From Pseudanabaena sp. BC1403 (GTDB lineage Bacteria > Cyanobacteriota > Cyanobacteriia > Pseudanabaenales > Pseudanabaenaceae), in NCBI RefSeq assembly GCF_002914585.1, contig NZ_PDDM01000001.1:62001-126000 (forward strand): a DNA stretch of 64,000 nt, given 5' to 3'. This document shows positions 1-64,000 of this stretch, piece by piece. Within the stretch, counting starts at the first letter, position 1. Each line of letters opens with the position of its first letter. The translations under genes and the position numbers were made by a program. A model generated the notes under the pieces. That model had not been told where the DNA came from. It ran no database searches and saw nothing but the letters and a program-made list of their open reading frames with translations.

Positions 1-1247
1 TAATTATTGTGATTGCGTTGGTCATATTTTTGATCACCTTTATTTCTAGTCGGAAAATCGTTGCCAAAAACCGCAAGCAGGAAGAACTAGGCGGAATTTT
101 GAGTGGTTTTACGATTCAATTGATTAATGGCGTGGCAAAACTGAGGGTCGCTATGGCAGAAGAACGAGCCTTTGCTGCATGGGCAAAACAACAAAGTAAA
201 ATCCTCAAGTTGCGATCAGGCGCTCAACGTATAAATAATAGTGTGGCGGTCGTTTCGGAAACGATTCCCCTGATCACTTCCATCCTGTTGTTTTGGTTTG
301 CGATTTTATTTATGCAAATGTCTCGACAGTCGCAGAATCCTGTTGGTTTGAATGCTGGCTCCTATCTTGCCTTTGCCTCTGCCCAAGGGCTGTTTATGCG
401 CGGTATCACTGATTTAAGCACTACAGCTACAGAGATTCTAGAAATCATCCCTCTCTGGGAACGTGCCCGTCCTATTTTAGAAGCACCTCAGGAGTCTGAT
501 CCTAGCAAAGCTGATCCCACAAGACTTAATGGGCATATTTTGTTAGATCACATTACCTTTCGTTATCGTGAGGATGGACCTCTAATTTTGGATGATGTGA
601 CGATCGAGGCTCAACCAGGAGAATTTATTGCGATCGTTGGTCCTTCGGGAAGTGGTAAGTCTACTTTGTTTAGATTGCTACTAGGTTTTGAGAACCCTTC
701 TGCTGGCACAGTTTTTTATGATGGTCAAGACTTATCAGGGCTTAACCTTCAGGCGGTTCGCCGCCAGTTTGGGGTGGTGTTACAAAATGGGCGGATCAAT
801 GCGGGTTCAATTTTTGAGAATATCACCGCAGGAGCTTTAGCCACTCTAGAAGAAGCTTGGGAAGGGGCGCGTATGGCTGGATTTTCTCAAGATGTAGAAC
901 AGATGCCGATGGGAATGCACACGGTGATCAGTGAAGGAGGAACCAATCTTTCGGGAGGACAACGCCAACGCCTACTCATTGCTAGAGCCTTAGTGCTGAA
1001 GCCCAAGATTATTCTCATGGATGAAGCAACGAGCGCCCTTGATAATCGGACTCAAGCGATCGTTACTGCCAGTTTAGATCGCTTAAATGCCACTAGAGTC
1101 GTGATTGCCCATAGACTAAGCACGATTATCAATGCCGATCGCATCTTTGTGGTGGATGCGGGGCGCGTGGTGCAGACTGGCAATTTTCAGCAGCTGATCA
1201 AAGAAGATGGTTTGTTTGCGCGTCTTGCGGCAAGGCAATTGGAATAA
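1..1247 (+). CDS. NHLM-type peptide/bacteriocin export ABC transporter, C-terminal part
   Basis: This is the C-terminal ~415 residues of a half-transporter that combines a membrane domain and an ATPase; the reading frame is open to the left edge, so the start lies outside the window. The first ~150 residues hold the last membrane helices and cytoplasmic loops. The nucleotide-binding domain follows, with Walker A GPSGSGKST near residue 210, signature LSGGQRQRLLIARAL, Walker B ILMDEATSALD and H-loop AHRLST. The linker and motif layout resemble the NHLM bacteriocin-system ABC transporters that export leader-bearing peptides across the inner membrane. The substrate and partners would lie upstream. 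I am sure of the ABC exporter class and moderately sure of the NHLM subfamily. Confidence 0.85.
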   Translation, partial: IIVIALVIFLITFISSRKIVAKNRKQEELGGILSGFTIQLINGVAKLRVAMAEERAFAAWAKQQSKILKLRSGAQRINNSVAVVSETIPLITSILLFWFAILFMQMSRQSQNPVGLNAGSYLAFASAQGLFMRGITDLSTTATEILEIIPLWERARPILEAPQESDPSKADPTRLNGHILLDHITFRYREDGPLILDDVTIEAQPGEFIAIVGPSGSGKSTLFRLLLGFENPSAGTVFYDGQDLSGLNLQAVRRQFGVVLQNGRINAGSIFENITAGALATLEEAWEGARMAGFSQDVEQMPMGMHTVISEGGTNLSGGQRQRLLIARALVLKPKIILMDEATSALDNRTQAIVTASLDRLNATRVVIAHRLSTIINADRIFVVDAGRVVQTGNFQQLIKEDGLFARLAARQLE

Positions 1248-1250
1248 TCG

Positions 1251-1346
1251 TTACTCTTCAAACAGATCGGGCAACCATAGAGCCAGCAAAATCAACAAAC
1301 AAGCCACCACTAACCCAACCGTAAGATTAAAAGTATCACTACCCAT
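1251..1346 (-). CDS. possible 31-residue single-helix membrane peptide
   Basis: A small ORF of 31 codons runs from ATG to TAA between two larger genes. It encodes a polar N-terminus (MGSDTFN), one hydrophobic stretch of about 19 residues (LTVGLVVACLLILLALWLP) and an acidic tail (DLFEE). This resembles the small one-helix subunits of cyanobacterial photosynthetic and NDH complexes, but I do not recognise it as any named one. The sequence before the ATG contains only a weak ACGAG. It converges on the ABC transporter, with stop codons 3 bp apart. It could be chance in a short gap, but the clean membrane-helix pattern argues for a real gene. Confidence 0.4.
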   Translation of the reverse strand: MGSDTFNLTVGLVVACLLILLALWLPDLFEE

Positions 1347-1443
1347 GCTCGTAATATATTTTATGATTCACTAATATTACTGCTAGTTGTTCCATTCAGA
1401 TGAAATGACGTGATCAAGATTTTTTACAACTTTCTGCATCGCG

Positions 1444-2373
1444 TCATATCTTCATTCTTCTTTGCTTTAAGCGTTCAGTTCTTTTTTGTAAATTGCTAAA
1501 CATTTCAGATTCAGTAATTTCTGCAACTTGACGCTGTCGTTTAATCTCATCAATCTCAATGCGAAGTTCTTCAACTTTCCTAGCGAGATTCTCTTCATTG
1601 GCTCGAATTTCTCGAATTTGTTGTGCATGAATAAGTGCTTTTTCAATTACTGGAGTAATGTGAGTAGCTAAAATACTTAAAACTTTCAAATTGGGAGCCG
1701 TATAAAACTCAGGTTCTTTATGAGTTATTACAATTGCCCCTAAGACTGTACTATTGGTTTTGAATGGCGCACAAAGCAAAGACTGTGCATCAGCACTACG
1801 ATACTTTACTCTTAGATCAGTTAGTGTATTATTTACAAGTTCAGGCTTCCCTGTACAACAGACTTGCCCAACAATTCCTTCATTTTCCAAAAATACAAAG
1901 GGTTCTAATGGGCATGCCTCTTTAGATCTGAATGCTACCGTATCATACTGACAAATATTAGGATCTAATCGTAAAACAACTAGCCCACTGGTTGCTCCAA
2001 TGACTCGAAAAACTTCATCTAAAGATAGGATACTTAATTCTTCTAGACTAAGATCCCCCGCCATTTTCTCAGTGATGCGAAGTAGAAGATTAGTTTCACG
2101 GTAAAGTTGCAAGATTTCTTTAGCCAAACCACGATTTTGCTCTTCTCGGTTCAAAACTTTTGAGAGATAGAGTGCTAGGTTCTCTGCATTAATTCCAAAT
2201 ACCCACGCAATAATCGTCTCCCCAGAGAGAACTGGGTGTTTGTCTTCACCAATGAGAGAATCGTTTCCACAAATTAGTTTCCCTTCTAAATCACATATCC
2301 CAAAAGGATAGGTGTCTAAATACATATCTAAAAATGGTGATATTTCTTTCTTAAGTAATTTTGATAATGACAT
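1444..2373 (-). CDS. GAF-domain protein with C-terminal coiled coil
   Basis: This 309-residue cytoplasmic protein has an N-terminal region of about 95 residues that resembles a small sensor fold (DTYPFGICDLEGKLICGND). A GAF domain follows at roughly residues 105-245 (hallmarks SLDEVFRVIGATSGLVVLRL, GIVGQVCCTGKPELVNN, SLLCAPF, LGAIVITHK). A basic/acidic coiled coil of about 60 residues forms the C-terminus. No kinase, cyclase or GGDEF output domain follows, so it may act through dimerisation or as a partner of a separate output protein. The N-terminal layout resembles the sensory half of cyanobacterial adenylate cyclases or phosphatases (inference). The ligand is unknown. Confidence 0.75.
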   Translation of the reverse strand: MSLSKLLKKEISPFLDMYLDTYPFGICDLEGKLICGNDSLIGEDKHPVLSGETIIAWVFGINAENLALYLSKVLNREEQNRGLAKEILQLYRETNLLLRITEKMAGDLSLEELSILSLDEVFRVIGATSGLVVLRLDPNICQYDTVAFRSKEACPLEPFVFLENEGIVGQVCCTGKPELVNNTLTDLRVKYRSADAQSLLCAPFKTNSTVLGAIVITHKEPEFYTAPNLKVLSILATHITPVIEKALIHAQQIREIRANEENLARKVEELRIEIDEIKRQRQVAEITESEMFSNLQKRTERLKQRRMKI

Positions 2374-2440
2374 GGTGATGCTACATAAAAAGGAGAGAGA
2401 AAGAAAAATTAGGTATTAATCAAGAGAAGAAAATCCAGAA

Positions 2441-2750
2441 ATGAAACAGCAATATCAGGTTCTCAACTGGACAGAGTATAACGCAGGGTTGAAACAAAGA
2501 GTAAGCTTGACCTTTTGGGTTAGCGAAGAAGTAATTCAAGGATAGTTAAATTAAACTTTAAGTGAAAAAAGGGGAGCATCCAAAGATTATAGCAATCGCG
2601 ACATTTATCACCGTAAAAGCAGTATATCAGCAAGTAGGAAGGCAAACGTAAGGACTGTTAGGGTCACTATTTGCCATGACGGGGATAGATTTACCAGTCC
2701 TAGACCACAACACCGTATCAAGACGAACAGCAAGTGAGACTGTCAAGTAA
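2441..2750 (+). pseudogene. IS5-family transposase remnant (N-terminal fragment, frameshifted)
   Basis: Two frames together spell the N-terminal ~100 residues of an IS5-type transposase. ATG at 2441 opens MKQQYQVLNWTEYNAGLKQR and ends at TAG 2543-2545. A different frame from about 2598 then gives ATFITVKAVYQQVGRQT, a TAA, then GLLGSLFAMTGIDLPVLDHN and TVSRRTAS. The family pattern (SLTFW, RQTQGLL, DLPVPDHSTLSRR) is clear. Everything after the SRR motif, including the DDE catalytic core, is missing, and the element's right end follows directly. It is a dead, internally deleted insertion sequence. No left inverted repeat was found upstream. Confidence 0.8.
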
Positions 2751-2766
2751 TTCTTAAACGGTTTCT
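2745..2766. repeat. right terminal inverted repeat of the IS5 remnant, shared with the C-element family
   Basis: AAGTAATTCTTAAACGGTT and the bases after it match, with one C/T difference, the end of the 141-143-bp elements at 28343, 29200 and 58010. It overlaps the 3' end of the neighbouring kinase gene: the final codons E-T-V-stop of that gene are read from this repeat on the minus strand. Confidence 0.8.
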
Positions 2767-4649
2767 AAAGTAACTGCGATGCGAAACCCTGTGCTGCGAT
2801 CGCCTTGACTTGTAGCATTTCTAGAACGCTTAGCCGAGCGGCAATAATGAGCAGGATCGCGCCAAGAGCCACCGCGTATTACTCGACAACTGCGATCTCC
2901 GCCTTGAGTCCATGCTCTGCCATTCTTGGGCAACAGGTCATAATCGTCATGCCAATTATCTGCACACCATTCCCACACATTGCCATGCATATCATGCAAA
3001 CCAAAAGCATTGGCAGGGTATGTCCCTACTTCGGTTGTTGAGGAATTGCTGTTACCTTTTGGTGCATATTTATAAGGAATTGCACCATTGTAATTAGCTA
3101 AATTTGCGGCGATCGTCTCCCCAAAGCCAAAAGCTGTTAGCGTTCCTGCACGACAGGCATATTCCCATTCCGATTCACTGGGTAAGCGATAGGGTCTGCC
3201 AGTATAATCTGATAGTTTCTGACAAAAGTCCTGTGTGTCATCCCAAGACACAGTTTCTACAGGGCGATCGCTATTGCCTATAAAAATTGCAGGATTATTA
3301 TCCATCAAGATTTTCCATTGCCTCTGTGTGATTGGGAATCGAGACATAAAGAATGGGGGAATGTTCACGATATGGCGTGGACTTTCTTCCTCGCTATGTT
3401 CTAATTCATTGATCGGCGATCCAATCTGAAATCTTCCTGCGGGGATAAATACCATCTCCAGCCCAATCGGCTTACCTTGGACATTACCGAGATTCTCGAT
3501 ATAGATTTTCCCTGTTTTTTGTCGCGTGCTAATTTGCAACTGATTATTGGTTAATTTGCCGATCGCGTTCCGATTAACTGTAACTATGGCAGTTTCAAAG
3601 GAAAATTGCGATAACTGCGGTGCGATCGCGTGATTTGGTTGAGATTTGGATGGAGCGATTGGTGTAATCTGTGTTTTCGCACCTGCTTTCAAGTAAGTTG
3701 ATCGTTGAAATGTTGGTCTATGAGATTGCGAGGATGATGAAGTTAAATTTTTTAGATCATTTAATACTGCCTTAGCTGTCTGATAACGTTGACTGGGAGC
3801 TGAGACAATCATGCGATCTAGAACCTGACCAAGGACAGGACTAATGGACGTATTTTCTAAAAAATCACGCCATATCCAAGTTCCATCCATATCCATTAAC
3901 TCAAATGGTGAGGCATTAGTGAGCAGATGAATACAGGTCACACCCAAACTATAGAGGTCACTAGCAAATATTGCTTTCCCGCGCACCTGTTCTGGTGCAA
4001 CATACACCGCGCTACCAATATGGGTTCCTGTCTCCATCATTGCGGTAGCCGTCACAAATTTCGCCGCTCCAAAATCAACTAACACATGATTTCCAGTCGT
4101 CATTGAGCCAGCTAAATCTCCAGCGGTACTAGGTGATCGCCTACGGATAATATTTTCGGGCTTGATATCCCGATGGATCACATTGCGATCATGAATAAAT
4201 TGCAGAACTGGTAATAAATCTATCAACAACATCCGAATTTTGGCTTCACTAAAGGCTCCCTGTTCACGGAGTTCCTTTAACAGATCCTGTCCATCCACAA
4301 ATTCTTGAATCAAATATTGGCAACCATCATGTTCCAAATGGGCGAATAATGTCGGTATTTGCGGATGTTTGCCCAAGTCATCAAGACGTACAGCTTCCTG
4401 CTGAAATAATTCGGCCGCCTTCACTGCGCTACTAAGATCAGCAGGAAAGAACTGCTTAATCACACAATAAGGTCGAGAAGGAAGAGCTTCATCGACACCA
4501 ATAAAAGCTCTGCCAAAGCCACCTTGACCCAGAATTTTCAACGCCCGATAGCGATCGCCTATCTTTAGTTTTGAGCCACATTGACTACAAAAAACAAGTC
4601 TGGGATCTGAATTTAGAAAATTGCAGTTAGGGTTGAGGCATTGACTCAT
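2754..4649 (-). CDS. Ser/Thr protein kinase fused to an FGE-sulfatase (SUMF1-like) domain
   Basis: This 631-residue protein starts with a CxxxxC...CxxC zinc ribbon (C4, C9, C21, C24). A Hanks-type kinase follows: glycine loop GQGGFG 41-46, Lys65 in VIKQ, HRDIKPEN 159-166, DFG 192-194 and APE 218-220. From about residue 400 to the end lies a formylglycine-generating-enzyme-like domain (MVFIPAGRFQIGS, RLPSESEWEYACRAG, DMHGNVWEWCADNW, RVIRGGSW). All kinase catalytic residues are present. In such fusions the FGE-like domain is usually thought to be a binding module rather than an oxidase (family knowledge). It lies 8 bp downstream of the DUF2993 gene and is probably co-transcribed. The last codons come from an IS terminal repeat, so the native C-terminus may have been trimmed or replaced. 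Confidence 0.9.
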   Translation of the reverse strand: MSQCLNPNCNFLNSDPRLVFCSQCGSKLKIGDRYRALKILGQGGFGRAFIGVDEALPSRPYCVIKQFFPADLSSAVKAAELFQQEAVRLDDLGKHPQIPTLFAHLEHDGCQYLIQEFVDGQDLLKELREQGAFSEAKIRMLLIDLLPVLQFIHDRNVIHRDIKPENIIRRRSPSTAGDLAGSMTTGNHVLVDFGAAKFVTATAMMETGTHIGSAVYVAPEQVRGKAIFASDLYSLGVTCIHLLTNASPFELMDMDGTWIWRDFLENTSISPVLGQVLDRMIVSAPSQRYQTAKAVLNDLKNLTSSSSQSHRPTFQRSTYLKAGAKTQITPIAPSKSQPNHAIAPQLSQFSFETAIVTVNRNAIGKLTNNQLQISTRQKTGKIYIENLGNVQGKPIGLEMVFIPAGRFQIGSPINELEHSEEESPRHIVNIPPFFMSRFPITQRQWKILMDNNPAIFIGNSDRPVETVSWDDTQDFCQKLSDYTGRPYRLPSESEWEYACRAGTLTAFGFGETIAANLANYNGAIPYKYAPKGNSNSSTTEVGTYPANAFGLHDMHGNVWEWCADNWHDDYDLLPKNGRAWTQGGDRSCRVIRGGSWRDPAHYCRSAKRSRNATSQGDRSTGFRIAVTLETV

Positions 4650-4657
4650 AGTTGTAG

Positions 4658-5455
4658 CTATTGTTCTGGAATAGAGTCCATCTTGGCAAAGCCAATCACT
4701 TGCATTTTTCCTTCCGTAAGTTCTAGTTTGATGACTCGTGCTGTGATACCTTTGCTTTCTAATTGCCGCAAATCTAAGACCTTATTCAATCCTTCTGTAA
4801 AAGCTCTAGCAATGCGATCGGGCACAGGAGTTCCTGCCAATTCGATTTTAGGATTGATTATTTGCAGTTTTGTGCCACCAATAGTTTTTAGCTGAGCATT
4901 CACGGAAACGTCTAGACTGGTGACTTTAGGCTTAGTTGGTGTTGGTTGCGACTTTAATGTAGCAGAGAGACGAATGTGATCGCCTTCCAAAAAAGTTACT
5001 TCTGGATTGATTAGATCGAAGATTTCGGGATTTTTATTAGTTCCTGTAATATCAATGCTGAGGTTTTTAAAGGAAGGTTGAACGTTTGGCGATCGCAAAG
5101 CCGTATTAATATCTGCGGAACGTAATACGACACGAGCAGCCGCCTGTAATGGTCTGCGCAAGACAATTTTGCCAGTTTGCAACAAGTTAGGATCGATGCT
5201 AATCGGATCGGTTTCCATATCAACCTGATCAATTCGCAAAAACTCTAAAACGTAAACTCCACGACCCGCGACACGGATCCGATCGACATTACCCAAAAGA
5301 ATCTGATAGTTAGGAGCATTATCAACTCGCACTTCTAAAACATCAGCCCGAACGATTTGCCCACGCAAAAAGTCCGTCGCAATTTTGTCAATCGCAATTC
5401 CTGGTGCGCCTGCTAAACCTAAAACTGTGGTGAGTAACCCAGCAAATAATTCCAT
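4658..5455 (-). CDS. DUF2993 (LmeA-like phospholipid-binding) family protein
   Basis: The ~265-residue product belongs to the DUF2993/LmeA-like family of lipid-binding proteins found in cyanobacteria and actinobacteria. Supporting features are a short hydrophobic N-terminus (MELFAGLLTTVLGLAGAPG), the FLRGQIVRADVLEVRVDNAP region, repeated amphipathic beta segments and the C-terminal IELAGTPVPDRIARAFTEGL. The ORF extends 33 codons further upstream to 5554, but that part is read through a long palindrome, so I prefer the internal ATG at 5455. The stop lies 8 bp before the kinase start, suggesting one transcript. The biochemical role is inferred from the family only. Confidence 0.75.
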   Translation of the reverse strand: MELFAGLLTTVLGLAGAPGIAIDKIATDFLRGQIVRADVLEVRVDNAPNYQILLGNVDRIRVAGRGVYVLEFLRIDQVDMETDPISIDPNLLQTGKIVLRRPLQAAARVVLRSADINTALRSPNVQPSFKNLSIDITGTNKNPEIFDLINPEVTFLEGDHIRLSATLKSQPTPTKPKVTSLDVSVNAQLKTIGGTKLQIINPKIELAGTPVPDRIARAFTEGLNKVLDLRQLESKGITARVIKLELTEGKMQVIGFAKMDSIPEQ

Positions 5456-5489
5456 AAAAAGGAGATGAGTGACTCTGTGATCATAAACC

Positions 5490-5542
5490 AAAACCCAGAA
5501 ATTAAAAGCGACGCATAGCGTCGCTTTTAATTTCTGGGTTTT
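5490..5542. repeat. 25-bp perfect inverted repeat
   Basis: Arms of 25 bp (AAAACCCAGAAATTAAAAGC plus GACGC) flank a 3-base ATA loop. It lies upstream of the DUF2993 gene and is one of many long palindromes in this window with an AAAACCC outer end. Confidence 0.9.
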
Positions 5543-5607
5543 AATAGAGAGCAAAGCGCTATATTTTTCTATAGCTATTCATAGCTATTTTTGATTAGAA
5601 AAAACCA

Positions 5608-5686
5608 CAACAAATTTTTTAAAAGTGGTGCTAAGCAACACTTTTAAAAAATTTGTTGGTTCGGGTTTGAGCGCAACGCGCTGTAA
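5608..5686. repeat. palindromic F-type element, inverted copy
   Basis: A hairpin (5608-5658; 23-bp arms with one mismatch, loop CTAAG) is followed by GGTTCGGGTTTGAGCGCAAC and GCGCTGTAA. Read on the minus strand this is TTACAGCGC...CAAACCCGAACC then the hairpin, the same order as the element at 7089-7170. Confidence 0.7.
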
Positions 5687-5738
5687 GATGGGCGACGCAA
5701 TTTTTGGGAACAACAAAGAAGTTTAGGAGTATAAGTCC

Positions 5739-6251
5739 ATGCAAATTCGGGTGGCAGTTGAGGCTGATTTATCCGCAATTATTCAAATTTATAATGCGGC
5801 TATTCCCAGTCGTCTTGCTACAGCCGATCTTGAACCAATCTCCGTTGAGAGCCGCCGCACTTGGTTTCGATCGCATGGCGATCGCTATCCTGTCTGGGTG
5901 ATCACAATCGGCGATCGCAATATTCAAAGCGATCAAAATGAGAAAATCATTGGCTGGCTAAGCTTACAAATGTTTTATGGTCGCCCCGCTTATCACAAAA
6001 CCGCCGAAGTAAGTATTTATATAGATCCTGAGTGCCAAGGTAACGGAATTGGGAAAAAATTGCTTGGTTATGCGATCGCCCAATGTCCAAAGTTGAATAT
6101 TACTAAATTAGTCGGGTTTGTATTTGCCCATAATGCCGCCAGTCGTCGTCTATTTGAAAGATTAGGCTTTACGGAATGGGGCTTTTTACCAGAAATCGCC
6201 GAATTAGAGGGAGTCGATCAAAGCTTAGTGATTTTTGGCAAAATTATTTAG
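5739..6251 (+). CDS. GNAT-family N-acetyltransferase (phosphinothricin acetyltransferase-like)
   Basis: The 170-residue protein is a full-length GNAT enzyme that would transfer an acetyl group from acetyl-CoA to an amine. It shows the N-terminal RVAVEADLSAIIQIYNAAI typical of the PAT/YncA group, the acetyl-CoA loop ECQGNGIGKKLLGYAI (Q/R-x-x-G-x-G), and the C-terminal NAASRRLFERLGFTEWGFLP. TAGGAG lies 10 bases before the ATG. The 3' end overlaps the convergent thiD gene by 27 bp. The substrate is unknown; methionine derivatives or phosphinothricin-like amines are family precedents. Confidence 0.85.
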   Translation: MQIRVAVEADLSAIIQIYNAAIPSRLATADLEPISVESRRTWFRSHGDRYPVWVITIGDRNIQSDQNEKIIGWLSLQMFYGRPAYHKTAEVSIYIDPECQGNGIGKKLLGYAIAQCPKLNITKLVGFVFAHNAASRRLFERLGFTEWGFLPEIAELEGVDQSLVIFGKII

Positions 6252-7070
6252 CAATGGAAAGAAATGTCCAACTGGCCCCTGTCCTTTACCGATCGCTAAA
6301 GCATATTTCAAAGCTTCAGTCACATAGTTCTTCGCGTCCTGTACGGCTTGAAAACGTGATTTTCCTAATGCTAGATTTGCAGCGATCGCGGCTGACAGAG
6401 TGCAACCAGTCCCATGAGTATGTATCGTATCAATCACCTCAGTCTGCAATACCTCAAGGCGATCGCCATCAAACCACACATCAACTGCTTTGAGATCACC
6501 TGTCATGCCACCACCTTTCACAAGTACTGATCGCGCTCCTAGCTTATAAATTTTCTGAGCCGCAGCTTGCATATCTTCCAGCGTATGAATTTCCATCCCA
6601 GCAAGAATCTGCGCCTCATAGCGATTAGGCGTTGCGATCGCGGCAAGGGGAATTAACAGATCACCTATGGTTTTCACGGCATCATCATCAATTAACTGTG
6701 CCCCAGTCCGCGAAACCATTACAGGATCGATTACCACATTCCCAAAACCAAAAGCAACTAGCTTTTTGACAACGATTTTAATAATCTCTTGATTGAGCAA
6801 CATCCCCGTTTTGATCGCCCCGACCCGCATATCGATCATCACCGCTTCAAATTGTGCTGCCACAGCCTCAGTTGACATCGCATCTACCCTTGTCACTCCC
6901 TGAGTATTTTGAGCAGTTACACAAGTAAGTACGCTTGTGCCATGCACCAGATGAAAAGCAAAAGTACGCAGGTCAGCTTGTATTCCCGCCCCACCCCCAC
7001 TATCAGACCCAGCGATCGTCATCGCGATCGGTATTTGTGAACTATCAAAACTTGTCATATTCGATATCAA
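6225..7070 (-). CDS. thiD: bifunctional hydroxymethylpyrimidine kinase/phosphomethylpyrimidine kinase
   Basis: ThiD phosphorylates HMP and then HMP-P in thiamine synthesis. The 281-residue protein has the ribokinase-fold signatures AMTIAGSDSGGGAGIQADLR at the N-terminus, VTAQNTQGV, VIDPVMVSRTGAQLI, and the anion-hole/catalytic DTIHTHGTGCTLSAAIAANL near residue 215. Length is normal for the family. Either of the first two ATGs (7070 or 7058) could be used. The gene stands alone; its 3' end overlaps that of the acetyltransferase gene, so the two transcripts would be antisense there. Confidence 0.95.
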   Translation of the reverse strand: MISNMTSFDSSQIPIAMTIAGSDSGGGAGIQADLRTFAFHLVHGTSVLTCVTAQNTQGVTRVDAMSTEAVAAQFEAVMIDMRVGAIKTGMLLNQEIIKIVVKKLVAFGFGNVVIDPVMVSRTGAQLIDDDAVKTIGDLLIPLAAIATPNRYEAQILAGMEIHTLEDMQAAAQKIYKLGARSVLVKGGGMTGDLKAVDVWFDGDRLEVLQTEVIDTIHTHGTGCTLSAAIAANLALGKSRFQAVQDAKNYVTEALKYALAIGKGQGPVGHFFPLLNNFAKNH

Positions 7071-7088
7071 GCAATAATTAATAAATAT

Positions 7089-7170
7089 TACAGCGCTTTA
7101 CGTTCAACCCCGAACCCAAAAAATTGAAAGTGTTGCAAAGCAACACTTTCAATTTTTTGGGTTCGGGGGT
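7089..7170. repeat. palindromic F-type element
   Basis: TTACAGCGCTTTACGTTCAA precedes a perfect hairpin at 7108-7168 with 29-bp arms and an AAA loop. The same head sequence is seen near 16840, 20757 and 25407. Confidence 0.75.
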
Positions 7171-7196
7171 AATTGCTCGGAAATTGCTGTAAGTAT

Positions 7197-7249
7197 AAAA
7201 CCCAGAGATTAGAGGCAGTGCTTTGCACTGCCTCTAATCTCTGGGTTTT
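7197..7249. repeat. 25-bp perfect inverted repeat
   Basis: Arms start AAAACCCAGAGATTAGAGGC and close around a TTT loop. The outer AAAACCCAGA matches the palindrome at 5490. Confidence 0.9.
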
Positions 7250-7290
7250 AAATTGCTATATGATTTATTCAACCTGTAGACTGACTTGTT

Positions 7291-7938
7291 ATGCAAAAAA
7301 ATCATCCGACTTATACGCAAGAACAGATTTCAGCTTGGTTTCGAGGACTCATGAGCATTGCCCTTGCAGACAATGAGTACAGTGAGCAAGAGCGCAATCT
7401 CTTTGATCAAATTAGTCATAGTGAAGAATGGGGTGAAGAAGTAACCATCTCTAATTTTGAACCAATTAGCGCTCAAGACTTAGCTGATGCATTAGGTAGC
7501 GATCGCAAAGTAGGCGAAAACTTTTTACGGATGGCAGTGATGATGGCACTTGCCGATGGTAAATACACGGATACAGAAGATTCTATTATTCAAGAGTTTT
7601 GCAAAGCGCTAAATCAAGAAATCAAACCAATTAATGATTTGCGGCAAAAACTAGAATCATCATCGCACCATGAAGAACATCATCCAAATCTGCTGGAGCC
7701 TGTCAAAGAATGGCTCGATCATATGGATATTCATGATTCCCGCCTTGCGAATTTAATTTGTAAAGTCGTTCCTGCTCAATGTCCCTTTGAGCGCGATGTA
7801 GTTCTATTTGGCCGCAAAATCATGCATATTCCCGCTATGTGTGAGATTAATCCTCTATATGATCAACTGGTAGGATTGCGGTTTAGATCGCTAAGTTATC
7901 TTGCTGACAAAGGCGAAGATGTATCCAAATATTGTTAG
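7291..7938 (+). CDS. TerB-like domain plus Mo-dependent nitrogenase C-terminal-like domain protein
   Basis: The 215-residue protein has two parts. Residues ~1-120 are helical and TerB-like (FRGLMSIALADNEYSEQERN, MAVMMALADGKYTDTE), a fold often found at metal-stress or membrane complexes. Residues ~130-215 match the small family named after the nitrogenase C-terminus (EWLDHMDIHDSRLANLICKV, VPAQCPFERDVVLFG, HIPAMCEINPLYDQLVGLRF). That family is widespread in non-diazotrophic cyanobacteria too, so the name does not imply nitrogen fixation; no nif gene is in the window. The function is unknown. Confidence 0.75.
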   Translation: MQKNHPTYTQEQISAWFRGLMSIALADNEYSEQERNLFDQISHSEEWGEEVTISNFEPISAQDLADALGSDRKVGENFLRMAVMMALADGKYTDTEDSIIQEFCKALNQEIKPINDLRQKLESSSHHEEHHPNLLEPVKEWLDHMDIHDSRLANLICKVVPAQCPFERDVVLFGRKIMHIPAMCEINPLYDQLVGLRFRSLSYLADKGEDVSKYC

Positions 7939-7970
7939 TAATAAGGGCGCAAAGCGCCCTTATTACTTTT
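7938..7970 (+). terminator. hairpin terminator
   Basis: GTAATAAGGGCGC and its complement surround an AAA loop and are followed by TTTT. The stem begins at the last base of the preceding stop codon. Confidence 0.8.
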
Positions 7971-8031
7971 TTGGAAGAAAGCGGAAAACGCTATAGTATT
8001 TACTGGTTTTATTAGCAGCCACCATAAAAAA

Positions 8032-8646
8032 ATGCCCAGAGAACTAAAAAACACCAAAAACGAAGAAGATAATGGTGATGTTTCGCCCAACGTATTGCGA
8101 GTTGTTTTATCTTTTAGACGCTGGGGCTGGACAGCTTTTTGGACGCAAGTAGTTTTGTGCGTAGTTTCATCGGTAGTGCTATTACAACTTTTTTTGTTTC
8201 CTAGGGCTGGAACAATTAGTCCTACAGGATTAGATACTAGCCCTGCCTCACTACCAGGACTTAGCTTTGCTTGGGTTGGTGTAGCTGTGCTAGGTGCAAG
8301 TATTTTCTGGAATTTCCGTTATACGCAAATGGCGAAAAAGCTGCGATCGCCTGATCGTCCCACTAAAAGCCAGACCGTATTTCAAATCAAAATTGGATTG
8401 ATTATTAATCTGATTGGGATGTTTGTTACCTTACTAGGAGCCTTTGCGATTATTGGTGCATTAACGCTTAGGGCAGGACAAGGACAAGCAGTATTACCTG
8501 GTGCAGGTAGCTTTAACTCTGTAATTCAGCCCCTCGATTTCCAAATTATTCAAGCTAGTTTCAATATTATTTTTGCCCATTTTGTCGGCTTAGTCTGCTC
8601 ACTCTTGCTGCTCAATCGTGCTACTGACAAACCAAATCGAGAATAA
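8032..8646 (+). CDS. DUF3611 family membrane protein
   Basis: The 204-residue integral membrane protein has four predicted helices (about residues 36-58, 75-98, 122-145 and 175-197). The DUF3611 pattern is present: LRVVLSFRRWGWTAFWTQVV near the N-terminus and a C-terminal QIIQASFNIIFAHFVGL. The family occurs in cyanobacteria and in plant plastids; its role is not established. The N-terminus is charged and likely cytoplasmic. The stop codon lies inside the arm of the following terminator hairpin. Confidence 0.8.
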   Translation: MPRELKNTKNEEDNGDVSPNVLRVVLSFRRWGWTAFWTQVVLCVVSSVVLLQLFLFPRAGTISPTGLDTSPASLPGLSFAWVGVAVLGASIFWNFRYTQMAKKLRSPDRPTKSQTVFQIKIGLIINLIGMFVTLLGAFAIIGALTLRAGQGQAVLPGAGSFNSVIQPLDFQIIQASFNIIFAHFVGLVCSLLLLNRATDKPNRE

Positions 8647-8688
8647 AAAGAAACCCGCAAAAAGCGGGTTTCTTTTTATTCTCGATTT
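8634..8688 (+). terminator. long hairpin terminator overlapping the stop codon
   Basis: The 25-bp arms (from AAATCGAGAATAAAAAGAAA to the GCGGG cap) close around AAAAA and contain the TAA of the DUF3611 gene in the left arm. The right arm carries a CTTTTT run. Confidence 0.85.
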
Positions 8689-8743
8689 GTAGACTAAGTA
8701 TAGCCTTAGCAACTTTTATCACGACAAATCAAAACCCAAATAC

Positions 8744-8772
8744 TGAGAGGCGGCGCTTCGCTCCGCCTCTCA
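8744..8772. repeat. GGCGG-capped hairpin, imperfect
   Basis: TGAGAGGCGG pairs with CCGCCTCTCA around a CGCTTCGCT centre. It is the same theme as the perfect palindrome at 63073 (AATGAGAGGCGGCGC) but decayed. Confidence 0.6.
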
Positions 8773-8829
8773 CTTATTTCCTAACAAGAATGGCGACAGC
8801 TATATAATAAATATAAAGAAATGTAAATA

Positions 8830-9603
8830 GTGGCGAAACTGATGGAGTGGAAGCAAATCGAAGAAAATTGGGTGCTGACACCACCCAAACCCAAAGGCGT
8901 AATTCACTTTTTGGGAGGTGCATTTTTTGCGGCTGCGCCCCATGTTGCCTATGGTCGTGTACTAGAGCAACTTGCTAAAAATAATTATGCGATCGTCGCT
9001 ACCCCATTTCTGAATAATACTTTCGATCACCGTCAGATTGCTCGTGAAGTCAACACCTCATTTCGTAAAGTACGTAGCAAGCTCTTTCTTGATTATTTCC
9101 CAGTATTTGGTATGGGGCATAGCATGGGCTGCAAAATTCATCTATTGATCAATAGCCTCTATAAGCCTACTCGCGCTGGCAATATTTACATTGCTTACAA
9201 CAACTACAGCGCCGATCGCTCGATTCCATTTTTTAAGGAGTTAGCAGGCACGATTCCCGAAATGTCATCAATGAATTTTACGCCTACACCCAAGGAAACC
9301 GAACAATTAGTCACAGCCAATTATCAAACCGCAAATAACTTATTAGTCAAATTTGTGGACGATGGCATTGATGAAATTTCGACTCTTTCCCAGCTTCTCA
9401 CCCAAAAATTCCCTAAAACCGTTAGCTTGCAGACCCTCGAAGGAACTCACCTCACCTCTATGGGTATCGATATGAAATGGCAAGCGGGTTCTAGTTTCTC
9501 AGCGATCGATGCGATCGCGCAATGGATCAAGCAAGAGATGCACAGAAACAACCAGAGCTTAGAACTGGTCTTGCTGGCATGGCTGGCTAAGCAAATTCCC
9601 TAA
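8830..9603 (+). CDS. DUF1350 family protein (alpha/beta-hydrolase-like)
   Basis: The 257-residue protein has the DUF1350 pattern seen across cyanobacteria and plants: KGVIHFLGGAFFAAAPHVAY, then FGMGHSMGCKIHLLI, which has the nucleophile-elbow shape G-x-S-x-G. A late TLEGTHLTSMG could supply the histidine. This suggests an alpha/beta-hydrolase fold, but no substrate is known. The start is GTG at 8830 or the ATG at 8842; neither has a strong ribosome site. It stands alone between a palindrome and its own terminator. Confidence 0.75.
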   Translation: MAKLMEWKQIEENWVLTPPKPKGVIHFLGGAFFAAAPHVAYGRVLEQLAKNNYAIVATPFLNNTFDHRQIAREVNTSFRKVRSKLFLDYFPVFGMGHSMGCKIHLLINSLYKPTRAGNIYIAYNNYSADRSIPFFKELAGTIPEMSSMNFTPTPKETEQLVTANYQTANNLLVKFVDDGIDEISTLSQLLTQKFPKTVSLQTLEGTHLTSMGIDMKWQAGSSFSAIDAIAQWIKQEMHRNNQSLELVLLAWLAKQIP

Positions 9604-9638
9604 AAAAGAGATAACGCAAAGAGCCACCTCTTTTTTAC

Positions 9639-9670
9639 AAATGCAGACCTTGGCTCTGCATTTATTTTTT
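9639..9670 (+). terminator. hairpin terminator after the DUF1350 gene
   Basis: AAATGCAGA pairs with TCTGCATTT around a 7-base loop and runs into ATTTTTT. Confidence 0.8.
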
Positions 9671-10350
9671 ATAATCACTACAGCAATGAGTAAAAATACT
9701 CTAATGAAATCAACGGTCAACTTAACAACAAAGACAAATCAAATCGATTGATTCTATATTTATATATAAGTCATTAGGATTTCTAATATTTTTTTAATCT
9801 TATTAGGATTACTGACTATTCATATTAGTTTTTGTATCAGTATGTATCGGGCGATCGCAAAAACATATTGTTAAATCGCTATTTTTCTTAACATAAACTA
9901 CCACCCCAACTTACGAACTAATCCTTGTATTTAAAGGGTTTGTGCATATTAGCTTAGAAATATCTCGCAAAAACAAGTACTAGAGGATATATCTAGCTTA
10001 TTAGAGTTATATAAATTTTTTATATGAATTTGTTCCCAAAAACAGAGAGTTTTAAAAAAATTTTTTCAAAAAAAGTAAATGTAGATACGCACTTTATGTT
10101 TAAATTAGAGACATCGCTCAAGGACTTCTCACGAAGAATTCCTGATAGGATTAACTTATATAAAGCAAAAAAGTATTCCACCAAAGAAGCAGATATCAAA
10201 GGGCTAATTAGATTTTTAATAGATTTTCAATCTTTCTTTAATTCTCGATTTGACTACTGACTCTGACTCTTTAGTTCTTTTTGCATCGCAATTTGCAGAT
10301 TACCGTTTGCAGTCTATTGATTTTCATTCAACCATAGTAAGGAGATATTA
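9671..10350 (+). promoter_or_regulatory. AT-rich upstream region and leader of the rbc operon
   Basis: About 680 bp with no convincing gene precede rbcL. The region is strongly AT-rich, as expected for a promoter and long 5' leader of a highly expressed operon. AAGGAG lies 7 bases before the rbcL ATG. A 78-codon frame at 10024-10260 is lysine/phenylalanine-rich and looks like chance coding in AT-rich DNA. I cannot place the transcription start. Confidence 0.5.
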
Positions 10351-11781
10351 ATGTCTTACTCAAAAACACAGTCTAAAGCCAAGGCTGGGTACGACGCAGG
10401 TGTTCAGGACTATAAACTAAAGTACTATACCCCCGATTACACACCCAGAGATACTGACCTTCTCGCTGCTTTTCGTTTCGTGCCTCAACCAGGCGTACCT
10501 CCAGAAGAAGCTGCTGCTGCGGTAGCTGCTGAATCTTCGACAGGTACATGGACAACTGTATGGACAGACTTGTTGACCGACCTCGATCGCTACAAAGGTC
10601 GTTGCTATGATGTCGAACCAGTAGCCAACGAAGACAATCAATACATCGCTTACATCGCCTATCCTCTTGACTTGTTTGAAGAAGGTTCTGTAACCAACTT
10701 GCTAACCTCATTGGTTGGTAACGTATTCGGTTTCAAAGCTCTTCGCGCATTGCGTCTAGAAGACATCCGCGTACCTATTGCATACTTGAAGACATTCCAA
10801 GGACCTCCTCACGGTATCCAAGTTGAACGCGACAAGTTGAACAAGTATGGTCGTCCTCTATTGGGTTGTACCATCAAGCCTAAATTGGGTCTATCTGCTA
10901 AGAACTACGGTCGTGCAGTATACGAATGTCTTCGCGGCGGTTTGGACTTCACCAAAGACGACGAAAACATCAACTCTCAGCCTTTCATGCGCTGGCGCGA
11001 TCGCTTCCTGTTTGTACAAGAAGCAATCGAAAAAGCCCAAGCTGAAACTGGCGAAGTCAAGGGTCACTACTTGAACGTTACCGCTCCAACCTGTGAGCAA
11101 ATGATGGAACGTGCAGCTTTCGCAAAAGAAATCGGCACTCCAATCATCATGCATGACTTCTTGACTGGTGGCTTCACAGCTAACACCACTCTTGCTAAGT
11201 ATTGCCGAGACAATGGCTTGCTCTTGCACATTCACCGCGCAATGCACGCTGTTATCGACCGTCAAAAAACTCACGGGATTCACTTCCGCGTTTTGGCTAA
11301 GTGTCTTCGTATGTCTGGTGGTGATCACCTCCACTCTGGAACCGTTGTTGGTAAGCTCGAAGGCGAAAAGGGAATCACCATGGGCTTTGTTGACCTAATG
11401 CGTGAAGACCACATCGAACTCGATCGCGAACGTGGTATCTACTTCACTCAAGATTGGGCTTCTATGCCTGGTGTTATGCCCGTTGCTTCGGGTGGTATCC
11501 ACGTATGGCACATGCCTGCGCTCGTCGAAATCTTCGGCGATGACTCTTGCCTACAGTTCGGTGGTGGTACTTTGGGTCACCCATGGGGTGCTGCTCCTGG
11601 TGCAACCGCTAACCGCGTTGCTCTCGAAGCTTGCGTACAAGCACGTAACGAAGGTCGCGACATGATGCGTGAAGGTGGTGACATCCTTCGTGAAGCTGGT
11701 CGTTGGTCTCCTGAATTGAACGTTGCTCTTGAACTCTGGAAAGAAATCAAGTTTGAATTTGAAGCAATGGATACCGTCTAA
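10351..11781 (+). CDS. rbcL: RuBisCO large subunit (form IB)
   Basis: The 476-residue protein is the catalytic subunit of ribulose-1,5-bisphosphate carboxylase/oxygenase, acting in the carboxysome. Catalytic segments are intact: [40 protein letters not shown] with the carbamylated lysine, [30 protein letters not shown] and the late GGTLGHPWG. The short cyanobacterial N-terminus ([17 protein letters not shown]) marks form IB. Codon use is strongly biased relative to neighbours, consistent with high expression. It heads the rbcL-rbcX-rbcS operon. Confidence 0.99.
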
Positions 11782-11848
11782 TCGATTTGCTATTGTGAGA
11801 ATGGGCTACGCTCATTCTCACAAAAAAACTCTTGGTTAAGTTCAGTCT

Positions 11849-12358
11849 ATGGATATTAAGCGCAGTACTAAGTCCACAGCCAATATGTTGATCAATTTTT
11901 TGACCTTCGAGGCTGTCAAGACTATCGGGGAGCAATTGCAGGAAACTGATAAGTTAAAAGCTCTTTGGTTTAATCAATTCTCGACGCGCGAAAGACTTCA
12001 AAATGGCGAACTTTATATCAAAGACCTATTTGCGGTCAACCAAGAGATGGCTTTTCGGGTAATGACAGTGCGAGAGTATTTGGCTAATGAAATTTTAGAA
12101 TTTTTGCCAGAGATGACTCGTACTGGAATCCAGCAATCAAATATGCAACTTCGCCGTCAGCATTTTGAACATATCATGAGTGTTCAGGCTTCTGAAGGAT
12201 ATGCAGAATGCGAGAATTTAGATTCTGAGCTAGATACTGGGGTTGATGAGAAAAGCAATCTAGAATCTAATTTAGAAGTTAATCTTGAACATCCTTTAGA
12301 AGCAGATGTTGATTCAGGTGTTGATGGCGATCGCGCTACCACTCAACAAAATCAATAG
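11849..12358 (+). CDS. rbcX: RuBisCO assembly chaperone RbcX
   Basis: RbcX is a homodimeric chaperone that clamps the C-terminal tail of RbcL during L8 core assembly. The conserved helical core spans residues ~1-115 (TANMLINFLTFEAVKTIGEQ, RERLQNGELYIKDLF, AFRVMTVREYLANEI). It lies between rbcL and rbcS as in many cyanobacteria. The protein is longer than the typical ~130-150 residues: after the core it carries ~50 mostly acidic, low-complexity residues (SELDTGVDEKSNLESNLEVN and on), a likely disordered tail. Confidence 0.95.
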   Translation: MDIKRSTKSTANMLINFLTFEAVKTIGEQLQETDKLKALWFNQFSTRERLQNGELYIKDLFAVNQEMAFRVMTVREYLANEILEFLPEMTRTGIQQSNMQLRRQHFEHIMSVQASEGYAECENLDSELDTGVDEKSNLESNLEVNLEHPLEADVDSGVDGDRATTQQNQ

Positions 12359-12385
12359 AAACATAATTATAATCGCGAGAAAATA

Positions 12386-12721
12386 ATGCAAACTTTGCCA
12401 AAAGAGCGTCGTTACGAAACTCTTTCTTATCTTCCCCCTTTGAGCGATGCTCAAATCACTCGTCAAATCGAGTACACCCTTCAACAAGGTTTCTACCCTG
12501 CGATCGAATTTAACGAAGATTCCGATCCTGCAATCCACTACTGGACTCTTTGGAAGTTGCCCTTGTTCAACGCCAGAACTCCTCAAGAAGTTTTGACCGA
12601 AGTTCAAGCTTGCCGCTCTAGCTATCCTGGTAGCTTCATCCGCGTTGTTGCTTTCGACAACATCAAGCAGTGCCAAGTCCAAAGCTTCATCGTACACAAG
12701 CCTAACGCTGCTCGTTACTAA
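12386..12721 (+). CDS. rbcS: RuBisCO small subunit
   Basis: The 111-residue protein matches cyanobacterial RbcS, the non-catalytic subunit capping the L8 core. It shows [20 protein letters not shown] at the N-terminus, the [10 protein letters not shown] segment and the C-terminal [20 protein letters not shown]. It is the last gene of the operon, 27 bp after rbcX, and a strong terminator follows within 10 bp. Confidence 0.99.
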
Positions 12722-12727
12722 GCTTTA

Positions 12728-12770
12728 ACAAAATAAAAAAGCCCCGCAATGCGGGGCTTTTTTATTTTGT
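12728..12770 (+). terminator. rbc operon terminator
   Basis: A 20-bp perfect stem with GCCCCGC cap and AAT loop, A-tract on the left and TTTTTTATTTTGT on the right. It can work in both directions. Confidence 0.95.
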
Positions 12771-12932
12771 TGTATTTAGATATAAAATCATACAAACTCA
12801 GGGTAAATCAATGCTTTATATTCCAAAGCAATATTTTTTTGATGTGCAGTACTGCCCCCTTGCGGTGCAAATCCCCATAGCTTATATAATCAAATCGAAG
12901 AAATTTTAGAAAACTTTGGTTTGGCTAAGTTG

Positions 12933-13019
12933 ATGCAGGACGTAGATGGTGATGAGTTACTTTCTGGTGATACGGCTTACTTTTACTATCAATCATTGAA
13001 ATTACAACATGCTGATTAA
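12933..13019 (+). CDS. possible small ORF or gene 3' remnant overlapping the HEPN gene
   Basis: A frame is open from 12843 to the TAA at 13017-13019 but has its only ATG at 12933, giving 28 residues (MQDVDGDELLSGDTAYFYYQ and on). Upstream in frame it reads YNQIEEILENFGLAKL, which looks like real protein sequence. Its end overlaps the start of the next gene by 11 bp, as in translationally coupled pairs. It may be a short partner gene using a non-ATG start, or the tail of a gene whose front was lost. No function can be assigned. Confidence 0.35.
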   Translation: MQDVDGDELLSGDTAYFYYQSLKLQHAD

Positions 13020-13878
13020 CTCAGAAAAACTTGCTAAGATTCAATATCACGGAGAATACGGCATAACCCGAAGTTGTTTAAATGCAATTACTAGACTTAT
13101 CCAGTCTGGTTGTCAAATAAAAGAAATCAAGTTATTAACATTTGGAAATCGGCACTGCTTTTTACTATCTGTGGAAATGGAAGGTAGTTACATTGCTATA
13201 AAATCAGGATTTGCATCGGGATATTCTGGTGAAGGTCCAAGGGGATTAGCTCATTCACTCATACTTCTACGTCAATACGTATCTTGGATTGAGGAATACG
13301 ATGTGTCGCGAGAAATTTTTGAACGGATAAATACTTCTTGTTTACTAGTATCAGATATAGATGAGATCAATAAGTTAGCGCAAGTTACTGATTATAGGAT
13401 TTCTGATTATATCTATCTAGCGGATGACTTATCTTTTGACAACAAAGAAAACCACAAAATTCTAAGGTACGATTTTCCCAGTATAGTTCCTCTAAGATTT
13501 GTTGATTTTCGTATTATAGATTTAGCATTGAGAATCAAAGATGAACCTGACACAACCCTTATGTCATCTTACAGAAGACTAGAAGGAATTATCCGAAAGC
13601 GTACTGGTATTGAAGGCGATGTAATAGGATCTAAACTTTTTAATAAAGCTTTTCGAGGTGAAAATGCCCCACTATATTGGGAAAATATTGAACCTGCTGA
13701 ACGAGAAGGAAGAGCCTATATGTTTGAGGGTATCTACTTGGCATTTCGTAATCGACGGGCACATCGTGAGCTTGAATTGAGCTTAGATGAAGAGATACGG
13801 GAGTTTATGTTAGTTAACGAACTTTTTCTCCTTGAATCTCAAGCAATTGACAGACCCCAAAAGAAAGAGGAAATATAG
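13009..13878 (+). CDS. TIGR02391/Ymh-like protein with HEPN-type RNase motif
   Basis: The 289-residue protein has an unrecognised N-terminal half and a C-terminal domain (about residues 180-280) resembling the TIGR02391 (Ymh) family: YRRLEGIIRKRTGIEGDVIG, KLFNKAFRGENAPLYW, EREGRAYMFEGIYLAFRNRR and AHRELELSLDEEI. FRNRRAH fits the R-x4-H motif of HEPN ribonucleases, a fold common in toxin-antitoxin and abortive-infection systems. It overlaps a short upstream ORF and is followed by toxin-antitoxin genes, so a defence role is plausible (inference). The start overlapping the upstream stop suggests coupling. Confidence 0.6.
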   Translation: MLINSEKLAKIQYHGEYGITRSCLNAITRLIQSGCQIKEIKLLTFGNRHCFLLSVEMEGSYIAIKSGFASGYSGEGPRGLAHSLILLRQYVSWIEEYDVSREIFERINTSCLLVSDIDEINKLAQVTDYRISDYIYLADDLSFDNKENHKILRYDFPSIVPLRFVDFRIIDLALRIKDEPDTTLMSSYRRLEGIIRKRTGIEGDVIGSKLFNKAFRGENAPLYWENIEPAEREGRAYMFEGIYLAFRNRRAHRELELSLDEEIREFMLVNELFLLESQAIDRPQKKEEI

Positions 13879-13900
13879 ACGAATAAATTGGATACTCGCT

Positions 13901-13988
13901 GTTTATTGATGTTTGATTGGTGCGATCGCTTTGTTGTGTGGAGATGAAATGGCGATCGCAGGTTGTTGATTTTGATTAGGGGCGATCC
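13901..13988. repeat. HIP1-rich spacer repeat, copy 1
   Basis: TTGATGTTTGATTGGTGCGA with GATCGCTTTGTTGTGTGGAG, then AAATGGCGATCGCAGG and TTGTTGATTTTGATTAGGGG. The same order of short blocks recurs at 14563 and 15503. Confidence 0.6.
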
Positions 13989-14024
13989 ACTATAATTCTA
14001 AGAATAATGTTAAACAATTAACTC

Positions 14025-14300
14025 ATGCTGTTTGATTGGGATGAAACCAAAGCCAAAAGTAACCTAGCTAAACATGGAGTATCCTTTGATGAAGCAACCT
14101 CTGTCTTTGACGATCCTTTGTTTTTAACTTTTGCCGATCCGACACATTCCATCCAAGAACAACGTTTTATTATTATGGGAGAATCGGCTAGAGGTAGACT
14201 ACTAGTCGTATCTTATACAGAAAGACAAAATACAACACGCCTAATTAGCGTCCGTCCAGCTACTCGTAAAGAACGTAAAGCATATGAATCAGAACTTTGA
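14025..14300 (+). CDS. brnT: BrnT-family toxin (type II TA)
   Basis: The 91-residue protein is a full-length BrnT (DUF497) toxin, a RelE-fold ribonuclease that inhibits translation. Typical features are the N-terminal FDWDETKAKSNLAKHGVSFD, EATSVFDDPL, RFIIMGESARGRLLVVSYTE and the C-terminal RLISVRPATRKERKAYE. Its stop overlaps the BrnA-like start by 17 bp, as usual for this toxin-first operon. Expression is expected to be repressed by the toxin-antitoxin complex. Confidence 0.9.
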   Translation: MLFDWDETKAKSNLAKHGVSFDEATSVFDDPLFLTFADPTHSIQEQRFIIMGESARGRLLVVSYTERQNTTRLISVRPATRKERKAYESEL

Positions 14301-14535
14301 GATTGACATGGAAGATGATTTACTTCCTGAATATGATTTTACTCAAATGACCGTTGTTGCTCGTGGTCAGGGAAGAAATAGAAGCACTGTCACCGTCAAC
14401 CTAGATCCTGATGTTGCTAAGTTATTTCCAAATTCGGGATCAGTCAATGAAGGTCTAAGATTGCTAATGCGATTAATTAACCAAAATTCATCACAATTAG
14501 ACGACCAGTTATCAATGAAATCTGAAAATCCGTAA
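14284..14535 (+). CDS. brnA: BrnA-like antitoxin
   Basis: The 83-residue protein directly overlaps brnT and has the expected layout: an acidic N-terminus that wraps the toxin (MEDDLLPEYDFTQM), followed by a short ribbon-helix-helix-like DNA-binding segment (STVTVNLDPDVAKLFPNSGS, VNEGLRLLMRLI). It neutralises BrnT and autoregulates the pair (family knowledge). The sequence is diverged from classical BrnA, so the assignment leans on position. Confidence 0.8.
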   Translation: MNQNFEIDMEDDLLPEYDFTQMTVVARGQGRNRSTVTVNLDPDVAKLFPNSGSVNEGLRLLMRLINQNSSQLDDQLSMKSENP

Positions 14536-14562
14536 ATCTCGATTATCTAATCAAATACTAAT

Positions 14563-14645
14563 GGCGATCGCTGGTTTGATATTTGGTTAGGGGCGATCGC
14601 TTTGAGGTGGGGAAGGGGCTAGCACTTATTGATATTTGATTGGGG
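14563..14645. repeat. HIP1-rich spacer repeat, copy 2
   Basis: TGGCGATCGCTGGTTTGATA, TTTGGTTAGGGGCGATCGCT, TTGAGGTGGGG and then TTATTGATATTTGATTGGGG. It lies between brnA and yefM. Confidence 0.55.
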
Positions 14646-14720
14646 CAATGTGAGCAGGTCATGCTTTAAACGATCATAGGTTAGAATATTATGCAAACTT
14701 GTACCTGAGACTATTAAGCC

Positions 14721-14987
14721 ATGTCAACACAGCAAGTCACATTCCAAGAATGCAATACTCAATTTGCAAAAATTTTTGAGAGAGTTCTGCAAAATCATGA
14801 AGTTATTTCAGTTTATAAAGAACCTGAGAAGAGCATTGTGATTTTGGATGAAAGAGAATATAGCAGCTTAATGGAAACATTGTATTTATTAAGCAACCCA
14901 GTCAATAGAGAGCGCCTATATCAAAGTATTTCACAGCATGAACAAGGAAAAGTAAGAGAAATAGATGTTAAGGCTTACTTGGACTGA
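14721..14987 (+). CDS. yefM: YefM/Phd-family antitoxin
   Basis: The 88-residue protein has the Phd/YefM N-terminal DNA-binding fold (STQQVTFQECNTQFAKIFER, EVISVYKEPEKSIVILDERE, YSSLMETLYLLSNP) and a C-terminal toxin-binding tail (ISQHEQGKVREIDVKAYLD). In an intact pair it would block the YoeB ribonuclease. Its stop overlaps the yoeB start by 23 bp. Here the toxin gene carries a nonsense codon, so the antitoxin is an orphan unless it neutralises a related toxin elsewhere. Confidence 0.9.
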   Translation: MSTQQVTFQECNTQFAKIFERVLQNHEVISVYKEPEKSIVILDEREYSSLMETLYLLSNPVNRERLYQSISQHEQGKVREIDVKAYLD

Positions 14988-15228
14988 GAACGCTTTAAAA
15001 GATTTGGATTGGTGGCAGTAGAATGACATCAAGCTATTAAGAAAAATAATTCAAATTTGTCTTGAAATTTGCAAAGATCCCACAAAGGAAATTGGAAAAC
15101 CTGAGCCACTAAAGTTTGATTTGCAAGGATATTGGTCAAGACGCATTAATCAGGAGCATCGGATTATTTATACTTTCGATGAAAGCCAAGTCACCGTTAT
15201 TCAGTGCCGATTTCATTATCAAAAATAG
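14965..15228 (+). pseudogene. yoeB: yoeB toxin gene with a premature stop
   Basis: Reading from ATG 14965 gives MLRLTWTENALKDLDWWQ, then TAG at 15019-15021, then in the same frame NDIKLLRKIIQICLEICKDP, EPLKFDLQGYWSRRINQEHR and IIYTFDESQVTVIQCRFHYQ to a normal stop. Apart from the single nonsense codon it is a full-length YoeB (87 codons); the GYWSRRIN, EHRIIY and C-terminal HY residues are intact. The absence of further damage suggests a recent mutation or a sequencing error. Confidence 0.85.
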
Positions 15229-15282
15229 ACATTGAGTCAGGTTACGAGATCGCTGTCCAAATCCCAATGGAGTAATAAATTT

Positions 15283-15489
15283 ATGCAAGTAGAAGTTTTA
15301 GAGCGAATCTCACCCAAAGATGCAGATGTTATTTTAAAGTTTTTGCCTGAGAGAATTCGAGCAGCAATTATTTCCCGTGCCAAAGAAATAGATTATCCAA
15401 TTGAAGCAACCCTTGAAATGGCGATCGCCAGTTTTTTGGATACAGAGGCAATAAGTTTTGCAGTCTGTAAACCAAATCGTGGATATTAA
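15283..15489 (+). CDS. small hypothetical protein next to the TA genes
   Basis: I do not recognise this 68-residue acidic/helical protein (MQVEVLERISPKDADVILKF, LPERIRAAIISRAKEIDYPI). A TTG at 15232 would add 17 residues, but the ATG at 15283 with GGAG 10 bases upstream is the better start. It begins 54 bp after the yoeB remnant. Size and position resemble antitoxin-like orphans. Confidence 0.5.
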   Translation: MQVEVLERISPKDADVILKFLPERIRAAIISRAKEIDYPIEATLEMAIASFLDTEAISFAVCKPNRGY

Positions 15490-15502
15490 ACCAGAAAACA
15501 GG

Positions 15503-15575
15503 CGATCGCAATTTGTTGATGTTTGATTGAGTGCGATCGCTTTTGTGGTGTGAAGATGAATGAACGATCGCAGCC
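15503..15575. repeat. HIP1-rich spacer repeat, copy 3
   Basis: GCGATCGCAATTTGTTGATG, TTTGATTGAGTGCGATCGCT and TTTGTGGTGTGAAGATGAAT match the block order of copy 1. Confidence 0.55.
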
Positions 15576-15658
15576 GACAACCTGAGATCGCTCATTCTAC
15601 TTTGAGAAATATTCAAGTTGCCCATTTAATCGCGTACAATACGATCAAATTTTAAGCC

Positions 15659-15847
15659 ATGCAAGATACTGCTGAATATACCTGCGCTTTTTGTGGGGAG
15701 ACCAATACGACATTTGTTGATTTCAGTGGAGGAATGCAACAGTCGTATGTAGAAGATTGTCAGGTTTGCTGTCAGCCCAATATTTTGTATATTCAGATTG
15801 ACGAAGACACTTTAGATATTGAAATTAACAGTGAACCAGAAAGTTAG
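15659..15847 (+). CDS. CPXCG-motif cysteine-rich zinc-ribbon protein
   Basis: The 62-residue protein has two Cys pairs, CAFCG near residue 9 and CQVCCQP near residue 36, followed by an acidic tail (DEDTLDIEINSEPES). This is the small CPXCG/DUF-type zinc-ribbon family found in many bacteria; its role is not known. It ends 1 bp before a shared terminator and converges on argF. Confidence 0.8.
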   Translation: MQDTAEYTCAFCGETNTTFVDFSGGMQQSYVEDCQVCCQPNILYIQIDEDTLDIEINSEPES

Positions 15848-15886
15848 TTTAGATTAAATCCGCGCAAAGCGCGGATTTAATCTAAA
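15848..15886. terminator. bidirectional terminator between CPXCG gene and argF
   Basis: TTTAGATTAAATCCGCGC and its complement around an AAA loop. The argF stop codon lies in the right arm. Confidence 0.75.
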
Positions 15887-16793
15887 GAACGCTAGCTAGC
15901 AAGGCTTTTTGAGCATGAAGACGATTTTCGGCTTCATCCCAAATGCGAGACTGTGCACCTTCCATTACTTCATCAGTAATTTCCTCACCACGATGCGCAG
16001 GTAAGCAATGTAGGGCGATCGCATCTTTATCTGCCAGAGCCATTAACCCTGCATTCAATTGATAGGGCTGAAAAATGGGAATCCGATCTTCTGCTTCTGA
16101 TTCCTGTCCCATACTTGCCCATACATCTGTATACAGGACATGCGCTGCTAGTGATGCTAATTTAGGATCATCTGTAACGATTACTTCGGAAGTAATAGCT
16201 AGAGCTTTTGCTTGAGCAACAACAGCAGGATCAGGCATGAAATCTTTTGGTGAAGCAATGCGAACATTCATGCCAACAAGAGCGCAGCCAATCATCAGGG
16301 AATGCGCCATATTATTGCCATCTCCAAGATAAGTGAGGGTCAACCCTTTCAAAGAGCCGAAGTTTTCCATCACAGTTAGTAAATCTGCTAGGACTTGACA
16401 TGGATGCTCCAAATCGCTCAGGGCATTGATAATCGGCATCTTTGAGAATTTGGCAAAAGTCTCTAACTCAGCTTGCTCAAAAGTGCGAATTGCCAAAACA
16501 TCCAAATAGCGATCGAGTACTCTGGCGGTATCCTCTATCGGCTCACCCCGACTGACTTGCGTCACATTTGGATCGAGGTCGATGACATGTCCTCCCAGTT
16601 GATGCATGGCGACGGTAAAGCTAACTCGCGTTCTTGTTGACGCTTTGCGAAAAAGCAATCCAAGGGTTTTACGCTGAAAGTCAAACTGGACTTCTCCTGC
16701 TTTGAGTTGTTTTGCAAGAGTTAGCAATTCCTGAATTTCGCTTGGTTGCAAATCTGCCAAACTAAGAAGATCGCGTCCCTGAAGGTTTCCCAT
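15882..16793 (-). CDS. argF: ornithine carbamoyltransferase
   Basis: ArgF joins carbamoyl phosphate and ornithine to make citrulline in arginine synthesis. The 303-residue protein has the carbamoyl-phosphate motif FRKASTRTRVSF near residue 50, HPCQVLADLLT near 130, and the ornithine-binding ALHCLPAHRGEEITDEV near 265. SMGQE in the 230 loop supports ornithine rather than aspartate specificity. Length is standard. It is monocistronic and ends in a shared terminator. Confidence 0.95.
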   Translation of the reverse strand: MGNLQGRDLLSLADLQPSEIQELLTLAKQLKAGEVQFDFQRKTLGLLFRKASTRTRVSFTVAMHQLGGHVIDLDPNVTQVSRGEPIEDTARVLDRYLDVLAIRTFEQAELETFAKFSKMPIINALSDLEHPCQVLADLLTVMENFGSLKGLTLTYLGDGNNMAHSLMIGCALVGMNVRIASPKDFMPDPAVVAQAKALAITSEVIVTDDPKLASLAAHVLYTDVWASMGQESEAEDRIPIFQPYQLNAGLMALADKDAIALHCLPAHRGEEITDEVMEGAQSRIWDEAENRLHAQKALLASVL

Positions 16794-16839
16794 TGTTGTT
16801 AGTTAGAAAAGATCTTGTAATGACTGTATCATCAACTTA

Positions 16840-17026
16840 CAGCGCTTTACCCTGAATCAAAAACGGCTTTTCTGGGAAAGTAATGTAAAGCAGTATTTTT
16901 CTGAAAAAGTTATGAGTTTTGATTAATTGACAAAGTGCGATCGCCTCTAGCTTCTACAGGAATTTCGCTACGCAACTCGTTTCAAAGGGTCTGAGCTTTT
17001 AGCCCTCACTGTAGTGCTACTGAAGT
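16840..17026. repeat. decayed F- and D-type repeat remnants
   Basis: TACAGCGCTTTACCCTGAAT at 16840 is an F-element head followed by a broken hairpin. TTTCAAAGGGTCTGAGCTTT and TAGCCCTCACT near 16980-17008 resemble the end of a D element. No gene is visible between argF and the UPF0182 gene. Confidence 0.45.
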
Positions 17027-17130
17027 AATACCAATTAACAAAAGTGTGCCGACACTTTTGTTAATTAGAAACCAAACCCAGAAAGGGTTTTAAAAACGCA
17101 AAATGGCGTAGCCATTTTGTGTTTTGGTAT
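17027..17130. repeat. A-type multi-hairpin element
   Basis: AATACCAATTAACAAAAGTG opens a hairpin (17033-17066); AAACCC/GGGTTT forms a small middle hairpin; CGCAAAATGGCGTAGCCATT forms the last, ending TTTTGGTAT. It ends 1 bp before the ATG of the UPF0182 gene. Confidence 0.75.
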
Positions 17131-17131
17131 A

Positions 17132-20100
17132 ATGACGATTCTAGATAAAATTATGAAGTTAATCTCTACAAAACTAACCACATTTAATTTGTCTAAGCGC
17201 TATTACCTTTGGGCATTGTTGGGGATTGCGGGTTTAGTTTTGACCAGTGAAATCGTGGCGCGATTGGGAGCCGAGATTTTATGGTTTCAAGAAATGGGCT
17301 ACTTGCCAATGTATTTGTTGCGGCTTACTTGGCAAATTGGGCTGGGCAGTGCCGTATTCGCGATCGCTTTAGTCTATCTACTTAGAAATTTGCAGACTGC
17401 TGAAACGCTGAAATATGATGATTTGCCTAGCGATGCTGAACAGAAACAGTCAAAAATACGAAGGCGAGCATCTCCAAATCAGCAACTAAATAAGCAGCAA
17501 GCAATATCATCCAAATATATCCCAACTTCTCTGCGATTGCGTTGGCTATTGCCTCTAGTTCTTGGCTTGAGCCTACTAATTTGCTTGCTCATAATTCATT
17601 ATGGACAGGTCGCGATCGCGCAATGGCAGCCGTCAGTCATTCAGCCAAGTATTGCCCCAATTCCCCCTTTACTATTTAGACCAGATCTGATTGGTCAACT
17701 GGCAATTCAGATTGTAAGAGAGCGACTCCCAGCAGCCGTGACGATTGGGGTGGCGATCTCCTTGTTGGTTTACCCCAAGTTTTTACTGAAAGCGATCGCA
17801 TTTTTGATTAGTGCATTTACAGCATGGGTGATCTCGCGGCAGTGGATGCGAATTATTCCTTACTTTCAATCCACTAGTTTTGAACGAACTGAGCCAGTTT
17901 TCAATCAAGATATTAGCTTTTATATATTCAATTTGCCCACATTGGAAGTTTTGGAATTTGGGCTAGTCGGTATTTGTCTATATGGTTTTATCGCCGTACT
18001 TTTAACCTATTTGCTATCGGGGAATAGCCTGAGCGAAGGTAAATTTATCGGCATTTCCCACGCTCAACAGCGCCATCTTTACGGACTTGGCGGTGTTGTG
18101 ATGTTGAGCATTGGATTTAGTTATTGGCTCAATCGTTATGAACTTTTATATTCACCACGCGGCGTTTCTTTCGGAGCTAGCTATACCGATAATGTCGTGC
18201 AGTTGCCAGTCTACACAGGACTAAGTATTTTAGCTTTAGCGATCGCTATTTACTTGATTTTGAGATGGATTAGATTTCATCACCAGCCTGTCAGCCGTAA
18301 GCCCGTAGTAGCAACCCTAATTATATATCTGGTGATGGCGTTTGGGCTAGGTGAGGGTTTACCGATTGCTGTGCAATCACTGATCGTACAGCCTAATGAA
18401 CTTGCCCGTGAGCAGCCATATATTCAACGCACGATATCCTTAACCCGTGAAGCCTTTGGACTTGAAAGTATTAGTTCTCAAGTTTTTAATCCACAGGGCA
18501 AATTAACGGAAAAATCTATTCAAAAGAATGATCTTACAGTTCGGAATATTCGACTTTGGGATAAACAACCACTACTTGCGACCAATCGCCAACTTCAACA
18601 AATCCGTCTTTATTACAGTTTTCCTGATGCGGATATTGATCGCTATACGATTAATGAAGAGAAGCTATCCAAAACTGCGGCTAGTCAGCAACAGGTACTC
18701 ATCGCAGCGAGAGAATTAGACTATGCGGCAGTTCCTCAAGAAGCACAAACTTGGGTTAACCAACATTTGATTTATACCCATGGTTATGGATTTACCCTGA
18801 GTCCTGTCAATCGGGTTGCGGCTGGGGGCTTACCTGAATATTTCATTAAAGATATTGGCATCACCGAAGGTACTCCTCTCACCACTTCTAGCGAGGCAGT
18901 GCGAACAAGTATCCCGATTGGTCAGCCCCGTATTTATTACGGAGAGAATACTGACACCTATGTGATGACTGGCACAAAGGTAAAGGAGCTAGATTATCCT
19001 AGCGACAATGATAATGTTTACAACATTTACGATGGAAGAGGTGGGCTTGCCCTTGATTCATGGTGGAGGCGAATGCTATTTGCCAAATATCTGAATGATT
19101 GGCGCATGGCGGTAACTCCAGAATTTCAGCCCGAAACTAAGCTACTGTTTCGGCGGAACATTATGCAAAGAATTAAGGCGATCGCACCATTTTTGCGCTA
19201 TGACAGCGATCCTTATTTAGTGGCGGCAAGCACCAAGTCACAAGCTAATAATCAAGCTAATGATCCCAGTAATCTCTACTGGATTGTTGATGCCTATACA
19301 ACTAGCGATCGCTATCCCTATTCTGATGTTGGTAAAGAAGGAATTAATTACATTCGCAACTCGATCAAAGTTGTGATTGATGCATATCACGGCAATGTGA
19401 ATTTCTATATTGCTGAGCCCAGCGATCCGATTATTCACACATGGGCAAAGATTTTTCCTGATTTGTTTAAACCCATGAGTGCAATGCCTGAAGCCTTACG
19501 GCAGCATTTGCGCTATCCCGTGGATTTATTCTCAATTCAGTCAGAACGCTTGATGACCTATCACATGACTGATGCTCAAGTGTTCTACAACCGTGAAGAT
19601 CAATGGCAAATCCCCAATGAAGTCTATGGGGATAAACCGCGTTTGGTGGAGCCATATTATTTGATTACGAGTTTACCTGATGTTCCCTTTGAAGAGTTCA
19701 TTCTGCTATTGCCATTCACTCCTAAAGAACGAACAAATCTTGTAGCTTGGATGGCGGCGCGATCGGATGGAGAGAACTATGGCAAACTTCTGCTTTATAC
19801 TTTTCCTAAACAAATACTTGTCTATGGACCCGAACAAATCGAAGCCAGAATCAACCAAGATCCAGTTATTTCTCAACAAATTTCGCTCTGGAATCGTCAG
19901 GGTTCACGAGTGATTCAAGGAAATCTGTTGATCATTCCCATAGAACAATCACTCTTATATGTAGAACCACTCTATTTAGAATCAACTCAAAATAAATTGC
20001 CGACCCTAGTCCGCGTAATTGTTGCCTATGAAAATCGCATTGTGATGGCACAAACTTTACAACAAGCGATCGCAGCGATCTTTAAGCCTGCGCCAGAAAT

Positions 20101-20149
20101 TACTCCACCGATCATTCGCCCAGTCGAAGCACCGACTTTGCAACCTTAA
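17132..20149 (+). CDS. UPF0182 family large membrane protein
   Basis: The ~1005-residue protein belongs to UPF0182, conserved in cyanobacteria and actinobacteria and of unknown function. The N-terminal ~420 residues contain about seven to eight membrane helices ([40 protein letters not shown] and later ones). The remainder is a large soluble domain with [38 protein letters not shown] and [14 protein letters not shown], typical of the family. The frame extends to a TTG at 17117 inside a repeat; the ATG at 17132 is preferred. No Shine-Dalgarno site is visible because a mobile repeat abuts the start. Confidence 0.85.
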
Positions 20150-20182
20150 AAAATGGGTGTGCTATGCACACCCATTTTTTAA
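20146..20182. terminator. bidirectional terminator
   Basis: TTAAAAAATGGGTGTGC and complement around a TAT loop. It contains the stop codons of both flanking convergent genes. Confidence 0.9.
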
Positions 20183-20715
20183 ATTTTCACACCAGATTTA
20201 CGGGCAATCCAAATTTCCCAATTGCGGAGAAAACTCGATCGCGCTTTAAATATTGTGGCAATCGATGGCTTGAACACAAGCTCTTCACAAGGAGGCTGCA
20301 CCAAAATTGTAAATAAGCCTAAACGATTACCGACAATGGTATCCGTAAATAGGCGATCGCCTACCATCGCCACTTGAGAAGCTGGCAATTCCATTGCTTC
20401 GAGAACTTGACGTACAACTCGACGAGAAGGTTTGCCTGCGCGACTACGATAGGGAAGATTTAAACTCTCGGCGACCCTTTGAATGCGGCGATCGCTAAAG
20501 TTATTGCTAGCTAGCCAGATGGGATATTTTGTCCGCATTAGCTCAATCCAAATACGAATTTCCGCTGACACATCGGCTTCATCATCACCAATTAATGTAT
20601 TATCCACGTCCAAAATCAAGCCGCGCAAACCGTGAGTTCCCATTATTTGTGGAGTGATTGCGTAAATTGGTGCTGACAAAACTAAGTCAGGAGAAATAAG
20701 TTGCCAAGGTTTCAC
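20179..20715 (-). CDS. YqeG-family HAD IIIA-type phosphatase
   Basis: The 178-residue enzyme has HAD motif I LDVDNTLIG near residue 37, motif II WLASNN, a lysine in RAGKPSRR, and motif IV MVGDRLFTDTIVGNR. It matches the YqeG family (phosphatidylglycerophosphate phosphatase-like in relatives). It lies downstream of mltG and the DUF3727 gene on the same strand, a neighbourhood I recall as recurrent in cyanobacteria; a palindrome separates them. Confidence 0.85.
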   Translation of the reverse strand: MKPWQLISPDLVLSAPIYAITPQIMGTHGLRGLILDVDNTLIGDDEADVSAEIRIWIELMRTKYPIWLASNNFSDRRIQRVAESLNLPYRSRAGKPSRRVVRQVLEAMELPASQVAMVGDRLFTDTIVGNRLGLFTILVQPPCEELVFKPSIATIFKARSSFLRNWEIWIARKSGVKI

Positions 20716-20802
20716 AAATATTTTAAAAATGTTAATTAAATAATTAAGAATATTTTACAGCGCTTTGCGCTAGAACAGTTGCGCCTCGCCTAAGTGTTCA
20801 GT

Positions 20803-20855
20803 AAAAAACAAAAGAGAGTTGCGGCGCTTCGCGCCGCAACTCTCTTTTGTTTTTT
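20803..20855 (-). repeat. 25-bp hairpin capped by GCGGCGC-TTC-GCGCCGC, likely terminator of mltG
   Basis: Arms AAAAAACAAAAGAGAGTTGC plus GGCGC. On the minus strand it lies just after the mltG stop and has a T run. An F-element head (CAGCGCTTTGCGCTAGAACA) lies upstream at 20757. Confidence 0.8.
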
Positions 20856-20857
20856 GA

Positions 20858-21949
20858 TTACTGTTTGGGTGTTTTTTGCTGGATTTTTTTGTCGATCACT
20901 TGCAATGCTTTTTCATGATCTTCTAAGGTGCGGCTAAATACATGACTACCATCAAACTTAGCCACAAAGAACAAATAGTCGGTGGTTGCAGGATCAAGAG
21001 TTGCCTTGAGACTAGCTAATCCGACTGAAGCGATCGCCCCTGGAGGTAGCCCTTCATTTAGATAAGTGTTATAGGGCGAATCAGTCCGCACCTGTTCTAG
21101 AGTAAGTGGATTTTCAGGAGTTTGTTTGATATTTAAGCCATATTCGACCGTGGGGTCGGACTCTAAACGCATATTTTTTTTGATGCGATTCCAAAAAACG
21201 CCTGAAATTATCCGACGCTCTGATTCAATTACCGCTTCTTTTTCAACAATACTTGCCAGAGTGACCCAATCTTTGAGACTAACTTTGACCTTCGGCTTAC
21301 CAGACTGATTTTCTTGATAAACAGGTAAAGCTACTTGTTCAAAGCGATCAAGCATCAAATCGATTATGCGATCAGGTGTCGCTTCTGATGGCAAGATTTG
21401 ATAAGTATCAGGAAATAGAAACCCCTCCAAACTGGGCACATCTTCAGGAATCCAGTTTCGTCGCCGAGGACTGACACGCTGAGCTGCCGCCACAAAATCC
21501 TTAGCCGTAAAAAAACCCTGTTTCTCAAATAAATCTGCCATCTGTGCGATCGACCAACCTTCAGGAATCGTAAATCGAACTTCCGAGGATTTCGCAGTCT
21601 GAATTTGAGCAACAACTTCTGGCAATGACTGATTAGTAGCAAAGTCATAGGTTCCTGCTCTCAAGGCTACTGGCTCATTGCTTCGCAATGATTGCCACGT
21701 AACCCACAAACGCAGAGCCAAGCTAGAGCGAATTACGCCTGCTGCTTCTAGCTCTTGCGCGATCGCTTGGGTTGGCATCCCATCGGATATAGTTAATCGA
21801 ATCTTTGCCCCAAAATTGCTAGGTGCTGCACTTGCCCAAATCCACCAAGAACTGCTAACGAAGCCAGTAACTAGGATAGTTAAAGGGACGGCAACACCAT
21901 AAAACAGCCAATTATGACTCTTCTTCGGCATCTTCTGTGCTGAGGACAT
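20858..21949 (-). CDS. mltG: endolytic murein transglycosylase MltG
   Basis: MltG cleaves nascent peptidoglycan strands at the inner membrane and sets glycan length. The 363-residue protein has one N-terminal membrane helix (WLFYGVAVPLTILVTGFVSS), a LysM-like segment (FTIPEGWSIAQMADLFEKQG) and the YceG catalytic region with LEGFLFPDTYQI and ASIVEKEAVIESERRIISGV, where the EKE glutamate is catalytic. It ends with DPTVEYGLN, SPYNTY and GLPPGAIASVG. The start overlaps the end of the DUF3727 gene by 38 bp; an ATG 18 bp later is possible. Confidence 0.95.
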   Translation of the reverse strand: MSSAQKMPKKSHNWLFYGVAVPLTILVTGFVSSSWWIWASAAPSNFGAKIRLTISDGMPTQAIAQELEAAGVIRSSLALRLWVTWQSLRSNEPVALRAGTYDFATNQSLPEVVAQIQTAKSSEVRFTIPEGWSIAQMADLFEKQGFFTAKDFVAAAQRVSPRRRNWIPEDVPSLEGFLFPDTYQILPSEATPDRIIDLMLDRFEQVALPVYQENQSGKPKVKVSLKDWVTLASIVEKEAVIESERRIISGVFWNRIKKNMRLESDPTVEYGLNIKQTPENPLTLEQVRTDSPYNTYLNEGLPPGAIASVGLASLKATLDPATTDYLFFVAKFDGSHVFSRTLEDHEKALQVIDKKIQQKTPKQ

Positions 21950-22466
21950 GGTCTAAATATTGCTCCACATAAGGCTCAAGGGCTACCATTTCATCAGGAG
22001 TGAGAATTTCTGGTTGACCATCATCTCCAACTTTAGCAATAAACATCAATGGATCTAGGGATGTAAATACAGAAAAAGCTTGCTCTTCATAATAGAAATG
22101 GGCTAACTCTTGAAATTCACCACAGTTCCCATCTTCTTCGGTATCAATCTCAATGATATCGTCTTCAGTTGGTTCAGGTAATTCGCCCTGAACGGTCAAT
22201 GTATGGGCAGAACGTTTGAGGGAAAGATTTTGTTCTGCTAAAACCGCCTGAGCTACTGGGAAAATTAGATCAATTTCCTCTTCAGTGACATCGACTAATT
22301 CAGTCTCTTCTTCGTCATCAGTTTCTTGCCATGCAAAGATTTGCACGGAAAAGTCCACTGGTTGCAGCAACAAGTATTCGGTGCTGTCCACTTTAAACGC
22401 GGTTTCGACAGTACAAGGCAAGCTCTTACCTGCGTCATCCGTAAGTATGATCGTCGATCCTTCCAT
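21912..22466 (-). CDS. DUF3727 domain-containing protein
   Basis: The 184-residue acidic protein fits the cyanobacterial/plastid DUF3727 family, with a beta-rich N-terminus (STIILTDDAGKSLPCTVETA, EYLLLQPVDFSVQIFAWQET) and an acidic C-terminus. Plant homologues are plastid proteins of unclear role. It overlaps mltG by 38 bp, so the two are translationally coupled, perhaps linking it to envelope growth (inference). Confidence 0.75.
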   Translation of the reverse strand: MEGSTIILTDDAGKSLPCTVETAFKVDSTEYLLLQPVDFSVQIFAWQETDDEEETELVDVTEEEIDLIFPVAQAVLAEQNLSLKRSAHTLTVQGELPEPTEDDIIEIDTEEDGNCGEFQELAHFYYEEQAFSVFTSLDPLMFIAKVGDDGQPEILTPDEMVALEPYVEQYLDHVLSTEDAEEES

Positions 22467-22609
22467 AGATTGCTGTTTTGTATCCTATAGCACTACTAGC
22501 TCAGAGAAACCCTCTTGTATAAGGCTTTTGGCGCTTTTAAGCATTATGACAGCAAATGTGACAGTTATAACGTCACCTACTAAAACAGGATGACTCAAAT
22601 GGTGGTGCT

Positions 22610-22658
22610 AAACAGGTAAGAATGGGCGGCGCTTTGCGCCGCCCATTCTTACCTGTTT
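22610..22658. repeat. 23-bp hairpin capped by GCGGCGC-TTT-GCGCCGC
   Basis: Arms AAACAGGTAAGAATGGGCGG plus CGC. It lies upstream of the DUF3727 gene and is not next to any stop codon. Confidence 0.85.
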
Positions 22659-22928
22659 AAATCCTTACTTTGCTCAAATAGCTTTTGTATTGACAGTACT
22701 TTTTGGCAAAAAAGTATATGAAACTTTCTGGGGACAATACTTCGGACGAATTTAAAATTCGGAACAAAAAAGTTATTCATCGACCTTTGCGATCGCAAAG
22801 GTCGATGGCTGGCACGGGGGCATAGCCCCTACTAAATCCGAATTGTTCAGGTAGGAGCAATGCCCGTGGTTGACCTGTCAGGCTGGCAGCAGGAGATTCA
22901 TCATTTGGGTTCCATGCAACATCAGTTA

Positions 22929-23096
22929 TTAACGTTGAATATTTGTTGAAGCACGATCCCAAGCATCTTTTACAGCATGTTTAGCTTGTGCCCAAGGTAA
23001 ATTTCCAGTTTGATTTGTTTGATAATCACGCTTCAAATCTGTCTCAACTTCGCTGTAAGTCCGACCACTATGCCCATAGCGATCGCGCCCTTCTTA
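22929..23096 (-). pseudogene. 3' fragment duplicate of the glycine-zipper gene at 24820
   Basis: Read on the minus strand this encodes EGRDRYGHSGRTYSEVETDL, KRDYQTNQTGNLPWAQAKHA and VKDAWDRASTNIQR-stop, nearly identical to the last ~56 residues of the gene at 24820-25332. The upstream part, with the glycine-rich membrane segment, is absent and no start codon is available. Protein identity is higher than DNA drift would suggest, so the copy is either recent or was once a functional paralogue. Confidence 0.85.
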
Positions 23097-23257
23097 GCTC
23101 ACTTTAAAGAGATATTAGTGGTGTTTCCCCTTAAAAAGAATGATCATAGCTATAGCAATTTCTATGCTGGTGAGTTACAGGCAGGGGGCTTAAGCCCTTT
23201 GTTCAGATAGCTTGGATAAAACCATATGTACCTCACTAGATTGAGAACGGCTATATG

Positions 23258-23437
23258 CTATGTAAGTCCTATAGAATTTACGTGGCGAGTATGAACACTG
23301 TTAACACATACACTTGTGCAAGATGTTGAAGCGGCTAATCCCAAAAAAGCATCCCAACGGTCGCGATAGCTGAAATCTCCAACATTAATAACTTGTCGCT
23401 CTGTAGAAGTTTCCCAAGGTCGTTCAGAATTAATCAT
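23258..23437 (-). CDS. possible 59-residue protein with good ribosome site
   Basis: ATG at 23437 is preceded by CAGGAGCGAAGATC, a well-spaced Shine-Dalgarno site. The product starts MINSERPWETSTERQVINVG, DFSYRDRWDAFLGLAASTS, then becomes cysteine-containing and ends HVNSIGLT. The first half looks like genuine protein, the second less so, so this may be the surviving front of a longer stress-island gene. It is not recognised. Confidence 0.4.
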   Translation of the reverse strand: MINSERPWETSTERQVINVGDFSYRDRWDAFLGLAASTSCTSVCVNSVHTRHVNSIGLT

Positions 23438-23456
23438 GATCTTCGCTCCTGTAATA

Positions 23457-23548
23457 TAGCAATCCTAAATAAATCGTGAGAAGTAAAAGTCCATAACAAG
23501 GGGCTTAAGCCCCTTGGCTTTCTCACATCTCATTTAGGATCGCTATAT
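23457..23548. repeat. palindromic repeat bounded by TATAGCAATCCTAAAT
   Basis: TATAGCAATCCTAAATAAAT...GTGAGAA is mirrored by TTCTCACATCTCATTTAGGA TCGCTATA (split here), with an inner CAAGGGGCTTAAGCCCCTTG. A decayed relative lies at 23148-23215 (GGGGGCTTAAGCCC). This resembles dispersed repeats found across cyanobacteria. Confidence 0.7.
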
Positions 23549-23572
23549 GGTTTGATGCAAGAACTAGAAAAT

Positions 23573-24610
23573 CTAGTGAGAAGCAGAAGCGAGTCGATGA
23601 TCTTGAATCTTGCTCTTGGCAGTCTTAAAATCAGTCGCGAGTTGCTTCTGTTGTTCATCGCCAAAACTACCATTAATGCGAGGGAACATTTCATCCTCTT
23701 CTTCTTTAATGTGAGCACTGACATCCGATGCCAGAATCTCTACCGCAGCTTTAAAAGCTACCGTATCGTCACAGTTCATGGCTTTAATCTGTTCAAGCTT
23801 TTGCTTCATTTCTGCTTGTTCGTCATACAGATGCTGAATGTCGTTGTAGTAAGGACGCACAACTGGATAGATAACTTCCTCCTCGGCGGCAGAGTGAGCG
23901 CTCAAGTCTTGGTAGACCTGCCCAAAATACTCCTCTATCTTTTGAGGATCGTCAGTGGCTTTAATCTGAGAAAGCAGAGCAAAGACCTTAGTATGATCGA
24001 GTCGAATAAGATCACAGATCTTGATCTCATGGTCGTTACGACTAATGATACTGCCAGCAATACCACTTAGGGCTGCGATGGAATCCTGTACTCTTGACCA
24101 CAGTCCGCTATCAGAAGGCTTGCCTGTGAGTTCCATAGTACTCAGAGACTCCATGATCCCTTTGAGTTGCTCTTCATGTCCACGATTTTCAAAGTTGACC
24201 GCATTGAGAGGGGCGATCGCGACAGCAATATCTGCTCCTACCACTTGACCAGCCTTGTGAACAAGAATTCCTGCCATTGCTTGAGTGTGTTTAAGAAGTT
24301 CATGCTTTGCTACTTTATCAAACAAAGAGAGATCTGAATTCTTCATCATTTTACTGACTTCTTCAAACTCTTGATGAATTGTCGATTTTGGTTCAGCTTT
24401 AATCCCATACTGCACAATTACAGTATCGATAATGCCTAAATTCTTCTGATCGTCTCTGAGAAAGCCTTCTAAGCGATTGGTGATCTCTCGATCTGGACAA
24501 GCCTCGATTAAACTCTTTTCATTGGCAATCAGCAAGTTTTGAGTTGCTTTCATATCTGCCAATTTGACTGCGATCGCAGTACGTTTGTTGTCTTCGAGTG
24601 TTACTGACAT
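23573..24610 (-). CDS. hemerythrin HHE-domain protein
   Basis: The 345-residue protein has an N-terminal helical half (residues ~1-205, ferritin-like in character) and a C-terminal hemerythrin domain from about residue 210. The di-iron ligands are visible: DLIRLDHTKVFALL, DLSAHSAAEEEVIYPVVRPY, HLYDEQAEMKQKL, and ASDVSAHIKEEEDEMFPRI. Such proteins bind oxygen, NO or iron and act in stress or iron homeostasis. AAGGAG lies before the ATG. It opens the leftward part of the stress island, and a diverged copy of the island's shared upstream motif lies about 90 bp before the start. Confidence 0.85.
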   Translation of the reverse strand: MSVTLEDNKRTAIAVKLADMKATQNLLIANEKSLIEACPDREITNRLEGFLRDDQKNLGIIDTVIVQYGIKAEPKSTIHQEFEEVSKMMKNSDLSLFDKVAKHELLKHTQAMAGILVHKAGQVVGADIAVAIAPLNAVNFENRGHEEQLKGIMESLSTMELTGKPSDSGLWSRVQDSIAALSGIAGSIISRNDHEIKICDLIRLDHTKVFALLSQIKATDDPQKIEEYFGQVYQDLSAHSAAEEEVIYPVVRPYYNDIQHLYDEQAEMKQKLEQIKAMNCDDTVAFKAAVEILASDVSAHIKEEEDEMFPRINGSFGDEQQKQLATDFKTAKSKIQDHRLASASH

Positions 24611-24670
24611 TTAGATTGCTCCTTTGTGTAATTAAGAGATGTTTACTTCTCTTTTACAAAATCATGGCAT

Positions 24671-24701
24671 CGGAATGTCTAACTACTTGAGTGACTTGAT
24701 T
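24671..24701 (-). promoter_or_regulatory. weak copy of the stress-island upstream motif
   Basis: On the minus strand TCAAGTCACTCAAGTAGTTA then GACATTCCGATG matches 18 of 28 positions of the motif at 28560 and sits at a similar distance (~90 bp) from the ATG. Confidence 0.35.
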
Positions 24702-24719
24702 AACTTGCTCTACTACGAA

Positions 24720-24757
24720 ACAAAGTGTAATAGAACATGAGTTCCATTACACTTTGT
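24720..24757. repeat. hairpin ACAAAGTGTAAT...ATTACACTTTGT
   Basis: Imperfect 17-bp stem with ATGA loop, between the hemerythrin gene and the glycine-zipper gene. Confidence 0.6.
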
Positions 24758-24761
24758 TAAA

Positions 24762-24809
24762 AAGCCAAAAGCTGAGCCGCCCGTATAGTGGGTGGCTCAG
24801 CTTTTGGCT
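24762..24809 (-). terminator. hairpin after the glycine-zipper gene
   Basis: AGCCAAAAGCTGAGCC pairs with GGCTCAGCTTTTGGCT around a 16-base loop, 10 bp beyond the stop codon at 24820. Confidence 0.65.
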
Positions 24810-24819
24810 AGCGACCTAA

Positions 24820-25332
24820 TTAACGTCGAATCATGGTAGAAGCACGATCCCATGCATCTTTTACTGCATGTTTAGCTTTTTCCCAAGGCAAATTTCCAGT
24901 TTGATTTGTTTGATAATCGCGCTGCAAATCTGTCTCAACTTCGCTGTAAGTCCGACCACTATGACCATAGCGATCGTAGCCTTCATAGCCAGTGCGGTAG
25001 GCTGGTTGATAATCTTCGTAGGTTTTGTCTTGCTCAGCATAGGAGCTAGAAGTATAAGTCTCCTGCCAATTGGTTTCTTCAAAAGTTGGATTAACTTGTT
25101 CGGCAACATCCTTCCCAGCCAAACCACCAACTACTGAGCCAATCACTGCACCAACTACAGCACCAACTGGCCCACCAACAGCGCCACCGATGACTGTCGC
25201 TACAGTCCCAGCACCTGCGGCTCCCACACCTGTTCCGAGGGGATGCGCTCCTACTTCTCCAGAAAGTGGATCGAGATTCGCATCGCTTTGGTCAGTGGGA
25301 TTGACATCTCTGTTTACGGTTCTATTAGTCAT
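24820..25332 (-). CDS. glycine-zipper stress protein
   Basis: The 170-residue protein has a hydrophilic N-terminus (NRTVNRDVNPTDQSDANLDP), a glycine-zipper hydrophobic block at ~35-75 (AAGAGTVATVIGGAVGGPVG, AVVGAVIGSVVGGLAGKDVA) and a polar, tyrosine-rich C-terminus with GNLPWEKAKHAVKDAWDRAS. The C-terminal W-x-x-A-x-x-A-x-x-D-A-W pattern is seen in stress-induced proteins of many bacteria. It probably associates with membranes. A partial duplicate of its 3' end lies at 22929. Confidence 0.75.
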   Translation of the reverse strand: MTNRTVNRDVNPTDQSDANLDPLSGEVGAHPLGTGVGAAGAGTVATVIGGAVGGPVGAVVGAVIGSVVGGLAGKDVAEQVNPTFEETNWQETYTSSSYAEQDKTYEDYQPAYRTGYEGYDRYGHSGRTYSEVETDLQRDYQTNQTGNLPWEKAKHAVKDAWDRASTMIRR

Positions 25333-25406
25333 TTTTACTTGTCCTATAAATAATTTGTTTGCAAGTTGTCCAAAACCTTGAAATTGGAAGCATTTCTGTA
25401 ATTCTT

Positions 25407-25482
25407 ACAGTGCTTTACACTGAATCTAGAACCAATATTTTTGTTGAAAGTAATGCAAAGCATTACTTTCAACAAAAATATT
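25407..25482. repeat. F-type element with perfect hairpin
   Basis: TTACAGTGCTTTACACTGAA precedes a 23-bp-arm hairpin (25434-25482; AATATTTTTGTTGAAAGTAA plus TGC, loop AAA). The hairpin ends 15 bp past the stop of the following leftward gene and may terminate it. Confidence 0.75.
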
Positions 25483-25496
25483 TCTGTAAATAGCTT

Positions 25497-25742
25497 CTAA
25501 GCAGATCTAACTAGGCGAATCCCATATAGTAAAACCACCGCACCAATGGTTGCCACGATCAAGCTGCCAAGTAAGCCGCCGCCTGTAGAGACACCAAATG
25601 TATTAAATAGGAAGCCGCCCAACAATGCACCGACAATCCCGACAATAATGTCGCCCAGCACACCAAAGCCTCCACCACGGACGATCTGACCAGCTAAAGC
25701 TCCAGCCACGAGTCCGATCAAAATAAACCAAATAAATTCCAT
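25497..25742 (-). CDS. GlsB/YeaQ/YmgE family stress membrane protein
   Basis: This 81-residue protein has three helices and the family pattern FIWFILIGLVAGALAGQIVR, GGGFGVLGDIIVGIVGALLG and a final GLLGSLIVATIGAVVLLYGI. The family was formerly called transglycosylase-associated, but it has no enzyme activity; it is a stress-induced inner-membrane protein. GGAGAG lies before the ATG. Confidence 0.95.
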   Translation of the reverse strand: MEFIWFILIGLVAGALAGQIVRGGGFGVLGDIIVGIVGALLGGFLFNTFGVSTGGGLLGSLIVATIGAVVLLYGIRLVRSA

Positions 25743-25827
25743 AAGATTCTCTCCGTTTATCTATTTCAAGTATTTGTGCATGAGAGGATAGTCGGCGCAG
25801 ATCATCACCTATCCATAGTTACCGAAT

Positions 25828-26409
25828 TTACTGACCTAAGAAGTTTTTGACAGAGTCAATTGCTTCTTCAACCTTGTTTCCAGCTTTGTCAGATAGGTCT
25901 TTGGTATTTGCCTTAACGTCATCAGCGCGATCGCCTGCTATTTCCTTAGTTTTCTCAACACCATCACCAATTTTGTTCTTGGCATCTTTAGCCATATCCT
26001 TGGCTTTGCCCATATTTTCCTTGGTGCCTTCTTTCACGTTTTTGGCTAAATCCTTGGCGCGATTTTGAGCTTCTTTAGCAATGTCTTTAGAGGTGTCGGC
26101 AAGTTTATCAATCACCTTATCAGTTCTACCATCGCGAAGATCGCGACCGATTTCCTTAGTGATACCTGCGGCTTTGTCGATCGCCATGTCTGTCTTCACA
26201 CCTTGCGTCATTTTGTCAACTTGACTGCCAAAGCTTGCTAAAGGAGATGCGATCGCCCCAGAACTAAAAAATGTCACTTGCAACATCAAAACTAGTGCAA
26301 ACCCAAAAGCGAAAAGAAGTCCTTTCTTAACACCATTCAGTACCGCAGTAACTGGATCGTTAAAGTTACTAGCGTTGCCACTATCTAAAATACTAGCCAT
26401 TTGTTTCAC
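25828..26409 (-). CDS. membrane-anchored LEA-like protein
   Basis: The 193-residue protein has one hydrophobic helix at ~30-50 (GLLFAFGFALVLMLQVTFFS) followed by ~130 residues of amphipathic lysine/aspartate/alanine repeats of 11-residue character (AKNVKEGTKENMGKAKDMAK, DAKNKIGDGVEKTKEIAGDR, ADDVKANTKDLSDKAGNKVE). This is the composition of group-3 LEA proteins, which protect membranes and proteins during desiccation or freezing. It shares the island's upstream motif about 77-94 bp before the ATG. Confidence 0.7.
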   Translation of the reverse strand: MKQMASILDSGNASNFNDPVTAVLNGVKKGLLFAFGFALVLMLQVTFFSSGAIASPLASFGSQVDKMTQGVKTDMAIDKAAGITKEIGRDLRDGRTDKVIDKLADTSKDIAKEAQNRAKDLAKNVKEGTKENMGKAKDMAKDAKNKIGDGVEKTKEIAGDRADDVKANTKDLSDKAGNKVEEAIDSVKNFLGQ

Positions 26410-26458
26410 CTGTTAAGTTTTGTACATGTACTCGTGAGTCAAGCCCTAAACTAACAGG

Positions 26459-26503
26459 CTATTGTTTGATTTCATGCTTGAAGAGTGTATGAATTGAATG
26501 ATT
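26459..26503 (-). promoter_or_regulatory. stress-island upstream motif, minus-strand copy
   Basis: Read on the minus strand: AATCATTCAATTCATACACT then CTTCAAGCATGAAATCAAAC. It aligns with AATCAATCAATTCATTCA...TCAAACATG found upstream of gvpA and the barrel gene, at a comparable distance from the start codon. Confidence 0.5.
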
Positions 26504-26509
26504 TGTACT

Positions 26510-27133
26510 AAAACAAAACAAATCTTTACAATGCAAATATCTAGTTTCTTAAAGATTAGCAAAAACAAAAAAGTATCTCGTTCTAAATGATTAGAATTAA
26601 TTCATCAATTGTCTCTAATCATTTAGAAACCTCAGAATAATTAAAACCCAGATCTAAAATCTGTACCACCTATACAATAATCAGTATAGGTTTTAGAGAT
26701 TTATATTTAGTTGCACCTATTTACTTAGGACAGAAAATCTCTCCTTCAGCTAATCTTAAATTACTATATTTATCAAAGGGAATAGAACTATATTAGTTGT
26801 AACGATTTAAGTACTATTAAACCATCTTATACAATTTATTCACTTTCTGATATCTGCTTATACATGATTTATTACATGCAGGTGTGAGACTAGGTCACAT
26901 AGGTAAATTACTAATATTAACTCTATCTATTAATAGATTTGATATTGCTAGTAAGTCTTAATTATTTTGTAGGATGCGTTAGTAAAACGTAACGCATCAA
27001 TTAGGTGTCAATGATGGATTACGCGATCGCAAACCCATCCTACATTTAATTCCAACAACTTACATACTTTAGTAAAGCCTATGTTTTCCAAGTAAAACTA
27101 AGCCACTAAGTTTGATTAACGGAGTAGAAGATT
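26510..27133. other. gene-free AT-rich intergenic region with hairpins and one dispersed repeat
   Basis: No coding signal was found between the divergent stress genes. It holds a 15-bp hairpin at 26581-26628 (TTCTAAATGATTAGA and complement), a small ACCTATAC/GTATAGGT stem at 26668-26692, and an element at 26968-27044 bounded by TGTAGGATG and CATCCTACA with GTAACGCATC inside. The last resembles a repeat common in cyanobacterial intergenic DNA. Promoters of both divergent genes must lie here. Confidence 0.6.
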
Positions 27134-27721
27134 ATGATCGGACAATTCAAGCGGGCTACAGGTACATTTTCTAATCATCAAAAAGCTGAATCGGCTCTCA
27201 GTGAATTGAGAGACAGTGGATTTAATATGGATCAAATTTCGATCATTGGGAATAATGTCGATCGCAATTCTGACATTACTGCTGAGCAACAAGTCCAGCA
27301 TCTCAACGATCTTGACAACAAAGTGGGTGAAGGTGCTGCAACAGGCGCTGCATCTGGTGTTGCCGTTGGAGGATTAACGGGGCTACTAGTTGGACTAGGA
27401 CTTGTGGCTATTCCTGGAGTTGGGCCAGTGATGTTGGCTGGCGCTGTGGCTACGACTCTGGCTACTACGCTAACGGGTGGTGCGATCGGTGCAGCCGCAG
27501 GTGGACTCATTGGCGGATTAGTTGGCTTAGGCATTCCTAAAGACCGTGCCAAAGTATATAGCGATCGCGTAGATCAAGGAGAATACTTAGTGATGGTTGA
27601 CGGTTCAGAGCAAGAGATTCATCGAGCCGAAGCAATTTTACAACGTCACGGTATCCATGAATGGGGTATTTATGATTCTGCTAATGCTTCTAGTAGAACA
27701 GGCGAAGTGTCTTTGAGATAG
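27134..27721 (+). CDS. general stress protein with YflT-like domain and glycine zipper
   Basis: The 195-residue protein starts with a GspM/YflT-like segment (KRATGTFSNHQKAESALSEL, RDSGFNMDQISIIGNN) that is typical of the general-stress-protein 17M family. A long glycine-zipper block follows (EGAATGAASGVAVGGLTGLL and GGAIGAAAGGLIGGLVGLGI), then a second alpha/beta segment (RVDQGEYLVMVDGSEQEIHR). It is likely membrane-associated. ACGGAG precedes the ATG by ~10 bp. Confidence 0.8.
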   Translation: MIGQFKRATGTFSNHQKAESALSELRDSGFNMDQISIIGNNVDRNSDITAEQQVQHLNDLDNKVGEGAATGAASGVAVGGLTGLLVGLGLVAIPGVGPVMLAGAVATTLATTLTGGAIGAAAGGLIGGLVGLGIPKDRAKVYSDRVDQGEYLVMVDGSEQEIHRAEAILQRHGIHEWGIYDSANASSRTGEVSLR

Positions 27722-27843
27722 ATAGAGATGAAGAATTCAGTGGAGGCAACTCATGAATTGCGTCTACTGAATTCATAAATTTCCATCAAAGATAAATTGA
27801 TTTTCACAACGATTAAATACTAATAAATTGAGGGATTTCTTCC

Positions 27844-28290
27844 ATGAACACAAAAATTGCTTCATTACTACTAACTAATGTCCTCTTAGTTACAGTAGTA
27901 GCTTGCACCGATGCTCGAACTACCTCCGAAGCTCCTGCTCCTAGTAGCAGCCCTACTGCCTCACCACAAAACACTCAAGCAGCTATGGATGATGCTCAAA
28001 GTGCAACTCGTAAAAAACAATTGGATTCTGATATCCGCGCCCGTGAACAACGCAATGATGCAATGGGTGACACGACAAAACGACCTGATAGCGATCTTGC
28101 TAGCGAAGTTCGGAGTAAGTTAGAGGCGAATATCCCTAAAGGTAATTTGACTGTAGAGTCTAAAGATGCAAATGTCGTCGTATCAGGAACCGTTCCTTTA
28201 CTAAATGACCTTGATAAAGTCAAAAGTTTGGCAATGGAAATCAAAGGAGTTAAGACTGTCACGATTAAGGCAATCGTTGCATCTAATTAA
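27844..28290 (+). CDS. BON-domain lipoprotein
   Basis: The 148-residue protein has a lipoprotein signal (TNVLLVTVVA-C at the lipobox, Cys ~21), a low-complexity Ser/Pro/Ala linker, and a C-terminal BON domain (SDLASEVRSKLEANIPKGNL, ANVVVSGTVPLLNDLDKVKS, IKGVKTVTIKAI). BON domains bind phospholipid and are found in OsmY-like periplasmic stress proteins. It is expected to be lipid-anchored in the periplasm or outer membrane. Confidence 0.85.
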   Translation: MNTKIASLLLTNVLLVTVVACTDARTTSEAPAPSSSPTASPQNTQAAMDDAQSATRKKQLDSDIRAREQRNDAMGDTTKRPDSDLASEVRSKLEANIPKGNLTVESKDANVVVSGTVPLLNDLDKVKSLAMEIKGVKTVTIKAIVASN

Positions 28291-28342
28291 TTCTCGTAAA
28301 GAATCTCCCATTGTCTAGACATAAGTCAGACTTACCCCCTTT

Positions 28343-28483
28343 AGAATCCATTTAAGAATTGTCTAGACCCCCCCAGCCCCCCTTAAAAAGGGGGGAGAAT
28401 TAAATTCTTCCCCCTTTTTAAGGGGGATTGAGGGGGATCTCTTAGAGCTTTTGACCGCAGAAAGTAATTCTTAAATGGTTTCT
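28343..28483. mobile_element. C-type MITE-like element, copy 1 (inverted relative to copies 2 and 3)
   Basis: 141 bp bounded by AGAATCCATTTAAGAATT and AATTCTTAAATGGTTTCT. Inside is the CCCCCTTAAAAAGGGGG / CCCCCTTTTTAAGGGGG double arm and GACCGCAGAAAGT. It has no coding capacity. The termini match the IS5 remnant end at 2745. Confidence 0.85.
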
Positions 28484-28550
28484 AAGACAAGTGACTCTCT
28501 CTATAAAAGAAAGTCACTTGTCATTAATCAGCTATTACATTTTATTTCAT

Positions 28551-28595
28551 AATCAATCAACTCATTCAAGAAATCAACCATTGGATTGCAATAGT
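28551..28595 (+). promoter_or_regulatory. stress-island upstream motif
   Basis: AATCAATCAACTCATTCAAG then AAATCAACCATTGGATTG, 93 bp before the ATG of the LEA-like secreted protein. Confidence 0.6.
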
Positions 28596-28643
28596 ATTTG
28601 CAAGAACTCAGTTCCAATTATCAATTAAATATGAGGAAATTCT

Positions 28644-29126
28644 ATGAAAATCGCACAATTTCTAAAGCGCTTTGTGCTCATGGTCGTAGTCTGTGGATTA
28701 ATTGCATTTGCTAGCGTCAATCCTGCGATCGCAGCTCAAAATGCTCCAGATCAAATCACTGATAACTTGACTCTGCCTAACATCCAGAAGAAAGCTGAAG
28801 ATGCGTTAAAGGGTAGTACATACGATACTAATCCAGAATACACGTCTGACGATTCATCGAATCAAGGTTTGAATGAAATTCAAGGAACCTCTGATTTTGA
28901 CAAAATGAAGCGAAGCTCGAATGAAGATACTCCTCCTGTTGTGAAGCAAGCAGAAAAGGCTTTTGACAAAGCTGGAAATAACATTAGCTCTGTAAAAGAT
29001 GACACCTTAGATAAGGCAGGTGATGCAGCTAACTATATCAAAGACAAGACAGGAGATGCTCTCAAATCACTGACTGGGAAAGCTTCTGATACTGCTAAAG
29101 CGATCAAAAACAAGGTCAAATCCTAA
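28644..29126 (+). CDS. secreted LEA-like protein
   Basis: The 160-residue protein has a signal peptide (KRFVLMVVVCGLIAFASVNP-AIA|A) and a mature part that ends in amphipathic Lys/Asp/Ala repeats (DKAGDAANYIKDKTGDALKS, LTGKASDTAKAIKNKVKS), like the LEA-type protein at 25828. A proline/aspartate middle contains DTNPEYTSDDSSNQGLNEIQ. It is probably periplasmic or thylakoid-lumenal and stress-protective (inference). GAGGAAATTCT precedes the ATG. The shared upstream motif lies 93 bp before the start. Confidence 0.7.
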   Translation: MKIAQFLKRFVLMVVVCGLIAFASVNPAIAAQNAPDQITDNLTLPNIQKKAEDALKGSTYDTNPEYTSDDSSNQGLNEIQGTSDFDKMKRSSNEDTPPVVKQAEKAFDKAGNNISSVKDDTLDKAGDAANYIKDKTGDALKSLTGKASDTAKAIKNKVKS

Positions 29127-29199
29127 TTTTGTTTAGGGTTTATGCATCAAATACGTGCGCTTTAAAGTAGAGGCAATTCATGAATTACCCCCTACTCTA

Positions 29200-29342
29200 A
29201 GAAACCATTTAAGAATTACTTTCTGCGGTCAAAAGCTCTAAGAGATCCCCCTCAATCCCCCTTAAAAAGGGGGAAGAATTTAATTCTCCCCCCTTTTTAA
29301 GGGGGTCTGGGGGGGGATCTAGATAATTCTTAAATGGTTTCT
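29200..29342. mobile_element. C-type MITE-like element, copy 2
   Basis: 143 bp bounded by AGAAACCATTTAAGAATT and AATTCTTAAATGGTTTCT, with the same interior as copy 1 in opposite orientation. It ends 43 bp upstream of the DUF1269 gene, so it separates that gene from its original upstream DNA. Confidence 0.9.
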
Positions 29343-29385
29343 AAAACATTGCGAATAGAACAAAAATCATAATCTGGAGAAATAA

Positions 29386-29868
29386 ATGAGTAGTCTAATT
29401 GCTGTTGGTTTTAAAGATGAATTCACTGCTGATGTAGTTATATTGGAACTCCGAAAGCTGCAAAAAGAGCATCTAATTGATTTAGAAGATGCAGCGATCG
29501 TGATCAGAAATAAAGATGGAAAAGTAAAGATTAAGCAGACTCAAGAGCTGACTGCTGAGGGAGCATTAAGCGGGGGCTTCTGGGGGCTACTATTTGGCTT
29601 TATTTTTTTTAATCCTCTCTTGGGTTGGGCTGTTGGTGCGATCGCAGGTGGGATTTCTGGTGCATTGACAGATATCGGGATTGATGACAACTTTATCCGA
29701 GAAGTGGGCAGTACCATTGAGCCCAGCACCTCAGCAATTTTTGTGTTAGTCAGGAGAGCTACACCTGACAAAGTATTAGAAGATCTCAGCAGGTTTGAAG
29801 GCAAAGTTCTAAAGACTTCTCTCTCAAATGAAGATGAGGCAAAGCTACAAGCTATTCTCACAAAATAA
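29386..29868 (+). CDS. DUF1269 domain-containing membrane protein
   Basis: The 160-residue protein matches DUF1269: an N-terminal SLIAVGFKDEFTADVVILEL, a central glycine-rich membrane hairpin (GALSGGFWGLLFGFIFFNPL, GWAVGAIAGGISGALTDIG) and a C-terminal SAIFVLVRRATPDKVLEDLS. The family is stress-linked and of unknown mechanism. GGAGAAATAA precedes the ATG. A hairpin follows. Confidence 0.9.
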   Translation: MSSLIAVGFKDEFTADVVILELRKLQKEHLIDLEDAAIVIRNKDGKVKIKQTQELTAEGALSGGFWGLLFGFIFFNPLLGWAVGAIAGGISGALTDIGIDDNFIREVGSTIEPSTSAIFVLVRRATPDKVLEDLSRFEGKVLKTSLSNEDEAKLQAILTK

Positions 29869-29874
29869 TAACAT

Positions 29875-29909
29875 CCAGAATGGTCGGTACAAAACACCGA
29901 CCATTCTGG
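29875..29909 (+). terminator. hairpin after the DUF1269 gene
   Basis: CCAGAATGGTCGGT pairs with ACCGACCATTCTGG around ACAAAAC. The T run is poor, so termination is likely but not certain. Confidence 0.6.
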
Positions 29910-29935
29910 CAATTTAAATAATTAAAGAAGGTTAT

Positions 29936-30400
29936 ATGTTTCTAAAATCATTTCAGTCAAAGCTTTTGGTCGTTTTTGGATTGCTTCTAAGTTTGCCTTT
30001 TACATCCTCTGCTCAAGCAGACGAATGTTATCCTCTAAATGTAATCGGAGGCACTGGCACGACTGTGAAAAAAACTGTTTCTCCTTTTAGTACATTAGTA
30101 ACCAGTAACAATTGGAATACTGATTTCTCTGTGCCTAGCGATCGCTCTTTTAATAGTTATGAGGCGACTATTGTTCCTGAAAACAATGCTAACTATGATG
30201 TAGAGCTAAGCTTAAAGTATCGCGATCGCAGTTCTAGTCGGGCTTATAAAAAAGATAATGTAGCAGTTAAGGTTGGTCAACCGCTAAGACTAATGGGTGT
30301 ACCACAATCGCCTAGCAATCCTTTTCAAGTCAATGTATTTGTGGGTGGACTCAATGCGATCGGCAATACCTACAGTGTTTCGGTCGAAGGATGTATTTAA
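29936..30400 (+). CDS. secreted protein of unknown function
   Basis: The 154-residue protein has a clear signal peptide (KLLVVFGLLLSLPFTSSAQA|D) and a ~125-residue mature part rich in beta-strand and Ser/Asn, with two cysteines (ECYPLN near the N-terminus and EGCI at the end) that could form a disulfide joining the termini. Segments include DFSVPSDRSFNSYEATIVPE and YDVELSLKYRDRSSSRAYKK, suggesting an Ig-like sandwich. I do not recognise the family. It sits within the stress island after AAGGTT. Confidence 0.6.
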   Translation: MFLKSFQSKLLVVFGLLLSLPFTSSAQADECYPLNVIGGTGTTVKKTVSPFSTLVTSNNWNTDFSVPSDRSFNSYEATIVPENNANYDVELSLKYRDRSSSRAYKKDNVAVKVGQPLRLMGVPQSPSNPFQVNVFVGGLNAIGNTYSVSVEGCI

Positions 30401-30412
30401 AACTGCGATCAA

Positions 30413-30464
30413 ACGCAAACCCATAAGGTAACGCCCCGCAGGGGCTCAACCTTATGGGTTTGCG
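30413..30464 (+). terminator. hairpin after the secreted protein gene
   Basis: ACGCAAACCCATAAGGT pairs with ACCTTATGGGTTTGCGT, with an inner CCCC/GGGG stem. Confidence 0.7.
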
Positions 30465-30540
30465 TAATTTATTTTGTGAAAGCACTTACAGGCATAGATG
30501 TAAGTAGATTTTGTAACACTTTATTGCAAAGTAACTCAAT

Positions 30541-30590
30541 TCAATCAATTCAATCAAGAAACTAAACATGCTTCTGTAATGGTATGAACA
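30541..30590 (+). promoter_or_regulatory. stress-island upstream motif
   Basis: TCAATCAATTCAATCAAGAA then ACTAAACATGCTTCTGTAAT, about 100 bp before the ATG at 30641. Confidence 0.55.
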
Positions 30591-30640
30591 TAGAGGAATT
30601 TTAAATTTGTCTATGCATCTCTAAAATTGCGAGAAAATAT

Positions 30641-30832
30641 ATGCCTAGACTTGTAGGAAAGAAAAATAACTCTGCTTTATATACTGGTTTAGCAATGCTC
30701 ATTGCTGCTGCTGGAGTTGTAGCATTGGAATACTTTGGAGTAATTGATTTCGCTCCTAATTTTGGGAAGGATGCTGAAGTAAAAAGCACCTCTACTATCC
30801 AACCTGTAAAAACTAACAAACCTGTCAATTAA
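30641..30832 (+). CDS. small single-helix membrane protein
   Basis: The 63-residue protein has a basic N-terminus (MPRLVGKKNN), one membrane helix (ALYTGLAMLIAAAGVVALEY) and a polar lysine/threonine tail. It lies 32 bp before the PRC-barrel gene on the same strand, so both are probably in one operon controlled by the upstream motif. No family was recognised. Confidence 0.65.
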   Translation: MPRLVGKKNNSALYTGLAMLIAAAGVVALEYFGVIDFAPNFGKDAEVKSTSTIQPVKTNKPVN

Positions 30833-30864
30833 AGTTGGCTTTTATCAAATTTTAGGAGAATGAA

Positions 30865-32271
30865 ATGCGCAATGGTAAAGGGATGATTGGTAAGCCTATA
30901 GTCGCCTATGACTCTGGGGAAGAATTCAACTCAATTGTGGACCTGGTTTTTGATCAAGAGAGTAATCAATTATTAGGTTTTCTTGTTGATGAGAGTGGTT
31001 GGTTTAGTGATGCGTTGGTATTGCCTTTAACTAATGTTCAGGCGATCGGCGCTGATGCCGTAATTGTAGCATCCAGAGATGCGATAGATTCTGCTAGAGA
31101 ATTCCCACAGATTCAGAATATTTTAGAAAGAGATAATACCTTGAAAGGCACGAGGATCATGACTCTTGATGGGCGTGATTTGGGGACAATGGTTGACCTT
31201 TACTTCGATGATACTAGTGGCGCGATCGAAGGATATGAAGTGTCTGGTGGTATCTTCGCGGATGCCTACTCTGGACGTTCTTTTGTTCCTGCTCCTGACA
31301 CCCTCAAGATTGGTGAAGATATTGCCTTTGTGCCTTCTGAAACTGCTGATCTAATGCAAGAGCAAGTAGGCGGAATTAGAGGTGCTATGCAAACTGCAAG
31401 TGGGAAAGTGCAGGAAATGGCGCAATTTACAGGAGAAAAAGCTCAAGAAGCAGCGCAATTTACAGGTGAGAAGTTTCAAGAAGCGACTACATTTGCAGGT
31501 ACTAGCTTTACTAATGCTATTGTTGACACCGAAGAACAAGAAGCTTTTATATTAGGAAAAGTTTCTCAAAAAACTGTAGAAACTACCGACGGCATAGCTT
31601 TAATTCATGAAGGACAGATTGTGAATTCATCACATATCTTGGCTGCTCGGAACCTGAATATGACCAACGAACTCTATCATGCAACGGGAGGACGTGTGAC
31701 AGAGAGACTGGGCGACAGATTGTCAGGTACTATTACAGGTATTGGCGCAAATATTGGTATTGAGCAAGCCCAAGGTCGGCGAGTGAACAAGATGATTTTT
31801 ACGCCTGAAGGCTCAGTTGTGGCTGTGGAAGGTCAAATTGTGACTCCAAAAGTAATTGAAAGAGCCAAGACTCATCATCAGGAACAAGCTCTGTTAGAAG
31901 CAGTTGGGTTAACCACTGGCGATGCTTTGCGAGTTACTGGGTCTAATGTCGGACAACAGGTCAAGGATGGAGCTAAGGGACTATGGGAGCAGGTAAAAGA
32001 AACTGCAAGTAATTTGCAAGATCATGGCACTCAAGCATACGAGGATAAAAGAATTAAAGGTGCTTTGGGTCGTCCTGTAACTCGTGTGATTCTCGATCGC
32101 AATGATGAGGTGATTCTCAATGTCGGGGAATTAATTACCCATCAGGCGATCGCTATTTCCCGCGATGCTGATGTCCTAGAAGTTCTATTGGACTCAGTTT
32201 ATACTGAGACACCAACGCTCTCTCTAGATGACTTACGCGCTCCTGAGTCTGGCAAAGCTGCTTTAAGCTAA
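30865..32271 (+). CDS. PRC-barrel domain protein with LEA-like 11-mer repeats
   Basis: The 468-residue protein has two N-terminal PRC-barrel units (GKPIVAYDSGEEFNSIVDLV near residue 9 and GTRIMTLDGRDLGTMVDLYF near 93), then 11-residue repeats at ~178-220 (EMAQFTGEKAQEAAQFTGEK). More PRC-like segments follow, including LGRPVTRVILDRNDEVILNV near residue 395. PRC barrels bind RNA or photosynthetic partners; combined with LEA-like repeats the protein may scaffold stress responses (inference). AGGAGAATGAA includes its ribosome site. Confidence 0.75.
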   Translation: MRNGKGMIGKPIVAYDSGEEFNSIVDLVFDQESNQLLGFLVDESGWFSDALVLPLTNVQAIGADAVIVASRDAIDSAREFPQIQNILERDNTLKGTRIMTLDGRDLGTMVDLYFDDTSGAIEGYEVSGGIFADAYSGRSFVPAPDTLKIGEDIAFVPSETADLMQEQVGGIRGAMQTASGKVQEMAQFTGEKAQEAAQFTGEKFQEATTFAGTSFTNAIVDTEEQEAFILGKVSQKTVETTDGIALIHEGQIVNSSHILAARNLNMTNELYHATGGRVTERLGDRLSGTITGIGANIGIEQAQGRRVNKMIFTPEGSVVAVEGQIVTPKVIERAKTHHQEQALLEAVGLTTGDALRVTGSNVGQQVKDGAKGLWEQVKETASNLQDHGTQAYEDKRIKGALGRPVTRVILDRNDEVILNVGELITHQAIAISRDADVLEVLLDSVYTETPTLSLDDLRAPESGKAALS

Positions 32272-32280
32272 ATTACTCAT

Positions 32281-32328
32281 CAAAAGTCGGAAAGTTTCGC
32301 CCGAACGGGCGAAACTTTCCGACTTTTG
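32281..32328 (+). terminator. hairpin terminator of the PRC-barrel operon
   Basis: 23-bp perfect arms (CAAAAGTCGGAAAGTTTCGC plus CCG) with an AA loop. Confidence 0.85.
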
Positions 32329-32353
32329 GCAATTAAGTACTTATTCAAAACTT

Positions 32354-34075
32354 ATGCACTATTTAATATTAGCTACAGATTACGATGGAACCTTAGCAGA
32401 GAATGGGAAAGTATCAGAGGCGACTCTAGATGCACTTAAACGATTACAAAAAACTGGACGGAAGCTGATTTTAGTTACAGGAAGACAGCTAGAAGATATT
32501 TGCGATGTATTTCCCGAAGTAGATTTATTTGATTGTGTCGTGGCTGAAAATGGAGCCGTAATCTACTTCCCTACAACTCGCGAAGAATTATTGCTAGGTA
32601 GTTTACCTCCTGAAAATTTTTTACGGGCTTTGCGATCGCGTAATATCGATCCCCTCTCTATCGGCAAAGTAATCGTCGCAACATGGGAACCCAACGAAAA
32701 CGAAGTACTGACTACAATTAGAGAACTGGGACTAGATCTACAGGTGATCTTTAACAAAGGGGCAGTGATGGTTTTGCCAGCGGGAGTTAACAAGGCTGCG
32801 GGGCTTAGTGAAGCATTAAGCAAAATGGGATTGTCTGTCCGAAATACAGTAGCGGTAGGAGATGCTGAGAATGATCTTGCTTTCCTGAAATTATGTGAGT
32901 TTTCTGTAGCCGTATCTAATGCCTTACCTTCGGTGAAGAGCGAAGTGGATTGGGTGACTCAAGCAAGTCGAGGTGATGGTGTAGTTGAATTAATCGAGCG
33001 ATTATTAACCCTAGACCTTACAGAAGATCTGCGAGAATCTTCAATTTTGCCTGATCGCCATCGTATCTTATTAGGAAAGCTTGATGCCAACCAAGATATC
33101 TATATTCAGCCGCTAAATCACAATATTCTATTAGCGGGCATTTCTGGTGGTGGCAAATCGACTCTAGCGACGGGATTGATCGAGAGATTTATCGATAAAG
33201 GCTATCAGGTCTGCATCATAGATCCTGAGGGTGACTATCAACCATTTGAACAGACAGTAGTATTAGGAAATGCTCAGCAGATTCCTACTTCAGCAGAAGT
33301 TTTGACAGCTTTGAGTAAACCAGAACAGAACCTAATCGTTAATTTAATGGGTGTAAAAATCGACGATCGCCCGTTATTTCTTGCACAATTACTACCTTCT
33401 CTACTAGAAATGCGTGTACGGACAGGTAGACCGCATTGGATCGTCATTGACGAAGTGCATCATATGTTCCCTTCGACATGGGACGCAGCTGTGACTTTAC
33501 CCCAGTCTGTCAATGGCATTTTGATGGTTACAGTTCATCCTGAACATGTGGCGACCTCGGCTTTATTGCTAGTTGATACATTGATTGCGGTAAAGTCACC
33601 AATGCAAACATTTACTGATTTTTGTAATGCCATAGGACATCAGCTACCGATTGCTCCGTTACCCACAGAACTTGCATCAGGATCAGGAGTAGCTTGGCTT
33701 CTCAATACCAAAGAGCAACCATTTGAATTTGAAGTAATTCTCCCCTTGCAAGAACGTCAACGGCATATGCGAACCTATGCTGAAGGTAATTTGGGTAGCG
33801 ATCGCTGTTTCTTTTTTAGAGGCGAAGGTGGCAAGTTAAATTTAAAAGCGCAAAATCTCATTATGTTTATTCAGCTTGCCGAAGGAGTTGACGATCACAC
33901 TTGGCTATATCATTTACATTTGCATGATTACTCAAATTGGCTACAAAATTCAATTAAAGACAAATCCTTAGCAAAAGAGGTCAGGGAGATTGAAACAACT
34001 TCGTATCTTTCACCTGTTGATAGTCGAGATCGCATTAAATCTGCGATCGAGAACCGATACACCTTGCCTGCTTGA
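32354..34075 (+). CDS. HAD-IIB phosphatase fused to a HerA/DUF87-like ATPase
   Basis: The 573-residue protein joins two enzymes. Residues ~1-220 are a Cof-type HAD phosphatase (ATDYDGTLAENGKVSEATLD, LILVTGR, AVGDAENDLAFLKLCEF). Residues ~235-573 are a P-loop ATPase of the HerA/DUF87 type: GISGGGKSTLATG near residue 262, IIDPEGDYQPFE and Walker B HWIVIDEVHHM. HAD-IIB members act on sugar phosphates; HerA-like ATPases move DNA or act in defence. How they cooperate is unknown. Its last ~30 codons are duplicated at 34501. Confidence 0.8.
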   Translation: MHYLILATDYDGTLAENGKVSEATLDALKRLQKTGRKLILVTGRQLEDICDVFPEVDLFDCVVAENGAVIYFPTTREELLLGSLPPENFLRALRSRNIDPLSIGKVIVATWEPNENEVLTTIRELGLDLQVIFNKGAVMVLPAGVNKAAGLSEALSKMGLSVRNTVAVGDAENDLAFLKLCEFSVAVSNALPSVKSEVDWVTQASRGDGVVELIERLLTLDLTEDLRESSILPDRHRILLGKLDANQDIYIQPLNHNILLAGISGGGKSTLATGLIERFIDKGYQVCIIDPEGDYQPFEQTVVLGNAQQIPTSAEVLTALSKPEQNLIVNLMGVKIDDRPLFLAQLLPSLLEMRVRTGRPHWIVIDEVHHMFPSTWDAAVTLPQSVNGILMVTVHPEHVATSALLLVDTLIAVKSPMQTFTDFCNAIGHQLPIAPLPTELASGSGVAWLLNTKEQPFEFEVILPLQERQRHMRTYAEGNLGSDRCFFFRGEGGKLNLKAQNLIMFIQLAEGVDDHTWLYHLHLHDYSNWLQNSIKDKSLAKEVREIETTSYLSPVDSRDRIKSAIENRYTLPA

Positions 34076-34119
34076 GCTCATTAGAATAATTTCATGTCAT
34101 CAATCTTAAACTTATTGGT

Positions 34120-34165
34120 AATCAATCAATTTATTCACGAAGTCAAACATGACCATGTGAATGTA
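34120..34165 (+). promoter_or_regulatory. stress-island upstream motif before gvpA
   Basis: AATCAATCAATTTATTCACG then AAGTCAAACATGACCATGTG, 78 bp before the gvpA ATG. Confidence 0.6.
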
Positions 34166-34197
34166 TTAGATATAGTTAACTCAAGGAGATCATTACT

Positions 34198-34422
34198 ATG
34201 GCAGTCGAGAAAGTCAACTCTTCCTCTAGCTTGGCGGAAGTCATTGATCGCATTTTGGATAAGGGCATCGTCATTGATGCATGGGTAAGAGTCTCTTTGG
34301 GGGGAATCGAACTATTTTCAATCGAAGCTCGTGTAGTTATTGCCTCGGTAGAAACATACCTCAAGTATGCTGAAGCTGTTGGTTTGACGACATCGACGGC
34401 AGTAAACAAAAGTTATTCATAA
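34198..34422 (+). CDS. gvpA: gas vesicle structural protein GvpA
   Basis: The 74-residue protein is nearly identical in pattern to cyanobacterial GvpA, the rib protein of gas vesicles: [34 protein letters not shown] and [13 protein letters not shown] are intact. Differences fall in the normally hydrophobic core: [15 protein letters not shown] where SLVGIELLAIEARIV is usual. AAGGAG precedes the ATG. No gvpC, N, J, K, F/L, G, V or W gene is in the window. The gene sits between two copies of the 3' end of the HAD-ATPase gene and shares the upstream motif of stress genes. Confidence 0.95.
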
Positions 34423-34500
34423 TAACTTTTACCATTTTTCCCTTAAGAGTAAATTTAGTTTTCTGACTATAAAATAGTCACTGTATAAAAACGAATCTAG

Positions 34501-34590
34501 TTGATCGAAAAAACTACAGATCTCTCGCCTGCTGATAGTCGCGATCGCATTAAAACCGTGATCGAAAAACGCTACACCATAACTGTTTGA
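34501..34590 (+). pseudogene. duplicated 3' end of the HAD-ATPase gene
   Basis: Reads LIEKTTDLSPADSRDRIKTV then IEKRYTITV-stop, matching the last residues of the gene ending at 34075 (ETTSYLSPVDSRDRIKSAIE, NRYTLPA). Only ~30 codons remain. It is followed by another copy of the upstream motif, as the original 3' end is, indicating a segmental duplication. Confidence 0.85.
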
Positions 34591-34662
34591 GACCATATCT
34601 TAATCAAGAATATTTAGACGATCTCCATCCCAATCCTTAAGCTGCTATTAAACTTTATCTGT

Positions 34663-34710
34663 AATCAATCAATTCATTCATGATGTCAAACATGGCTATG
34701 TCAAGTTTGA
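34663..34710 (+). promoter_or_regulatory. stress-island upstream motif before the barrel gene
   Basis: AATCAATCAATTCATTCATG then ATGTCAAACATGGCTATGTC, 85 bp before the ATG at 34748. It is closest to the gvpA copy, as expected from duplication. Confidence 0.6.
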
Positions 34711-34747
34711 TATGTAGAGAACTGTATGATTTACAAAGAGAAAATCC

Positions 34748-35482
34748 ATGAAATTCAATTTTTCCGTTGGCATCTTTCTATTAATGATTGGGAATTCTAT
34801 TGCTGGAGTAGAAGCTCAGACAACTAATTCATCTCCATGTGGATGGGTAAAGAGCTGTTCGAGCACACTCAACAAGAAGGAAATCAGTAGATCTATACCG
34901 CCTTCGACAAGTTTAGAGGCTGCTCAAAGTCCCATTCAATTGCCAGAAGGCGAAGTGTCAACAGTAGCAGAACTGACAGCCGTACCTCAACAAAATTTAG
35001 GCATTATTAAAAGATCTGACAACTTCATTGCGCAAATTACCCCTCCGACTGATAGTAATGGCAACCGCATATTTAGGTCTACTCGTTCTGGTCCCAGCTA
35101 TTTTGGAGGTGGAGCTAACTTCGGATTAACTGGTGGAAGTGATTTAGGTGGTACAAGCTTTGCCGTTATTAGCAAACTCGGTTTGACTGAGACTATATCA
35201 GTGCGTCCAAATGTTCTAATCCTGAGAGACTTTGCAACCATTCTACTTCCTGTAACTTATGATTTTGCTCCGCAGCAGCCTTTTGGAGATTTTCAGTTCT
35301 CTCCTTATCTAGGTGGTGGAATTGCAATTAATACTGGTTCTAACAGTAGTGTAGGTTTATTGCTTACGGGAGGTATTGACATCCCTCTATCATCCACATT
35401 CACGATTAATGTAGCTGCAAATCTAGCCTTTTTGCGTACAACTGATTTGGGCATTCTGGTTGGTATTGGCTATAACTTTTAA
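34748..35482 (+). CDS. predicted outer-membrane beta-barrel protein
   Basis: The 244-residue protein has a signal peptide (KFNFSVGIFLLMIGNSIAGV-EAQ), a Ser/Pro-rich spacer of ~80 residues, and a C-terminal barrel-like domain with alternating strands ending in an aromatic residue (SYFGGGANFGLTGGSDLGGT, ISVRPNVLILRDFATILLPV, DFQFSPYLGGGIAINTG, LGILVGIGYNF). The C-terminal phenylalanine is typical of outer-membrane proteins. The ligand is unknown. It is controlled like gvpA if the shared motif is functional. Confidence 0.75.
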   Translation: MKFNFSVGIFLLMIGNSIAGVEAQTTNSSPCGWVKSCSSTLNKKEISRSIPPSTSLEAAQSPIQLPEGEVSTVAELTAVPQQNLGIIKRSDNFIAQITPPTDSNGNRIFRSTRSGPSYFGGGANFGLTGGSDLGGTSFAVISKLGLTETISVRPNVLILRDFATILLPVTYDFAPQQPFGDFQFSPYLGGGIAINTGSNSSVGLLLTGGIDIPLSSTFTINVAANLAFLRTTDLGILVGIGYNF

Positions 35483-35493
35483 ATTTTGTGAGT

Positions 35494-35542
35494 AAGAGAT
35501 TTTTTAAAAGTGTTGCAGAACAACACTTTTAAAAAATCTCTT
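35494..35542 (+). terminator. hairpin after the barrel gene
   Basis: 22-bp arms AAGAGATTTTTTAAAAGTGT plus TG around CAGAA. The inner AAAAGTGTTG/CAACACTTTT is shared with the F element at 5608. Confidence 0.75.
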
Positions 35543-35735
35543 TTAAAAAATCTCTTGGTTTTTAAGAAATCGCAAGGCACTGCATGTTCACTTCTAAGCT
35601 GCCATGATTAATATTTAAGAAGTATTCATGCAGAGTATACGTTGTTAGCTATTCTGCAACATGATTTCCACCATAAGCATGAGATTGTATGGGAAGTTGC
35701 GAGATAAATAGATTTTAATTTTTGGAGAAATGACT

Positions 35736-35942
35736 ATGCAAACTAACAACCCACAAGCTGAAGCTGCCGAAGTAATGATGCGTAATTCATGGATTACAGG
35801 ATTTACTCCTCAAGCAGAACTTTGGAACGGTCGTCTTGCTATGATTGGCTTTGTATCTGCGATCGCAATTGAATTGTTGACCCATCATGGGGTTCTGCGT
35901 TTCTGGGGTATTTTATCGTCAGGGGTAGTTCCAGGTTCATAG
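35736..35942 (+). CDS. high-light-inducible protein (Hlip/Scp)
   Basis: The 68-residue protein has the one-helix chlorophyll-binding motif ELWNGRLAMIGFVSAIAIEL near residues 30-50, with the Glu and Asn pigment ligands and GRLAMIGF. Hlips bind chlorophyll and carotenoid in thylakoids and dissipate energy during photosystem II repair. GGAG lies 8 bases before this ATG; an in-frame ATG 6 bp earlier is too close to it. A rubredoxin-like ORF follows. Confidence 0.95.
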   Translation: MQTNNPQAEAAEVMMRNSWITGFTPQAELWNGRLAMIGFVSAIAIELLTHHGVLRFWGILSSGVVPGS

Positions 35943-35998
35943 ATGCTCTGGCAAATTGCTCTGGCAAATCCACTTTTTTTATAAATTTGGAGTCAAAA

Positions 35999-36136
35999 AT
36001 GCAAAAGTATATCTGTAAAACCTATGGATATGCCAACGATCCCACAGTTGACGCTCCAGACTCAGGCATCGAACTTGACACTCCTTTTGGACTTTGCCCG
36101 ATGATTGGGTTTGTCCCCGAAGATACGCCAGCATAA
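35999..36136 (+). CDS. short rubredoxin-like protein lacking two iron-ligand cysteines
   Basis: The 45-residue ORF reads MQKYICKTYGYANDPTVDAP, DSGIELDTPFGLCPMIGFVP, EDTPA. It follows the rubredoxin template (KYxCxxCGYxYDPxxGDPDxGIxPGTPFxxxPxxWxCPxCG) but has only one cysteine in each of the two CxxC sites (C6 and C33). It therefore cannot bind iron in the usual way. TTTGGAG lies 7 bp upstream. It lies 56 bp after the Hlip gene, and rubredoxins do act in photosystem assembly, so a linked role is plausible. It could also be a decaying gene. Confidence 0.6.
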   Translation: MQKYICKTYGYANDPTVDAPDSGIELDTPFGLCPMIGFVPEDTPA

Positions 36137-36170
36137 GGATGTTCCATACATGGAATCAGTCTAATCTCCC

Positions 36171-36275
36171 AATACCAAAACACAAAGTGGCGTAGCCACT
36201 TTGTGTTTTTAGAACCCTGACAGGGTTTGGTTTTTAACTCATAGAAGTGTTGTCACACTTTTGTGAATTAGTATT
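36171..36275. repeat. A-type multi-hairpin element
   Basis: AATACCAAAACACAAAGTGG hairpin, small AACCCT/AGGGTT hairpin, then GAAGTGTTGTCACACTTTTG and AATTAGTATT. Same parts as 17027 in the opposite order. Confidence 0.8.
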
Positions 36276-36638
36276 ACTGAGATTTGGCAGACAGCTATCT
36301 GCTATCTACTGATGCTGTGTGCCAAACTTTCTGCTATTTGTCCTAACTATCCCTCATTTGCCATAACATATCGTTTTTCCCAATGACTCAAATTCTTTGC
36401 CCTGTGTAGACCTATTTTTAGAGAAGCCCGTAAAGAACTGGGAACTCCTGCGGAGATTTTGATTCAGCCTTACTAAATTATTACAAAATTCTGCATAAGT
36501 AATTATTGCAATTAAGATGCTTTAATGAATTTTATGGATAAGCTGTAGTGATTTCCTTGGCAGCTATATCTTGTCAAGGCTAACAGGGTGCACAAACGAT
36601 GCAAAAATAGTAGATCGATTCTACTGGAGAAAGATTAG
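36276..36638. other. gene-free region upstream of lpdA
   Basis: About 360 bp with no convincing ORF or hairpin. GGAGAAAGATTAG lies before the lpdA GTG. The promoter must lie here but cannot be placed. Confidence 0.4.
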
Positions 36639-38042
36639 GTGTCGGACAAATTTGATTACGATTTGATCATTATTGGCGCTGGTGTTGGTGGACATGGCGC
36701 AGCCCTCCATGCAGTCGCTTGTGGCTTAAAAACAGCGATCGTTGAAGATGGTGTGATGGGCGGAACCTGCGTCAATCGCGGTTGTATTCCTTCAAAGGCA
36801 CTATTGGCGGCTTCGGGACGTGTACGGGAAATGCGAGCAAAGTCTCACCTTAAAGCGTTAGGAATTGAGGTAGGTGAAGTGAATTTTGATCGCGGCGCGA
36901 TCGCAAGTCATGCCGACAACTTAGTACTGAAATTGCGCGGCGACTTGACCAATAGCCTCAAACGATTAGGCGTAAATATTTTGGAAGGTCGTGGTCGTGT
37001 AGCAGGTGTGCAAAAAGTCAGCGTTGGCGATAAGACTTACACCACCAAAGACATTATTCTTGCCACTGGTTCCGAGCCATTTGTTCCTCGCGGTATTCAA
37101 ATCGATGGCAAAACCGTCTATACAAGCGATCAGGCTGTACGTTTAGAAACCTTGCCCCAATGGGTCGCGATTATCGGTAGCGGCTATATCGGTCTCGAAT
37201 TTGCGGATGTCTATACGGCGCTTGGTTCTGAAGTAACGATGATCGAAGCTTTGGATGTATTGATGCCAGGATTCGATCCTGATATTGCCAAGATTGCCGA
37301 GCGCGTATTGCTGAAGCCTCGCGACATCGAAACCAGAACTGGCGTATTTGCCACCAAAATTACCGCAGGTTCACCTGTCAAGATTGAGCTAACTGATGCT
37401 AAGACCAAGAAAGTTATTGAGGTCTTAGAAGTAGATGCTTGCTTAGTCGCCACAGGTCGGATTCCGCTAACTAAGGATCTTGGTTTAGAAACTGTGGGTA
37501 TTGCGCCAAATCAACGCGGATTTATTGATGTTGATGACACAATGGCAACTTCAGTTCCACATCTATGGGCAATCGGTGATGCTACTGGCAAAATGATGTT
37601 AGCTCATGCTGCTTCGGCTCAAGGTATTGTCGCTGTCGAAAATATTTGCGATCGCCCTGCAACAGTCGATTATCAGAGCATTCCTGCGGCGGCGTTCACC
37701 CATCCTGAAGTTAGCTTTGTCGGCTTGACCGAACCACAGGCAAAGGAAAAGGGTGCGGCGGAAGGCTTTAAGGTTGGCACTGCTAAGTCTTACTTTAAGG
37801 GCAATTCCAAAGCGATCGCAGAGGGAGAAACCGATGGTCTCGCGAAGATTGTTTACCGTGAAGATACTGGCGAGCTTTTGGGTGTGCATATCATTGGTAT
37901 CCATGCTTCGGACTTGATTCATGAGGCATCGGCAGCAATACGCGATCGGCAAACGGTGCAGAAGTTAGCGACGATTGTTCACGCGCACCCAACGCTCAGC
38001 GAAGTCTTGGATGAGGCTTACAAACGCGCCGCACATATTTAA
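36639..38042 (+). CDS. lpdA: dihydrolipoyl dehydrogenase
   Basis: Lpd (E3) re-oxidises the lipoyl groups of pyruvate dehydrogenase and the glycine cleavage system. The 467-residue FAD enzyme has [18 protein letters not shown] at the N-terminus, the redox disulfide [16 protein letters not shown] near residue 45, the NAD-binding [15 protein letters not shown] near 180, and the C-terminal catalytic [14 protein letters not shown]. The start is GTG with a good GGAG site. Followed by a terminator. Confidence 0.95.
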
Positions 38043-38044
38043 TT

Positions 38045-38073
38045 AAAAAAGCATCCCGATGGGGTGCTTTTTT
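38045..38073 (+). terminator. lpdA terminator
   Basis: AAAAAAGCATCCC pairs with GGGGTGCTTTTTT around GAT. Confidence 0.9.
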
Positions 38074-38437
38074 TATGTCCATTTGCGATCGCGATTAAAA
38101 TCCAAATCTCCGCGTCCTAAAAACTATTTGAGAATATCTATCTGTTACCTACTACCAGAAAGTTGCAAATATTTGAGTTTAAAAGTGTCTGCGACAAATT
38201 TTAGCTTGCTCCGTTCCAAAAACGCTCTATGAAGTCTAGATATTTGCAACAAAAACGATCAAGCAATTTTTACGTTGATGACTACTTTCAAGGGGCTAGG
38301 TTAGTCAAAATTACGAGATCGGATAAATTCACACAATAAAGCAATATATTCTGATTTTTTAGTGTAGCATACAGTAACACTACCTAGAGTTAATAAGAGA
38401 TACTATATTGATAGTCATTGTTAGAGAGTAAAATCTT
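38074..38437. other. gene-free region upstream of the ribbon-helix-helix cassette
   Basis: About 360 bp without a plausible gene. GTTGCAAATATTTGAG at ~38163 and GATATTTGCAAC at ~38240 form a distant inverted pair. A promoter for the cassette is expected in the AT-rich 38330-38430 part. Confidence 0.4.
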
Positions 38438-38653
38438 GTGAATGAGTTGCTTGTGAAGACCTTGCCATCAAAATTACCTAGAGTCGCCGTCTATCTCGAT
38501 GCTGACATGAAAAAAGATTTGGAGACACTTGCTAAATTAGATAAGCGAAGCGTTTCTAACCTCATCTATGCTTGGGTTGTAGATAATATTGAGGCTGCCA
38601 AGCGAGAGGGAAAATTAGGCGATCGCACCAGTACCAATAGTCAAAAATCATGA
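38438..38653 (+). CDS. ribbon-helix-helix (CopG-like) small DNA-binding protein
   Basis: The 71-residue protein has a short beta strand then two helices typical of CopG/Arc regulators (KLPRVAVYLDADMKKDLETL, AKLDKRSVSNLIYAWVVDNI). It starts at GTG and its TGA overlaps the next ATG by 4 bases (ATGA). It probably represses its own two-gene operon. The arrangement is like a toxin-antitoxin or plasmid-partition pair, but the partner is not a recognised toxin. Confidence 0.7.
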   Translation: MNELLVKTLPSKLPRVAVYLDADMKKDLETLAKLDKRSVSNLIYAWVVDNIEAAKREGKLGDRTSTNSQKS

Positions 38654-39222
38654 GTAAGTCCATAAAAGCAACCCGCGCAACTGTTGCGATCAGTGGTTTA
38701 ACCGTTGATGCTTTCATGCTCCCTGACGGGAGTTATCGAATGTCGCAAACACAAGCGGCTGAATGTATTGGTGATGATGCTGTTTACGCCCGAAACTTTT
38801 TAATCTCTAAGCCATTCAAAAGCTTACGAGGTGAAGGTTATACGCCCGAAACTTTTGAGGTTGAACCAACTAAATCAGTTAGAGGACAAACACGCATTCA
38901 AGGATGGTCACTTGATGTTGTCTATGCCTACTGGGTTTATAGGTGTTTTAAGGGCAGTAAATCAGCATTTAGCCTTGTTATAGCGCTCGGTACAGAGTCC
39001 TTAGAACGTAGATTTGATGATGCTTTTGGCGTAGTTCGCACAGAACAAGAGCGGAATGATGCTACTACAGCAAGAATCAAAGCTCTCGAAAAAGATCTTG
39101 ATAATTTGGGTGAAGGCTTTGCGATCGATGCTGACAAGGATCGAGAAATTGCTTATTTGACTTCATTACTTAAAGAAAATGGTATCGAGCCTTATGGTTT
39201 ACCAAGTAGCGATCGCACTTAG
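38650..39222 (+). CDS. unrecognised protein with C-terminal coiled coil, coupled to an RHH gene
   Basis: The 190-residue protein has an N-terminal ~60 residues with a possible helix-turn-helix (YRMSQTQAAECIGDDAVYAR), a middle region with GQTRIQGWSLDVVYAYWVYR and SAFSLVIALGTESLERRFDD, and a C-terminal coiled coil (TTARIKALEKDLDNLGEGFA and on). I recall similar genes on cyanobacterial plasmids and phage-like islands, but I cannot name the family. It is cotranslated with the RHH gene and closed by its own terminator, so the pair is a self-contained cassette between lpdA and accC. Confidence 0.6.
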   Translation: MSKSIKATRATVAISGLTVDAFMLPDGSYRMSQTQAAECIGDDAVYARNFLISKPFKSLRGEGYTPETFEVEPTKSVRGQTRIQGWSLDVVYAYWVYRCFKGSKSAFSLVIALGTESLERRFDDAFGVVRTEQERNDATTARIKALEKDLDNLGEGFAIDADKDREIAYLTSLLKENGIEPYGLPSSDRT

Positions 39223-39227
39223 TTTTA

Positions 39228-39264
39228 AATAAAAAAAGCACCCCGTCGGGGTGCTTTTTTTATT
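39228..39264. terminator. bidirectional terminator
   Basis: AATAAAAAAAGCACCCC pairs with GGGGTGCTTTTTTTATT around GTC. The accC stop codon is in the right arm. Confidence 0.9.
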
Positions 39265-40624
39265 CTTGTTCCGCAAGTCTCGCTTGCAGCAATGGCACAT
39301 AGTTGGTGTACACATGCCCTAATCTAAATTCCTCATCATCTAAAACCTTCTGATGAAAAGGAATCGTCGTTGGTACGCCTGTAATGGCACATTCCCGCAA
39401 AGCCCGCTTCATGCGTAAAATCGCCGCATTGCGATCGCTACCCCAGACAATCAACTTCGCAATCAGCGAATCATAATAGGGGGGAATCACATAATCGGTA
39501 TAAACATGGGAATCCATGCGAACACCAGGCCCACCAGGAGGTAAATATCCACTGATGCGACCAGGATTCGGACGGAAATTGTGATCGGGATCTTCGGCAT
39601 TGATCCGACATTCGATCGCATGACCACGAATCTCTATTTCCTTTTGCTGGAATCGCAGCTTCTCGCCTTGGGCAACTCGTAACTGCTCGGCAATCAAGTC
39701 AATACCCGTGATCATCTCCGTTACAGGATGCTCGACTTGGATACGAGTATTCATTTCCATGAAATAAAACTTGCCGTATTTGTCCAGTAAAAACTCGACA
39801 GTACCCACACCGAGATAATTAATCGCTTTAGCCGCCTTTACCGCCGCATCACCCATTCTTTCACGCAATTTTGGATTGACGGCACTGCTAGGCGCTTCTT
39901 CTAGTAGTTTTTGGTGGCGACGTTGGATCGAGCAATCTCTTTCCCCCAAATGCACCACATGACCATGCATATCCGCCAAGATTTGCACTTCAATATGGCG
40001 TGGCTCCTCAATGACTTTCTCAATATAGACCCCACCATTCCCAAAAGCTGCTTCTGCCTCGCCTTGGGCAGCACGTAATAAACGTAATAAATCATCAGGA
40101 TTGATGACCAGACGCATACCGCGACCGCCACCACCTGCTGTCGCCTTAATCATGACGGGGTAGCCAATATCTTCAGCAATTTTGATCGCTTGCTCTTCCG
40201 ACTCGATTAAGCCTTCACTTCCAGGAATAGTCGGCACGCCCGCTTTCTGCATCGTCTTTTTGGCAGTGGACTTATCGCCCATTGAGCGGATCGAGTTAGG
40301 GCTTGGCCCCACAAACATCAAGTTATGATCAGCACAAATTTCGGCAAATCTGGCATTTTCTGATAAGAAGCCATAGCCAGGGTGAATAGCAGTGGCATTA
40401 TGGGTAAGAGCTGCCGAAATAATATTGGGAATATTTAGATAGCTTTTGCTGCTGGGCGAGTCGCCAATGCAGACAGCTTCATGGGCTAGTTGTACATGCA
40501 AAGAGTTGCGATCAACATCGGAATAAACAGCAACTGTCGGAATTCCGAGTTCTTCGCAAGTCCGAATAATTCGGAGGGCAATTTCACCTCGATTGGCAAT
40601 CAGTAGTTTGGCGATGGGAGCCAT
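39260..40624 (-). CDS. accC: acetyl-CoA carboxylase, biotin carboxylase subunit
   Basis: AccC carboxylates the biotin on AccB in the first step of fatty-acid synthesis. The 454-residue protein has [20 protein letters not shown] at the N-terminus, the ATP-grasp glycine loop [15 protein letters not shown] near residue 160, the metal/base region [20 protein letters not shown] near 290, and [16 protein letters not shown]. Length is standard. It is not next to accB here, which is usual for cyanobacteria. Confidence 0.97.
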
Positions 40625-40853
40625 GTTTCAGAACGGTAATTGGTGTTAAGTGTTGGGTAATCGGTGATTGGTTGATCTGTTTTGGTAGGTTGCAAATCCC
40701 GATTGAGCTTTCAGTCATTGATTTACATTTTTGTTAGTAGTCGATGACCTAAAGCTTTTGAATTTTAACTTTTTTTGGTAGCTATATTGATTAAGTTTAT
40801 TGCTACTGACATCTCAAAAGAGGAGAGTTCGCGCAAAGCACTGCCATTCGTGA

Positions 40854-40900
40854 CCCAAGAATTGATTGGCGGCGCTTCGCGCCGCCAATCAATTCTTGGG
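40854..40900. repeat. 22-bp hairpin capped by GGCGGCGC-TTC-GCGCCGCC
   Basis: Arms CCCAAGAATTGATTGGCGGC plus GC. It lies in the ~480-bp gap upstream of accC, which otherwise holds no gene. Confidence 0.85.
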
Positions 40901-41000
40901 TTTTATGTACTGGTAAACTTGGCGACAGCTATAGGTTAGCTGAGCGAAATCGAAGCGATCGCGTAGGGCAACCATAATAAATTCATCCTATAAAATTTTA

Positions 41001-41046
41001 AGCTCTCTCAGATTTGATCAACTGGTGAATCAGATCTAAGAGAGCT
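41001..41046 (-). terminator. hairpin downstream of the zinc-ribbon gene
   Basis: AGCTCTCTCAGAT pairs with ATCTAAGAGAGCT (one mismatch) with extra pairing TTGATC/AATCA; A/T runs on both sides. Confidence 0.65.
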
Positions 41047-41106
41047 ATTTTTCTATTGTAGGTGCTTGCATCTAAATCCTAATTGCCTCGCCTTCTAACT
41101 ATGAAG

Positions 41107-41370
41107 CTAAGCGCTCACAGCAACAATATCTCTACGAGAATTATTGCTGTGAGGTTGTTGGGCTAGAGGTGTGAAGCGGATAGAAATTGGCTTGGGTCGT
41201 GGCTCTGATGGTAATCCTGGAGCATAGGACTCTAGAACATGGCCACTACGAGTACACATTACTAATAGATAGTCACATGCTTCGCATTGGGTCTTGACTT
41301 GAGCGAGATATGAAAGGTGGTGACGTTCAGCGATCGCACCACAATTAGGGCAATGTATAGATTCAATCAT
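41107..41370 (-). CDS. small zinc-ribbon protein (annotated as PriA-like in some cyanobacteria)
   Basis: The 87-residue protein has four cysteines as CPNCG near residue 7 and CEACD near residue 33, a zinc ribbon, then a basic/proline tail (LPSEPRPKPISIRFTPLAQQ). Small proteins of this type are often labelled replication-restart PriA in cyanobacterial genomes, but it has no helicase domain; I treat it as unknown. Confidence 0.7.
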   Translation of the reverse strand: MIESIHCPNCGAIAERHHLSYLAQVKTQCEACDYLLVMCTRSGHVLESYAPGLPSEPRPKPISIRFTPLAQQPHSNNSRRDIVAVSA

Positions 41371-41990
41371 TTCTGTTAAGTCCTTAAATATATAAGTAAA
41401 TTTAAATAAGTATTGATGAAAAAAATTTGAGCCAACTGAATTTATGAGAGATTTTTAATGAACTTAGAACTGTTACATTATTTTTCTCGATTATTGAGGC
41501 TTTGTAATGGGTTCATCACAAGAAATGGCTAAATTTATTAGGATTTAAAAATTCGCTAGGTCTTGTCAGAAGTATTTCTAAAGGAATAGTTAGAAATTTT
41601 AAATGAGTTTTGAAACTTAGTTTCAGACAAGTATGTGCGAGATAAACTTATAACATCAATTTCAATCATGCATCGATTATAAGCATCAAAAATGGGGATC
41701 ATTGCCAGATAGGCGATCCCCGCCTTATAAATGGGGAGAACTAATTACTAGACCCTGCTTGGCAGTAGGAGAGTGATTGATGATTAAAAAATAGTTAAAG
41801 AATAATATTCAACATAAAAAGTCATATAAATCTTTACAAGAATTGCATTGCTGAGTGAATATAAATTTTTTAAGAAATCTCATTATTTTAAATATTTCTT
41901 TACAGTAGCCAATAATTTAGTCAACAATCAGCAATTTAAATCATGTAACCAATTTTCGGATCTGCAACGCTTACCTTACTGCCATCCTGT
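41371..41990. other. gene-free AT-rich region
   Basis: No supported gene in about 620 bp. A stem GGGGATC/GATCCCC with a 14-base loop lies at ~41694-41721, followed by CGCCTTATAAATGGGGAGAA. This could belong to an untranslated RNA, but no known RNA family was recognised. Confidence 0.4.
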
Positions 41991-42234
41991 AATACCAATC
42001 CACAAAAGTGTGACAACACTTCTGTGGATTAAAAAGTAAACCCTGTAAGGGTTTTACAGTAATTCTCATTATGAAACCGATTTTGGTGTTTCCAGCGCCG
42101 AAGGCGTTGGAAACACCAAAATCGGTTGTTGGAAAGCCCGCCAACGGCGGGCTTTCCAACAACCGATTTTTATAATGAGAATTGCTGAGGGTTTTAAAAA
42201 CACAGAGTGGCGTAGCCACTTTGTGTTTTGGTAT
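41991..42234. repeat. A-type element interrupted by a B-type element
   Basis: The left part AATACCAATCCACAAAAGTG with its hairpin and CCCTGTAAGGGTTTTA is joined, after a 131-bp insertion (42057-42187), to AGGGTTTTAAAAACACAGAG and GTGGCGTAGCCACTTTGTGT, ending TTTTGGTAT. AGGGTTTTA is present on both sides of the insertion. Confidence 0.85.
42057..42187. mobile_element. B-type palindromic element carrying two inner hairpins
   Basis: Bounded by CAGTAATTCTCATTAT and ATAATGAGAATTGCTG and flanked by a perfect 9-bp duplication AGGGTTTTA. Its interior has GAAACCGATTTT, a GGTGTTTCCA.../...TGGAAACACC hairpin, a TTGGAAAGCCCGCC/GGCGGGCTTTCCAA hairpin and AACCGATTTTT. Confidence 0.85.
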
Positions 42235-42271
42235 AAATGAAATAATTTTTATGCTGTCTTGCATTCACCAA

Positions 42272-43630
42272 TCAACGCATCGTCATGAATTCTTCGGCGG
42301 CAGTGGGATGCATTGCCATCGTGTTGTCAAGATCTTTTTTGCAACCGCCCATCGTTACAACTAGCGACATGCCTTGAATGATTTCTGCGGCATCTTTGCC
42401 CACCATTTGTAGACCCAAAACCCGTTCTTCTTCGCCGACTACGATTAGTTTCATCATCGTTTTTGCCTCTCCGCCAGCAAGGCTATAGAACATCGGGCGA
42501 AATTTGGTTTTATAAACTTTTACGCGATCGCCATACAGATCTCGTGCTTTTTCTTCAGATAGACCAACGGTAGCGGCTTCGGGCTGAGAGAATACTGCTG
42601 AGGGAATATTGGTATGACTGATGAATCTGGGCGTATGACCATAGACCGTATCAGCAAAGGCGCGACCTTCTGCGATCGCAACAGGTGTTAGATTCACCCG
42701 ATTGGTACAATCCCCGATCGCATAGATATGCGGTTGATTGGTGCAACTATCTTCTTTGACTGCGATCGCGCCATTAACAACTTCGATTCCTGCTTGTTCC
42801 AAACTTAGAGGCGCGAGATTTGGTTTTCGACCTGTTGCCGCTAAAACGGTATCAACGTTGATTTGCTGGGCGTTGCCATCACCATCATTAAAGGAAATTG
42901 TGAGATCGTTCTCATGCTTAGCAATCGTGAGGGATTCGCTGTCAACCCCAATATGAAAGTTAATTCCGTGGCTAACCATCCCTTCTTGGACATTGGTTCG
43001 CACATCGTTATCAAAGCCTTTTAAAATTGAATGATCGCGAATTATTTGCGTCACCTCAGCCCCTAGTCCGCGCATGATTCCTGCAAACTCAGTACCGATA
43101 TAACCACCCCCAATCACTGCAAAACGCTGTGGAAATTGCGGCAATAAAAACATTTCTTTGGAAGTAATGGCATATTCCATACCCGCTAAATTTGGCTTGG
43201 CGGCTTCACCTCCGACAGCGATCAGAATGCGTTCGGCAGTAAATTGGCGATCGCCTACCGCCACAGTATGCGCGTCAACAAATTTGGCAAATCCTGAAAT
43301 TAGCTCGACATTACTTTTCTCTAAAAAACTAATGTGCAGTTTATTTAAGCGCAATACTTCGGTTTGAATAGCATCGCGGAGTTTGCTCCAGTCAAGCTTG
43401 CCTGCGGGAATTTCCCAGCCATAACCTGCCGCCTCTTGAGGAAAATGCGAAAAATGTGATGCATAGACCATTAGCTTTTTGGGTACGCAGCCACGAATCA
43501 CACAAGTACCACCTACGAGGTCACCTTCTGCGATCGCAACTTTTGCGCCAAATGTGGCGGCACGTTTGGAGGCGGCAAGTCCGCCACTGCCCGCCCCAAT
43601 CACAAATAAATCGTAATCAAAACTTGTCAT
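42272..43630 (-). CDS. gor: glutathione-disulfide reductase
   Basis: Gor reduces glutathione disulfide with NADPH in the cytoplasm. The 452-residue flavoprotein has DLFVIGAGSGGLAASKRAAT, the redox disulfide GGTCVIRGCVPKKLMVYASH near residue 41, NAD(P)-binding FAVIGGGYIGTEFAGIMRGL near 170, and the C-terminal catalytic TMAMHPTAAEE. VPKK and the MHPT ending distinguish it from LpdA at 36639. The stop lies close to an A-type repeat end. Confidence 0.92.
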   Translation of the reverse strand: MTSFDYDLFVIGAGSGGLAASKRAATFGAKVAIAEGDLVGGTCVIRGCVPKKLMVYASHFSHFPQEAAGYGWEIPAGKLDWSKLRDAIQTEVLRLNKLHISFLEKSNVELISGFAKFVDAHTVAVGDRQFTAERILIAVGGEAAKPNLAGMEYAITSKEMFLLPQFPQRFAVIGGGYIGTEFAGIMRGLGAEVTQIIRDHSILKGFDNDVRTNVQEGMVSHGINFHIGVDSESLTIAKHENDLTISFNDGDGNAQQINVDTVLAATGRKPNLAPLSLEQAGIEVVNGAIAVKEDSCTNQPHIYAIGDCTNRVNLTPVAIAEGRAFADTVYGHTPRFISHTNIPSAVFSQPEAATVGLSEEKARDLYGDRVKVYKTKFRPMFYSLAGGEAKTMMKLIVVGEEERVLGLQMVGKDAAEIIQGMSLVVTMGGCKKDLDNTMAMHPTAAEEFMTMR

Positions 43631-43660
43631 ATTTTTTTATAGGCTTTTTTGTAAGTATAG

Positions 43661-43690
43661 ATCTCCCCCAGCCCCCGTTAAAAAGCTCCC
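43661..43690. repeat. decayed C-element core
   Basis: GATCTCCCCCAGCCCCCGTT then AAAAAGCTCCC resembles half of the GATCCCCC...TTAAAAAGGGG core of the C elements. Confidence 0.5.
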
Positions 43691-43714
43691 TTGTACTCTG
43701 CACTCATCGCAAAC

Positions 43715-43876
43715 GCCCTGCACTCAAGTGCGGGCTAAAAGCTAAAACCCGTTGAAACGGGTTGCAGCAATTCTCATTATAAAAATCGGTTTCATAATGA
43801 GAATTGCTGAACGGGTCGAATTTCTTCAGTCGGTTTCAACCGACTTTAGCTCTTAGCCCGCACTTGAGTGCAGGGC
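43715..43876. repeat. D-type palindromic element interrupted by a B-type element
   Basis: GCCCTGCACTCAAGTGCGGG CTAAAAGCTAAA at the left is mirrored by TTTAGCTCTTAGCCCGCACT TGAGTGCAGGGC at the right, with ACCCGTTGAAACGGGT and CGGTTTCAACCG inner hairpins. A 45-bp B element sits at 43765-43809. Confidence 0.8.
43765..43809. mobile_element. minimal 45-bp B-type element
   Basis: CAGCAATTCTCATTAT + AAAAATCGGTTTC + ATAATGAGAATTGCTG. It is flanked by AACGGGTTG and AACGGGTCG, an 8-of-9 direct repeat that fits a target duplication. The 13-bp centre is the reverse complement of the ends of the interior of the 42057 copy. Confidence 0.85.
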
Positions 43877-43884
43877 TACCCGCC

Positions 43885-45948
<2,064 letters not shown>

Positions 45949-45994
45949 TTACAAAACTTGATGTGCTTAATTATATATCAGTCGGGGATTTGTC

Positions 45995-47287
45995 TTATTT
46001 AGATGGATTTTTAATTGCGCCCATGAAGAGGATTGTGCCTGTTTGGCGATCGCTAATGGCAAAGAAAAATGGGCGATCAATAATCATCTGGGCACTTTCT
46101 GAGTCTGGTGAATTAAGCCCTCTTGTCATACCAACAGAAGTAACTGCCGCCGCTTCAGTTCCTTGCTCATTCACATCGACAAAAGTTTTGTGCTTCACTT
46201 CATTGATAAAGGCTCTTTCTGCTGAAAGATTACTAAAGTCTGCATCTGATCTAAAAGCAATTTGCATACCCATATTTTGGAGAGTATTAATGAGATCAAT
46301 ACCATATTCTATTTTAAAACTTGGTAATTGGATAAATACTTCTCTTTTCTCAAACTTATCTGACCAAACCTGCCAATTTTTTGCTGTTAATAGTTTTTGG
46401 AACACCGTTAGATTAGATGTAGACTTCGGCAAGAAGATGTCCATACTATAGCGTGTAGACCGATAGGGAAGTTTAACAGCTTGAAACTCAGGTGTGTCAA
46501 GATATGGATAGAACTCTGTCTGTGACATCGCTGGATGTTGAATCTTTGTGCCATTATCTAGAGTAAAAGGCTTTGGCTTAGTATTTGACTTATTAAAAGG
46601 CTTTCTCCATCCACTTTTGAAATAAATAGCGTTAACCAAAATGATTGTAGTGCTACTGTCCGTTTCCTCTATGATTTTACTGATTTTACCTTTAGTTTTT
46701 TGTTTCACCCAATCATTGATGATAGTTGCGGCATTGACATCGCTAAAGTCAAGATTGCTTAGTTTTGCTTGATAGTAAGTTTTTGTATTGTCTACAAACG
46801 ATTGTTTTAAAGGAAAATCCTTATTTGCCCACAGTGAGTTGGCAATACTAATCTCAGTGCCGTTATCACTATTCAAAAGCGATTCTTGCAGTATTCGATT
46901 GAAGTTATTCACTTCTCCGATCGCAATACCTTGCACCTCTAAAGTTCTCGACATAGCACTTTGAGTCTCTCCACTCGCACCGTTATAGGTCATTGATAGG
47001 GCGAGTGATATGCTTAGAGGTGAAATAAATATATTCTTATTTATTTGTTTTTTAGCAATACGATCAAATAGATTGAAACTAAAACGATGGCTTGCCTCAA
47101 TCAATCGTGTATCAAGATTTAATTGGCGATTACGCTCGGAATTTCTTGGCTTTTGAGTTGGAATGACTGCAATAGGCGACGATTGGCTAATAGGTAAAGT
47201 AGCCGAGCTAGCACTATCTGAAGCACTCACTCCCATAAGTAATGAGGCTAATAAACTAGTAGCAGTAATACGATCGCAGTTCTTCAT
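45995..47287 (-). CDS. serpin-family protease inhibitor, copy 1
   Basis: The 430-residue protein has an N-terminal export signal (ATSLLASLLMGVSASDSASS) and a complete serpin fold: FNLFDRIAKKQINKNIFISP, LSISLALSMTYNGASGETQS, VNAIYFKSGWRKPFN and the C-terminal DRPFFFAISDRQTGTILFMG. The hinge before the reactive loop is NEQGTEAAAVTSVGM, the small-residue pattern of inhibitory serpins, so it should trap serine or cysteine proteases in the periplasm or outside the cell. The exposed P1 residue lies around TRGL (inference). It is ~50% similar to the next gene, a tandem duplicate. Confidence 0.93.
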   Translation of the reverse strand: MKNCDRITATSLLASLLMGVSASDSASSATLPISQSSPIAVIPTQKPRNSERNRQLNLDTRLIEASHRFSFNLFDRIAKKQINKNIFISPLSISLALSMTYNGASGETQSAMSRTLEVQGIAIGEVNNFNRILQESLLNSDNGTEISIANSLWANKDFPLKQSFVDNTKTYYQAKLSNLDFSDVNAATIINDWVKQKTKGKISKIIEETDSSTTIILVNAIYFKSGWRKPFNKSNTKPKPFTLDNGTKIQHPAMSQTEFYPYLDTPEFQAVKLPYRSTRYSMDIFLPKSTSNLTVFQKLLTAKNWQVWSDKFEKREVFIQLPSFKIEYGIDLINTLQNMGMQIAFRSDADFSNLSAERAFINEVKHKTFVDVNEQGTEAAAVTSVGMTRGLNSPDSESAQMIIDRPFFFAISDRQTGTILFMGAIKNPSK

Positions 47288-47373
47288 ATAAAAGCAGTTT
47301 AAGTATTATATAAACATGATGATAAGCGATCGCCTACTATCTACAATTACGTCACTTTGGCGTATATCTGTCG

Positions 47374-47422
47374 CCCAAATAATAAAAAAGCCCTGTAATG
47401 CAGGGCTTTTTTATTATTTGGG
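47374..47422. terminator. hairpin between the two serpin genes
   Basis: 22-bp arms CCCAAATAATAAAAAAGCCC plus TG around TAATG. It contains the stop codon of serpin copy 2 and would stop transcription before copy 1. Confidence 0.9.
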
Positions 47423-48721
47423 GTTTTTAATTGCACCCATAAAGATGATTGTGCCAGTTTGCCGATCGCTAATTGCAAAGAAAAATGGACGATTGACAAT
47501 CATCTGAAATGGAGGTTCTTCAGAAGGCATCGCTGAGGTTACTTTCATCTCGATAGAAGTCGCTGCGGCTGCTTCTGTTCCTTCTTCGTTGACTTCGACA
47601 AAGGTTTTATGCTTTACGTCTCCGATAAAGGCTTTAACGTTTGAGAGATTACGAAAATCTGCCTTGTCTGGCTCAAATGCGATCGCCATACCCATATTTT
47701 CCAAAGCTGATTTGAGACTAGTCTCATATTCCACTTTAAAGCGCGGTAATTGAATCAAGCCTTCTTTGCGAGTGAATTTCATTGACCATTCTTGCCAATT
47801 CTTTGCAGTCAGTTGCTTCTGAAACTCTAAAAGATTTGATTTAGACTTTGGCAAGAAAATCTCCATACTGAAGCGTCCAGTGCCATAGGGAAGACTAATC
47901 GCTTGAAAAGTCGGTGCGTCGTAATAGCGATACTCACCCGATCGCGACATGGCAGGATGTTGGATCTTTGTACCATCAGCAAGGGTAAAGGGCTGTGGCT
48001 TAGTGAGAGATTTTTCAAAGGGAGATTCCCATTTACCTTTAAAGTAAACTGCATTAATTAAAAAGAGCATACTATCTAGCTCAATGCGATCAACAATTTT
48101 ATCGATTTTGTCCTTGGTATTTTTCTTTACCCAAGCATTAATCGTATTTGCGGCATTAGGATCTTTAAAGTCAAGGTTGCTGATTTCGGCTTGATAGAAT
48201 TCCTTCACTTTATTTAGAAAAGTCTTCTCTAATGCAATATCCTTTCGCGCCCAGAGTGAGTTCGCAATACTTAACTCGACGTTTGTATCGCCATTGGCTA
48301 GTAATTTTTGGATGTTCCGATTGTAGTCATTCACCTCATCTATTTTGATGCCTTGCAATTCTAAAGCCTTAGCGATCGCCTCTTGGGTCTCGCCACTCGC
48401 GCCGTTATAGGTCATCGATAAGGCGATCGCTACACTCGAAGGGGAGATAAATATATTCTTATTAGGATCTTGCTTGGCAATGCGATCAAATAGATTAAAT
48501 CCAAAACTGGTACTTGCTTGAACTAATCGATCATCCAGTTTTACTTTGCGATTATTTGGACGATTATCAATAATTGGTTTTGGAGATTCAGCGATATTAG
48601 TTGGCGCTGGACTCACTGTGCTAATTAGTGAAACTTGAGGATTACGAGTGTCTGGGACTGCACATCCTATTAAGGCTAAAGCTAACAGACTAATGAGAGT
48701 GGCTCGATAACAAGTGTTCAT
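47414..48721 (-). CDS. serpin-family protease inhibitor, copy 2
   Basis: The 435-residue protein has a lipoprotein signal (LISLLALALIGC, lipobox LIG-C near residue 20), unlike copy 1, so it is probably anchored in a membrane. The serpin core is complete (FNLFDRIAKQDPNKNIFISP, NAVYFKGKWESPFE, RPFFFAISDRQTGTIIFMGA). The reactive-loop hinge NEEGTEAAAATSIEM is a textbook inhibitory pattern; the loop continues KVTSAMPSEEP, different from copy 1, so the two likely target different proteases. Confidence 0.93.
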   Translation of the reverse strand: MNTCYRATLISLLALALIGCAVPDTRNPQVSLISTVSPAPTNIAESPKPIIDNRPNNRKVKLDDRLVQASTSFGFNLFDRIAKQDPNKNIFISPSSVAIALSMTYNGASGETQEAIAKALELQGIKIDEVNDYNRNIQKLLANGDTNVELSIANSLWARKDIALEKTFLNKVKEFYQAEISNLDFKDPNAANTINAWVKKNTKDKIDKIVDRIELDSMLFLINAVYFKGKWESPFEKSLTKPQPFTLADGTKIQHPAMSRSGEYRYYDAPTFQAISLPYGTGRFSMEIFLPKSKSNLLEFQKQLTAKNWQEWSMKFTRKEGLIQLPRFKVEYETSLKSALENMGMAIAFEPDKADFRNLSNVKAFIGDVKHKTFVEVNEEGTEAAAATSIEMKVTSAMPSEEPPFQMIVNRPFFFAISDRQTGTIIFMGAIKNPK

Positions 48722-48991
48722 AATGCTGATTTTAAGATGTCTATACTTCTATGCTTTTAGTTTAGGACATAATTTACGATCGCCTAACGCTGTTACATTT
48801 TCTGTAACTCCAGTTTGAGCTAGGTGAGGTTTTGCCATGAAAAATAGCGATCGCCTAAATCCATCATCACGAATTAGCAAGGCGATCGCATCAAAGAAAC
48901 CAAAGATCGTAAATTTATCTCTACTGATACTGATATGAGCCGTGAATTAAGCTAATGTAGATACAATATAGATACATTGACGGTGATTTTT
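48722..48991. other. HIP1-rich intergenic region upstream of mazE
   Basis: No gene is visible. Three GCGATCGC-type sites lie at 48846-48890. TAGATACAATATAGATACAT at ~48957 is a direct repeat (TAGATACA, TAGATACA) just before mazE that could be an operator for the toxin-antitoxin complex. Confidence 0.4.
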
Positions 48992-49234
48992 ATGACTGCC
49001 GCGATCGCTAAGTGGGGTAATAGTTTGGCTGTACGCATTCCTCAAGCTATAGCCGAACAGGTGCAAATTCAAGCTGGAAGCGAAATCAGTATTGATATTA
49101 TTGATGGCAAGATTGTTTTGACACCGCATCAGCGTAAAAAATATACTCTAGATGAATTGCTGAATGGCATGACCTCTGAGCATCTCCATGCAGAAATTCC
49201 TACGGGTGTTTCTGTTGGGAATGAAGTATGGTAA
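48992..49234 (+). CDS. mazE: MazE-like antitoxin (AbrB fold)
   Basis: The 80-residue protein has the AbrB/MazE DNA-binding swapped hairpin (AAIAKWGNSLAVRIPQAIAE, GSEISIDIIDGKIVLTPHQR) and a C-terminal toxin-binding tail (TLDELLNGMTSEHLHAEIPT). It starts at the ATG at 48992; a TTG 15 bp earlier is less likely. It overlaps mazF by 7 bp and heads a six-gene run. Confidence 0.92.
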   Translation: MTAAIAKWGNSLAVRIPQAIAEQVQIQAGSEISIDIIDGKIVLTPHQRKKYTLDELLNGMTSEHLHAEIPTGVSVGNEVW

Positions 49235-49563
49235 AGCTATACATCCCTGATCGTGGTGATATTGTCTGGCTAGATTTCGATCCACAGGCTGGACATGAAC
49301 AATCTGGATATCGTCCCGCTTTTGTGATTTCGCCGATCGCCTATAATCAAAGGTCTAATTTGGCTCTGATTTGTCCGATTACTTCTAAAATTAAGGGATG
49401 GAAGTTTGAAGTTCAGCTCACGGATACTAAGGCTAAGGGAGTGATTCTTGCTGATCAGATTAAGAGTTTAGATTGGCAAGCGAGAAAGATTGATTTTATT
49501 GAGAAGGCTTCTGCAAGTATTATTGATGAAGTTATCGGCAAAATTGAGGCGTTATTAATCTAG
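49228..49563 (+). CDS. mazF: MazF-like endoribonuclease toxin
   Basis: The 111-residue protein is a complete PemK/MazF toxin that cleaves mRNA at short motifs: PDRGDIVWLDFDPQAGHEQS, GYRPAFVISP, LALICPITSKIKGWKFEVQL, GVILADQIKSLDW. The conserved RP-x-x-V and QIKSLD segments are intact. Only 13 bp separate it from the OLD-like gene. Confidence 0.95.
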   Translation: MVKLYIPDRGDIVWLDFDPQAGHEQSGYRPAFVISPIAYNQRSNLALICPITSKIKGWKFEVQLTDTKAKGVILADQIKSLDWQARKIDFIEKASASIIDEVIGKIEALLI

Positions 49564-49576
49564 CACTTAAAAAAAT

Positions 49577-51466
49577 ATGGAAGATAAAATCAGATACAAA
49601 GAAATACTTTTACCTTCTGAAGAGCCATTCTTAAGTTATTCAGTTGGTGAATCTAAATCACTTGAGCCATTATCTTTAGTAAATATATTTATCGGCTCAA
49701 ATAATTGTGGTAAGAGCAGATTAATCCGCTCTTTATTCTATCTAAAATTTTTTAGATATAAAACGAATAAATATGATGCAACAGATTGCCATAATTTACT
49801 AAAAGAACTTGATAGGGACTTTCAATTGGTTTTTACTAATACACGCCCAAATGTAACGGTAGTTGGAGATATTTCTATCACATACATAGAGGAAAAGTTA
49901 CAAGCTCAAGACAGAGACTTTATTGATTGTAATAATCCAATATATAAAGTTATTGAAGATATTTTGCAAACCCTTATCAACATAACTGAAACCACAGCTA
50001 AAAAAGAAGAGCTTTATGCATATCCAATTAGGTTCATTGGTGAAAGTTCTAAGAAAGAGTTTGACAAACTTAATATTGATTTAAAGTTGGGTAGTGAGAG
50101 ACGATATTACATACCTAGTCTTAGAGGGATGCGTCCCTTATTAGAAGATCAGAATATAAGTTGTAAAAGCAGAATAAAGAAAGAACATAATGTATACGAA
50201 AATAGAACTAAGAAAGATTACTTTGGCAAAGATACTCTATTAGAGAATATGAAAATATTTACAGGGCTTGAGTTATATCAAACTCTGAAGGAAAAACTAC
50301 TTGGTGAACCAGATGAAAGAAAACAGGTGAGAAAGTTTGAGGAGTTTCTATCGGAGAACTTTTTTGAGAATAAAGAAGTAACTTTAATACCCAGAGAGAA
50401 AGAGCCAAAAGTAGTTCACATTAAAATTGGTGAGGAGCCTCAATTTCCAATTTATAACTTAGGTGATGGTTTACAAAATCTAATTATTTGTACTTTTAAC
50501 ATTTTTATGGAAAAAGAAAGGTGTCTTTTCTTTATGGAAGAACCTGATATGTTTATGCATCCGTCAATGCAAAGAGCATTCTTAGAAGTACTATCAAAAG
50601 TTGATCGACATCAATATTTCATCACTTCTCACTCTAATCATTTCCTAGATATGACAATTGATTTTGCCAATATCTCAGTATTTCATTTCTCTAAACATGA
50701 AGATACTCAACCACAGTTTCATATTCGCCCATCTTCACCACGCGATAGAGAAATACTACTTGACTTAGGAGTAAGAAACTCATCTGTCTTTATTACTAAC
50801 GCAACAATTTGGGTTGAAGGTAAAACAGATCGTCTTTATCTCAAAGCTTACATGAAAAAATATATTGATGAGTTAGAGTATAGCGATCCTAAAAAATATA
50901 GTGAACTAATTAAACTAAAAGAAGATTACCATTACTCGTTTGTAGAATATCAAGGCGCAAATTTAACCCATTGGAGTTTCGAGCCAGATGAAAAAGAAAC
51001 AAAAGAGATTAAAGCTAGTTATGTTTGCGCCCATGCTTTTCTTATCGCTGATGGTGATGTAGCCACCAAAGGCGATCGTAAGCAAATATATACCGACATG
51101 CTAGGCGATAGATTTTATCTTCTTGAAGTAAAAGAAATTGAAAACCTTCTACCAGTTGAAGTACTAAGAGAAATAGTTGCCAATAAGTTTGAGAACCATC
51201 AAGTAGATATAAATTCTATCGATTACAAAAAATATTCAAAGCCTAAGATTCCTTTAGGAGAGTATCTTGATAGTCTTTTACCACAGCCACTAGAGAGGGC
51301 AGTTTTCGCTGAAAAATCTGGAACAATCAAAGCAAAAGGTACATTCTGTGATTCTGCTGTCAAATTTATACAAGATACTAAATGGTCATTAAAAAACTAT
51401 CGCAAAATTAAAATTCTCTGTGAGAAAATTTTTAACCATATAATCACTCAAAACAAGAATTCTTAA
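49577..51466 (+). CDS. OLD-family-like AAA ATPase with TOPRIM nuclease domain
   Basis: The 629-residue protein has an SMC-like ATPase interrupted by a long insert: Walker A FIGSNNCGKSRLIR near residue 40, signature-like LGDGLQNLIICTFNIF near 300, Walker B CLFFMEEPDMFMHP near 320, and TSHSNHFLDM. A C-terminal TOPRIM domain follows from ~410: ATIWVEGKTDRLYLKAYMKK, then AHAFLIADGDVATKG. The glutamate and DGD match the metal-binding residues of OLD nucleases. Such proteins act in phage defence (P2 OLD, GajA). No UvrD-like partner (GajB) follows; instead it is embedded between toxin-antitoxin genes. Base composition is AT-rich. Confidence 0.8.
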   Translation: MEDKIRYKEILLPSEEPFLSYSVGESKSLEPLSLVNIFIGSNNCGKSRLIRSLFYLKFFRYKTNKYDATDCHNLLKELDRDFQLVFTNTRPNVTVVGDISITYIEEKLQAQDRDFIDCNNPIYKVIEDILQTLINITETTAKKEELYAYPIRFIGESSKKEFDKLNIDLKLGSERRYYIPSLRGMRPLLEDQNISCKSRIKKEHNVYENRTKKDYFGKDTLLENMKIFTGLELYQTLKEKLLGEPDERKQVRKFEEFLSENFFENKEVTLIPREKEPKVVHIKIGEEPQFPIYNLGDGLQNLIICTFNIFMEKERCLFFMEEPDMFMHPSMQRAFLEVLSKVDRHQYFITSHSNHFLDMTIDFANISVFHFSKHEDTQPQFHIRPSSPRDREILLDLGVRNSSVFITNATIWVEGKTDRLYLKAYMKKYIDELEYSDPKKYSELIKLKEDYHYSFVEYQGANLTHWSFEPDEKETKEIKASYVCAHAFLIADGDVATKGDRKQIYTDMLGDRFYLLEVKEIENLLPVEVLREIVANKFENHQVDINSIDYKKYSKPKIPLGEYLDSLLPQPLERAVFAEKSGTIKAKGTFCDSAVKFIQDTKWSLKNYRKIKILCEKIFNHIITQNKNS

Positions 51467-51491
51467 AATTAAATAAATGAGGATAAAAAAC

Positions 51492-51710
51492 ATGAAAACG
51501 ATCGCTATTCAAATAGACGAAGACATTGCCCAAGCATTTCAATCTTCACAACCAGAGCAACAACAACAGATTCAAGCATGGCTCAATCAGTGGATGAGAC
51601 AAGCCTTGAAAATCAGTAAATTACAAAATACAATGGATAGACTTAGTGATGAGACTGTAGCCAATGGATTAACTCCAGAGATTTTACAAACAATTATCAG
51701 AGGTTATTAA
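51492..51710 (+). CDS. antitoxin-like protein, copy 1
   Basis: The 72-residue protein starts with a beta strand (TIAIQIDEDIAQAFQSSQPE), has a helical middle and ends ETVANGLTPEILQTIIRGY. It is a paralogue of the next gene. GAGG lies 10 bp before this ATG; an ATG 15 bp earlier is in frame. Small proteins of this shape often precede PIN toxins in cyanobacteria and are the likely antitoxins. Confidence 0.7.
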   Translation: MKTIAIQIDEDIAQAFQSSQPEQQQQIQAWLNQWMRQALKISKLQNTMDRLSDETVANGLTPEILQTIIRGY

Positions 51711-51711
51711 C

Positions 51712-51933
51712 ATGGGAAGTATTACAATTCAAGTCGATGCTGAAGTTGCTAAGGCTTATCAGGAAATCAACTCTACCAACCGTAAAAAGATAGAAATGCT
51801 ATTTAATATTTTGGTACAAAAAGAGTTAAAAGAAATATCCTTAATGCAAATTATGGATAATATTGGCTATCAAGCTGAAAAGAACGGACTAACTCCTGAA
51901 ATTTTAGAATCAATTCTTGCTGATGAAGATTAA
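51712..51933 (+). CDS. antitoxin-like protein, copy 2
   Basis: The 73-residue protein (SITIQVDAEVAKAYQEINST, EKNGLTPEILESILADED) is clearly related to copy 1 and starts 1 bp after its stop. It overlaps the PIN toxin gene by 11 bp, so it is the probable cognate antitoxin. Why two copies exist is unclear; one may bind another toxin in the operon. Confidence 0.75.
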   Translation: MGSITIQVDAEVAKAYQEINSTNRKKIEMLFNILVQKELKEISLMQIMDNIGYQAEKNGLTPEILESILADED

Positions 51934-52333
51934 TCGAGTTGTTTTTGATACGAACGTCATTGTCAGTGCTTTGATGTTTCCTCGTTCTTTGCCAAGACAA
52001 GCATTTAACATTGCTTATTCCACAGATAATATTTTACTATCCACAGCAACTATCTTAGAACTGGAGGAAGTTCTAAGGCGCAAAAAATTTGATAAATATT
52101 TATCAATGGAAGAGCGTGTACAATTCATTGCTAGATTTTTTGTCGATGCAGAAATCATCGAAATCAAGGAAAAAATTACTGCATGTCGCGATCGCAAAGA
52201 TGATAAGTTCTTAGAACTGGCTGTCAACGGTAAGGCGAGTTACATCATCACTGGCGATCAAGATTTGCTTGTGCTAAATCCATTTCAAGATATTGCAATT
52301 ATTTCTGTATCAGATTATTTAAGTTTGTCTTGA
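51923..52333 (+). CDS. PIN-domain toxin (putative TA toxin component)
   Basis: The ~136-residue protein has a full PIN ribonuclease fold with the acidic cluster: VVFDTNVIVSALM near the N-terminus, TILELEEVLRRKKF, CRDRKDDKFLELAV and SYIITGDQDLLVLNPF. It matches the small PIN family annotated as a putative toxin component. It is the last gene of the run and converges on cobN with a 30-bp gap. The ATG inside the antitoxin gene is the likely start. Confidence 0.9.
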   Translation: MKINRVVFDTNVIVSALMFPRSLPRQAFNIAYSTDNILLSTATILELEEVLRRKKFDKYLSMEERVQFIARFFVDAEIIEIKEKITACRDRKDDKFLELAVNGKASYIITGDQDLLVLNPFQDIAIISVSDYLSLS

Positions 52334-52363
52334 ATAGGCGATCGCAAAGTTAGCTATAGACAG

Positions 52364-55300
52364 TTAGGTCTGAGATTCGATCGCACCTTCGGCATCATTA
52401 GCGATCGCCTTTAGGCGATCCAACATATCCGCAGTCACGTCTTGCCACATCCCACGCTGATTCGCTTCTAGTAAGCGTTCCGACATATCTCGCAACGCCC
52501 AAGGATTGCTAGATTTGATGAAATTCTGGACTTCAGGATTAAAGATATAGGCTTCCGAAACTCCCTCATACATAAAGTCCGAAACGCAGTTAGTCGTAGC
52601 ATCATAAGCAAACAGATAATCGAGCGTTGCCGACATCTCAAAAGCTCCTTTATAACCGTGACGCATCGCTCCTGCGATCCATTTGGGATTGACGACACGC
52701 GATCGATAAACCCGCGCAATCTCTTCACTCAATTTACGAACCTTGGGCTGTGCCATCCGTGAATTATCGCCAAAGTATACTTCTGGCGCATTGCCAGATA
52801 TCGAGGCGATTGCTGCGGTCATCCCACCCTGAAACTGATAATAATCATCGGAATCGAGAATGTCATGCTCGCGATTGTCCTGATTTTGCAGCACGATTTG
52901 CATATTGCCGAGCCGTTGATTAAAGGCTTCAGGAGCAGATTTACCCTCAGACTTGCTAGTGTAGGCATAGGCGCTCCAATTAATATAGGCACGGGCTAGA
53001 TCCTGCTCGCTCTCCCAGTTTTGCGACTCGATCAAACCCTGCAAACCAGCACCATAAGCACTCGGCTTCGAGCCAAATACCCGATAACGCGATCGCTCTT
53101 CTGCTTGTTCTATGGTCAGCCCTTCAGATTGCCAGCGAGTAGATTCTTCTTGAACTTTTGCCGCAAGCGGATTTTGATCGGCAGGTTCGTCAAGATTCGC
53201 CACTGCATTCACCGCACTATCAAATAAATCGATGAGATTGGGAAATGCATCTCGAAAGAATCCCGAAATTCGCAAGGTCACATCCACACGGGGACGACCC
53301 AGAATCGACAATGGCAAGATCTCAAAATCAATCACGCGCCGCGATACGCCATCCCAAACAGGTTGCACGCCAAGCAAAGCCAGAGCTTCAGCAAGATCAT
53401 CGCCACCCGTTCGCATTGTCGAAGTTCCCCAAATCGATAGCCCCAAGGTTTGCGGATATTCGCCATGTTCTTGAGTATAGGTTTCGATCAGCACATCCGC
53501 AGCCTTGCGCCCAATATCCCAAGCCGTTTCTGTCGGCACTGCACGAATATCCACCGAATAGAAATTGCGTCCAGTGGGCAGTACCTCGGGTCTGCCTCTA
53601 GTTGGTGCTCCTGATGCGCCACTTGGAATATATTCACCATTGAGTCCACGCAGGAGATTCGTGATTTCTTGATTGGTTTTGTAGAGAGATGGCAAAAGGC
53701 GATCGCGAATCCATATTAGTTCTGTCGCAATTTCGCCCCCCTTTGCAAGGGGGGTAGGGGGGATCTCTTCAATAATCTGTGCCACCAAATCCGCCGCATA
53801 TTCCTCTATAACTTCAACCGCATCACCAATAATTCTACAATTCGCTAAGCGTGGATGAGAACTTGCTGGAAGTAAATCACCTAAATCCGCAGTCAATGGA
53901 TCGAAATCTAAACCCCAATCTTGCGCGATCGCTCTAGTCAAACCCATCCGATTAGCTGTAGGATTGCGGGCGATCGCAACGACTAAATCCCTTAACTGCC
54001 GACCTTCTGGACATTGCCCGAAGATATGCAACCCATCTCGAATTTGAGCTTCCTTAATTTCGCAGAGATAACCATCGGCAGTGGTGAGAATTGTATTCAG
54101 CGAATCCTCTAAACGGTCTAGGGAAATCCCCAAATCTTGATGGAGATGTTCCTGCTTGATGGTTTCTATAAGGCGATCGCGAATCATCCCCAAACGCGAA
54201 GGATCGAGAGTTTCCGCTTCGTAATATTCATCAATTAAGCCTTCTAATTGCTGCAAACCACCATATAGCTCAGCGCGAGTCATCGGCGGCGTAAGATGAT
54301 CGAGAATTACCGCTTGCGATCGCCTTTTGGCTTGAGAGCCTTCCCCAGGGTCGTTAACGATAAAGGGATAAAAATGCGGCATCGCACCAAAGGCGGCTTC
54401 AGGATAGCAATTTTCCGACAGAGCTACGCTCTTTCCTGGGAGCCATTCAAGGTTGCCATGCTTGCCGATATGGGCGATCGCATGGGCGTTAAACTTGTTG
54501 CGCACCCAATGATAGAAAGCCATATAGTCATGGGTCGGCTCTAAATCTGGCGCATGGTAATTGAGTGTAGGATCGAGGTCATAGCCACGAGATGGTTGAA
54601 TCCCGACAAAAATATTGCCAAATTGGATACCAGCGATCTCAAATTCTTTTGCTTGTCTCGGCTCACTCCATCTTGACTTAATTCCATTTTGGACAAGCTC
54701 TGGCAAATTCTGGAAATAGTTTTGATAATCTTCTAAGGATAGCGATTGATAGACCTGACGCACCCCAAAGGATTCACGATCGTTGGTTACACCTGTCGTT
54801 AATAACTTCATCAGTTCATCGCTAGTTTCAGGGATTTCCCCAACGCTATAGCCCGAACTTCGCAAAGCTTTGAGAATCTCCAAACAACTCGCTGGCGTAT
54901 CTAAACCCACACCATTCGCTAATCTGCCATCACGATTGGGATAGTTAGCGAGAATCAACGCAATCTTGCGATCGCCCACATTGGTATGCTTTAGCTGTAA
55001 CCATTTCGCCGCCAGATCAGCCACAAAATTAATTCGCGATCGCACGGGTTCATAGGTCAGCACTTCCGTTTGTAAGGCAAGATTTTGCCCCTGCATCGCT
55101 TTAAAAGAAACTGCCCTAGTGATAATCCTGCCATCGACTTCAGGCAAAACCACATTCATCGCCATATCGCGAGGATTTAATCCCTGCGTACCATTCGCCC
55201 AAGTTTTCTTCAGCCCACCACTAAAAATCACCTGAAACACAGGCACATTCAAAGCTTCCCATAGATCGACTTGCGGCGTATCCGTTTTTAAACTCGCTAA

Positions 55301-56182
55301 AGAGAAGCTAGTCGTATTCATAATTACATCAACTTTTTGACCAGATTCAGGCAAGCAATAGCGAATTAATTCCGCTTGCACATCGGGTTCCTTTAAGGAT
55401 GAAACATAAATTGGTAAAGGCGTGAGATTCCTTGCATGTAAAGCTTCACATAAAGCGGCGATCGCTGATGTATTTCCCGATAAATAATGAGCACGATAAA
55501 AAAGAATCGCCACTAGTCCGAGATCCCCCTCAATCCCCCTTAAAAAGGAGGAAGCATTTTCTTCTCCCCCCTTTCTCAAGGGGGGCTGGGGGGGATCAAC
55601 TTCTAAAACGGAGACAGAAGATTGAGGAGCTGTAAATTCATATATGCCAATGCGCGGCACTGGCTGCGGTATTTGGTATTCTATCGCAATTGCTAAAAAT
55701 TCCTTGGCAATAAACTTCAATAAATTCTGATAATTACTAACTCCTGCTTCGATGAAATATTGCCAAGCCTGATTCACCAAAGTTAGAGTTGTTGTGGAAT
55801 GGCTAGTTAAATTCGGGTCAGGATGCTCATCTCCTGGCAACACTATCAAGACTGCACCAGTATTTGCCACAGTTTCCTTAACCACCTCTAATCCATAGCT
55901 CCAGTAAGATTGTCCTCCAATCAATCTAACAATAATTACTTTGGCACTTCCTAAAATCTCTTCTGCATAGGTATCGATCGCTATTTGTTGCTGCAATTGC
56001 AATACATTCACCACCCGAATCTGCGGAAAATCTTCAGGTAATTGAGCAGTAGCCGCCGCAAGGGTCTGGATATCCGTATCGGCAGCCGTGATAATGACAA
56101 TCGGCGCAGGTTGCTGATCGACAAAAACAACGCTGTCGGTGGACTGGTTCCAGCCGCCTGAAATAGTAGCGATACGATGCAT
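52364..56182 (-). CDS. cobN: cobaltochelatase subunit CobN (magnesium-chelatase H-like)
   Basis: The 1272-residue protein is the large substrate-binding subunit of the ATP-dependent cobalt chelatase of B12 synthesis. Family landmarks include LFYRAHYLSGNTSAIAALCE, FQVIFSGGLKKTWANGTQGL, LILANYPNRDGRLANGVGLD, AIAHIGKHGNLEWLPGKSVA, GLSIWGTSTMRTGGDDLAEA and RVDVTLRISGFFRDAFPNLI. Two proline/glycine-rich insertions (VDPPQPPLRKGGEENASSFL near residue 200 and EEIPPTPLAKGGEIATE near 810) are encoded by copies of a dispersed repeat and are not expected in the core fold. The frame is intact. Confidence 0.95.
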   Translation of the reverse strand: MHRIATISGGWNQSTDSVVFVDQQPAPIVIITAADTDIQTLAAATAQLPEDFPQIRVVNVLQLQQQIAIDTYAEEILGSAKVIIVRLIGGQSYWSYGLEVVKETVANTGAVLIVLPGDEHPDPNLTSHSTTTLTLVNQAWQYFIEAGVSNYQNLLKFIAKEFLAIAIEYQIPQPVPRIGIYEFTAPQSSVSVLEVDPPQPPLRKGGEENASSFLRGIEGDLGLVAILFYRAHYLSGNTSAIAALCEALHARNLTPLPIYVSSLKEPDVQAELIRYCLPESGQKVDVIMNTTSFSLASLKTDTPQVDLWEALNVPVFQVIFSGGLKKTWANGTQGLNPRDMAMNVVLPEVDGRIITRAVSFKAMQGQNLALQTEVLTYEPVRSRINFVADLAAKWLQLKHTNVGDRKIALILANYPNRDGRLANGVGLDTPASCLEILKALRSSGYSVGEIPETSDELMKLLTTGVTNDRESFGVRQVYQSLSLEDYQNYFQNLPELVQNGIKSRWSEPRQAKEFEIAGIQFGNIFVGIQPSRGYDLDPTLNYHAPDLEPTHDYMAFYHWVRNKFNAHAIAHIGKHGNLEWLPGKSVALSENCYPEAAFGAMPHFYPFIVNDPGEGSQAKRRSQAVILDHLTPPMTRAELYGGLQQLEGLIDEYYEAETLDPSRLGMIRDRLIETIKQEHLHQDLGISLDRLEDSLNTILTTADGYLCEIKEAQIRDGLHIFGQCPEGRQLRDLVVAIARNPTANRMGLTRAIAQDWGLDFDPLTADLGDLLPASSHPRLANCRIIGDAVEVIEEYAADLVAQIIEEIPPTPLAKGGEIATELIWIRDRLLPSLYKTNQEITNLLRGLNGEYIPSGASGAPTRGRPEVLPTGRNFYSVDIRAVPTETAWDIGRKAADVLIETYTQEHGEYPQTLGLSIWGTSTMRTGGDDLAEALALLGVQPVWDGVSRRVIDFEILPLSILGRPRVDVTLRISGFFRDAFPNLIDLFDSAVNAVANLDEPADQNPLAAKVQEESTRWQSEGLTIEQAEERSRYRVFGSKPSAYGAGLQGLIESQNWESEQDLARAYINWSAYAYTSKSEGKSAPEAFNQRLGNMQIVLQNQDNREHDILDSDDYYQFQGGMTAAIASISGNAPEVYFGDNSRMAQPKVRKLSEEIARVYRSRVVNPKWIAGAMRHGYKGAFEMSATLDYLFAYDATTNCVSDFMYEGVSEAYIFNPEVQNFIKSSNPWALRDMSERLLEANQRGMWQDVTADMLDRLKAIANDAEGAIESQT
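53734..53770. repeat. repeat-derived segment inside cobN (short)
   Basis: CGCCCCCCTTTGCAAGGGGG then GTAGGGGGGATCTCTTC matches one half of the C-element core and encodes EIPPTPLAKGGE. Confidence 0.7.
55521..55597. repeat. repeat-derived segment inside cobN (long)
   Basis: AGATCCCCCTCAATCCCCCT, TAAAAAGGAGG, then CTTCTCCCCCCTTTCTCAAG and GGGGGGCTGGGGGGGATC. It is the C-element core without the outer termini, in frame, about 77 bp. Confidence 0.85.
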
Positions 56183-56227
56183 TAGTTATCCAAATAGCAA
56201 TGAGCAGCTATGACATTATATCGCTCT

Positions 56228-56280
56228 AAAACCCAAAAGGGATTTGCGGCGCTTCGCGCCGCAAATCCCTTTTGGGTTTT
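56228..56280 (-). terminator. 25-bp hairpin capped by GCGGCGC-TTC-GCGCCGC
   Basis: Arms AAAACCCAAAAGGGATTTGC plus GGCGC. It overlaps the stop codon of the FAD dehydrogenase gene and lies upstream of cobN. Confidence 0.85.
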
Positions 56281-57886
56281 ATGTCTTAGCAGCTATGCTC
56301 AAAGCCACAGCCTCAGCGACTTTAATGCCATCAATTCCCGCCGAGAGGATACCTCCTGCATAGCCAGCGCCTTCACCCGTAGGAAAAAGTCCTTCCACAT
56401 TTAAACTTTGATATTTCTCATTGCGTTTAATCCTGATTGGCGAAGATGTGCGCGTTTCTACACCCGTGAGCATCGCATCATCCATCGCAAATCCTTTGAT
56501 TTGTTTGTTAAAGGCAGGTAAAGCCTCTCGAATGGCAGCGATCGCATATTCTGGCAAACTCTCACTCAAATCCCCCAAATGGACATTGGGAGCATAGGAA
56601 GGATGTACTTTGCCTAGCTCTTGAGAAGGGCGATCGGCAAGAAAATCACCAACGAGTTGAGCTGGAGCCGCATAGGTTCCACCACCAAGCTCAAAAGCGC
56701 GAGATTCTAAACGGCGCTGTAGATCAATTCCTGCTAGAGGATGTTCTGGATAATCTTCGGGAGTAATCCCAACGACAATGCCACTATTGGCATTGCGTTC
56801 ATTTCGTGAATATTGACTCATGCCATTAGTCACCACCCTTCCGACTTCTGAAGTTGCTGCTACAACTAGCCCCCCTGGACACATGCAGAAGCTATAAACA
56901 GAACGTCCATTTTTACAATGATGCACCAATTTATAATCAGCAGCACCTAAAATCTTATGACCTGCATAATCACCAAATCTTGCGCGATCGATCAAATCTT
57001 GAGGATGTTCAATTCTAAATCCAATCGAGAAAGGTTTGGCTTCAATATATACGCCGCGATCATAAAGCATTTGGAAGGTGTCACGGGCACTATGTCCGAT
57101 CGCTAGAACGATCTGATTGCTGGCGATATATTCTCCATTCGCTAGGATAACTCCCTTCGCTTTACCATCTTGAATGTCAATATCTTCCACCCGACTTTGA
57201 AAGCGAATTTCTCCGCCGAGAGCTTGGATCTGGGAACGAAAACTTTGAACTATACCGACGAGCTTAAGTGTGCCAATATGCGGTTTATTAATGTAAAGAA
57301 TTTCAGGAGAAGCACCAGCATTCACAAATTCATGCAGGACTTTGCGCCCATAATGATGCGGATCTTTGACTTGACTATAGAGTTTGCCATCGGAGAAAGT
57401 ACCCGCGCCACCTTCACCAAATTGAGCATTAGATTCGGGATTAAATTCGGCTCTTCCTTTCCAGAAATTAAATGTGTCAGCCGTGCGATCGCGTACTGCC
57501 TTACCTCGTTCCAAAATAATTGGACGAAATCCCATTTGTGCCAACATCAACCCCGCAAACATACCTGCTGGTCCCATACCGATCACGATCGGGCGAGTAG
57601 TTAGTGTGCTGGGAGCCTTGGCTACATAGTGATAACTGGTGTCAGGCGTAGGTATGACATGGGGATCTTTAGCGAAGCGATCGCTTAATTGCTTCGCTAA
57701 AGGTGTTTCGATATCGACGATGTAAACTAAATAGATATCTGTCTTTCTTCTTGCATCATAACTACGCTTAAAAATAGAATAACTTGTTAATTCTTCTGAT
57801 TTGATTTGCAACTTTTTGAGAATTGCAGATTTAATCGCATCTTCAGGATGATCGAGAGGAAGTTTTATTTCAGTTAGCCGTAACAT
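56279..57886 (-). CDS. NAD(P)/FAD-dependent oxidoreductase (uncharacterised FAD dehydrogenase)
   Basis: The 535-residue protein has a ~100-residue N-terminal domain with a K-x-x-R-type basic face (LTSYSIFKRSYDARRKTDIY), then an FAD-binding fold (PIVIGMGPAGMFAGLMLAQM, GFRPIILERGKAVRDRTADT) and GGAGTFSDGKLYSQVKDP. A central IVLAIGHSARDTFQML and C-terminal LFPTGEGAGYAGGILSAGID complete it. It belongs to a widespread family of unknown substrate related to HI0933-type flavoproteins. It is transcribed in the same direction as cobN. Confidence 0.85.
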   Translation of the reverse strand: MLRLTEIKLPLDHPEDAIKSAILKKLQIKSEELTSYSIFKRSYDARRKTDIYLVYIVDIETPLAKQLSDRFAKDPHVIPTPDTSYHYVAKAPSTLTTRPIVIGMGPAGMFAGLMLAQMGFRPIILERGKAVRDRTADTFNFWKGRAEFNPESNAQFGEGGAGTFSDGKLYSQVKDPHHYGRKVLHEFVNAGASPEILYINKPHIGTLKLVGIVQSFRSQIQALGGEIRFQSRVEDIDIQDGKAKGVILANGEYIASNQIVLAIGHSARDTFQMLYDRGVYIEAKPFSIGFRIEHPQDLIDRARFGDYAGHKILGAADYKLVHHCKNGRSVYSFCMCPGGLVVAATSEVGRVVTNGMSQYSRNERNANSGIVVGITPEDYPEHPLAGIDLQRRLESRAFELGGGTYAAPAQLVGDFLADRPSQELGKVHPSYAPNVHLGDLSESLPEYAIAAIREALPAFNKQIKGFAMDDAMLTGVETRTSSPIRIKRNEKYQSLNVEGLFPTGEGAGYAGGILSAGIDGIKVAEAVALSIAAKT

Positions 57887-58009
57887 AGTCAGTGAAGCTC
57901 AAGTTTGATTAATCGCCAAGGCAGCAATCAATTATAGCCGATCTTCATCTACTGTTTTTAGGGCAGAGTTGGAATCTTCAATAGTTCTTCAGTGGTGGCA
58001 ATTCTTTTA

Positions 58010-58151
58010 AGAAGCCATTTAAGAATTACTTTCTGCGGTCAAAAGTCCTAAGAGATCCCCCTCAATCCCCCTTAAAAAGGGGGAAGAATTTAATTCTCCC
58101 CCCTTTTTAAGGGGGGCTGGGGGGGATCTAGACAATTCTTAAATGGTTTTT
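58010..58151. mobile_element. C-type MITE-like element, copy 3
   Basis: 142 bp bounded by AGAAGCCATTTAAGAATT and AATTCTTAAATGGTTTTT, same orientation and interior as copy 2. It ends 20 bp before the ATG of the VOC protein, so the gene's promoter would lie in or beyond the element. Confidence 0.9.
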
Positions 58152-58171
58152 AATATGGTTTACAAATTCAA

Positions 58172-58534
58172 ATGAGTGAAATTCTTCTAAATCTTGTGGT
58201 AATCCGTTCCAGCAACATTGACAAATCAGCTGCATTCTATCGATTAATAGGGCTGTCGTTCGTCAAGCATCAGCATGGCAAAGGTTTAGAACATTTTGCT
58301 AGTGAGATAGGTTGTATCACCTTTGAAATATATCCATTAGTAACTGGCTCAGAATCAACATCCACAATTCGACTGGGATTTCAAGTAACTTCTTTAGAAT
58401 CCATTGTCAGCGAACTTAAAAAGCATGGGGCTTCAATTATTTCAGCACCTGCAAATTCTCCTTGGGGATGGCGTGCGGTAGTTTCAGATCCAGATGGAAA
58501 TAGAGTAGAGTTGACTCAGACCAAAGTTATTTGA
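58172..58534 (+). CDS. VOC-family (glyoxalase/bleomycin-resistance fold) protein
   Basis: The 120-residue single-module protein has the paired beta-alpha-beta units of the VOC fold (LNLVVIRSSNIDKSAAFYRL, IGLSFVKHQH...FASEIGCITFEIYP, then GWRAVVSDPDGNRVELTQTK). The Asp-Pro-x-Gly-Asn ending with metal-ligand glutamate is present. Members bind metals and small electrophiles or antibiotics; the substrate is not known. No ribosome site is visible and a mobile element abuts the start. Confidence 0.88.
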   Translation: MSEILLNLVVIRSSNIDKSAAFYRLIGLSFVKHQHGKGLEHFASEIGCITFEIYPLVTGSESTSTIRLGFQVTSLESIVSELKKHGASIISAPANSPWGWRAVVSDPDGNRVELTQTKVI

Positions 58535-58665
58535 TCTGAAATCTTGACGAATGAAAAGTGCTACGAATTAGATGTTTAGATATCTGGTGATCGCCTACTC
58601 GTTGTCGGTTAAACTACTTAAATATTCGATGTAATGAGTTTTATCGTAAGACTCAGTAACTTTTT

Positions 58666-61269
58666 ATGGCTTCAGGCATATCATCATTGCATAAATGGTT
58701 AAAACCAAAACGTCTAGCCATTTTTGAAGCTTGTTTGATAGGGGTAGTGGCAGGATTAGCTGCCGTCATGTTGAAACAGGGAATTGGCTGGATCGGTGGT
58801 TGGCGGCTACAAATTGCTAACGACTTACCAGCGTGGTTTGCATTACCCATAATTGGATTGACTGGCGGATATCTTTCAGGATTTTTAATCGAACAATTTG
58901 CACCTGAGGCTTCAGGTAGTGGCATTCCTCAAGTCAAAGCCGCCCTTGGTTACGTTCCGATCGCACTAAATCTGCGCGTTGCTGTGGTCAAGATTGCCAG
59001 TACGATTTTGGCGCTCGGTTCAGGATTAGCACTCGGTCGTCAGGGGCCAACAGTGCAAATTGGAGCTGCGATCGCAGGACAGGTAAGTCAATGGATTCCC
59101 ACCTCGCCTGAATACCAGCGTCAACTGATCGCCGCAGGAGCCGCCGCAGGACTTGCCGCAGGATTTAACGCACCGATCGCAGGTGTATTATTTGTGATTG
59201 AAGAACTGCTGCATGATGTCTCAAGCTTGACTTTAGGAACTGCGATTCTCGCTTCGTTTATTGGCGGTGTCGTTTCTTTGATGTTGTCAGGTCACAGCCT
59301 TACCTCAGCTATTCCTGTCATTCAATTCTCTGCCCAAGAAATTCCTTTTCTTCTATTGTTAGGTTTGCTAGTTGGCTGGTTTGCAGCATTCTTTAATCAC
59401 AGTGTACTCGCCGTAATCAAATGGAATCGCAATTTTTTTAAAATTGGATTAGCATGGCGGATTGCGATCGCAGGTTGTTTGTCGGGAATTACGATCGCCA
59501 TATTACCCAATGACTTTCGCGACAGTACAGGCTTGCAGCTATTTTTGGCAATGGGACAATCAGACTGGAAAGTTACCGCAGGAACCTTTGCAGTGCGATT
59601 TATCCTCACCCTAATTGCCTGTAGTGCCGAGACTTCTGGAGGATTATTTGTACCTAGCTTGATCTTAGGATCGGCTCTTGGCTCACTGGTGGGGAATTTA
59701 GAACATTCGCTACTGGGTGTGGGAACTCTCGCAACCTATGCGCTTTCGGGAATGGGAGCATTTTTTGGGGCAGTCGCTAAAGTACCAATTACTGCCTTTG
59801 TGATTGTGTTTGAAATCACGCGAGATTTTAATATCATTCTGCCATTGATGATTACTAGCGTAGTTGCCTATCTCTGTACAGAAAAATATGCTCCTGGCTC
59901 ATTGTACTCACATTTATTGGAACAGAAAGGTATTCATCTTGAGGCTGAAACTGTCACCGATGGATTGTGGGATGGACTGAGAGCTATGGATGTGATGCAG
60001 CAGCAGGTAGAAACGCTAAGCAGTGACATGATCATCAATGAGGCGATACAGACATTTGCGCGATCGCGACATCGTGGCTTTCCTGTTGTTACTGATGGGC
60101 ATCTAGTCGGTATTGTCACGCAAATGGATTTAGTCAAGGCTCAAGAGAGCAAGATATCGGACTCTGTTGCGATCCGCCAAATCATGACGAAAAAGCCGAT
60201 TACAGTTAGTCCTGAAGAGAGCCTTTCTCAAGTTCTCTATCTACTTTCCTATTACAAGCTTTCGCGTTTACCAGTGATCGATCGCAACAAGCTGGTCGGT
60301 ATTATCACTCGCAGTGATATTTTACGTGCTCAAGCAAAGCGATTGCGAGGAGTCAGTTCCCAAACATCCAAATCCTCCTATCTTGTTTACCAACAGCGCG
60401 GAACTGCGACGGGCAAGGGGCGTTTATTAATGCCCTTGAATAATCCTCAAACTGCAATGTATTTGATTGAAATCGCCCTTGCGATCGCAGACAAGCAAAA
60501 CTACGAATTAGAATGTCTGCATATTATCTCCATCTCTCCCCATCTCACACCATCAGCAACAGCTGTCGATTTAAATCCTAGTTTAGAACTATTTCAGCAG
60601 GTGGCTAATGCTGCCAAGACTAGAAAAGTTTCTCTCCATTTGCAAGTACGTGTCGCCCATGATGAGGGGCAGGCAATTTTAGAAGTAGCTAGCGATCGCC
60701 AGATTGATTTGTTATTACTTGGCTGGTATGGTAAATCGAAATCTTCTGAACGTATATTTGGAGATACGGTGGATACGGTGGTGAGGCAAGCAAATTGTGA
60801 TGTAATGCTTGTCAAATTTAGCGATCGCTTGCAGAAAGTTAATCCATTTAATCAAGAATTCAAGAAGCCAAGTATTTCCTTTAATCGTTGGTTAATCCCG
60901 ATTGCTGGAGGACCAAATACTGAGAATGCCTTGCTGCTACTACCTGCACTGATGACTCTTTCTCCTTATCCAGAAGTCTGCCTCTGTCAAATTTTTTCTC
61001 CTGTGGATGGAAATTATCAGGCAAGTCAGTTGGAGAAATATGCGGATTATTTATATAAATCGCTTCGCTTTTCTGTTGGCAAGATTCCCATTTGTTCTAA
61101 ATCAATTGCCGATGCAATTCTCGATTTGGCTAATCAGGAAAGAAGTGATGTAATTATGTTAGGTGCAAGTCGTGAGGGCATTGTGCAGCAGATTATGCAT
61201 GGGAATATTCCCGATGCGATCGCCAGAAACAGCAACAGAACCATCATCATTTTTCGCAAAGCTTTATAA
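58666..61269 (+). CDS. ClC-type chloride channel with CBS pair and two Usp-like domains
   Basis: The 867-residue protein has a ClC membrane domain (~residues 1-420; GSGIPQVKAALG, LALGRQGPTVQIGAAIAGQV, GFNAPIAGVLFVIEELLHDV, ETSGGLFVPSLILGSALGSL), a CBS pair (~440-565) and tandem universal-stress-protein-like domains (~585-867) ending GASREGIVQQIMHGN. The gating position, Glu in ClC antiporters (GREGP), is Gln (GRQGP). CBS and Usp domains probably sense nucleotides. It is a single gene ending in a hairpin. Confidence 0.92.
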   Translation: MASGISSLHKWLKPKRLAIFEACLIGVVAGLAAVMLKQGIGWIGGWRLQIANDLPAWFALPIIGLTGGYLSGFLIEQFAPEASGSGIPQVKAALGYVPIALNLRVAVVKIASTILALGSGLALGRQGPTVQIGAAIAGQVSQWIPTSPEYQRQLIAAGAAAGLAAGFNAPIAGVLFVIEELLHDVSSLTLGTAILASFIGGVVSLMLSGHSLTSAIPVIQFSAQEIPFLLLLGLLVGWFAAFFNHSVLAVIKWNRNFFKIGLAWRIAIAGCLSGITIAILPNDFRDSTGLQLFLAMGQSDWKVTAGTFAVRFILTLIACSAETSGGLFVPSLILGSALGSLVGNLEHSLLGVGTLATYALSGMGAFFGAVAKVPITAFVIVFEITRDFNIILPLMITSVVAYLCTEKYAPGSLYSHLLEQKGIHLEAETVTDGLWDGLRAMDVMQQQVETLSSDMIINEAIQTFARSRHRGFPVVTDGHLVGIVTQMDLVKAQESKISDSVAIRQIMTKKPITVSPEESLSQVLYLLSYYKLSRLPVIDRNKLVGIITRSDILRAQAKRLRGVSSQTSKSSYLVYQQRGTATGKGRLLMPLNNPQTAMYLIEIALAIADKQNYELECLHIISISPHLTPSATAVDLNPSLELFQQVANAAKTRKVSLHLQVRVAHDEGQAILEVASDRQIDLLLLGWYGKSKSSERIFGDTVDTVVRQANCDVMLVKFSDRLQKVNPFNQEFKKPSISFNRWLIPIAGGPNTENALLLLPALMTLSPYPEVCLCQIFSPVDGNYQASQLEKYADYLYKSLRFSVGKIPICSKSIADAILDLANQERSDVIMLGASREGIVQQIMHGNIPDAIARNSNRTIIIFRKAL

Positions 61270-61310
61270 ATCAAATTTCAGCACCTTCGGTGCTGAAATT
61301 TGATTTATAA
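61264..61310 (+). terminator. hairpin terminator of the ClC gene
   Basis: TTATAAATCAAATTTCAGCA plus CC, TTC loop, and the complement; the TAA stop is in the left arm. Confidence 0.85.
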
Positions 61311-61316
61311 GGCTTT

Positions 61317-61361
61317 GCAAACCTAAATAGGCGGCGCTTCGCGCCGCCTATTTAGGTTTGC
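61317..61361. repeat. 21-bp hairpin capped by GGCGGCGC-TTC-GCGCCGCC
   Basis: Arms GCAAACCTAAATAGGCGGCG plus C. Directly after the ClC terminator hairpin. Confidence 0.85.
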
Positions 61362-61498
61362 AAAACTAGCATTGCTATATGATCTCTATTGTCAAATCCT
61401 GATTTGTCGGCTATATTACATTTCAGGTTGAATAAACCTTCGGTGTCAAGCCGAACCACACTTGATAATAAACATTTAGATAACAGGAGGTGATGCCC

Positions 61499-61573
61499 AT
61501 GCAATCAGATAGTAGTAACGGTAAACGTGTGGGTCTTCAGGTTTCCGAGCTGTGTGCTGGGGCTGTTCTGTAA
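61499..61573 (+). CDS. possible 24-residue peptide with very strong ribosome site
   Basis: ACAGGAGGTGATGCCC, a near-perfect anti-SD match, precedes ATG. The ORF encodes MQSDSSNGKRVGLQVSELCA then GAVL and stops. About 105 bp of untranslated sequence and a strong terminator at 61678 follow, so the whole looks like a short independent transcript. It could encode a leader peptide or be a small RNA whose anti-SD-like sequence serves another role. Not recognised. Confidence 0.4.
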   Translation: MQSDSSNGKRVGLQVSELCAGAVL

Positions 61574-61677
61574 GGTATTTAGTTAATTATCTCTAGTTCG
61601 CTAGCCTAATTTACTAGTAGACCTGAGATCCTTCCAGCAGTTGACTGTGACCTAAAGATCCTAAAGTATTCCGAAAC

Positions 61678-61708
61678 AAAAAGACCTAGCCAATGGCTAG
61701 GTCTTTTT
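61678..61708 (+). terminator. strong intrinsic terminator
   Basis: AAAAAGACCTAGCC pairs with GGCTAGGTCTTTTT around AAT. No annotated gene precedes it on the plus strand except the 24-residue ORF. Confidence 0.9.
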
Positions 61709-61726
61709 GCTTTGTATATAGCAGTC

Positions 61727-61843
61727 GCCCTGCACTCAAGTGCGGGCTAAAAGCTCAAACCCGTTTCAACGGGTTAGGTTGAAATCATCCTTTAGTCCAC
61801 TTCAGTGGACTTGAGCTTTTAGCCAAGAACTTGAGTTCTTGGA
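61727..61843. repeat. D-type palindromic element
   Basis: GCCCTGCACTCAAGTGCGGG CTAAAAGCTCAAA, inner AACCCGTTTCAACGGGTT hairpin, TCCACTTCAGTGGACTTGAG CTTTTAGCC. It matches the element at 43715 at the left end; the right end differs (AAGAACTTGAGTTCTT). Confidence 0.75.
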
Positions 61844-61850
61844 TTAATAT

Positions 61851-62942
61851 TTACGCGCTGGTGAGGAATAAAATCACATCACCTTCTTGTACGACATATT
61901 CTTTGCCTTCACTGCGTAGCAATCCCTTAGAACGAGCCGCAGTCATCGAGCCACAATCCACAAGGTCTTTAAACGCTACAGTTTCCGCTCGAATAAAGGC
62001 TTTCTCAAAATCAGAGTGAATTACCCCTGCGGCTTGAGGTGCTTTCATTCCCGCATGAATTGTCCATGCACGCGCCTCTTTAGGCCCAACAGTGAAATAG
62101 GTGCGTAGTCCTAAGAGGTGATAGGTAGAGCGAATTAAGGATCTTAAGCCACCCTCTTTGACTCCGAGAGATTCCAAAAAGTCTTGACGCTCGTCGTCTG
62201 GTAGCTCCAAAAGCTCCGACTCGACTTGAGCGGAAACAATAGTTACTTCAGCATTTTCGGCAGCAGCGATCGCCTTTACCTTCTCGACAAAAGCATTGCC
62301 TGTGGCAAGATCATCTTCCGAGACATTGGCGGCATAAATCGTCGGTTTGAGAGTGAGCAACTGCAATACAGAAATTGCTTCTTTCTCTTCATCGGTGAGA
62401 TTAGCTAGACGTGCAGGTTTACCAGCATCGAGCGTCTCGCGGACTTTTTCAAGGGCTGCTAATTCGATTTTGGCATCGGCATCGGCTCGGGCAGCTTTGC
62501 GGGTGCGATCGATGCGGCGATCGACTTGAGATAAATCGGATAGGGCAAGTTCGAGGGTAATGATTTCGATATCACGAGCAGGATCGATCGAGGCCTCAAC
62601 ATGGATAATGTCGTCATTTTCAAAACAACGCACGACATGGACGATCGCATCGCAGACTCGAATATTTCCTAAAAATTGATTTCCTAGTCCTTCGCCTTTG
62701 CTTGCGCCTCTGACCAGTCCCGCAATATCGACAAATTCGACTCTGGTAGGGATAATTTGTGCGGATTTACCGACTGCGGCGAGGGTATTTAGGCGATCGT
62801 CAGGGACGGACACCGAGCCAACGTTGGGTTCAATCGTACAAAAGGGAAAGTTGGCTGCTTCCGCCTTGGCGTTGGCAACTAGGGCATTAAATAACGTAGA
62901 CTTCCCCACATTGGGTAGTCCGACAATCCCAGCTTTGAGCAT
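61851..62942 (-). CDS. ychF: redox-regulated ATPase YchF (Obg family)
   Basis: The 363-residue protein is a complete YchF, an ATP-preferring Obg-family P-loop protein that binds ribosomes. It shows GIVGLPNVGKSTLFNALVAN, CTIEPNVGSVSVPDDRLNTL, VEFVDIAGLVRGASKGEGLG, the NxxE in place of NKxD that gives ATP specificity (AANVSED), and a C-terminal TGS domain (YFTVGPKEARAWTIHAGMKA, SEGKEYVVQEGDVILF). Monocistronic. Confidence 0.97.
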   Translation of the reverse strand: MLKAGIVGLPNVGKSTLFNALVANAKAEAANFPFCTIEPNVGSVSVPDDRLNTLAAVGKSAQIIPTRVEFVDIAGLVRGASKGEGLGNQFLGNIRVCDAIVHVVRCFENDDIIHVEASIDPARDIEIITLELALSDLSQVDRRIDRTRKAARADADAKIELAALEKVRETLDAGKPARLANLTDEEKEAISVLQLLTLKPTIYAANVSEDDLATGNAFVEKVKAIAAAENAEVTIVSAQVESELLELPDDERQDFLESLGVKEGGLRSLIRSTYHLLGLRTYFTVGPKEARAWTIHAGMKAPQAAGVIHSDFEKAFIRAETVAFKDLVDCGSMTAARSKGLLRSEGKEYVVQEGDVILFLTSA

Positions 62943-62993
62943 GATGGCTATCTAAACGAAAACTTTTTGACATTGTGCTTATAAATTCTGTCA

Positions 62994-63020
62994 TAAAAGT
63001 CTCACTTGGTGAGACTTTTA
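62994..63020. repeat. short hairpin upstream of ychF
   Basis: TAAAAGTCTCAC, TTG, GTGAGACTTTTA. May terminate transcription arriving from the right. Confidence 0.6.
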
Positions 63021-63072
63021 CTAAAATATACGCGATGGGCAACTATAGCTGTCGCCATTCTAGTTAGGACAT

Positions 63073-63127
63073 AAAACCCAAATAATGAGAGGCGGCGCGA
63101 AGCGCCGCCTCTCATTATTTGGGTTTT
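63073..63127. repeat. 26-bp hairpin capped by GGCGGCGC-GAA-GCGCCGCC
   Basis: Arms AAAACCCAAATAATGAGAGG plus CGGCGC. The cap is the complement-strand version (GAA) of the TTC-capped hairpins. Not adjacent to a stop codon. Confidence 0.85.
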
Positions 63128-63220
63128 GATTTATCTTGATAAAAGTGGCTACTGCTATATTTTTGAGCTATTGATTTTAGAGGGCTTCAGACTTTTAGTT
63201 GCACATCGCGATAGCAATGT

Positions 63221-63264
63221 AATACCAAAACACAAAGTGGCTACGCCACTTTGTGTTTTGGTAT
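63221..63264. repeat. solo A-type hairpin
   Basis: AATACCAAAACACAAAGTGG C, TAC, GCCACTTTGTGTTTTGGTAT. It is one end of the ~105-bp A element on its own, with a palindromic outer boundary. Confidence 0.8.
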
Positions 63265-63326
63265 AAGCCATATTACTAGGCTATATTTTAAGTAGTTCGC
63301 TGACCCACCACCTTCTAGAAACATTC

Positions 63327-64000
63327 ATGAAACCAATCGTCAGTCTCCTACATACCTCTAGCTACGAAACAGCATCACTAATGCAAGCTCTAGAGGCAGT
63401 ACTTGCACCCCTAGGAGGTATGTCCAGCATCGTCAAAGCAGGCGATCGCGTTCTCCTCAAGCCCAACCTACTTACAGGATCGCGTCCTACCAAAGAATGC
63501 ACCACTCGCCCTGAATTGGTGTATTGCGTCGCCAAAATGGTACAAGATGCTGGAGGCAAACCCTTTTTAGGTGATAGTCCTGCTTTTGGGAGCGCCAAAG
63601 GCATTGCCAAGGCAAATGGCTTATTACCCCTTGCCGAAGAATTGGGAATCCCGATCATCGAATTTCATGGTAAGCGTTACGCAACTGAAGGCGAAGGTGA
63701 GCTACAACATTTGCGGCTGAGTAAAGAGGCGATGGATGCCGATGTAGTGATTAACTTGCCCAAGGTGAAGTCACATATGCAACTGACCCTGACTCTAGGT
63801 GTCAAAAATCTCTTTGGCTGTGTACCAGGTAAAATGAAAGCTTGGTGGCATATGGAAGCTGGAAAAGATGTCGAAAGATTTGCGCAAATGCTAATTGAAA
63901 CGGCAAGAGCGATTAATCCTGAACTAACAATCCTTGATGGTATTGTTGGACATGAAGGCAATGGGCCAAGTGCTGGTGAACCCAAAGATTTAGGGATTTT
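63327..64000 (+). CDS. DUF362 domain-containing protein, N-terminal part
   Basis: The gene starts at ATG 63327 and runs off the right edge (~224 residues visible). The visible part matches DUF362: GDRVLLKPNLLTGSRPTKEC, TTRPELVYCVAKMVQDAGGK, PFLGDSPAFGSAKGIAKANG, VVINLPKVKSHMQLTLTLGV and KNLFGCVPGKMKAWWHM. Many members carry two 4Fe-4S ferredoxin motifs further downstream, outside this window. Role unknown. Confidence 0.9.
   Translation, partial: MKPIVSLLHTSSYETASLMQALEAVLAPLGGMSSIVKAGDRVLLKPNLLTGSRPTKECTTRPELVYCVAKMVQDAGGKPFLGDSPAFGSAKGIAKANGLLPLAEELGIPIIEFHGKRYATEGEGELQHLRLSKEAMDADVVINLPKVKSHMQLTLTLGVKNLFGCVPGKMKAWWHMEAGKDVERFAQMLIETARAINPELTILDGIVGHEGNGPSAGEPKDLGI

Follow-up and report, generated by a model that had tools for sequence, protein, structure and literature searches.

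A 131-bp MITE nested within another palindromic element in Pseudanabaena sp. BC1403, with hairpins that probably evolve by template switching

The window analyzed here, a 64,000-nucleotide stretch of the Pseudanabaena sp. BC1403 genome (contig NZ_PDDM01000001.1, positions 62,001 to 126,000 of the forward strand), carries a 131-bp palindromic element, designated B, inserted in another palindromic element, designated A. The explanation that we consider very likely as a whole is that B is the MITE of an IS and that its hairpins evolve by template switching. With regard to the first part, B is almost certainly a MITE, the non-coding passenger of an IS with the ends CAGCAATTCTCATTAT.

The elements found at the locus are listed in Table 1. 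From left to right, B consists of an end, a module, hairpin H1, an inverted module, hairpin H2, a module, and an end. Pairing of the middle module is possible with the module on either side, and two folds of B therefore compete. Position and end sequences of B as given in the first-pass annotation held, and so did the exact 9-mer on both sides of B and the 45-bp B copy splitting a D-type repeat. The features of a MITE were present: 16-bp terminal inverted repeats, a target duplication of fixed length (9 bp), lengths of 131 and 45 bp without a transposase gene of its own, and, through a 1418-bp IS in congeners, an autonomous partner that matches B in its ends and in the length of its duplication. 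The sole open reading frame of at least 90 codons across B was a mechanical 97-codon frame spanning A and B.

Table 1. Positions, within the window, of the elements at the B locus and at the 45-bp copy
Feature	Position	Strand	Basis
B element, 131-bp MITE	42057..42187	+	sequence and comparison of copies
B left 16-bp terminal inverted repeat, CAGTAATTCTCATTAT	42057..42072	+	one base off the end of the congeners' 1418-bp IS
B module 1, AACCGATTTT	42075..42084	+	varies in concert with modules 2 and 3
Hairpin H1, 15-bp arms, 3-nt loop at 42100-42102	42085..42117	+	covariation, loop inversion
B module 2, reverse complement of modules 1 and 3	42118..42127	+	concerted variation
Hairpin H2, 15-bp arms, 3-nt loop at 42143-42145	42128..42160	+	covariation, loop inversion
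B module 3, direct repeat of module 1	42161..42170	+	sequence
B right 16-bp terminal inverted repeat, ATAATGAGAATTGCTG	42172..42187	+	sequence; end-pattern counts
Left 9-bp target duplication of B, AGGGTTTTA	42048..42056	.	sequence; control statistics
Right 9-bp target duplication of B, AGGGTTTTA	42188..42196	.	sequence
A-type palindromic MITE (putative), ends TACCAA/TTGGTA, split by B	41993..42233	.	sequence, A-like copies
Left TAA target duplication of A	41990..41992	.	sequence
Right TAA target duplication of A	42234..42236	.	sequence
D-type palindromic repeat split by the 45-bp B copy	43715..43876	.	common to G022; other sequence there in G026
45-bp minimal B copy, two ends and one module	43765..43809	-	sequence; same in G022
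Left duplication of the 45-bp copy, AACGGGTTG	43756..43764	.	sequence
Right duplication of the 45-bp copy, AACGGGTCG, 8/9 against left	43810..43818	.	sequence

After subtraction of B and one 9-mer, A was approximately 101 bp long. Among 23 A-like elements in the collected loci, 15 had an exact 3-bp duplication, which was TNA in 14 of the 15. Judged from these duplications, A itself looks like a MITE, which would make the window locus one MITE within another. The proposed nesting of B inside A was borne out by TAA on both sides of A and the 9-mer on both sides of B; an uninterrupted A copy (L046) holds AGGGTTTTA once. The opposite arrangement was seen at C12:124951 of the same genome, where A is inserted in a 45-bp B core. 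A and B were observed inserted into each other in both directions (window 41993-42233; L040 2052-2200; L274). At the window site, neither A nor B is present in the related genomes G022 and G026, but the difference extends beyond the two elements and takes in the whole A region, so that the site cannot serve as a clean empty one. G022 does have the 45-bp copy of position 43765, letter-for-letter identical together with its immediate flanks.

The BC1403 genome (G000) is a draft of 5.5 Mb in 88 contigs. With up to 2 mismatches, the 16-mer end was found there 99 + 111 times, versus 4 + 4 for a reversed control pattern, which is more often than by chance. At least 41 near-full-length B matches were obtained, a number that is a floor because only 40 of 154 first-look candidates were scored. 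The end pattern occurred in 24 of 38 genomes of the order, representing 2 of 8 genera. For comparison of copies, 156 distinct ones from 12 genomes were used, all exactly 131 bp long with flanks available (other lengths and truncated copies were dropped), with at most 5 mismatches in each end and agreement with the window copy at 85 or more of the 131 letters. Orthologues were counted separately in this set, and L270 is a copy from G022, not a duplicate.

Comparison of the flanks of the 156 copies showed a 9-bp duplication at 9/9 in 77 and at 8/9 in 28. The expectation that other copies would carry the 9-bp repeat thus held for 105 of the 156 and failed for the 51 that matched at 7/9 or less. 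Six copies had an exact 10-bp duplication. When the right flank was shifted by nine bases, no copy exceeded 6/9, and mismatched flank pairings gave 8-9/9 in 0.1% of cases. In the BC1403 genome, with 39 131-bp copies, 23 had a perfect 9-bp duplication and 5 had one at 8/9, so that the recurrence of the duplication noticed at the window locus was found again in 28 of 39 copies.

Empty orthologous sites were found at two places elsewhere in the genome, and they hold the 9-mer once, in agreement with the first-pass annotation. A copy at C15:120272 (TCATCTAGA / TTATCTAGA) is absent in G027, where TCATCTAGA is single; a 45-bp copy at C13:137268, with CTGTCAAAT twice, is absent in G022 and G027, where CTGTCAAAT is single. 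Insertions that relatives lack point to movement after the lineages separated. C15:116318, where the relatives carry other inserts, gave no clear reading. A separate locus (L069, C10:129632-129903) holds a tandem of two different B copies; CGTAACTTC precedes each of them and GTAACTTCA follows the second, as if the second B had inserted at the target of the first.

A 1418-bp IS with identical 16-bp ends and perfect 9-bp duplications (GAGATTTAT; ACCATCGAC) was present in congeners (L085 and L107) and encodes a 435-aa protein, a DDE-like transposase. Full elements, as defined by the ends, were held by 12 of the 30 loci matching this protein, and a perfect 9-bp duplication flanked 9 of these but not the other 3. 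At E 1e-10, 11 of the 38 genomes of the order contained a match, which in some was no more than a fragment. A whole-genome protein search at the same E value found no transposase of this IS family in the BC1403 draft, and the enzyme is therefore inferred from the congeners. The full IS with B termini that was to be looked for exists, with 9-bp duplications, in congeners and was not found in the draft genome of the strain itself. Of the claim of active transposition of a short non-coding palindrome, transposition with a recurrent 9-bp duplication is strongly supported, on the evidence of the copies, the two empty sites, and the IS of congeners, and the word active goes beyond the evidence for a draft genome in which the family transposase was not found.

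Unpaired ends in the BC1403 genome, at places chosen among 100 of 210, were inspected as candidate IS; they were judged to be truncated MITEs or unclear, and none showed an IS, with the reservation that the unpaired end at L082 leaves its contig after approximately 116 bp, too early for a judgement. No B-type ends within 3 mismatches were detected at the 8 PF01609 loci of this genome.

The IS protein did not reach the score of a curated transposase family in Pfam or NCBIfam. Pfam DDE_Tnp_1 matched with 17.7 and 13.6 bits (cut-off, 23); in NCBIfam, the L085 protein had no match, that of L107 matched IS701 with 15.5 against a cut-off of 170, and homologues reached at best 26 against 152 for IS4. 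A Gloeothece homologue is annotated as 'ISNCY family transposase'. Because the Pfam match is below the cut-off and the ISNCY label comes from the annotation of one homologue, no IS family was assigned.

Two plasmid copies in Calothrix encode a transposase approximately 50% identical, with ends CAGCAATTCTCATTTT and 9-bp duplications GAAATATAC and GTTATCTAT. In a wider scan, 80 loci were kept and 57 examined, considering only ends starting with CA or TAG. Inverted ends together with an 8-10-bp duplication were found at 21 of the 57, the duplication being 9 bp at 17; nine of the 21 came from one Arthrospira genome, two repeat the Pseudanabaena/Calothrix copies, and L478 has other ends. At the remaining 36 loci, no inverted ends with an exact duplication were found. 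IS copies with like ends and duplications also occurred in records titled as other bacterial phyla. Genome G032 contains ten full 1418-bp IS copies (L123 to L151), 8 of them with perfect 9-bp duplications, perhaps the result of a recent burst. MITE-like elements with these ends and with other, apparently less palindromic interiors occur in congeners and one other genus, at L091, L096, L110, and L113 (138-142 bp) and at L089, L105, and L108 (122-123 bp).

The 45-bp form was found at seven places in the BC1403 genome with up to 3 mismatches. The collected loci contained 156 copies of 131 bp versus 23 of 45 bp, in a set that was found mostly with the 131-bp probe and is biased toward that form. 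Eighteen loci had a 45-bp copy whose duplication was scored, with 7 at 9/9 and 5 at 8/9; the 12 include two orthologues of a single site. Subtracting one outer module and everything between the outer modules from the 131-bp form leaves exactly 45 bp. Moreover, G022 has a 131-bp copy where the BC1403 genome has the 45-bp core of C12:124951 (flanks 97.6 and 94.4% identical), and the two have uncommon end variants in common. This arithmetic and the one site suggest that the 45-bp form derives from the 131-bp form by deletion between the outer direct modules, although they do not prove the direction.

The first-pass annotation had read the two inner hairpins as a further insertion, giving up to three levels. 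This part was not borne out: the hairpins are the usual anatomy of the 131-bp form, and a third level is unsupported because 131 bp is the main form in the collected loci and the C12 core matches a 131-bp copy at one site. In such a scheme, a 76-bp element would have entered a 45-bp ancestor with a 10-bp AACCGATTTT duplication, and the module is indeed a 10-bp direct repeat flanking the extra sequence. An inverted third module in the middle does not fit, the 131-bp form is commoner (with the probe bias mentioned), and the C12 core carries the uncommon end variants of the G022 copy, which does not in itself fix the direction; we regard the scheme as highly unlikely. L259/L397 and L327/L398 were considered as further same-site pairs of the two forms and were not counted, as their flanks were partly similar and their immediate flanks different. 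Genome G009 has five near-identical 45-bp copies; four share flanks, as parts of one larger duplication, and one lies elsewhere, so that spread of the 45-bp form in this genome is only suggested.

Variant cells in the 156 copies were counted as two-sided or unpaired. H1 had 142 two-sided versus 81 unpaired variant cells and H2 had 107 versus 85; the module pairs had 61/42 and 59/45. The ends had 5 two-sided and 247 unpaired cells (5/252). Two-sided changes are therefore frequent in close arms and few in distant ends, as template switching predicts, with the reservation that the variant cells are not phylogenetically independent. A second count, on a subset of 44 rows that overlaps with these copies (43 distinct rows; 38 of the 44 from the BC1403 genome and 6 from others), gave 85 two-sided cells, none of them in the ends, against a mean of 11.7 after shuffling that does not keep relatedness. 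Of the first 103 copies, 77 carried three identical modules, and eight versions of these were represented. The ends of 45-bp copies lie 13 nt apart, and homogenization would be expected there if correction depended on the closeness of the arms alone. It was not clearly seen: 3 of 59 variant cells were two-sided (p = 0.18 versus the 131-bp form), in a search with up to 3 mismatches that is biased against two-sided changes. For this test, 37 of 41 places were used; three copies belonging to the G009 duplication were dropped, as was the orthologue, in G022, of the copy in the window.

The 3-nt loops of the 156 copies occurred in reverse-complement pairs, namely TTC/GAA 51/47, AAA/TTT 15/14, and TAA/TTA 9/5 in H1, and AAC/GTT 63/22 and TAC/GTA 14/12 in H2. 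In a column-shuffle of loop symmetry, the observed values fell inside the range given by shuffling or at its limit; this test is weak because the shuffle keeps the symmetry in base composition, and orthologues are the better test. Other palindromes in the collected loci often had 3-nt loops GAA/TTC or AAA/TTT with very different arms, and 33 hairpins ending in GGCGGCGC had 25 different arms.

Many compensated pairs and a very stable predicted fold (z = -18.4 as RNA, -16.9 as DNA) would also be expected if B were transcribed and its hairpins kept by selection on RNA structure for a function such as termination or stability. Such selection does not predict modules that vary in concert three ways, only two of which can pair at once. 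G.T and A.C mismatches were about equal (H1, 26/24; H2, 30/30), which random orientation to transcription would also bring about, and a scan of 41300-44500 gave no Rfam match at or above the gathering score. Rfam matches below that score were mostly to eukaryotic microRNA models and were taken as chance matches to a hairpin. What weighs most against RNA selection is the exact inversion of loops between orthologues, described below, which it does not predict; we consider it unlikely.

Fourteen pairs of copies at ten sites, with both flanks in common between genomes, were available as orthologous insertions; the pairs are not independent. In H1, 7 pairs had inverted loops, 4 had identical loops, and 3 had loops that differed in another way; for H2 the numbers were 4, 4, and 6. 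By site, inversion was found at 6 of 10 for H1, 4 of 10 for H2, and 7 of 10 for either, so that spacer inversion is present. The clearest pair, L206/L222, has flanks that are 99.7 and 98.3% identical, and within the 131 bp the two copies are the same except for two loops that are inverted and one compensated pair. Matching changes in all three modules were seen in L217/L339 and L221/L364. Two-sided and one-sided changes in the 14 pairs numbered 16/13 in H1, 6/23 in H2, 5/10 and 8/12 in the module pairs, and 1/26 in the ends. Because one-sided changes prevail outside H1, confidence in template switching is slightly lowered. In addition, near C13:137268 an unrelated hairpin (L284/L285) was exactly inverted between G022 and G027.

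Ectopic gene conversion, by which tracts of orthologous copies would be overwritten from other copies in the genome, has dozens of similar B copies per genome to draw on, and the loops and modules at the orthologous sites are present at other sites too. It leaves the origin of balanced inverted loops unexplained, however, and L206/L222 have kept one uncommon end variant (10/156 copies) and are identical outside the two loops and the one pair. The inversion of an unrelated palindrome between G022 and G027 also speaks against conversion, which we judge to be about as improbable as RNA selection. A palindrome-recognizing recombinase inverting the loops in phase-switch fashion would fit several loops being near 1:1 in orientation; arms that vary between copies and families, with no obvious fixed recombination site, make it extremely improbable.

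Template switching is the explanation that fits best: it is likely what corrects hairpin arms lying close together, leaves the distant ends uncorrected, and flips the loops. The sequence of events may have been as follows. The DDE-like transposase of the IS, acting in trans, would have placed B at AGGGTTTTA in an A-type MITE that was already there. During replication, the polymerase would switch template between the arms of the folded hairpin; through such a switch, a mutation in one arm would be copied to its partner arm, and the 3-nt loop would be inverted. Since a switch copies the arm and inverts the loop, palindromes could stay near perfect and loops could flip with no need for selection. 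Deletion between the outer direct modules would turn the 131-bp form into the 45-bp form. We are somewhat inclined to the view that the hairpins are kept near perfect by mutation and not by selection, with arms corrected and loops flipped fast, as several loops have orientations near 1:1 and inversions are found at approximately 1-2% flank difference.

The insertion of B is an ordinary kind of event, now linked to a specific IS. What makes it valuable is repetition: each genome has dozens of copies, each copy has two hairpins, and relatives have insertions in common, so that it becomes possible to measure in nature how fast palindromes are corrected and loops inverted. The case is also a warning that covariation alone cannot prove a structured RNA. 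If the hairpins are kept by mutation, strong covariation in bacterial palindromic repeats would be no evidence of RNA function, and such repeat families would be natural counters of template-switch events.

A literature search at the title and abstract level, with thin coverage of subscription papers, found no published account of the B family, which is not proof of novelty. REP, BOX, and ERIC are dispersed intergenic palindromic repeats, as is B; B is set apart from them, by description, in having transposon-type ends, target duplications, and a same-ended IS. The cyanobacterial MITE Nezha is also short and non-coding, with terminal inverted repeats, target duplications, many copies, and presumed mobilization in trans; it is approximately 134 bp long and makes 8-bp duplications. 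B differs in its 9-bp duplications and in a two-hairpin, three-module interior that varies in concert, a contrast drawn from description, not from sequence. Nezha is named in the reference list of PMC10969869. The B-type IS resembles ISNCY and IS4-like DDE transposases in the ISNCY label of the Gloeothece homologue and the weak DDE_Tnp_1 match, and differs in that its Pfam and NCBIfam matches lie under the curated cut-offs. Template switching at inverted repeats homogenizes the arms and inverts the spacer, according to PMC8604942, and maintains hairpins, according to PMC8794818. The cases described there and B have the same signatures, paired arm changes and an inverted spacer; those cases concern yeast coding genes and RNA genes, whereas B is a mobile bacterial repeat with many copies and orthologous insertions.
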